Source: Candidatus Latescibacterota bacterium (lineage in GTDB: Bacteria; Latescibacterota; UBA2968; UBA8231). From it: a DNA stretch of 28,021 nt. Position numbers and translations under genes: made by a program. Below, piece after piece: positions 1 through 28,021 of the stretch. Positions within the stretch are counted from its first letter, which is position 1; every line of letters starts with the position of its first letter. The DNA is taken from assembly GCA_003529325.1 (NCBI GenBank), contig DPVW01000148.1, forward strand, positions 25,772 to 53,792, written 5' to 3'. Under the pieces are notes generated by a model. That model was not told the origin of the DNA, ran no database searches, and worked only from the letters and a program-made list of their open reading frames with translations.

Positions 1-169
1 TGACACAGGACATCAGCAGTGTTGCTGCGCCGAGGGCGTCGAGAGGCCGAGCACAAATGACACCGACGCGGCGCGTGATCGGGAAGTCCCCGAGCAGTTC
101 GGCAGACGATATCTGCGTGCCATCACGGGTCAGGACAAAGTCGGTGTCACGGAGATCGCTGGAGTGCAT
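1..169 (-). CDS. Unrecognised protein, N-terminal fragment (runs off the window)
   Basis: An open frame starts with ATG at 169 and stays open to the window edge, giving about 56 residues beginning MHSSDLRDTDFVLTRDGTQI. A short hydrophobic stretch rich in Ala, Leu and Gly lies near residues 37-53. The start is only 8 bases past the stop of the alpha/beta hydrolase gene on the same strand, so it is probably the next gene of that transcript. I do not recognise the family from this much sequence, and there is no clear signal peptide at the extreme N-terminus. The rest of the gene lies outside the window. Confidence is for coding status, based on spacing and an uninterrupted frame, not function. 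Confidence 0.5.
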   Translation of the reverse strand, partial: MHSSDLRDTDFVLTRDGTQISSAELLGDFPITRRVGVICARPLDALGAATLLMSCV

Positions 170-177
170 CTGAATCG

Positions 178-1254
178 TTAGCTCAGGTGGCTGCGGAGAA
201 AGTCGAGGGTGCCCTGCAGGCGGATCTCATGGCCACCCTCATGCAGTTCGATGCCGATGCGATCGTCGATACCGAGGCGGCGGTAGTGTTCGGCCGAGGC
301 TTCGTACTCCTGTATAACCTGGGGCCACCAGGCGATGCCATCCGCCTTGCCGTGCTCGATGAAGAAGGGCCGGGGGCAGATGAGGGAGACGAGATCGGAG
401 TCGGTGAATTCGCGCAGCCACCCGGGAATCCACACGTGCTCTTCGTCGACGGAGAGAAAACAGGAGTATCGTGGATCGTCGATGGCCATCTTGTTCGGGC
501 GGTGATTGAACCAGGCACAGGCGGCGGCACAGGTGATGCGCGGTTCCAAAGGGGTCGTGAACATCGTGTAGGCGCCGCCGAGGCTGATCCCATACATGCC
601 GACGCGTGACATATCTACATCCTGGCGAGTTTCCAGATAGTCGAGCAGGCGCTGTGTGCGGGCGATCTCCACGCCCCACAGTGTGCGTCCCATCAACGAG
701 CACAGCCGTGTCAGACGGGCGCGTGGGTGGGCGCCGGAGACGTTCATGGGCGCCAACACGGCAAACCCTTCCTCCACGAGACGCCGGCCATACGCCTTGT
801 AGATGTCGGCACCATCGTCGAGGCCAAAGACCTTTTCCGGGGACGAGCTGATGCCGTGCTGGGCGATCACGAGAGCGGGTTTCTGGCCGTCTGACGTCTT
901 GGGGAGTGCGAACAGGGCGCGGGCGCGTAGTCCACCGAAGAAGTCCATCGTCAACCACCAGACGCTCATCTGCTCGTCCTCGAACCAGGGCTCGAGAACG
1001 GCATCGAAAGGTCGATCTTCCCGCGTCGGAACACCGACAGCATCCGCCCAGCGTTGCCGATTGCCCTGCAGAGATTTCTCATAGGCATCGATGGATGAAT
1101 AGTCCCGTTGCCAGTGCTCGGACTGGCGGGGTCCGTAGTCTAGAATCTCCGTGCGAAAGGCGTCCTCTGCCTCGTGGCGCAATAGGCGCTGGCGGTCGCT
1201 GATCCAGCGTGAAACGGCGCCTGCGTCGGCAGCAAAGGGATTGCTTGGGTTCAT
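178..1254 (-). CDS. Alpha/beta hydrolase (dienelactone hydrolase / acetyl xylan esterase-like)
   Basis: 358-residue serine hydrolase of the alpha/beta fold, probably cytoplasmic because no signal peptide is seen. The nucleophile elbow GISLGG is at residues 222-227 (Ser224). The likely acid is Asp305 in HGKADG and the likely base is His342 in EGGHE, giving a Ser-Asp-His triad in the usual order. QHGISS at 132-137 fits the oxyanion-hole strand. Large hydrolases with this layout are often annotated as acetyl xylan esterase or dienelactone hydrolase family; the substrate is not predictable here. The frame is open upstream to 1380, but the ATG at 1254 is chosen because it overlaps the upstream PhyH stop by 4 bases (ATGA), the pattern used throughout this window. 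It is probably cotranscribed with PhyH, globin-ankyrin and pyrD. Confidence 0.85.
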   Translation of the reverse strand: MNPSNPFAADAGAVSRWISDRQRLLRHEAEDAFRTEILDYGPRQSEHWQRDYSSIDAYEKSLQGNRQRWADAVGVPTREDRPFDAVLEPWFEDEQMSVWWLTMDFFGGLRARALFALPKTSDGQKPALVIAQHGISSSPEKVFGLDDGADIYKAYGRRLVEEGFAVLAPMNVSGAHPRARLTRLCSLMGRTLWGVEIARTQRLLDYLETRQDVDMSRVGMYGISLGGAYTMFTTPLEPRITCAAACAWFNHRPNKMAIDDPRYSCFLSVDEEHVWIPGWLREFTDSDLVSLICPRPFFIEHGKADGIAWWPQVIQEYEASAEHYRRLGIDDRIGIELHEGGHEIRLQGTLDFLRSHLS

Positions 1255-2132
1255 CGTGCCTCGTGGGTCTGCGTGGCGATCTTGGCGCGCCATTCGTCGC
1301 CATACCGATTCACGAATTGCTCGAAAAAGGCGCATGTGTGTTGGTCGAGATCCGCCAGGTATCCGGCGGTATCGAACCACGGTTGATCTGAGAAGTAGTC
1401 GAAGCGTGGGTGCATCGACGATGTGTAGGTCAGCATCAATGTGCGACGCCGCTTGTCGGTGTGATAGCGCCCCCGGTGCAGTGCCAGCGGGTTGAAGGCG
1501 ACGGCATCCCCTGGGGCCAGGGCAACGCGTAGTGCGCCTGGCATCGCATTCGAGCGGTTGTTGCGTTGCTCGTCGGCACGGCGGATCGCATACTCCGCGT
1601 CGGTGTCCCAGCGTCGGTGCGAACCGGGCACGACCTCGACATCGTCAGAGGGCACCAGGGCGACCTGCAACTGCACGCTGCGGCCGAGGTCACCGCCGGC
1701 GTCGATGGCCTGACGCTCCTCTTCCTCGTCCGGGTGGTGGAACTGGCTGTCACGATGCCAGTTGCCGTTCTGGCTGTTGGATTCAGGATTCATGAACAGA
1801 CTCGTGCAGCGAAACAGCGGCTCCGCGTCGAGGATGGCGTGACAGACGTCGAGCACGGCGGGGTCGGCGACGGCCTGTAATAGATCGACCAAACCCCTGG
1901 CACTGTCCTGACGGAAATACCGCGGATGGTTGAGATGACGCATGACGGTGGCGTCCGGGCCGCCGCCGGGTTCTCCGGTCTCCGGATTGCACTCCCGCCA
2001 CTGATCCAGGATCGACTCGGCGATGGCACCGAGGCGCGCCGCCCGTGTGCTGTGGATCAATCCGGAGACGACGATGTATCCGTCCCGTTGCCAGTGGTTG
2101 GCTAGATCGTCTGGTCTGCGATTCTGCGTCAT
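1251..2132 (-). CDS. Phytanoyl-CoA dioxygenase family protein (PhyH-1)
   Basis: 293-residue Fe(II)/2-oxoglutarate-dependent oxygenase of the PhyH family. The N-terminus has the family pattern of a short helix followed by DGYIVVSGLI (17-26). The iron-binding His-x-Asp is H126-R-D128 in NWHRDSQFH. PGSH at 169-172 and the distal His219 in LALHRGRYH follow, with Arg230 placed to bind the 2-oxoglutarate carboxylate, so all expected catalytic residues are present. PhyH proteins hydroxylate diverse small molecules and lipids; the substrate here is unknown. It overlaps both neighbours by 4 bases (ATGA at 1251-1254 and 2129-2132), implying translational coupling with the globin-ankyrin protein upstream and the hydrolase downstream. 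Confidence 0.9.
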   Translation of the reverse strand: MTQNRRPDDLANHWQRDGYIVVSGLIHSTRAARLGAIAESILDQWRECNPETGEPGGGPDATVMRHLNHPRYFRQDSARGLVDLLQAVADPAVLDVCHAILDAEPLFRCTSLFMNPESNSQNGNWHRDSQFHHPDEEEERQAIDAGGDLGRSVQLQVALVPSDDVEVVPGSHRRWDTDAEYAIRRADEQRNNRSNAMPGALRVALAPGDAVAFNPLALHRGRYHTDKRRRTLMLTYTSSMHPRFDYFSDQPWFDTAGYLADLDQHTCAFFEQFVNRYGDEWRAKIATQTHEAR

Positions 2133-3685
2133 CGTTGCCGTGGTTCCCTCGCGCTCTGTAAAACTCGTCGTATCTCGTCGGCATCACCGCGGCGACTACG
2201 CCTTGCCATTTCCCTGAAGGTAGTACCGACCGCATTCGCCCGGTCGATCTTTGCTCCATGTGTGACAAGCAGAGCCACCATGGCCGCCACGTCGGCACGC
2301 TTGCCCGCCTTCATGGCGTACATCAGTGCTGTATCGCCGTCGTCGCTCACGGCTTCGATGTCGCAGCCATGCTCGAGCAGGGCCTGCGTTGTCCGTAGGA
2401 AACCAGCCTTCGCAGTATAGTGCAATGCCGTGGCGCCACGTAGACGCGTCTGTGGATCCGCACCACAAGCCAGGAGTCTGGCGACAAGATCGGGATTGTC
2501 GCGTTGACTGTTGTTGCCGGTGCAGGAGCGCCAGATCCAGTGACCGGCGGGATAGTTGACGTCAGCGCCTCGTGCCAGCAGCAGCGTGGAGATCTCCGGT
2601 GCCAACACCCAGGGCCCCGGTCCCACCCTGGTGGCATCGGCGCCATGCTCCAGCAGCACATGTACGAGTCGGGGCAGATGATTGTTGGCCGCATGCTTGA
2701 CCATGGCACTACTGTTTTTTCCGACCTGGGCGCCATGCGCCAGCAGCCAGGTCACGAGATCGGTGTGTCCACCATAGACGGCGTGGTGCACGGGGGTGTA
2801 CTGCAGCACATCACTGGCGGGATCGGTGACCATGGCCAGTTCCGGGTCGCGACCGACCCAGTCTGCAACCGCCGCCAGGTCACCCAGATAACTGGCGGAA
2901 AAGATGTCGTACAGCGCACCCCGTGTGCGCAGCAACTGTGCCGTCTCTAGCCGGTTTTTGGCCAGTGCACCACATAAAGGTGTCAGCAGAAAGCTCTGGA
3001 AGATGCAGCCTTCCTTATAGTGAGCGGGAATGTTTGGATCGACGCCTGCGTCAAGCAACGTCTCGACGACTTGAGTGCGGCCCTTCAGTGACGCTTCCAG
3101 CAGGACTTCTGCCATCTCGATGGCATCGGCGACCAGCTGCGGCTGTTCGTGCAGCGCTTCGGTCAAGCCGACGGCGTCCCCCTTGCCTGCCAACTGTCGG
3201 ATCGAGCGAAAGGGACTGAGGCGACGACACCGCAGATCGGTTGGTCTGGCAGGTGGCCCCTCCTCGTTGACGAAGGATCGTGCCAATGGCCGCGCGATTT
3301 GCAGAATGTCTTGTCGAAGTTGGGCGCTTTCCACAGCGGCCCCGAGAGCCTGCTCGAAGTGTCCGAGCCACGCATCCGCCGCAGTGCGAGTGATGTGAAT
3401 GTGGCTGTGCCGATGCTGCAGGCCACTATAGGCGTGATGGTGTGTCCATTCCGGTCTGCCTCCCAGCCACTCACAGAAAAAGTTCTTCTGTTTGGCCCGT
3501 TCCCCGGCAAGGTCGGCGACAAACATGGGGCGCAGACCGGCATCGGCGTCGATGCCGGCATACAACTGATCGACCAGGAGATCGACCACCGGGCGGCCAC
3601 CTATTCGTTCGAGCAGACCCGCGTCGGGTGCCATCGACTGGATCCGCCTCTCGAGCCCCCCACGATGCCGGACATGTTTGTGCAT
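2129..3685 (-). CDS. Truncated-hemoglobin / ankyrin-repeat fusion protein
   Basis: 518-residue, apparently soluble two-part protein. Residues about 22-142 match a group II truncated hemoglobin: LLERIGG near the start, Tyr42 at the B10 position, LRPMF at 51-55, a His-rich stretch with His93 aligning to the proximal F8 ligand, and the group II Trp in DAWL (Trp106). From about residue 160 to the end are repeated ankyrin units, for example TPVHHAVYGGHTDLVTWLLA (from 297), LEHGADA (345-351), TALHYTAKAGF (419-429) and DTALMYAMKAG (451-461). The globin probably binds heme and O2, NO or sulfide, while the ankyrin part should bind a protein partner; both roles are inferred. ATG at 3685 has a GAAGAGGA purine tract about 13 bases upstream; ATG at 3634, just before the globin core, is an alternative. 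The gene starts 9 bases after pyrD and overlaps PhyH-1. Confidence 0.85.
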   Translation of the reverse strand: MHKHVRHRGGLERRIQSMAPDAGLLERIGGRPVVDLLVDQLYAGIDADAGLRPMFVADLAGERAKQKNFFCEWLGGRPEWTHHHAYSGLQHRHSHIHITRTAADAWLGHFEQALGAAVESAQLRQDILQIARPLARSFVNEEGPPARPTDLRCRRLSPFRSIRQLAGKGDAVGLTEALHEQPQLVADAIEMAEVLLEASLKGRTQVVETLLDAGVDPNIPAHYKEGCIFQSFLLTPLCGALAKNRLETAQLLRTRGALYDIFSASYLGDLAAVADWVGRDPELAMVTDPASDVLQYTPVHHAVYGGHTDLVTWLLAHGAQVGKNSSAMVKHAANNHLPRLVHVLLEHGADATRVGPGPWVLAPEISTLLLARGADVNYPAGHWIWRSCTGNNSQRDNPDLVARLLACGADPQTRLRGATALHYTAKAGFLRTTQALLEHGCDIEAVSDDGDTALMYAMKAGKRADVAAMVALLVTHGAKIDRANAVGTTFREMARRSRRGDADEIRRVLQSAREPRQR

Positions 3686-3694
3686 GGGGAGGGG

Positions 3695-4798
3695 TCAGTC
3701 CTCTTCGTGGCCGGCGCCGATGGCCTGAGACAGGTGGGTGAAGCCGTCTCGGTCGAGCAGTTGTAGCAGACCACGGTGGATGCGGCGCACCAATCCAGGT
3801 CCGTGGAATACGAGTCCCGTGTAGAGTTGAATCAGCGACGCGCCCAGGAGGATCTTGTGGTATGCGTGTTCGGCGCAGGTGATCCCGCCGGAACCGATGA
3901 TGGCGTATTTCGTGCGATCCATACGCCCGTACCAGAAGCTGATGGTGTCGTCCATCATGGTGCGGGCCGGTGCGCCACAGAGGGTACCCGGCATGGGATC
4001 GACGACGGATTCCGGCGTCCGCAGGTCATACGCTTTGCCCGGCGGCAGATTGAAGATGAAGCCGGCGACTGACACGTAGGGGTCGATTGCCAGCAGCAGA
4101 TCGTCGGCGCGCTTGGCGTCCTGATGGGCGGTGAATTTGAGAAATATCGGTGGTAGGCCATCTATACGGCTGAATTGTTGCAGCAATTCCTGCAGTCGGC
4201 TGCTGTCGTCGAAGGGGCTGACACCGGCGGTCGTGTTCGGGCAATTCAGGTTCAGTGTCAGGTAATCGGCGCGTCCGCAAAAGGGTCGGGCTGCCGCAAC
4301 GAATTCGCCGACGACGGCAGCCGGATCCGTCGGTTCCCCGGTATTAGTCTCCACCAGGTTGACGCCGAGGGGGACCGGTGTCGGCGCCGCGTGGACACGC
4401 CGTGCCACGACTGCGGCACCGTCATTCGGAACACCATAATTGACGACGATGGCTTCATCCTCGGGCAGGCGGAACAGGCGTGGTTTTGGGTTGCCGACAG
4501 ATGGCTGCGCCGAGATGGAACCGATCTCGACAAAACCGAAGCCGATCTCGGAGAGGGCACGGATGGCGCGACCGCTCTTGTCGAAACCGGCAGCCAGACC
4601 GACGGGGTTGGGGAAGTGGATGCCGGCAACGTCGGTGGCGAGGCGATGGTCGGTGACGTGGAAGCAGAGACGCCGCAGCAGGGCTCGCCCCGTGGAGGAG
4701 GTCCCGGCGGCCGTGGCCGCCGACAGCGTCCTCTCGTGGACTTTTTCGGCGTCGAAGTAGAACAGCAGAGGTCGAAGGAAGTGTCGGTAGAGACCCAT
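3695..4798 (-). CDS. pyrD: Dihydroorotate dehydrogenase, class 2-like, with Cys at the catalytic-base position
   Basis: 367-residue flavoprotein expected to oxidise dihydroorotate to orotate in pyrimidine synthesis, passing electrons to quinone at the inner membrane. Class 2 features are the N-terminal membrane-associating helix (MGLYRHFLRPLLFYFDAEKV), NPVGLAAGFDK at 64-74, GNPKPRLFRLPEDEA at 102-116, and the C-terminal IIGSGGI, GASLIQLYTGL and GPGLV segments at 300-337. It is divergent: the usual NRMGFNN is NYGVPND at 120-126, and the active-site loop reads LNLNCPNT with Cys186 where class 2 enzymes have Ser, a class 1 feature. The frame is open upstream to 4936, but 4798 gives the standard N-terminus and leaves the divergent promoter free. 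No strong ribosome site is visible. It is the first gene of the minus-strand cluster ending at 1. Confidence 0.85.
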   Translation of the reverse strand: MGLYRHFLRPLLFYFDAEKVHERTLSAATAAGTSSTGRALLRRLCFHVTDHRLATDVAGIHFPNPVGLAAGFDKSGRAIRALSEIGFGFVEIGSISAQPSVGNPKPRLFRLPEDEAIVVNYGVPNDGAAVVARRVHAAPTPVPLGVNLVETNTGEPTDPAAVVGEFVAAARPFCGRADYLTLNLNCPNTTAGVSPFDDSSRLQELLQQFSRIDGLPPIFLKFTAHQDAKRADDLLLAIDPYVSVAGFIFNLPPGKAYDLRTPESVVDPMPGTLCGAPARTMMDDTISFWYGRMDRTKYAIIGSGGITCAEHAYHKILLGASLIQLYTGLVFHGPGLVRRIHRGLLQLLDRDGFTHLSQAIGAGHEED

Positions 4799-4850
4799 CG
4801 TGGTGCCAAAGGTGGTTGCCTCACACTCTATTGACAAGCGCTTGGGTCCG

Positions 4851-4879
4851 TTGACAAGGTCTCTCAGGCGGAATAGTGT
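4851..4879 (+). promoter_or_regulatory. Putative sigma70-type promoter of the GntR-ABC operon
   Basis: TTGACA at 4851-4856 is a perfect -35 box. A 17-base spacer leads to TAGTGT at 4874-4879, a weak -10 hexamer (3 of 6 consensus positions). This places transcription start about 45-50 bases before the GntR ATG at 4935. The weak -10 coincides with the left arm of the operator at 4875-4898. A second TTGACAAG copy at 4831-4838 lies exactly 20 bases upstream. Confidence 0.5.
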
Positions 4880-4898
4880 ATTAGGTAAGTAGAACACT
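4875..4898. promoter_or_regulatory. Putative YtrA-type operator, AGTGTA-N12-AACACT
   Basis: An imperfect inverted repeat: AGTGTA at 4875-4880, a 12-base spacer, and AACACT at 4893-4898; 5 of 6 arm positions are symmetric. As I recall, the operator described for Bacillus subtilis YtrA is AGTGTA, 13 bp, AACACT, so the arms are the same and the spacer differs by one base. It overlaps the presumed -10 box and lies 36 bases before a YtrA-like regulator gene, as expected for autorepression. It is also 77 bases upstream of pyrD on the other strand. Confidence 0.65.
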
Positions 4899-4934
4899 GG
4901 AACACATGCCATGCTGACGGAAAGGGCCCGATCC

Positions 4935-5309
4935 ATGCCGGTGGAGTTTGATCCGACGCGGCCGATTTATCTGCAGATTATGGATTCGGTGAAAAAGAAG
5001 ACTGTGCGTGGACTCCATGCGCCGGGTGCACAGTTGCCGTCGGTGCGCGACATGGCGGCGAGGATGGGGGTCAATCCCAACACGATGGCGCGCGCCTACC
5101 AGGAACTGGAGAGGGAAGGTTTCGTCGAAACCCGTCGCGGCGAGGGCTCATTCGTCACCATGGATCCCGCGAAGATTGACGATGAACGACAGCGGCTGGC
5201 CGAATCGGCGCGGCGTCAGTTCACCGAACAGATACGTGACCTCGGGCTGACCACCGCTCAGACGCACGAGTTGTTTGAACAGATCGACAAGGAGACAAGG
5301 AAACAATGA
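4935..5309 (+). CDS. GntR family transcriptional regulator, YtrA subfamily
   Basis: 124-residue short GntR regulator. The N-terminal winged helix-turn-helix covers about residues 5-76: PIYLQIMDSV, GAQLPSVRDMAARMGVNPNT, then MARAYQELEREGFVETRRGE and the wing GSFV. Only about 45 residues follow, predicted helical, which is the YtrA type: no ligand-binding domain, just a dimerising tail. ATG at 4935 has a GGAAAGGG ribosome site 8 bases upstream; the ATG at 4911 has none. YtrA-type regulators usually repress an adjacent ABC transporter operon, and here the stop overlaps the ABC ATPase start by 4 bases (ATGA). An operator-like inverted repeat lies over its promoter at 4875-4898. The inducing signal is unknown; relatives respond to cell-envelope-active compounds. 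Confidence 0.9.
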   Translation: MPVEFDPTRPIYLQIMDSVKKKTVRGLHAPGAQLPSVRDMAARMGVNPNTMARAYQELEREGFVETRRGEGSFVTMDPAKIDDERQRLAESARRQFTEQIRDLGLTTAQTHELFEQIDKETRKQ

Positions 5310-5998
5310 GGATCGAGGTGGACAATCTGTGGAAACGGTATCGCCGCAAAGTGGCGTTGCGCGGCTTGAGTCTGTGTTTCGAGCCAGGGCGGGTAACGGG
5401 TGTACTGGGTGAGAATGGCAGCGGCAAGAGTACACTGTTCCGTATTGTCGCAGGGGTGACGGGTGCGAGTGAGGGCACGGTGCGCATCGATGGGAATGAC
5501 GTGGGTGTCAGAACCCGTGGCGAGACTGCGTATCTGCCCGAGACCGACTCTTTCTATTCGTGGATGTCGGTGGGTGAACAGCTGGAATTTCTCTCCGCCT
5601 TCTATACCGGTTGGGATGCGGTCAAGGCTCGGGAGTTGCTCGATTTCATGCGGCTCACACCGGGGGACCGGATCGACGAACTCTCCCAGGGGCAGCGGGC
5701 GCGTCTGAAGATCGTCGCCGCTTTTGCCTGGCCGAGTCGACTTGTCGTGATGGACGAACCGTTCAACGGTATCGACCCGCCATCAAGACGGCGTATTCTC
5801 GAGGCGCTGGTGCGCCAGTATCGCGTCGACACGCAGACGATCCTGATCTCCACGCATATGGTGTATGAGGTGGAGGGGTTGGTGGAGGACGTCGTCTATC
5901 TGCGCGATGGTCAGGTCGCGATCGAGGGGCGGGCTGACGATCTGCGGGCTGAGAAGGGTGGATCGTTGTCGGACATCTTCGAGGGGATCGTACTGTGA
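5306..5998 (+). CDS. ABC transporter ATP-binding protein
   Basis: 230-residue ABC ATPase, complete and typical of YtrB/EcsA/CcmA-like subunits that pair with ABC-2 type permeases. Walker A is GENGSGKST at 35-43. The signature motif is LSQGQ at 126-130, a slight variant of LSGGQ. Walker B is LVVMDEP at 146-152, and the H-loop His is 184 in ISTHM. It should power the membrane protein encoded next, with which it overlaps by 4 bases (GTGA), and it is probably under the control of the upstream GntR regulator. Export of a peptide, antibiotic or lipid, or an envelope-stress role, is the usual guess for such sets; nothing in the sequence names the substrate. Confidence 0.93.
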   Translation: MRIEVDNLWKRYRRKVALRGLSLCFEPGRVTGVLGENGSGKSTLFRIVAGVTGASEGTVRIDGNDVGVRTRGETAYLPETDSFYSWMSVGEQLEFLSAFYTGWDAVKARELLDFMRLTPGDRIDELSQGQRARLKIVAAFAWPSRLVVMDEPFNGIDPPSRRRILEALVRQYRVDTQTILISTHMVYEVEGLVEDVVYLRDGQVAIEGRADDLRAEKGGSLSDIFEGIVL

Positions 5999-6735
5999 AT
6001 CCGCTGGTTGCTTTATACGTCAAGGAGCTGAAAGGCATTCGGCTGGTGGGGGCTGTGTTGACTGTGGCGACGGCAGCCATCGTCCTGGTTGTGCTCAATG
6101 ATGCCGCTGATGGGGGGATACACCTATCGATGGCGCTGTTGATCCTGCCCTACATGTGTCCCCCCGTATTGGCCGGTCTGCTCATGCATGCCATCTCTCA
6201 GGAGTGGGCGGGCAATACTCAACATCAGTGGCTGGCGCTGCCCGTGCCACGATCGACTCTGTTGCTGACAAAGATGGCGGCGGTATGCACCCTTGCGGTG
6301 GCCATCTACATGCTCAACACCTTCGCCCTGTACATGATCTACGAGCAGGTCCTCGACACGGTGCAATCGGGGAGCATGTCACCCACACCTGCCGGTCCCA
6401 TGAAGATCGAAGCCGGGGAGTTGTGGGTGTTCACGGGAGCTCTCTTTGGCTCACTGACATTGCTGCTGCTTGGACTGGGACTTGCCGCTGCCAGTCTGAA
6501 AATGATGCTCAATCGTTTCAGAGGACTGTTGACGGTCGCCGTTTTTCTGGGGGGACTGTGGTTGACGGAGCGTCTCGCACCTTCAGTAACCGGGGCGATT
6601 CAATCGATGGAATCGATGCCGCTGGACCGGTCCGTCCTGACAGCCGCCTTTGACGGCTATCTATATCTGGCAGTGATGGGTATCGCCTTCAGCGTCGCTG
6701 GTCTATACGTCTTCGATCGATACGCCGACGCCTAA
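5995..6735 (+). CDS. ABC-2 type transporter membrane subunit
   Basis: 246-residue integral membrane protein starting with GTG at 5995, overlapping the ATPase gene by 4 bases. About six hydrophobic segments can be seen, near residues 17-36, 43-65, 92-116, 141-166, 175-191 and 222-240. Between the second and third is SQEWAGNTQHQWLALPVPRS, the cytoplasmic coupling motif of ABC-2 permeases (the family pattern is a Glu near a Leu-Pro-x-x-Arg stretch). It should form a transporter with two copies of the ATPase. It is the last gene of the three-gene operon and ends 15 bases before the convergent SDR gene. I see no convincing terminator hairpin between them. Confidence 0.85.
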   Translation: MNPLVALYVKELKGIRLVGAVLTVATAAIVLVVLNDAADGGIHLSMALLILPYMCPPVLAGLLMHAISQEWAGNTQHQWLALPVPRSTLLLTKMAAVCTLAVAIYMLNTFALYMIYEQVLDTVQSGSMSPTPAGPMKIEAGELWVFTGALFGSLTLLLLGLGLAAASLKMMLNRFRGLLTVAVFLGGLWLTERLAPSVTGAIQSMESMPLDRSVLTAAFDGYLYLAVMGIAFSVAGLYVFDRYADA

Positions 6736-6750
6736 CCCTAATGTGTGGGG

Positions 6751-7539
6751 TCAGATACCGGCGCCACCATCGACGTTGATCCACGAGCCCGTGATCATCG
6801 ACGCTTCCTCGGAGGCGGCAAAAAGGAAGGTGCGCGCCACGTCTTCCGGCATCGTCATGCGGCCCAGCGGTGTCGCCGCCACACGGCGGTCGTAGTTGTC
6901 GGGATTGTCGATGCTGGTGGATTCGTCATTGGGGCTGTGCGGGGCATTGCCGCGGATGAATGGTGTATCCACGTGTCCCGGGTTGATGAGCACGCAACGG
7001 ATGTTGTCAGCCGCATAACTCGCCGCCGTCGATCGGGTGAGGGCGACGAGCCCCGCCTTTGACACGCCATAGGCGGGGCCACCCGCTCCCTGCCTCAAGG
7101 AGCCGAGTGATCCCGTATGCAGGATGACACCACCACCGGCACGGCGCAGGGCGGGCAGCATGATCTTCGTCCCGAGAAAACAGCCCGTCAGATTGATGTC
7201 CAGAATCCGGCGCCACATCTCTTCGGTCTGCAGATCGAAGGAGACGCGGTGATTGGCCCCAGCAAAGCTGCACAGCGTGTCGAGGTGCCCGAAGGCGTTC
7301 TCGGCGTCAGTGACGACGCCATTCCACTGAGCGGCGTTGCGCACATCGAGGCGCACCGCCTTGCAGCGTCCACCGTTGGCCTCGATCTGCCCCGCAATCT
7401 GTTGGGCCTTCTCCAGGTCGAGGTCGGCAATACAGACGGCGGCCCCCTCCTCGGCAAAGAGTCGGGCCGTGGCGGCGCCCATGGCACCTGCACCCCCGCT
7501 GATCAATGCCGCTCTGCCGTCGAGTCTGTTCGTTGTCAT
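6751..7539 (-). CDS. SDR family NAD(P)-dependent oxidoreductase
   Basis: 262-residue classical short-chain dehydrogenase. The cofactor loop is SGGAGAMG at 14-21 (the TGxxxGxG variant). Asp39 and Asp41 at the end of the second strand favour NAD over NADP. FAGAN at 92-96 stands where NNAG usually is. Ser143/Ser145, Tyr157 and Lys161 (YGVSK) form the active site, and the C-terminal NVDGGAGI is typical of sugar and polyol dehydrogenases. The ATG at 7539 is preferred to an upstream one because it overlaps the FGGY kinase stop by 4 bases. It is the last gene of a four-gene run and probably oxidises a sugar alcohol or sugar acid on the pathway served by the kinase and Gfo/Idh/MocA enzyme, though this is inference. 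Confidence 0.92.
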   Translation of the reverse strand: MTTNRLDGRAALISGGAGAMGAATARLFAEEGAAVCIADLDLEKAQQIAGQIEANGGRCKAVRLDVRNAAQWNGVVTDAENAFGHLDTLCSFAGANHRVSFDLQTEEMWRRILDINLTGCFLGTKIMLPALRRAGGGVILHTGSLGSLRQGAGGPAYGVSKAGLVALTRSTAASYAADNIRCVLINPGHVDTPFIRGNAPHSPNDESTSIDNPDNYDRRVAATPLGRMTMPEDVARTFLFAASEEASMITGSWINVDGGAGI

Positions 7540-8969
7540 GTCGATTCCTCTTCTGCCTCTATTTGGCATTGTCGGCCGAAGCGCGCCTGACCAGCGGCGA
7601 CGGTGTCAGTTTTACCGGCACAATGCAGCGCCAGGGCCCGCAGACCCAGCAGTGATTCGTCGAGCTCCACGGCGCCCTCCACCTGGCGACCACTCGCGGA
7701 GCCGACGATCGCCGCCAGATGCGGCAGGTTGCGCGCGATGCCGCCGCTGAGGGCGACAGGAATGGATCGTTCCGGGTCGAGTTGGTCGAGGACCTCGCTG
7801 TATTGTCGTGCGAAGGCGCCCAACACCGATGCCAGGTAGTGCGTCGGCGTTAGCCCGCCTTCGATGATGCCGGTGATGCGTCCACCTCCAGACCAACCGC
7901 GAGCGCCGTCGAATACAGCGAGGTCGATCTGCAGATCGGCGTCGGCCACAGCCTCTGGTGTGATCTTACCCAAGGCCTGCCACATGTCCGGCGCGATGTC
8001 AGACGACCCACGACCGAAGGAGACGGTCTGTTGCAGAAAGCCGATGAATTCGGCGAGTGCGCGCCCCGAGGGAATGTGAGTCACTGCCGCCAGGTGTCTG
8101 CCATCAAAGAATGGGCGGTGTTCGGTGATGCCGTCGTCCAGTGGGCCGTCCACGAGACCGACCTGGCTGCCGGTGCCCAGGTTTACGGAGGCGACACCGC
8201 CTAAGGCGACACCGGCGCCGAGAACGGAGCACTGGTGATCACCGACGCCGGCGTAGATCGGTACCGCCTCGTCAGGGCCCTGCCAGTGCCCGGAGATCGT
8301 GTTCTCGGCTGCGGGTGCGCCGACGTGGGCGCTGACGCCACCCAGCTGCTGCACGACGTCCAGCAATTGTGCTGCGACGACCTTCGCCCTCACATCATAG
8401 AGTGCCATACCCGCCAGGATGGTTGGGTGTTCGGGCGGCAGAGTGGGCAACGACGCGCCGGGCGACTGGCCGCCGGTAGCGAGCCATCCTGGCAGCGACA
8501 GCACGACGACCTGCTCCGGCAGGTCGAGGGTGCGACCGCAGTGGATGAGATTCAGCAGTGGGAAACCGGGTCGTGGTCGCATACCGGTAAGTTGCCGGAA
8601 CCGGTCGTCGCCCAGGTGGTCGGTAACGGCGTCGACGGTGCTCGTGCCGTCGACGATTTCGAGGGCGCGTGCATCGAGCCAGGAGACGTACTCGGTCAGG
8701 GGCATGCCGGTGGCAGGATGTAACAGGGCGAAACCGTGCATCTCGCTGCAGAGCACGATGCCGTCAAATGGGGCCGCCTCCCAGGCATCGATACAGATGG
8801 CGTCAAAGCGTCGACGGATCGCCTCGAGGCTGACCTCGTGATGCCCCGGGACGGTGGCTGCCGTGGGCAGGGCGGCGTGGCGTCGCAGGTGGGAGAAGAC
8901 CCCCGTTTCGAGATCGACGAGCGTGGATTTCGTGCTGGTTGTGCCGAAGTCGACGGCGAGGAAACTCAC
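7536..8969 (-). CDS. FGGY family carbohydrate kinase (sedoheptulokinase/xylulokinase-like)
   Basis: 477-residue sugar kinase of the actin-like ATPase fold. The N-terminal phosphate loop is DFGTTSTKS at 7-15. MHG at 77-79 is a substrate-side motif shared with sedoheptulokinase and xylulokinase. The catalytic Asp244 is in GVGDHQ, the second phosphate segment is NLGTGSQ at 263-269, and the adenosine motif is LSGGIARN at 407-414. It transfers phosphate from ATP to a ketose or related sugar in the cytoplasm; the closest feel is sedoheptulokinase, but the exact sugar is not readable. The start is GTG at 8969, overlapping the beta-helix gene stop by 4 bases (GTGA), and the stop overlaps the SDR start in the same way, so the three proteins are probably made together. 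Confidence 0.88.
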   Translation of the reverse strand: MSFLAVDFGTTSTKSTLVDLETGVFSHLRRHAALPTAATVPGHHEVSLEAIRRRFDAICIDAWEAAPFDGIVLCSEMHGFALLHPATGMPLTEYVSWLDARALEIVDGTSTVDAVTDHLGDDRFRQLTGMRPRPGFPLLNLIHCGRTLDLPEQVVVLSLPGWLATGGQSPGASLPTLPPEHPTILAGMALYDVRAKVVAAQLLDVVQQLGGVSAHVGAPAAENTISGHWQGPDEAVPIYAGVGDHQCSVLGAGVALGGVASVNLGTGSQVGLVDGPLDDGITEHRPFFDGRHLAAVTHIPSGRALAEFIGFLQQTVSFGRGSSDIAPDMWQALGKITPEAVADADLQIDLAVFDGARGWSGGGRITGIIEGGLTPTHYLASVLGAFARQYSEVLDQLDPERSIPVALSGGIARNLPHLAAIVGSASGRQVEGAVELDESLLGLRALALHCAGKTDTVAAGQARFGRQCQIEAEEEST

Positions 8970-10201
8970 GACGTCGACGTCTCGTCGGGATCGATGACGT
9001 CCTGTTGCATTTGGTGGAAACAGTTGCCTGCCAGCCGTGTGCCCAGCGCCTGTGATGACAGGCGGATGCCGATGAGTTGGCGCCCCTGCCCGGAGTCTTC
9101 CAGACGACAGTTACGGATCTCGATGTCGTGGGCGACGCCCTGGAAGTCGATCGCGACACCATCTTCGGCGAAACCATTGTCGAGGAAGTGACAATTTTCG
9201 ATCAGATTGCGATGGGCACCGCGGAAGTCGTTCTCGGATTTGCGCAATAGCAGGCCCACTCGGTGGTTGCCTTCCAGGCGGGTGTTGAGAATGTGGTTGT
9301 CCGTGTCGCGGTGACCGATGGAAATGCCAAAGTCGCGGTTGTCGGAGCAGTCGCAGTCTTCGGCGAGGCCGTGGGTGACCCCCCAGCAGAAGAAGATGCC
9401 CTGACTGTTGCCGCGCGCCGTACAACCCCTGAATACGGGCCGCTGTGAACCGGATCCTGGGTGAAAACCCAGATTGGCGTTGTCCAGGGACTGACAGTCT
9501 TCAAAGTGGATGTCGTCACAGATCTGAAAGCTGAAGCCGTCGCCATTGTATTGTCGCGCTGTGACACGGCGAAAGGTGAAGCGATGGCACTGCTGCAGGA
9601 ACACGGCGCCAGCGTAGTTGCCGTTGATCTCCTCGTTCTGCTTGCGGTTGCCATCGAGCACGAGCTCTTCGACGACGACATCGCAGACACCCTCGGCGGC
9701 GGTGAGGATGGGGAACAGGGTAGATGCCGTGGACTCAGCATCCAGCCAGAAATTCTTCTCCGGACGTCTGCTCAGGGTGATTTCGTCGCCGTCGACGGCG
9801 ACCACAGTGCCACGGACGACGTCCTTCAAGACCCCCGCCGAATAGCCGCGTAGCATGATACCACATCCCGGTTGGAACGCCGATGGTTCGGCCACGGTTA
9901 TACCGTATTCATACCAGTCCGTCTCGCGTGTCAGCGTCGTCGTCGTGCTGGCCGTCTTGCGCAGTATCGTCGTCGGACCCGAACCCCGGAGTGTGAGGCC
10001 CTCATGCAGGTAGAGGGCGTTGTGCATGTCGTACGTGCCGGGCATCACCTGCAGGATGCCGCCGCCGAGTCGGGCCAGGTAGTCGGCTCCGGCCTGCAGG
10101 ACGCGATCGTCGGTGCCCTCCAGATCTCCCCCTGGTCCTGCGCTCAGCTTGAGCTGGCCAGGCAGGGCACGGGTCTGATTGTCGCGATCAGGATCGGTCA
10201 T
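8966..10201 (-). CDS. Right-handed parallel beta-helix protein (pectate-lyase / NosD-like repeats)
   Basis: 411-residue protein. The N-terminal part has GGDLEGTDDRVLQAGADYLA (24-43) and GGILQVMPGTY (47-57), the usual first turn of pectate-lyase-3-like and epimerase beta-helices. From about residue 170 come short repeats of the form x-I-x-N-C-x-x-x-D-N-x-x-G-I, for example IHFEDCQSLDNANLGFHPG, EDCDCSDNRDFGISIG and IENCHFLDNG. Such proteins bind or cleave polysaccharide. No signal peptide is present, which is odd for a polysaccharide lyase and suggests either a cytoplasmic oligosaccharide-acting enzyme or a start further upstream; upstream extension is unlikely because the start overlaps the Gfo/Idh/MocA stop by 4 bases. 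Catalytic residues cannot be assigned by eye. Confidence 0.85.
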   Translation of the reverse strand: MTDPDRDNQTRALPGQLKLSAGPGGDLEGTDDRVLQAGADYLARLGGGILQVMPGTYDMHNALYLHEGLTLRGSGPTTILRKTASTTTTLTRETDWYEYGITVAEPSAFQPGCGIMLRGYSAGVLKDVVRGTVVAVDGDEITLSRRPEKNFWLDAESTASTLFPILTAAEGVCDVVVEELVLDGNRKQNEEINGNYAGAVFLQQCHRFTFRRVTARQYNGDGFSFQICDDIHFEDCQSLDNANLGFHPGSGSQRPVFRGCTARGNSQGIFFCWGVTHGLAEDCDCSDNRDFGISIGHRDTDNHILNTRLEGNHRVGLLLRKSENDFRGAHRNLIENCHFLDNGFAEDGVAIDFQGVAHDIEIRNCRLEDSGQGRQLIGIRLSSQALGTRLAGNCFHQMQQDVIDPDETSTS

Positions 10202-11424
10202 GTGGGTGGCTCGCTGTATTCAACAGGAGCACAGGGCGGCGCCCCCAGGTCGAGGATCTCGAGCAATTCGCCGCCACGTTGAGAGGACTCGTGGGCGATG
10301 ATACCGGGCAGGGCGTAGCGGGCGGCATCCCAGGCGTTGTTTGGCGGCAGGTCGCCGTTCACCGCAGCGCGGACAAAGTCGTCGACAAGAAACTGGTGCG
10401 ATCCGGCGTGACCACTCGGGATATTGGTAAACTCCCGCGGCAGCCGCTGTATGGGATGCAGTATGGACATGCCTTTGTGGGTGCCGTCATCGGCAGTGAC
10501 AACACGCATGGGATCGTCGGAGAGTAGTACTACGGGTACTCCGGCACAAACGAGTTGCTCGTCGATCGATTCCGTCTCACGCCGATCGCGGGTCAGCCAG
10601 CGGGCTCCCGCGTCCTCCTGTTCGAAACAGCCCTGCGTGCCGAAGAGAGACATGCGTACGGCCCCGGGGTGGCCGAGTCGCCGCATCTCGCTGATGCGAC
10701 ACGAGGAGCCGTCACTCATACGGAACAGCGCGGTCTGATTGCTGAAGGGGTTGTCCCAGCGGTTGGCACCGACGCCGAAGAGTCCGTCCTCATGGTCGTC
10801 AACAAAACCCTGACAGGAGACGTGGGTCATGTGCGCGCCGGTGACGGACAGGATCTGGCTGGTCGAATGCGTCGGGTAGTGCATGGGTGGGCCACCGGCG
10901 GTCTCACGCCAACGGTCCCCACCGCGCCATTTCATGACGTCATAGAGCCCGTGATCGAAGTCGTGGATATACTCCGCCTCACCGTAGACGGCGCGTCCGA
11001 AGTCTCCCGCGCGGAAGCGCTGGCGACAGTAGAGGACGGCAGGGTAGTAGTAGCTGGTTTCACCGAGCATGTAGACCCGCCCCGACGCCTGCGTAGCAGC
11101 AACGAGATTTTCGACTTCCTGTTGCGTGATGCCCGTGGGAACAGCGCTGTATACGTGCTTGCCAGCGCGCAAAGCGGTGACGGCCTGTGGCGCATGCAGC
11201 CAGTTCTGGGTGAACAAGGCGACGGCGTCGATGGTGGCGTCGGCGCACAGTCGATCGAGGGACGGGGAGGTCTCGGCGATCTCGTATTTCTGCGCCGCAG
11301 CGGCGAGTTTGCCGTCGTCGACGTCGCACAACACGACAGCCTGCACCAATGGGTGCGCTTTGAACAGGGGGATGAAGTTGCCGGCGAAGGAGCCGCAGCC
11401 GACGATGCCGAGGCGGATGGTCAC
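10198..11424 (-). CDS. Gfo/Idh/MocA family oxidoreductase, variant without the EKP lysine
   Basis: 408-residue NAD(P)-dependent sugar oxidoreductase. The Rossmann fingerprint GIVGCGSFAG is at 6-15, and AGKHVYSAVP at 87-96 lies where AGKHVxxEKP normally is, so the usual Glu-Lys-Pro is Ala-Val-Pro and the catalytic Lys is missing. The C-terminal half has GGPPMHYPTHSTSQ (177-190), matching the family's GGPxxxxxTH catalytic segment with His186. It could use another base or be an altered-function relative. The start chosen is GTG at 11424 because it gives the standard N-terminus (MTIRLGIVGCG); an in-frame TTG at 11460 is also possible, and neither has a well-spaced ribosome site. It is the first gene of the run ending at 6751, overlapping the beta-helix gene by 4 bases. 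Confidence 0.88.
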   Translation of the reverse strand: MTIRLGIVGCGSFAGNFIPLFKAHPLVQAVVLCDVDDGKLAAAAQKYEIAETSPSLDRLCADATIDAVALFTQNWLHAPQAVTALRAGKHVYSAVPTGITQQEVENLVAATQASGRVYMLGETSYYYPAVLYCRQRFRAGDFGRAVYGEAEYIHDFDHGLYDVMKWRGGDRWRETAGGPPMHYPTHSTSQILSVTGAHMTHVSCQGFVDDHEDGLFGVGANRWDNPFSNQTALFRMSDGSSCRISEMRRLGHPGAVRMSLFGTQGCFEQEDAGARWLTRDRRETESIDEQLVCAGVPVVLLSDDPMRVVTADDGTHKGMSILHPIQRLPREFTNIPSGHAGSHQFLVDDFVRAAVNGDLPPNNAWDAARYALPGIIAHESSQRGGELLEILDLGAPPCAPVEYSEPPT

Positions 11425-11470
11425 GGCGGGCAAATAACGGGCCCCTCTCGCAGGGCGCAAGGTGCCGAGT

Positions 11471-11476
11471 TATACT
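11471..11476 (+). promoter_or_regulatory. Possible -10 box close to the PhyH-2 start codon
   Basis: TATACT at 11471-11476 matches the -10 consensus at 5 of 6 positions. It ends 6 bases before the ATG at 11483, so a transcript from it would begin at or next to the start codon. No good -35 box is present at the right distance, and the only purine run (GAGG at 11478-11481) is too close to the ATG to be a normal ribosome site. The site lies in the 58-base divergent gap with the Gfo/Idh/MocA gene. Confidence 0.3.
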
Positions 11477-11482
11477 TGAGGC

Positions 11483-12391
11483 ATGAAACCGACACAACAA
11501 CAGCTTGAGGAGTTCGAGGCGCAGGGCTTTCTCGTCGTCCGTGGGGCCCTTGCCGATGCCGATCTCGACCCCGTGATCGAGGAATACGAAGCCCACATCG
11601 ACCGGCGTGCACGGCAATTGCAGGCGGAAGGCAAGATCTCAGAGCTGCATGCGGGAGCACCCTTCGATCAGCGTCTGGCGCTGATCTGCAGACAGTGCAA
11701 CGAGATCTATCCCGAACTCGATATCATGAGATTAAGAGGCCGGGCGTCCTTTGCCTTTCTCGGCAATGACAATCTGCTCGACATGGTGGAGGCCTTCGTC
11801 GGCCCCGAGATCACCTGTAGTCCCATCCAGCACATTCGGCCGAAATTGCCCGGGGGTCTGGCGCCTCGGGGGGCCGATCCGCATGTCGCACCCTGGCACC
11901 AGGATGCAGGTGTCACCTGGGAGGATGCGGATCCCGTCTTTATTCTGACGGTGTGGCTGCCCTTGTCCCCGGCGCGACCCGAGAATGGTTGCTTGCAGAT
12001 CATCCCCCGCACGCATGGCACCGGGGTGCTCGCGCACGTCATCCGAGCGGGGCAGGGAACGGTGATCGTTGACGAGCAGATGCCGGACGCCGAACCGCTG
12101 ACACTGCCCATGGACAAGGGGGATGTCCTGCTGTTGCACAAGGAGATTCCCCATCGCTCGACGTCGAATCGCTCGGACACGGTACGGTGGAGTATGGACC
12201 TGCGTTATCAGCCGACCGGGACCCCCACAGGGCGTCCCTTTCATCCCGAGTTCGTGGTCCGCAGTCGTGCCAATCCGGATTCGGTACTCACCGAATGGTC
12301 GGTATGGGACCGGCTGTGGGCGGAGGCGCAAGCGAAAGCGGCGGTGGACAAGCCGCGGGGTCATCGATGGAAGTCGGTGCCAGCCAGGTAG
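11483..12391 (+). CDS. Phytanoyl-CoA dioxygenase family protein (PhyH-2)
   Basis: 302-residue Fe(II)/2-oxoglutarate oxygenase with every expected residue. EAQGFLVVRGAL (12-23) is the N-terminal family pattern. The iron motif is H139-Q-D141 in APWHQDAG, NGCLQIIPRTH at 168-178 is the core strand, the distal ligand is His224 in EIPHRSTSN, and Arg235 should bind 2-oxoglutarate. The APWHQD plus PENGCLQIIP arrangement resembles small-molecule hydroxylases of the PhyH family rather than lipid-acting ones, but the substrate is unknown. It is a single plus-strand gene, divergent from the Gfo/Idh/MocA gene and convergent with the ABC exporter, whose stop is 8 bases away. The ATG at 11483 lacks a properly spaced ribosome site and may belong to a leaderless transcript. 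Confidence 0.92.
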   Translation: MKPTQQQLEEFEAQGFLVVRGALADADLDPVIEEYEAHIDRRARQLQAEGKISELHAGAPFDQRLALICRQCNEIYPELDIMRLRGRASFAFLGNDNLLDMVEAFVGPEITCSPIQHIRPKLPGGLAPRGADPHVAPWHQDAGVTWEDADPVFILTVWLPLSPARPENGCLQIIPRTHGTGVLAHVIRAGQGTVIVDEQMPDAEPLTLPMDKGDVLLLHKEIPHRSTSNRSDTVRWSMDLRYQPTGTPTGRPFHPEFVVRSRANPDSVLTEWSVWDRLWAEAQAKAAVDKPRGHRWKSVPAR

Positions 12392-12399
12392 ATGACGGC

Positions 12400-14142
12400 C
12401 TAACCGCCCACCTCCGTCAGTAGTTCCTGGGCGCCGATCATACGACGATAGGGTCCATCGCCAGCAAGCAGTTCATCGTGACTGCCCGTCTCGACAACAC
12501 GTCCCTGTTCCAATACGACGATACAATCTGCGTGACGCACCGTGGACAGACGGTGGGCGATCACGAGGGTGGTGCGTTGTGCCATCAGTCGCGTCAGGGC
12601 TTCCTGGATCAGCAGTTCCGTGTGGGTGTCGACAGCGGACGTCGCCTCGTCCAGAATGAGGATCGGCGCATCGCGCAGGATGGCGCGGGCGATGGCGAGG
12701 CGTTGCTTCTGTCCTCCTGACAGGCGTACGCCACGTTCGCCGATAAGGGTGTCGTAGCCAGCGGGCAACTGCTCGATGAATTCATCCGCATTGGCGGCGC
12801 TGGCGGCGGCCCGCAGGTCGTGGTCGATCGCATCGGGGCGACCAAAGCGGATATTGTCGCCCACCGTGCCATGGAAGAGAAAGACATCCTGGTCGACGGA
12901 GGCGAGATGACCACGGACCCAGTCCAGAGGCAGCCGGCGGATGTCATGGCCGCTAATTCTGACGCTGCCCTGTTGCGGGTCGTAGTATCGCGGCAGCAGA
13001 TGGGAGACCGTCGTCTTGCCGGCGCCCGTGTGGCCGACAATGGCGACGACATGACCGGCGGGAATGACAAAGGACACGTCTCGCAGCACGGGTCCATCCG
13101 CCTCATCGTAGGCGAAGGTGATATCGCGGAATTCGACGACCCAGTCCGGGTCCTCCGGTGCCCGGGCATTGGCGGCGTCGACGATGTCCGTTTCGACGGC
13201 GAGCAGCTGAAAGACGCGGTCCGTACTGACTGCCGCCTTCTGCAGGACATCGTTGATCGAAGCCAATTGCAGGAAGGGCTGGTAGATATGGCCCAGATAT
13301 ATGATGAAGATGAACAGCTCTGCCACTTCGATACGTGCTGCCAGGGCGGCGGAGCCTCCCGCCCACACAATCAAGACAATGCCGATGCCACCGGCAGCCT
13401 CGACGATCCCGGCAGGCAGGAGGGAGACCGAATTTGCCTGAATGGAGGCATCGCGAAAGGCGGCGCTGTGACGCTCCACGTGGTGGGCGGCGACATCCTC
13501 CTGAACGAAGGCTTTAATGACACGAATGCCGGCGAAATTGTCGTGCACACGGGCGATCAGTTCAGACAGCGCGGAGCGAACCTGGCGCCACATGACCCGT
13601 ACGCGGCGCACGAAGCGGAATATGAGGAGCCCTGCCAATGGAATCGGGATCAATGTGATCAATGCAAGCTCGGTATCGATCGTCAACAGGATCGTCGCCA
13701 TCGCCACGGGGATGACGAGGGCGAGAATGGTCTCGGGCACACCATGAGCGATGAAGTCTTCCACTGCCTCGATATCGTTGATGGAACGCGAAATCAGATT
13801 GCCCGTGCGTTCACCCGAGAAGAATCGGTGGGGCAGGCCCTGCACGTGGCGGTAGACGCGAATCATCAACTCGTGCAGCGTGCCGTAGGCGGCCTGGTGC
13901 GAGAACCGCCCGTAGCCGTAACGAGTGGCACCGCGAAGCAGGTAGACACCGAGGAGGCTAGCACTCAGCAGGGCGAGCTCATCGGGGGAGCCGCCACCTT
14001 CGGTGATCCACTCGATCACCTTGGCGATCATCAGGGGTGGTAGCAGGTTGGCGCCGGCGAAGGCGAGTCCGCACAGCACCGAAAGTGCGAGCAGGCGTCG
14101 GCGGCCCTCGAGGATATCCCAGAACTGTCGAAGGAACGTCAT
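12400..14142 (-). CDS. ABC exporter, fused permease and ATPase (MsbA/BmrA type)
   Basis: 580-residue half-transporter expected to act as a homodimer in the inner membrane. The N-terminal six-helix exporter domain covers about residues 15-320, with hydrophobic segments near 17-45, 55-72, 134-153, 157-177, 247-268 and 272-292. The C-terminal ATPase has Walker A GHTGAGKTT at 370-378, Q-loop Gln418, signature LSGGQ at 474-478, Walker B ILILDEA at 494-500 and H-loop His530. The family exports lipids, lipid-linked sugars, peptides or drugs. It is the last gene of the minus-strand run starting at 25080 and begins 7 bases after a Gfo/Idh/MocA gene, so it may export a product of that pathway or simply be a distal passenger; the substrate cannot be told. 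Confidence 0.93.
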   Translation of the reverse strand: MTFLRQFWDILEGRRRLLALSVLCGLAFAGANLLPPLMIAKVIEWITEGGGSPDELALLSASLLGVYLLRGATRYGYGRFSHQAAYGTLHELMIRVYRHVQGLPHRFFSGERTGNLISRSINDIEAVEDFIAHGVPETILALVIPVAMATILLTIDTELALITLIPIPLAGLLIFRFVRRVRVMWRQVRSALSELIARVHDNFAGIRVIKAFVQEDVAAHHVERHSAAFRDASIQANSVSLLPAGIVEAAGGIGIVLIVWAGGSAALAARIEVAELFIFIIYLGHIYQPFLQLASINDVLQKAAVSTDRVFQLLAVETDIVDAANARAPEDPDWVVEFRDITFAYDEADGPVLRDVSFVIPAGHVVAIVGHTGAGKTTVSHLLPRYYDPQQGSVRISGHDIRRLPLDWVRGHLASVDQDVFLFHGTVGDNIRFGRPDAIDHDLRAAASAANADEFIEQLPAGYDTLIGERGVRLSGGQKQRLAIARAILRDAPILILDEATSAVDTHTELLIQEALTRLMAQRTTLVIAHRLSTVRHADCIVVLEQGRVVETGSHDELLAGDGPYRRMIGAQELLTEVGG

Positions 14143-14149
14143 GGTCTGA

Positions 14150-15151
14150 TCAAAAGTCTCGTGGCAGCCCCAACTCGGCGGACTCTCTCGCCAGATCGAG
14201 GGTCCGTACCACCGTCAGCACCTCGCGACCGGGCGCCGGCAGCGGTCCCTCTCCCCGCAAGGCGGCAACGAACTGACGCAGTTGTTCGGAGAAGGCATCG
14301 GCATAGACATTGGCCGGCATCTGCGCTTCGACGAGTTCACCGTTGAGGCGCACCTCGTTGCCGAGAACACTCAGAGTGCCCTGCGCACCGACAACAAGCG
14401 TCTCATGGCGGTTCTGGCGAGAGCAGAGCGAGAACTGGAATGTCGTCAATCTGCCGTCATCGAAATCCAGACAGAGGACCCCATCGCTGTCGCCGCCGGA
14501 GGCCTGGCTGTTGGCCCGCAGGGAGGACCAGACCCTTGCGGGGACAGCGGCGGCACCGGTGACGGCCGACATCAACCACAAGGCGACGTCCACATCGTGA
14601 CTGCCGAAGATGGACAGATAAAGGCCACCACACTCACCCTCCACACGACGCCACTCGGTGGACAACTTCTCAACAAAGAACACCCGTTGGTACATGATAT
14701 GACGGATGTCGCCGATGACGCCATCGGCGAGCAGGGCATGTGCCTGGCGCATACCGGCCATGCAGCGGGTCGATTGTCCCACACAGAGGGAGACGCCTGC
14801 ACGATCGGCGGCGTCGACCATACGCTGCGCTTCGGTCTGGTTCATGGCCATCGGCTTTTCCACCAGCACATGTTTGCCGGCGGCGGCAGCTTCCACGCCG
14901 AACGGCTCGTGCAGGTGGTGGGGGAGACAGATGAACACGGCGTCCACGTCAGGGGCCGCCAATACGTGGCCGTAGTCGGTGGTGGCCTGGGCATTGCAAG
15001 GGCCGGCAGCTGTGGCGGCTCGTTCCTGATTCAGATCCTGACACCATGTGACGCAGATGCCAGGTACATTATCCAGGGCCTTGAGATGGGCTCTGGCAAT
15101 CTGCCCGCAGCCGATCATGGCCATTCGAATCATCCCGTTGGTGCTACTCAT
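14150..15151 (-). CDS. Gfo/Idh/MocA family oxidoreductase (canonical motif)
   Basis: 333-residue NAD(P)-dependent oxidoreductase. The N-terminal Rossmann domain carries MIGCGQIARAH at 12-22. The family motif AGKHVLVEKP is at 91-100 with catalytic Lys99 present, unlike the other copy in this window. The C-terminal domain includes GGLYLSIFGSHDVDVALWLM (175-194), with His185 in the expected position. Members act on inositols, glucose, amino sugars or other polyols; the substrate here is not known. ATG at 15151 has a GAAAGAAGG ribosome site 8 bases upstream. It lies 15 bases after the NRAMP-related transporter gene and 7 bases before the ABC exporter gene, within the run that includes the sugar importer. 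Confidence 0.92.
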   Translation of the reverse strand: MSSTNGMIRMAMIGCGQIARAHLKALDNVPGICVTWCQDLNQERAATAAGPCNAQATTDYGHVLAAPDVDAVFICLPHHLHEPFGVEAAAAGKHVLVEKPMAMNQTEAQRMVDAADRAGVSLCVGQSTRCMAGMRQAHALLADGVIGDIRHIMYQRVFFVEKLSTEWRRVEGECGGLYLSIFGSHDVDVALWLMSAVTGAAAVPARVWSSLRANSQASGGDSDGVLCLDFDDGRLTTFQFSLCSRQNRHETLVVGAQGTLSVLGNEVRLNGELVEAQMPANVYADAFSEQLRQFVAALRGEGPLPAPGREVLTVVRTLDLARESAELGLPRDF

Positions 15152-15166
15152 CGTCTTACCTTCTTT

Positions 15167-16492
15167 CTAGCTACCGCTGAGCTTGCCAACCAGTCCCCAG
15201 CCGCTGATGGCGGCGAAGAGGGTGAGGATGGCGACGGACAACACGGCACCGGTAAGGACGAGGCCATTCGTGCGGTACATGGGCGGCAGTTTGAAATTCA
15301 GATAGATCGCCGCTGCCATGATCAATGCGATGGCGAAGTTGGCCATGATGAAGCCGGCGATCTGAATGAGAATGTCGAAAGGAATATTGAGCCAGATGAT
15401 GATGACGGCAACGGTGAAGATATACAGGCAGATGCGTCGTTTCAGGCGGTCATAGTCCCAAGTGTGATCTGGCCACACCGCCTGCAGAAATTCCTGCATG
15501 ACCCGCGCGTAGATCTCGGGCAGGGCCTGCAGGGTGCCCCAAAGTGCGGCGATGATGCAGACATAGTAGATCCACACCAATGTGGGGTGGATGCTGCGCC
15601 ACACGTGCGCCTGTTCAGTCAGCAACCCCCAGCCTTCGAAGCGACTCTCGAGAGGATACAGGACCGCGGCACCGGAGAGCATGAAGGCGGCGCTGACGAT
15701 GAATAGCACGACGGCACCCAGACCGACATCCCATCGCAGCGAGGCCGTCAACCGGCGCAACTTGCTGGCTTGTTCGACGTCATCTGGCAGATAGTCGTAG
15801 CTGTCATCCTCGAAAGCCCGTTTGCGAATGGCCTCGATGTCCCGGTGACCGGTCAGACCCCAGCCATGCAGACCGATCCAATGGGAGTAAGCGATGTAGG
15901 CGAATACGGAGCCACCGACATAACCGAAGGTGGTGGCCATGGTCAGCATGGGATGGTCGATGGCGTCCTGTGGGGCCCACGAAGGAAAGGACGGCAGGTC
16001 GCCGAAACTCAGTGCCCCGATCAGCGTCTTGACCAGATCGGGGCGCACGAGCAGCGTGCCCATCACAGTGCCTGTGACCAGGATTCCGCAGATTACGAGT
16101 TGTTGTTTCTCCAGGCGCTCGAAGGACAGTCTGATACCGAAGAACATGGCCATGGCGATAAAGGCGGTGGTAAGCAGATTCTTCCAGAAGATCTCGGAAT
16201 CGAACAGGCCATTCAGAGAATCGCGAAAGAGAAAATGCAGCAGATCACCACAAGGCTTGGAGATCGGTACCCAGGCCAAGGGTGCGCCGAACATTTCAAA
16301 GAGGATGAGGGCCATCAGCAGCCATCCGCGCGGTCCAGGCAGACGTACCACGACGATGGTCTCACCGGCGCCGATACTCACCGAAGCGACGATGGCAGCC
16401 GGGCCAAAAATCGCCAGCAGTCCCATGGCCTTGCGCCACGACCAGGACTGAGCGAAGACGCCCTTTGCTTCTGGTATGTCTATGCTGTTCAT
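15167..16492 (-). CDS. NRAMP-related membrane transporter lacking the metal-binding motif
   Basis: 441-residue polytopic inner-membrane protein with about eleven hydrophobic segments and the NRAMP/APC look. The first conserved segment reads GPAAIVASVSIGAGETI at 30-46. In metal-transporting NRAMPs this place carries DPGN, whose Asp and Asn bind the metal; here it is GAGE. The sixth helix also lacks the usual Met-Pro-His: YVGGSVFAYIAYSHWIG at 191-207. A hydrophilic insert of about 50 residues (208-258) follows. Transport of something other than a transition metal is therefore likely. ATG at 16492 is preferred over an upstream ATG because it overlaps the DUF3604 gene stop by 4 bases, suggesting that the two products are functionally linked. 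The substrate is unknown. Confidence 0.75.
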   Translation of the reverse strand: MNSIDIPEAKGVFAQSWSWRKAMGLLAIFGPAAIVASVSIGAGETIVVVRLPGPRGWLLMALILFEMFGAPLAWVPISKPCGDLLHFLFRDSLNGLFDSEIFWKNLLTTAFIAMAMFFGIRLSFERLEKQQLVICGILVTGTVMGTLLVRPDLVKTLIGALSFGDLPSFPSWAPQDAIDHPMLTMATTFGYVGGSVFAYIAYSHWIGLHGWGLTGHRDIEAIRKRAFEDDSYDYLPDDVEQASKLRRLTASLRWDVGLGAVVLFIVSAAFMLSGAAVLYPLESRFEGWGLLTEQAHVWRSIHPTLVWIYYVCIIAALWGTLQALPEIYARVMQEFLQAVWPDHTWDYDRLKRRICLYIFTVAVIIIWLNIPFDILIQIAGFIMANFAIALIMAAAIYLNFKLPPMYRTNGLVLTGAVLSVAILTLFAAISGWGLVGKLSGS

Positions 16493-18000
16493 GAGTGACC
16501 GACAAAAATCGGGCTCGACCACGCCATTTGCCCGTTTGCCTGGGTGACACGCAGATAGGCGTAAGATCCGGCTCGGCAGTTCTTGAGTTCGACGCGTTCT
16601 GACATGGACATGTTGGCCCGGGGATGGGCTCGATGCACGACGATCCAGGAGGATGGCTTGCCCATCGGTATGGGGACCCGACCTTCCAGCAGTTCGCCGA
16701 TCGTCACACTCCTGCTGACCATACCATTGTGATTGGCAACGCTGAAGTCAGCGGGTGTCGACAGAATGCTGTTGCTGGCGTGACAGCCGATTTCAATGTC
16801 GATCCGTGTGTCATGACTGCCCTTGAGTTCGAAACAGACCGCATCGTTCGCCGACCCGACGGTGGATGAATTCCTCGTGCTGAACATTCCACCCCTGGAC
16901 GTATGTGATTGCCACACACATCGATCTGCCGCAACCGAGTCGATCCGTTTGCGCCGATGCTCGTCGAAGGGATCGGAGGCAAAATTGGGAATCGCCGCGC
17001 TCAGCGTGCCACCTGTTACCTGAATCACGCCTGTCCAATCGTGAATGTGGTACCCCTTCATCGGGCCCCAGCCATATTCCAACCGGAATCGATAGAGATC
17101 ATCAGCCTGTTCGTCGGTGCCAGGGCTGGATGGCCAGGCACGGATCGTCTGGCCATCTTGAATAAGTTCGACAAGTGCGATCTCATCCCATCCCTGAACC
17201 TGGAAGGATACTTCAACATCACCAGGCTCGACGCAGGATCCCATAGGCTGCTCGTTGGCTGTGAAGGAAACCTCGATTCGATCACCTGTGACACCGTAGG
17301 TCCGGCGCGATCGAATCGCTTCCATCACGGCTGCTCGCGTATTCTGTCGGGCCCACACGCCGGTCAACCCCAACCCGTAACCCCCCGGATAGCCGTCGTG
17401 ATTGTCGGTGCCTGCGGTAAATCCGAAACGCCTGCCGATCGACAGTCCGTGCTGCGCCGTGTAGGCCACAGAACCCGGGCCGCTGCTGTGTCCCAGCATG
17501 GGGTGCAACCCACCATCGCGCTCTGAACTGCCATGTTCGGAGAACAGTTCGACAATCGGGGAGCAGTCAGCAGCGAACTGTTCCCAATCGACGCCGTGGT
17601 CATAGGCGATGTGATGGGGCACGAGGATGGATCTCTCGTTGCGGTGAATGTCCTGCAGCTCGGCAAGGGAAGGAGCAAAGTGGAGTGGCCGGTCATCCTC
17701 TTCATACACCACGTGGACGTGACCCCACGCCGCCGAATGCCATTCGTATGCCAGAAATGTCGTAAACGTATGTGGATCGTCATACGACCTGGCAGCCTCC
17801 TGGATCGCTGTCCAATTCTCATTGACGATCGGATAACCCTTCGGCGCATTGCCATCGGCGTATTGTGCGTGTGGCGTAAAGGCGTAGAAATCGAGATGTG
17901 AGCGCGCGATCTGATAGCTGCGATCGAGCGAGCCCTGTCCGTAGCCCAACTCGTTGTGGTTGTGAATATCTCCCCACAAAAGGCTCAACTCTGGCTGCAT
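16489..18000 (-). CDS. DUF3604-like PHP-fold metal-dependent hydrolase
   Basis: 503-residue protein without signal peptide. The N-terminal half has the metal-ligand pattern of PHP-type hydrolases: WGDIHNHNELGYGQGSLDRS (9-28, His13 and His15), FTPHA (His44), AYEWHS (Glu86, His88), VPHHIAYDH (His129/130), ELFSEHGSSE (Glu151, His156) and TAGTDNHDG (Asp199, His201). The C-terminal half (about 220-503) looks beta-rich. DUF3604 proteins are common in Planctomycetes- and Poribacteria-like genomes, are mostly uncharacterised, and probably cleave phosphoester or related bonds. The gene starts 20 bases after the permease stop, with an AGGAAAG ribosome site upstream, and is joined by a 4-base overlap to the NRAMP-related transporter. 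Its GC content looks slightly lower than its neighbours. Confidence 0.85.
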   Translation of the reverse strand: MQPELSLLWGDIHNHNELGYGQGSLDRSYQIARSHLDFYAFTPHAQYADGNAPKGYPIVNENWTAIQEAARSYDDPHTFTTFLAYEWHSAAWGHVHVVYEEDDRPLHFAPSLAELQDIHRNERSILVPHHIAYDHGVDWEQFAADCSPIVELFSEHGSSERDGGLHPMLGHSSGPGSVAYTAQHGLSIGRRFGFTAGTDNHDGYPGGYGLGLTGVWARQNTRAAVMEAIRSRRTYGVTGDRIEVSFTANEQPMGSCVEPGDVEVSFQVQGWDEIALVELIQDGQTIRAWPSSPGTDEQADDLYRFRLEYGWGPMKGYHIHDWTGVIQVTGGTLSAAIPNFASDPFDEHRRKRIDSVAADRCVWQSHTSRGGMFSTRNSSTVGSANDAVCFELKGSHDTRIDIEIGCHASNSILSTPADFSVANHNGMVSRSVTIGELLEGRVPIPMGKPSSWIVVHRAHPRANMSMSERVELKNCRAGSYAYLRVTQANGQMAWSSPIFVGHS

Positions 18001-18020
18001 AACCGGTCCATTCTTTCCTG

Positions 18021-18878
18021 TCAGCCCTTCACCGCCCCCACCGTAATGCCCTTCGTGATCTGCTCCTGAAGCACGATGTAGCAGATCAGTGTCGGCAGCA
18101 TGACGATGACGAGGCCGGCGAAAAGGGCGCCGAAGTCGACTTCGTAGAACTGCACGAACTGCAGAACGGCAATGCCCAATGGCAGCGTTCGCAGATGCGA
18201 GGAAGAGAGCAGTACCAACGCCAGGATATATTCATTCCAGATGCTGATGAAGGTGAAGATGCCCACCGTCGTCAGACCCGGTTTGGCCAGGGGTAGCATG
18301 ACCCGTAGGAACAAGGCGAAATGGCCGCAGCCATCCATGATGCCCGCTTCCATGATCGTCGTCGGTATCGTGCGGAAGAAGGCGGTGAGGACGAAAACGG
18401 TGAAGGGGATGCCAAAGGCGGCGTACACCAGGATGATGCCGAGGTGGGTGTCAAGCAGTCCCAGACCCTTGACCATGAAGAACAATGGCACGAGGCCGAG
18501 GAAGATGGGAAACATCAGTCCCGCGAGAAAACCGTAGTAGATGAGATTCTGGCCACGAAAGCGATACTTGGCCAGGGAATAACTCGCCATGGCGCCAAGG
18601 AACAGTTGCAGCACAAGGGTGGACACGGTAACGAAGATCGAGTTCCAGAAAAAGTCGCCGATCTGCGCCTCCGTCCAGGCTTCGACGAAGTTGTCGAGTT
18701 TCCAATCGACGGGCAGTGCCCAGGCGGAGGCGAAGAGCTCACTGGTGGATTTGAAGGCCGTGTAACCGAGCCAGATCATGGGGAACACGACGATGACACC
18801 ATAGATGACGAACACGAGTTGGGTGATACCCCGGCGAAGATTCTGGCCGACTTCCTCCAGTGCAGAGTTGTCCGCCAT
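18021..18878 (-). CDS. Carbohydrate ABC transporter permease, MalG type
   Basis: 285-residue inner-membrane permease with six predicted helices (near 17-41, 78-100, 111-138, 145-168, 203-222 and 249-272). The cytoplasmic coupling loop (EAA motif) is at about residues 177-200, starting EAGIMDGCGHFALFLRVMLP, with the conserved Gly183 and Pro196. It pairs with the MalF-type permease encoded immediately upstream and docks the ATPase. The ATG at 18878 shares one base with the upstream stop (TGATG), which is why it is preferred over the ATG at 18911. No sugar-importer ATPase lies in the window, so a shared MsmK/UgpC-like ATPase encoded elsewhere is expected, as is common for this family. Confidence 0.93.
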   Translation of the reverse strand: MADNSALEEVGQNLRRGITQLVFVIYGVIVVFPMIWLGYTAFKSTSELFASAWALPVDWKLDNFVEAWTEAQIGDFFWNSIFVTVSTLVLQLFLGAMASYSLAKYRFRGQNLIYYGFLAGLMFPIFLGLVPLFFMVKGLGLLDTHLGIILVYAAFGIPFTVFVLTAFFRTIPTTIMEAGIMDGCGHFALFLRVMLPLAKPGLTTVGIFTFISIWNEYILALVLLSSSHLRTLPLGIAVLQFVQFYEVDFGALFAGLVIVMLPTLICYIVLQEQITKGITVGAVKG

Positions 18879-19759
18879 CAGTATTCCACCGAGTCGCGTC
18901 GCTGAATCCACAAGGACAGCATGGCGAGCGAAAATGTGATGAGAAAGAGTGTCATGGCGATGGTCGTGGCGTAACCGAACTTGCCGAGTTCGAAGGCATT
19001 TTCATAGATGTAGGTCGCCAGCGTTTCCGTCGCTCGATCCGGTCCGCCGTCGGTCATGATGCGGACCACATCAAATGTGCCGAAGCCGTTGAGCAGGAGA
19101 AAGACGACGGTGACCTTCATCATCTCGGACAACAGCGGGAAAGTGACATGGCGGAAGGACTGCCACTCCCCGGCGCCGTCGATCTTGCAGGCATCGTAGT
19201 AGTCCTCTGGAATGCCCTCGATGGCGGATACGTACAGCACCATATAGAAACCGACAGCGGCCCAGACTTTGACGGCAACGATGGCGGCCCGTGCCCAGCC
19301 TGGTTCTCCCAACCACGATGGCAGATCGGCGAAACCGAAAAGCCGGAGAAAATTCGACAGAATCCCGAACTCCGGATTGAGAGCAAACCACCACAGTACG
19401 GCAATGGCGACCTGAGAGATGAGATTCGGGAAGAAGAAAGTGATGCGGAAGAAGCGTGCGCCCGTGACGAGCTTGCGGGTGACGGAGACGGCGAAATAGA
19501 GGGCCATGCACGGGACGATAAGGCCCGTGAGAATCGTGAAGAAAACAGTGTTATAGAGTGACTTCCAGAAGAAGGGGTCGCCAATCATCTTGGCGAAGTT
19601 GCCGAGGCCGTTGAATTCCATGTTCAGCGTCACGCCCCGCCATTTGACGAAGCTGACGCCGAAGGCGAGCGCATAGGGGATGACAAGAAAGGTGACGTAG
19701 AACAGCAGAGCAGGCAGAATGAACAGCAGGGCGACACGCCAATTGGTCTGGATGTTCAT
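18878..19759 (-). CDS. Carbohydrate ABC transporter permease, MalF/UgpA type
   Basis: 293-residue inner-membrane permease with six predicted helices, starting MNIQTNWRVALLFILPALLF, which is the typical short cytoplasmic tail followed by helix 1. The EAA loop is at about residues 188-211 (DYYDACKIDGAGEWQSFRHV, then TFPLL), with the family's Asp-Gly-Ala core. GFGTFDVVRIMTDGGP at 225-240 is also characteristic of sugar permeases. The frame is open upstream to 20026 inside the binding-protein gene, but that extension is Arg/Pro-rich shadow sequence; ATG at 19759 gives the family N-terminus. The ribosome site is weak. It lies 31 bases after the binding-protein gene and overlaps the MalG-type gene by one base. 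Confidence 0.93.
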   Translation of the reverse strand: MNIQTNWRVALLFILPALLFYVTFLVIPYALAFGVSFVKWRGVTLNMEFNGLGNFAKMIGDPFFWKSLYNTVFFTILTGLIVPCMALYFAVSVTRKLVTGARFFRITFFFPNLISQVAIAVLWWFALNPEFGILSNFLRLFGFADLPSWLGEPGWARAAIVAVKVWAAVGFYMVLYVSAIEGIPEDYYDACKIDGAGEWQSFRHVTFPLLSEMMKVTVVFLLLNGFGTFDVVRIMTDGGPDRATETLATYIYENAFELGKFGYATTIAMTLFLITFSLAMLSLWIQRRDSVEY

Positions 19760-19790
19760 CGTCGGGCGTTTGACGCCGTGGGGGCGGTGA

Positions 19791-21149
19791 TCACAGGGTC
19801 GCGACTCCGTCGCCCTTTGGTTTGCGGGAGAAACGAATCGTGTCGGGGTCGTCACGCAGGCGTTGGGCCATGTTCTCCATGCGTTCGGCGAAACGCTCCG
19901 GCGTGATGTCGTCGTTGAGCAGGGCGCCGAGGGCGTTGCGGAATTCGTTTTCCAATTCGAGATACCAGCCGGAGAAACGGAAGGCGAAGGTCTCGCCATC
20001 AGCGGCGGCGATCTTGTCCAGGGCACTCTGCGTTGCAGGGGGTACGTCCACCCCCTCCGTGCTGCCCTTGATGGGTTGCACCGAGCCTACGGTGCCGAGG
20101 AAATTTGCCGCCATCCGCTTCGACAACAGGATGCGCAGATACTCCTTGCCCCAGTCGGGGTGCGCGGCGTCTACGGGTACCCAGAAGGCGGGTCCTGCGG
20201 AGGCTTCGATGGCGGCGATTCCGCCCTTGCCGTCGCGGAAGCCGGGGACGGGCATGATGCGCATCTCGAAGTCGTCGGGCAGGGCATTTTTCATCTCCGA
20301 CTCGAGCCAGGTGCCACAGGGGATCATGGCGGCTTTCTCCTGAATCCAGATCATCTGCGCTTCGGTGTGCGAGAACGAGGAGGTGCCGGGCAGGATGTAG
20401 TCGCGTTCGTAGAGCTGCCGACTCAGGCGTCCAGCTTCGATGATTTCGGGGCGATTCCAGGCACCTGGCACAAGCGAGTCCATGTCACACATCAACTGTT
20501 CGCCACCGAGTTTGTAGACCAGGCTACGCCAGATCATGCCGAAGTACGACGGATACTTGCCCTGATGCGTCAGCGGCGCGACACCGCCGCCGGTCTGTTT
20601 GATGGTCTCGCACAGCGCCAGAAACTCATCCCACGTTTGCGGTTCTGTCCAACCATGATCGTCGAACATGCGCTTGTTGTACCAGATACCAGAGATCGCA
20701 TAGGTGATGGGCAGGAAGTATTGTCGACCCTCAAACTGGCCCTCTTCCAGCGTGCCTTCATAAAAGGTGTCTTTGAACTTGACTCCCTCCTGGCCATAGG
20801 CGGGTGACTCCATCAGCGAATCGAGATTGCTGACGAGTCCGTCATTCAGATTGACCCAGAAGTTGATATTGTGAATGCCCCAGAACACATCTGGCGGGTT
20901 GCCGGACAAGAAGCGAGGCCGCGTCTGGTCCCAGGCGCGTGGATTGCCCCAGACATAGGCGGTGATGTCGGGGTGGGCGCGTTCGAATTCGGCGGCCGAG
21001 TCGTACACCCACTGCATGCCGTAGCCGCCCTGAAAGAAGACGCCCTCCACGACCCTGTCGCCCAACTCCACCTTCGGGTCGGAGCCACGGAAGAAGAAGG
21101 AACAGATATAGAGCACGACAAGGAGGATGAGGACGACTTTTGAGCGCAT
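19791..21149 (-). CDS. Extracellular sugar-binding protein of an ABC importer
   Basis: 452-residue family 1 solute-binding protein. The first 20 residues (MRSKVVLILLVVLYICSFFF) form a signal peptide or membrane anchor; Cys16 is present but LYIC is a poor lipobox, so lipoprotein status is doubtful. The mature part has the expected GNPPDVFWG (91-99), YFLPITYAISGIWYNKRMFD (about 144-163), WTEPQTWDEFLAL and GKYPSYFGMIW segments. It should capture an oligosaccharide outside the inner membrane and deliver it to the two permeases encoded downstream. The YNKRMFDDHGWTEPQTWDEF region is reminiscent of N-acetylglucosamine/chitobiose-binding NgcE-type proteins, but that is only an impression. It starts 12 bases after the PhyH-3 gene. 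Confidence 0.92.
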   Translation of the reverse strand: MRSKVVLILLVVLYICSFFFRGSDPKVELGDRVVEGVFFQGGYGMQWVYDSAAEFERAHPDITAYVWGNPRAWDQTRPRFLSGNPPDVFWGIHNINFWVNLNDGLVSNLDSLMESPAYGQEGVKFKDTFYEGTLEEGQFEGRQYFLPITYAISGIWYNKRMFDDHGWTEPQTWDEFLALCETIKQTGGGVAPLTHQGKYPSYFGMIWRSLVYKLGGEQLMCDMDSLVPGAWNRPEIIEAGRLSRQLYERDYILPGTSSFSHTEAQMIWIQEKAAMIPCGTWLESEMKNALPDDFEMRIMPVPGFRDGKGGIAAIEASAGPAFWVPVDAAHPDWGKEYLRILLSKRMAANFLGTVGSVQPIKGSTEGVDVPPATQSALDKIAAADGETFAFRFSGWYLELENEFRNALGALLNDDITPERFAERMENMAQRLRDDPDTIRFSRKPKGDGVATL

Positions 21150-21161
21150 TGGGTCCGCTTC

Positions 21162-22007
21162 TTAAACGATAAACTGGCTGGGTGTACGGGTCGATTCGTA
21201 GCTGATACCAGGATCGGCGGTGCGCACCGCTTCAGGAATCTCGCCCGTCCACCAGGATGGCGGCTGTGGGAACTGGAACACGTCGTGCCATGCCAGGATC
21301 AGCGTGCGCCGCTGATCGGTGCCGTTGGGCCAGGCGCCATGCATGAGGCGGGCATCGCCGATGACGAGATCACCAGCCCGCAGTGGGACGTCGATGGCAT
21401 CGTCGCGATCGAGGAAGGCGGGATGGCCGTAGTCCTCGAGGGCCTGAATCTCCGCTTCGTGTGCATTGGGCAGAATGTCGTGCAGATCGATGCGGTGACG
21501 ATGCGTGCCGGGAATAACGCGCAGACAGCCATTGTCGCGGTTGGTGTCGGTCATGTAATAGGACAGGAAGATCTTCGTCGGCCACGGCGTCGCCGCTGCC
21601 GGGCTGTTCCAGTTTATGTAATCCTGATGCCAGTAGAGGGGCGGACCGAAGGCCGGCTTGGACAGCAGGATGACGACGTCGTGGGCGCGCAGATCCTCCA
21701 TGCCGATGGCGGCGCAGACGGCGAGCTGCTGTGGTTGATCGATGATGCGTTCAACGATGGGATCGGCGAATCGGCGTTCGTCGGGCACACGATCCGCGGG
21801 CCAGCTGCGTTCTGTGGCAACATGCATGTCGGAGCCCTGGTAACGAAACTTCGGATCCACTGGCAGGCGATCGAAGACCTCGTCAGACCAAGTGCGGAGG
21901 TCGTTGAGCAGATCGTCGGGCATAATCCCGGGAAGGATAGTGTAGCCATCGTCGACCAGTTGCTGTCGGCAACGCAGGGCGTCGGTCTTGGGTAGTGGGT
22001 CGATCAT
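21162..22007 (-). CDS. Phytanoyl-CoA dioxygenase family protein (PhyH-3)
   Basis: 281-residue Fe(II)/2-oxoglutarate oxygenase. VDDGYTILPGIM (18-29) is the N-terminal family pattern. The iron motif is H127-Q-D129 in LYWHQDYINW, DNGCLRVIPGTHR is at 158-170, the distal ligand is His223 in ARLMHGAWPN, and Arg233 or Arg234 should bind 2-oxoglutarate. LYWHQDxxNW and NGCLRVIPGTH are typical of the bacterial PhyH group that is expanded in sponge symbionts. The start overlaps the deacetylase-like gene by 4 bases (ATGA), and the sugar-binding protein follows 12 bases later, so it belongs to the sugar-uptake run. The substrate may be the imported molecule, but this is inference. Confidence 0.92.
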   Translation of the reverse strand: MIDPLPKTDALRCRQQLVDDGYTILPGIMPDDLLNDLRTWSDEVFDRLPVDPKFRYQGSDMHVATERSWPADRVPDERRFADPIVERIIDQPQQLAVCAAIGMEDLRAHDVVILLSKPAFGPPLYWHQDYINWNSPAAATPWPTKIFLSYYMTDTNRDNGCLRVIPGTHRHRIDLHDILPNAHEAEIQALEDYGHPAFLDRDDAIDVPLRAGDLVIGDARLMHGAWPNGTDQRRTLILAWHDVFQFPQPPSWWTGEIPEAVRTADPGISYESTRTPSQFIV

Positions 22008-23449
22008 CCGTCTACCTGTGGTGCCGGTTTCAGGGTCCAGGTCTGCAGTCGAGCCTGTTCCAGAATGCCTGGTGCGGAAAAATCCCTGGCGAAGATCGTC
22101 CAGCCCCAGACCTGGTCGTGGACATGCCGTTCACCGGCGATGGCGCCATGGCGAATCGTAACCTCGGCTGGTACGCCGTCTCCACGCAGGAGACGACGCA
22201 GCATGTCGGCGCCCGTGACGAGAAATGTCGCCGGCGACAGTCGCTGGGAGCCAGCCCAGACCGCGGCGGGGACACGTCCATGATAATGGAGGGCCTGGCG
22301 GGCATCGGCAGCGGCGTCGATGAAACTTTCAGCTGAGATGGTGCCGCCATCGACAACCGTGGAGGACAGTCGTTGCACCGGACCGTAGGGTGTGCCATTC
22401 AGCGTGGCTGAAATCGTCGCCAGGTCCGCGCCGCTTGCATCGACGGCTTCGGTAAGTGTGAAGACGGCTTCCATGAGCGTATCACACAGAAGTGCAAAGA
22501 TCTCCGATGGGGCGAGAGCGACATCACCAAGCCAGGTGACATCGATGACGCCCCCTTCGAAGGAGAGTGCCTGCACCAGATCTGCGGCGCTGATGACGGC
22601 GCCCTGGGCCTGGTCGGGGAACAGATTGACGAGTTGGCGTCCCGTGATGACTTCGACACCGGGACGAGCAACGATGTGTTCCACGTAGCGCCGGAATATG
22701 GCGAGGCCCGCCTCCATGTCGCCGGGTGGCCGCAAGGGGGCGGGGCGCCAGGCGTGAGGTGGTGGCATGGCACCGTCGCCAAAATTGACGCCATCCCAGA
22801 AGGCGGTGGTCGCCCATTCACAAGGATGGTAATAGATGCTGATGGGTCCGCCACCGTCGGCCATGCGGCGCTCATAGATCTCATCAAAGCGACGGGTTCC
22901 CTCATTCAATCCCTCCTCCCCGCGGTCGAAGGCGGCGCGTGTTACCGAACCCTTCATGCGGTTGACGTGGAGCACGCCGCAATACCAGAAGGGCTCGCCA
23001 TCACAGCCGATGTGCCCGGCTTCGTCCATAAACAGGGAGATGCCGGCGTCGCGTAGGAAGGGGTAAAGTTGTGGTGCCCATGAACCACCCGCCTGACCGA
23101 AGGTCGAGGACGGCCCCAGGATCCGGGTGACGTCGTCGTATCCCGGTCGTTCACGACGGATGACCTCTTCCACGCCATCGTCCCAGCCGGCTTCGGCCAG
23201 ATATTCTGCCAGCACGGGGTGCTGTGAATGGTTGTCGGTGTGATAACCGATGTCCTGGCGTTGCAGGAGGCGGATGATATCACTGCGTCCACGTGCCTCC
23301 AGGACCCGCGTCTTCTCCGCCACCATCTTCCAAGTCGCCTGCACGCCGCAGGCTTCGAATACCTCCAGCAGTCCCTTCAGGGCGTCGTCGCTCTCCGGCG
23401 TGAGATAATCCTCGACGTCGAACCAGAACAGGGTGTAGGCGACACTCAC
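22004..23449 (-). CDS. Polysaccharide deacetylase-like protein (NodB homology) with extra C-terminal domain
   Basis: 481-residue protein. The N-terminal part (about 1-260) resembles the NodB/CE4 fold: FDVEDYL (10-16) supplies Asp11 and Asp14, and HTDNH (His70, His74) is the H-T-x-x-H metal-binding motif. A conserved GPSSTFGQAGGSW segment and PISIYYHPCEW follow. About 200 residues beyond the catalytic part form an unrecognised beta-rich domain. There is no signal peptide, so a cytoplasmic substrate such as an imported oligosaccharide or amino sugar is more likely than cell-wall polymer. The start is GTG at 23449, 3 bases after the lyase gene stop, and the stop overlaps PhyH-3. Deacetylation is inferred from the family; enzyme activity is not assured. 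Confidence 0.8.
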   Translation of the reverse strand: MSVAYTLFWFDVEDYLTPESDDALKGLLEVFEACGVQATWKMVAEKTRVLEARGRSDIIRLLQRQDIGYHTDNHSQHPVLAEYLAEAGWDDGVEEVIRRERPGYDDVTRILGPSSTFGQAGGSWAPQLYPFLRDAGISLFMDEAGHIGCDGEPFWYCGVLHVNRMKGSVTRAAFDRGEEGLNEGTRRFDEIYERRMADGGGPISIYYHPCEWATTAFWDGVNFGDGAMPPPHAWRPAPLRPPGDMEAGLAIFRRYVEHIVARPGVEVITGRQLVNLFPDQAQGAVISAADLVQALSFEGGVIDVTWLGDVALAPSEIFALLCDTLMEAVFTLTEAVDASGADLATISATLNGTPYGPVQRLSSTVVDGGTISAESFIDAAADARQALHYHGRVPAAVWAGSQRLSPATFLVTGADMLRRLLRGDGVPAEVTIRHGAIAGERHVHDQVWGWTIFARDFSAPGILEQARLQTWTLKPAPQVDG

Positions 23450-23452
23450 GGT

Positions 23453-24352
23453 TCAGGCCACATCGAAATCGAGGGCGTCGAGTTCGGCGCGCAGACGCCG
23501 TTCCCCCGCATCGTCGAGGGCGGGGACCACGCGCGGGGGACCTACGGGCGTGCCACGCCAGCCGAGCATGGCTTTGACGCCGGCGAGCACACCGACCTCG
23601 ATGAGGATGCGGATGACCCGGTTGGCGTGCAGTTGACAGGTGCGCGCCTGCTGCAGATCACCGGCGTCAAATGCACGTCTCATCTCGAGGTAGATCTTGG
23701 GCATAATGTTGTACGTCGTGCCGATGGCGGCATCGGCGCCCATGCACATGGCGGGAAGGGCCATCTCGTCGGGACCACTGATGGCGTTGATGCGGCCACC
23801 GGACCGATCGATGAGCTGGCCGAAAAGGTAGAGGTTGTGGTCGGTGAACTTGATGCCGGCAAAGTGTGGCACCGCGCCCATGGCGTCGAGAAAGAGGTCG
23901 GCTGTAACCCTCTTGTCGGCTTCGCCCTGCAGCCAGTAGACGTAGAATGGCAGGTCTGTCGCCTCGCCGATCGCACGGTAGTGGGTCACGGCGGAGTCGA
24001 GATCGTTGGGGCTGTCGATGGGGGCGACGGAAGCGACGGCGTCGATGCCATCGATGTGCTTTGCATGCTGGGCAAGTTCGACGGCATCTTCGGTGGAGCA
24101 GGCACCGACCTGGAGAATGATGGGGACCTGCCTGGCGACCTCGTCGGCGACGACTTCAGCGACATTCATGCGTTCAGGCACGGACATGCCTTTGCCCTCG
24201 CCCGTGCCGCCACAAACGAAGAATCCCTGCGAGCCGACCTCGAGCAGCGCCCGTGTCAACGAGCGCTGGCGGTCGGCATCGATATCGCCACCATCGTCCG
24301 TGAAGGCCGTACACAGGGCCGGCAGGATGCCTGTCGCCAGTCGGGTGCTCAT
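23453..24352 (-). CDS. Dihydrodipicolinate synthase / N-acetylneuraminate lyase family aldolase
   Basis: 299-residue TIM-barrel class I aldolase. GGTGEGKGMS at 48-57 is the substrate-carboxylate loop. Tyr139 in PFYVYWLQG and Lys168 in AGIKFTDHNLY are the catalytic Tyr and Schiff-base Lys. GIKFTDxNxY is nearer to N-acetylneuraminate lyase and related sugar-acid aldolases than to true DapA, which suggests pyruvate-releasing cleavage of a sugar acid, but the specificity is not proven. Context supports a catabolic role, since it sits between a PhyH gene and a deacetylase-like gene upstream of a sugar importer. The ATG at 24352 shares one base with the upstream PhyH-4 stop (TGATG). Confidence 0.9.
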   Translation of the reverse strand: MSTRLATGILPALCTAFTDDGGDIDADRQRSLTRALLEVGSQGFFVCGGTGEGKGMSVPERMNVAEVVADEVARQVPIILQVGACSTEDAVELAQHAKHIDGIDAVASVAPIDSPNDLDSAVTHYRAIGEATDLPFYVYWLQGEADKRVTADLFLDAMGAVPHFAGIKFTDHNLYLFGQLIDRSGGRINAISGPDEMALPAMCMGADAAIGTTYNIMPKIYLEMRRAFDAGDLQQARTCQLHANRVIRILIEVGVLAGVKAMLGWRGTPVGPPRVVPALDDAGERRLRAELDALDFDVA

Positions 24353-25080
24353 CAGTCCACCTCGGGAAAGTCGATCGGCGTACGCTGACCGACGTAGGGT
24401 GGGCGCAGCAGATCGCGTTGCAGATCGGTCGTGGCCTTCTCACGAAGGGGTTCGAGTCCCTCCGGTCGCCCCCAGGTGGAATAACCCGGGGAGTATTTGT
24501 ACAACAAAGAGCGACGCCGGTTGCTGGACGTCCACTGCCGGGTACCGTGAACGAGGGCCTCGGTGAAGATCAGCATGTCGCCAGCCTGCAGAGTCGGGTT
24601 GACGACGAGATGACTGTCGACCTCTGGTTTGTAGGTGTTGATCGCCGCCTTGTGACTGCCCGGTACACAGATAAAGCCGCCATCGCCAGGATTGACGTCT
24701 TCGAGGGCATACATGACGACGATGAGGCCATTCCACATCTTGCCATAAGCCCACTGGTATTGGTGTTCGCCCTGGTCGGCGCGCAAACCCCCGTGGAGAT
24801 TGTCGCGCACGTCGGACTCAGCCTGCAACTGGATGGCGTAGGCGTGATCGAGACGCAGCCAGTCACCGATGATGGTGCGCATGATATTCAGCGTGCGCGG
24901 GTGTGCCATCAGCTGCAGAAAGATTGGGTCGCACTCGGCGAAGCCGAAATGATCGGATGTTGACGCTGTGATCTTGTCGTCGAGGATGGCATTCATGCTT
25001 GCCACATCAGTCGGCGAAATCAGTTCACGATAGAGGATATACCCATTGAGGTCGAACTCGTAGATCTCCGCTTCAGTCAT
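24352..25080 (-). CDS. Phytanoyl-CoA dioxygenase-like protein with HGG in place of HxD (PhyH-4)
   Basis: 242-residue PhyH relative, first gene of the long minus-strand run ending at 12400. FDLNGYILYRELI (9-21) is the N-terminal family pattern and GDGGFICVPGSHKA (132-145) the core strand. The distal His178 in EALVHGTRQW and an Arg cluster at 188-190 are in place. The iron motif position reads LHGG at 95-98, so His96 is present but the Asp two residues later is Gly98. In non-heme iron halogenases this same Asp-to-Gly/Ala change opens a halide site, but here another residue could supply the carboxylate, and LHGG recurs in a PhyH subgroup as I recall it. The other three PhyH proteins of the window keep HxD. 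It overlaps the lyase gene by one base. Confidence 0.85.
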   Translation of the reverse strand: MTEAEIYEFDLNGYILYRELISPTDVASMNAILDDKITASTSDHFGFAECDPIFLQLMAHPRTLNIMRTIIGDWLRLDHAYAIQLQAESDVRDNLHGGLRADQGEHQYQWAYGKMWNGLIVVMYALEDVNPGDGGFICVPGSHKAAINTYKPEVDSHLVVNPTLQAGDMLIFTEALVHGTRQWTSSNRRRSLLYKYSPGYSTWGRPEGLEPLREKATTDLQRDLLRPPYVGQRTPIDFPEVD

Positions 25081-25198
25081 GTGCTAACACCCTGTTAATT
25101 CGGATAGTTACAAAAACGGGTTGAGTAGTGCATCCCTCAAATGCCCCTCAATCTTCGACATAATCGTGACAATGAGGCAGAAAAGCTGGGGTCGCTCA
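25081..25198. other. Leader region of the long minus-strand gene run
   Basis: About 118 bases between PhyH-4 and the pseudogene, visibly richer in A and T than the flanking genes. It should hold the promoter for the run from 25080 to 12400. I could not find a convincing -35/-10 pair on the minus strand: TTGTCA occurs, but without a good -10 at 16-18 bases. A weak AGGG lies about 9 bases before the PhyH-4 ATG. No strong hairpin or RNA gene was seen. Confidence 0.4.
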
Positions 25199-25756
25199 TT
25201 ATATGGAATACAGGGCAGTTAGGCGATTCCGATCTTGGCCATTGACAGGCCCTTGTCCGACGACGGCTGTTGCAACCCTCCCAGGAGCATATCGCGTGGT
25301 CACCAAAATTCGAGGTGAAGCCGCCACCGGGGGTGGGGGTCCGTCGCCGGTCAGCGTGGGCTGCAGATCCACGGGAATTTCTCCGTAGATGCGGTTCGTC
25401 CCGCTCCGTGTCAACCCTGCGACCGGTTTTCGGTCCGATGCTGCGATTCAGGGCGGTGTAGACCTTGTCCAGGCCGCGAACGGTCTCCCGTGAGCCCATC
25501 GTCGTCAGCAGGGGACGATGCGTGTCACGGCCGCCGTGCCAGTTGAAGACGTAGACCCCGTCAGCGCCGCGGGCCAGACAGTCGTGGGCAAGACCTCGAC
25601 GGAAGGCCAGGCGGCCTCGTGGATCCCCATGCAATAACACAGGGCACCCACCTGCGTGTCCTCGATCGGGGCGAACGTCTTGTCGAGAAACTGCTCCAGC
25701 GACTGTGGGTACTCGCTGTAACCGTGGGGAGCCCCGTCCCAGTTGTAGATGATCCC
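25199..25756 (-). pseudogene. Frameshifted, N-terminally truncated remnant of a carbohydrate-active-type protein
   Basis: Conserved-looking protein sequence is spread over two minus-strand frames. From 25756 one frame reads GIIYNWDGAPHGYSEYPQSL and continues to about GIHEAAWPS near 25605. The next frame then carries LAHDCLARGADGVYVFNWHG and SRETVRGLDKVYTALNRSIG. Near 25415 the reading returns to the first frame with TRSGTNRIYGEIPVDLQPTL and stops at 25199. At least two compensating indels are therefore needed. In the first frame a TAA at 25757-25759 directly precedes the fragment and the rest of the N-terminus is absent, 20 bases from the end of the 662-residue gene. ADGVYVFNW plus a following ETVRGLDKVY recalls C-termini of TIM-barrel glycosidase-like proteins, but I cannot name the family. 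Sequencing error could explain the indels but not the missing N-terminus. Confidence 0.65.
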
Positions 25757-25779
25757 TTAGGGCGGGGTCGCAGACCGCA

Positions 25780-27768
25780 TCACGATGGAAACGGCACGGG
25801 AATGCCGTCACCGTGCCACGGAAAAGCGTAGCCGGGGGTATTGCAGAATCGGCTCAGGCCCGCCTCGATGCGGACAGACGTGGACGGCGGCAATTCGACA
25901 GAGAAATACTTCCCGTCCACCGCCACCGCAGTCTCCCCGTCCTTGCCTTGTTCGCGGTACCTGAGCCCCGTGAACTGGTGCTCGCCAAAGGCCCCCGCTT
26001 GCACGACGAGAGTCCGCGTCTCGTTGTGGTTGGTGTTGACCAGTTGGATGCCCACTGTCTTGGGCCCTAGCTCGTCCACCAGGGCCGCCACGTCCAGGGG
26101 TAATCCAGGACGGCCGCGGTCCGGGTCGTAGTAGCGCACGGTGGCGCGCAGCAGGCCGCCGTTGTACACCGACTGCGGCGCCCCCAGTGTCACCTGGGTC
26201 AGTCCCTTGGTGAGCACCGGCTGTCCTGGGATCTGGTTGGTGGAGATTATGTCGAACTGGCTGCGCTCGTCGGTCCGCATCGATTCATACGTATCCAGCG
26301 CTTGCTGGTACTCGGCGGCCAGGATCTGCTCCGGCCAGCCTGGATTCCTGCCGTCGTAGTACTGGAAGCGGGCGAACTCCGTGTTGCCCCAATTCTTCTC
26401 TCCCAGAGTGCCCAGCTCGTTCCAGTCGCGCTCCACGTCGCCGTCGCGCACCTGAGTGATGAGCTCGTAGTCCTCCTGACGCATGGAGGCGTGGTAGAGG
26501 TGCATGATCTCCTGGCCGCGCATCGGCGTGGGCTCCAGCCAGTAGCCCCGCATCTCGAGACCGTCGATCTTGTGCAACCCGGGCGCCTGGCCCCAGTCCC
26601 AACCCTCCGGCCCATAGCGAACCGGCACGAGAAGCTGGCCATCCTCCCGCTTCCTGCCGTTGTCGATCTGCACCTTGATCTGAGAGCGCAGGAAGTCGAG
26701 GTAGCCACTGTCCCCGGTGAGCAGCTGGGCGCACTCCACAGCGATGTTGATGCCGTGGAACATGATGTTGTAGCCCTGGTAATGGTTCCAGCCGTACTGA
26801 CCTCCCCACCACACACCCTCACGCCCGCCGCCGACGACGCCATTGGCATCGACGTTGTCGGGACAGATCCCGCCGTTTTTCTCGGTGCGCTCCATCCAGG
26901 CCTCAGTGTAGTCGAGGACCCACTGCTTGTACTTGCTGTCTCCCGTGTAGAGGTAGGCGTTCGTCACCAGCGCGGTAGCCGCCAGACTGTTGGGCGTGTC
27001 GCACTGCAGGATGAGCCGGTCAAAGAGGTCGACGATTTGCTTGCGCCGCGCCGGGTTGTCGAACCATCTAACCTCCAGGTCCTTGACAATGGGGTAGAGG
27101 TTGGCGCGCACGCCGTAGTAGTTGGCCTGTCCGCCGAGACTGCGCCCCCCCAGCAGCATGATATTGGCGTAGTCGGCGTCTGAATTCAGCTTCGGTCCCT
27201 GGCTGGACATCCAGGGCGAGCGCAGAATCCGATGCTCCGGATCCCAGTTGGGCGCCTCCGCGTCCTCGCCGATGAACATCGCCGCGAAGCGCCGCGCCCG
27301 CCGCATGTTCTCCGACACGGTGGGATCGGCGACACCGAAGTCGTAGAAGGCCATGTTCCCTTCGCTGAGATGGTGCCACTCCATGGCCTGGTCGAAGTTC
27401 CAGAACTCGTTGTGAATGGAGGGTCGGAACACCTTCTTGTGGTCGTTGTGACAAGTGCGATGCTCGATGCTGTCATCGCTGATGCGGGTGACGGCGTTCC
27501 AGTTGCGAAAATGAAGGTCGAGCATGTCGTCGTCGGCGCCGATGGCGTAAAACAGGCCGAAGTTGTAGAACTGCTCATAGAGATCGTCCACATCCTCGGC
27601 CTTCAAGGTGGCCCCTCCCCGTTCGAAATACTGCCGCGCGAACAGGCGGCCAGACTCCTCCATCAGGGCGATCAGCTCCCGTTCCATCAGCGCCCAGGCA
27701 GGCGGGGCCGTAACGCTCGTGGCTCTGACCCTGATCATGGACGGCAGATCGATCTTTCTTCGGGACAT
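25780..27768 (-). CDS. Large protein, probable alpha/alpha-toroid glycosidase- or lyase-like
   Basis: 662-residue protein without signal peptide. Residues about 25-530 are mainly helical, with paired-helix stretches such as SLAATALVTNAYLYTGDSKY (261-280) and NIAVECAQLLTGDSGYLDFL (341-360), the texture of an alpha/alpha toroid as in many glycoside hydrolases and polysaccharide lyases. Aromatic- and His-rich loops (HNEFWNFDQAMEWHH at 119-133; WWGGQYGWNHYQGYN at 320-334) would suit an active-site cleft. About residues 540-662 look like a C-terminal beta domain. No catalytic pair can be assigned and I do not recognise a named family. ATG at 27768 has GGAG 10 bases upstream; an in-frame ATG at 27738 is an alternative. 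Local GC content appears higher than elsewhere, near 70% in several stretches. It follows a truncated gene by 46 bases. Confidence 0.7.
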   Translation of the reverse strand: MSRRKIDLPSMIRVRATSVTAPPAWALMERELIALMEESGRLFARQYFERGGATLKAEDVDDLYEQFYNFGLFYAIGADDDMLDLHFRNWNAVTRISDDSIEHRTCHNDHKKVFRPSIHNEFWNFDQAMEWHHLSEGNMAFYDFGVADPTVSENMRRARRFAAMFIGEDAEAPNWDPEHRILRSPWMSSQGPKLNSDADYANIMLLGGRSLGGQANYYGVRANLYPIVKDLEVRWFDNPARRKQIVDLFDRLILQCDTPNSLAATALVTNAYLYTGDSKYKQWVLDYTEAWMERTEKNGGICPDNVDANGVVGGGREGVWWGGQYGWNHYQGYNIMFHGINIAVECAQLLTGDSGYLDFLRSQIKVQIDNGRKREDGQLLVPVRYGPEGWDWGQAPGLHKIDGLEMRGYWLEPTPMRGQEIMHLYHASMRQEDYELITQVRDGDVERDWNELGTLGEKNWGNTEFARFQYYDGRNPGWPEQILAAEYQQALDTYESMRTDERSQFDIISTNQIPGQPVLTKGLTQVTLGAPQSVYNGGLLRATVRYYDPDRGRPGLPLDVAALVDELGPKTVGIQLVNTNHNETRTLVVQAGAFGEHQFTGLRYREQGKDGETAVAVDGKYFSVELPPSTSVRIEAGLSRFCNTPGYAFPWHGDGIPVPFPS

Positions 27769-27814
27769 CGATCAATATCTCCAGTTTGTGTGGGCATCTG
27801 TCTCGCGCAGGACA

Positions 27815-28021
27815 TCAACCGCCCCCTGGCTCGACTCTGTCGATCCCCAGTCCCTCCGGGCGCTCCATGTCCCGATAGCGCATCAGGATCTCCACCCCGT
27901 TGAGACTGCGCGTGAACCCGGCGCGCCCATCCTTCGTGCGACACTCGACTTCGACGGTATTTTCACCTCGTCTCACCTCGTCCCGCTCCAGCCGGAAGCG
28001 GAACCAATGTGCGGACATGCT
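27815..28021 (-). CDS. Unrecognised protein, C-terminal fragment (starts outside the window)
   Basis: The frame is open from the window edge to the stop at 27815, giving about 68 residues. The text HWFRFRLERDEVRRGENTVE followed by VECRTKDGRAGF, SLNGVEILMRYRDMERPEG and a short Pro/Gly tail looks like the last beta-strands of a beta-sandwich (galactose-binding or accessory domain) at the end of a larger protein. Met at 28018 is probably internal, since the frame continues to the edge and the fragment has no N-terminal character. The product cannot be named. It lies 46 bases before the 662-residue gene on the same strand and may share its transcript. Confidence 0.6.
   Translation of the reverse strand, partial: SMSAHWFRFRLERDEVRRGENTVEVECRTKDGRAGFTRSLNGVEILMRYRDMERPEGLGIDRVEPGGG

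What the first reader, a model, noticed from the sequence alone, without database searches (positions are those of the whole stretch)
2129..3685. Truncated hemoglobin fused to an ankyrin-repeat domain, in an operon with pyrD and a PhyH oxygenase
One continuous frame carries a complete group II-like truncated globin (Tyr42, His93, Trp106) followed by about 350 residues of ankyrin repeats. Truncated globins are normally stand-alone proteins of about 120-140 residues. An ankyrin tail would tie a gas- or redox-binding heme domain to a protein partner. Its neighbours are a flavin dehydrogenase (pyrD) and an Fe/2-oxoglutarate oxygenase, so an oxygen-, NO- or sulfide-sensing or O2-delivery adaptor is plausible but inferred. 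I know of no characterised example of this architecture.
Basis: partly seen in the sequence, partly recalled or inferred. Interest (0 to 1): 0.72.

Follow-up and report, generated by a model that had tools for sequence, protein, structure and literature searches.

The report
Truncated hemoglobin fused to ankyrin repeats
This gene really does encode a small bacterial hemoglobin joined to a specialised ankyrin-repeat domain; the same design recurs under many bacterial phylum labels, its ankyrin half is as strictly conserved as its heme half, its job is unknown, and its neighbours pyrD and PhyH look incidental.

The parts
2129..3685 (-). globin-ankyrin fusion gene, 518 aa
   Evidence: single ORF, Pfam Bac_globin plus ankyrin families; AlphaFold pLDDT 93.9, pTM 0.90
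3272..3622 (-). truncated-globin domain, residues 22-138; Tyr42 B10, Phe55 CD1, Glu62 E7, Gln66 E11, His93 F8, Trp106 G8
   Evidence: fold match over about 21-143, sequence matches to solved truncated hemoglobins, invariance of Y42/F55/H93/W106 in 172 non-identical sequences; position names E7/E11 rest on recalled B. subtilis YjbI numbering
3656..3667 (-). N-terminal HRGG motif, residues 7-10, ahead of the globin
   Evidence: H7 93% and R8 95% of weighted sequences
2144..3139 (-). ankyrin solenoid, residues 183-514, about ten repeats by my reading of the model's helices
   Evidence: Pfam, model helices, fold matches to ankyrin-1 and DARPins, mainly for 350-513, repeat layout
2513..2539 (-). 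WIWRSCTGN segment, residues 383-391, running into the long helix A-B loop of repeat 7
   Evidence: W383 170/171, C388 165/171, T389 158/171, G390 156/170, N391 150/169 in fused relatives aligned there
2810..2824 (-). DPASD motif, residues 288-292
   Evidence: D288 171/172, P289 171/173, D292 172/173 in fused relatives aligned there
3695..4798 (-). pyrD-like quinone-type dihydroorotate dehydrogenase; the listed start at 4936 overlaps the divergent gntR, so the Met at 4798 is the likelier start (inference)
   Evidence: context only, not found in relatives' flanks
1251..2132 (-). PhyH family Fe/2-oxoglutarate oxygenase, ATGA overlap with the fusion gene
   Evidence: context only, not conserved
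178..1254 (-). dienelactone-hydrolase-like gene, ATGA overlap with PhyH if it starts at 1254 (ORF listed from 1380)
   Evidence: context only

Best explanation
Shown: one protein joins an N-terminal group II-like truncated hemoglobin with an intact set of heme-site residues to a specialised ankyrin solenoid, and the two halves evolve as one unit under many phylum labels. Inferred: the globin binds heme and an O2-type ligand tightly (Tyr B10, Gln E11, Trp G8) and does redox chemistry or sensing with O2, NO, peroxide or sulfide. The ankyrin part, with its fixed pattern of Asp, Trp and Cys residues, binds one conserved partner or ligand, so that the heme chemistry is delivered to, or read out through, that partner. 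It acts as a self-contained module and needs no fixed operon partner.
Against: No biochemical data. No partner or ligand identified. Coupling analysis between the halves was uninformative. Some conserved ankyrin residues (for example H422, G256, A257, G408) are ordinary repeat residues, also kept in most globin-less proteins aligned there, and may be structural. Exact CTGN is missing in 27 of 174 fused sequences; in three of these the stretch itself is not covered, others, including the acidobacterial ones, have a different loop.
Confidence: 0.45

Rival explanations
1. Targeted heme enzyme: the globin is an NO dioxygenase or peroxidase that lacks its own reductase, and the ankyrin half docks the electron donor, much as flavohemoglobin carries its reductase in the same chain.
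For: A heme site with Tyr B10 and Trp G8, invariant in 172 non-identical sequences, and no fused reductase. High-affinity globins usually act as O2/NO redox enzymes (PMC4720485, introduction). A conserved surface is what a universal donor would need.
Against: No reductase recurs among the 27 neighbouring ORFs (17 of the 34 loci) scanned with Pfam. A diffusible donor need not be encoded nearby, so this is weak either way.
Confidence: 0.25
2. Heme sensor: ligand binding at the globin changes the ankyrin solenoid and so its binding to a signalling partner.
For: Two domains predicted with high overall confidence as one unit; ankyrin solenoids are binding modules (established knowledge).
Against: PMC4720485 describes low-affinity globins as the usual sensors, whereas this distal site resembles high-affinity ones (inference). 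No signalling gene recurs among the 27 neighbouring ORFs scanned; single LuxR- and MarR-type neighbours occur.
Confidence: 0.2
3. Operon function with pyrD and PhyH: the fusion supplies O2 to, or protects, the Fe/2-oxoglutarate oxygenase and the flavin dehydrogenase.
For: Tight local spacing: 9 bp after pyrD, ATGA overlaps of the fusion with PhyH and of PhyH with the hydrolase. The globin-less sister ankyrin family sits just downstream of PhyH genes in Poribacterial bins. A PhyH-like ORF starts within 0.4 kb downstream in L002, a same-family genome, beside or overlapping a UxuA-like gene.
Against: 0 of 34 relatives by pairwise search, 4 of 34 by PhyH profile within the flanks held. 151 PhyH matches in the genome. 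The window's own PhyH neighbour is not among the 28 matches to the Poribacterial ankyrin-linked PhyH profile.
Confidence: 0.06
4. Assembly chimera or frame accident joining a globin gene and an ankyrin gene.
For: The genome is a fragmented draft (502 contigs, 5% contamination); four related loci have broken or split frames (L020, L030, L031, L035).
Against: 174 fused sequences in 148 clusters at 90% identity, four loci from named strains, matching divergence in both halves.
Confidence: 0.01

Closest known systems
Group II (O) truncated hemoglobins, e.g. Bacillus subtilis YjbI (1ux8), B. anthracis (5v3t), Agrobacterium (2xyk), M. tuberculosis HbO (1ngk)
   [quoted passage not shown] Glu at E7; Leu at B9; near-invariant Trp73; carries an N-terminal HRGG motif and a C-terminal ankyrin solenoid. 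The listing titles 5v3t and 2xyk as group II; the group of 1ux8 and 1ngk is recalled
Truncated-hemoglobin chimeras (antibiotic monooxygenase in Streptomyces avermitilis, nitrate reductase in raphidophytes, protein kinase)
   Same: 2/2 globin fused to a second domain (passages of PMC7082302)
   Different: here the second domain is a repeat solenoid with no enzyme family match, in 148 clusters at 90% identity
Globin-coupled sensors and flavohemoglobins
   Same: globin plus C-terminal module
   Different: those have 3/3 globins with output or reductase domains (PMC7082302 passages); no Globin (PF00042) hit in this genome
Globin-less ankyrin family of Poribacteria, Latescibacteria and gammaproteobacterial bins (L036-L081)
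   Same: part of the conserved pattern: D260, C238, W383 and often C388/G390; one side of a branch, apart from the fused rows, in a quick tree (SH-aLRT 84)
   Different: no globin; N-terminal 'LTGKxSDFLKI'-type start; CRGD or SRGD in place of CTGN in the 11 members printed; tied to PhyH genes in Poribacterial bins
Ankyrin-1 and designed ankyrin repeat proteins
   Different: no globin; one degenerate repeat (352-378) and a long loop in repeat 7 here

Membership tests
Truncated (2/2) hemoglobin | 2/2 globin fold | tested here: met
Truncated (2/2) hemoglobin | proximal His F8, strictly conserved | tested here: met
   H93 in 100% of weighted sequences; aligned
Truncated (2/2) hemoglobin | two GG motifs and Asp B16 (PMC4720485) | tested here: met
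   G29-G30 97-98%, G75-G76 98-99%, D48 98%
Truncated hemoglobin group O/II | Trp G8, Tyr B10, Phe/Tyr/His CD1 (Trp G8 is shared with groups P and Q) | tested here: met
   W106, Y42, F55 all 100%
Truncated hemoglobin group O/II | no His at E7 (conserved in groups P and Q) | tested here: met
   position 62 is Glu 77%, Gly 12%, His 1%; E7 placed by counting against recalled YjbI numbering
[quoted passage not shown]
   residues 86-92 are YSGLQHR; only Leu89 and Arg92 agree. Hence filed as group II-like, not as a plain member
Truncated (2/2) hemoglobin | binds heme | not testable with these tools
   needs purified protein
Ankyrin-repeat protein | tandem ankyrin repeats above Pfam cut-off and solenoid fold | tested here: met
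   Ank_2 95.1 bits (cut-off 27.3), Ank 82.3 (21.1), Ank_4 67.6 (22.7); fold matches, which tested residues 146-350 less well
Truncated hemoglobin-antibiotic monooxygenase chimera | C-terminal antibiotic monooxygenase domain | tested here: not met
   only globin and ankyrin families at E 0.01 or better
Globin-coupled sensor | 3/3 globin (PF00042) with an output domain | tested here: not met
   no PF00042 match in the genome and no output domain in the protein
Dot/Icm ankyrin effectors (NCBIfam) | score above the curated cut-off | tested here: not met
   best 38.2 bits against a cut-off of 600: generic repeat similarity only

The most novel reading that the evidence does not exclude
A widespread, undescribed class of bacterial heme protein, a 'globin-coupled ankyrin', in which an O2-avid truncated hemoglobin and a dedicated ankyrin receptor groove form one rigid allosteric unit: the heme's ligand state controls, or is controlled by, binding of one universally conserved partner, with no enzymatic output domain.
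Probability: 0.3. Interest if true: 0.75.

Novelty: new variant of a known kind. Interest (0 to 1): 0.5.

Why it matters
Abstracts in my listing say that the physiological functions of truncated hemoglobins are still largely unknown (PMC4304232, PMC6770159). A version that carries a strictly conserved, probably partner-binding domain offers a handle: find what the ankyrin part binds and the function of the heme module becomes directly testable. Copies in named strains (Actinopolymorpha, Trebonia) make this practical. It also shows that a widespread domain pairing can sit in automatic annotation ('truncated hemoglobin YjbI/ankyrin repeat protein') without, as far as my searches reach, a description.

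Tried and rejected
Gene neighbourhood as a guide to function: neighbours differ from lineage to lineage. The close loci L004-L010 and L012 share gene order, as expected by descent, and L002, L020 and L030 share a gene cluster whose L002 member matches UxuA. I saw no neighbour that recurs among distant members. The clustering used a simple ORF chooser and an 80-bit BLASTP link, so distant homologues could be missed; Pfam was run on 27 neighbouring ORFs from 17 of the 34 loci.

PhyH link through the sister family: Poribacterial globin-less ankyrins lie just downstream of PhyH, but those PhyH proteins are close to each other (81-95% identical to the first of 18), so this is one lineage, and the window's PhyH neighbour does not match that profile.

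Inter-domain covariation by mean-field coupling analysis: effective depth 103, top pairs mix all parts of the protein; uninformative.

Search for stand-alone relatives of the globin half: only 100 candidates and 6 hits, too few for a tree of fused against single globins. Whether the fusion arose once is therefore open.

Plasmids: 12 records match, none covering 80% of the query; the 10 listed are globin-only or ankyrin-only pieces.

Fold searches: matches are to single domains; residues 146-350 were barely tested (one search says so), so a distinct relative of that part cannot be excluded.

Papers holding both word sets: PMC4256840, PMC4067076 and PMC6566181 came up; passages seen concern separate proteins, not a fusion. 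The papers listed were not opened.

Full report
WHAT IS THERE. Pfam finds Bac_globin at residues 25-136 (E 2.3e-18, 66.9 bits, cut-off 21) and several ankyrin families over roughly 161-482, the best Ank_2 at 95.1 bits. The window lies in contig C322 of a draft genome of 5.53 Mb in 502 contigs, 85% complete with 5% contamination. I take the host to be a Latescibacterota-type bacterium; this is inference.

HEME SITE. Alignment with solved sequences places Tyr42 at B10, His93 at F8 and Trp106 at G8; Phe55 is CD1. By counting against YjbI numbering (recalled), Glu62 is E7 and Gln66 is E11. In 172 non-identical fused sequences (effective number 104) Y42, F55, H93 and W106 are 100% conserved, Q66 81%, E62 77%. 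Against the group hallmarks in PMC4720485 (section 3, parts 1 and 2 of 9 read): both GG motifs, Asp B16 (D48), Tyr B10, Trp G8 and His F8 are met, and the His E7 of groups P and Q is absent. [quoted passage not shown] I therefore call the domain group II-like. It is the only globin that PF01152 or PF00042 finds in this incomplete genome; other globin families were not searched.

NOT AN ARTEFACT, AND NOT RARE. A protein search gave 1587 hits at E 1e-3 among 7996 scored candidates; 118 of the 120 listed carry both domains by my count, one being the window's own protein. Source names include Gemmatimonadetes, Chloroflexota, Latescibacteria, Planctomycetes, Armatimonadota and Actinopolymorpha. From a distant acidobacterial member the search shows a cliff among its 120 listed hits: 43 fused proteins at 157 bits or more, then ankyrin-only proteins at 108 or less (one short fused fragment lies lower). 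One genome-contig scan found 115 related loci, of which 80 were kept. Of these, 29 hold an intact fused frame meeting my thresholds; L020, L030, L031 and L035 hold broken or split ones, L033 is cut by its contig, and 46 are globin-less. With proteins included, 174 full-length fused sequences were assembled (144 proteins, 29 loci, the window): 166 clusters at 99% identity, 148 at 90%, 95 at 80%. A tree of 30 rows has nine phylum labels and needs 11 label changes where 8 is the least; six Actinomycetota rows form one fully supported group. Bin labels are not always reliable: the window's nearest row, L016 (69%), is labelled Pseudomonadales. Within the phylum the gene is patchy: 6 of 64 held genomes match at E 1e-80, two of these as broken frames.

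THE ANKYRIN HALF IS SPECIALISED. Mean pairwise identity over 14,706 pairs is 0.458 for the globin, 0.467 for the ankyrin part and 0.265 for the linker; globin and ankyrin identities correlate at 0.92. Information per position is 2.42 bits in each half and 1.49 in the linker. Residues that no ordinary repeat demands are nearly fixed: C238 170/174, D260 174/174, D288 171/172, D292 172/173, W359 171/172, W383 170/171, C388 165/171, T389 158/171, N391 150/169. Exact CTGN occurs in 147 of 174; of the other 27, three do not cover the stretch and the acidobacterial-type members keep W and C but have other loop residues. In globin-less ankyrin proteins, of 146 examined and counting only those aligned at each site, D260 is kept in 62/78, W383 in 47/52 and C388 in 32/60, but W359 in 1/50, T389 in 1/60, N391 in 3/60 and H301 in 0/73. 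So part of the pattern is shared beyond the fusion and part is particular to it. Ordinary repeat residues (H422 97/108, G408 99/103) are kept in both sets. A quick tree keeps the 46 globin-less loci on one side of a branch (SH-aLRT 84); the fused rows need 3 changes there, with warnings about long branches.

THE OPERON IS LOCAL. Here pyrD ends 9 bp upstream, PhyH overlaps the stop by ATGA, and a hydrolase overlaps PhyH the same way, so the four genes are probably co-transcribed. That does not carry over. Searching 34 relatives' flanks (up to about 8 kb, some cut to a few bases on one side) with the window's pyrD and PhyH finds neither in any, and the hydrolase in one, L019. A PhyH profile finds a PhyH in 4 of 34: L002, L020, L023, L030; the one in L002 begins 375 bp downstream. 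The genome has 151 PhyH matches, about one per 37 kb, and four PhyH genes lie in this 28-kb window. Pfam on 27 neighbouring ORFs of 17 loci gives families as unlike as a sulfatase, ABC transporter, DEAD helicase, methionine sulfoxide reductase, LysE, trypsin, LuxR and MarR proteins. I conclude that the protein most likely works without a fixed operon partner.

HOW IT MOST LIKELY WORKS. Shown: intact heme-site residues, two confidently predicted domains, equal and correlated constraint on both halves, and a nearly fixed set of unusual ankyrin residues. Inferred: the protein binds heme and reacts with O2, NO or related species; the ankyrin part holds one conserved partner or ligand; the two act as a unit. 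I cannot tell a targeted enzyme (partner supplies electrons or substrate) from a sensor (ligand state changes partner binding). The distal site and the statement that high-affinity globins are usually redox enzymes (PMC4720485) favour the enzyme slightly.

WHAT IS KNOWN. Fusions of 2/2 globins with kinase, nitrate reductase and antibiotic monooxygenase domains are on record (passages of PMC7082302). Full-text searches joining truncated hemoglobin, globin, trHb, YjbI or fusion terms, most with ankyrin, listed no paper on this fusion by title or abstract. Passages of the three papers that paired the words concern separate proteins, and PMC4720485 does not hold the word ankyrin. The library lacks most subscription journals. 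Automatic annotation has already paired the names.

VERDICT. Real, conserved and, as far as these searches reach, undescribed; a new variant of the known truncated-hemoglobin chimeras rather than a new kind of system.

Noticed in passing
L036-L081 (e.g. L037:7992-9158, L046:4783-5949): A globin-less sister ankyrin family ('LTGKxSDFLKI' start, CRGD/SRGD loop). In Poribacterial bins a same-strand PhyH ends within 100 bp upstream in 16 of the 46 loci and within 800 bp in 24 of 46, often with a second PhyH before it. A gene cluster present in 19 loci, often just downstream, matches aminoglycoside 3-N-acetyltransferase in the one member scanned.
   Followed up: partly
whole genome G000; window 1251-2132, 11483-12391, 21162-22007, 24352-25080: 151 PhyH-family matches in one 5.5-Mb draft genome, four PhyH genes in this 28-kb window.
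   Followed up: no
L004-L010, L012: In these close loci the fusion gene sits among other ankyrin-type genes: a 343-460 aa one just downstream on the other strand in seven of eight, and a 569 aa one further on in seven of eight (Pfam run on one).
   Followed up: no
window 3695-4936 and G000:C154:15105-15947: The genome has two dihydroorotate dehydrogenase matches above the Pfam cut-off; the one here is of the quinone type. Its listed start overlaps gntR; Met at 4798 looks likelier.
   Followed up: partly
window 4911-6735: GntR-type regulator, ABC ATPase and an ABC-2-like membrane protein (below the Pfam cut-off) in a row, divergent from pyrD: a YtrA-like regulator/ABC set by its order (name recalled).
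   Followed up: no
L032:929-3466: A bin of the same genus (G001) carries a divergent fused member (36%) in an 845-residue frame with about 310 residues ahead of the globin, without CTGN.
   Followed up: no
L020, L030, L031, L035: Fused-family loci with broken or split frames; could be sequencing errors, pseudogenes or true splits.
   Followed up: no
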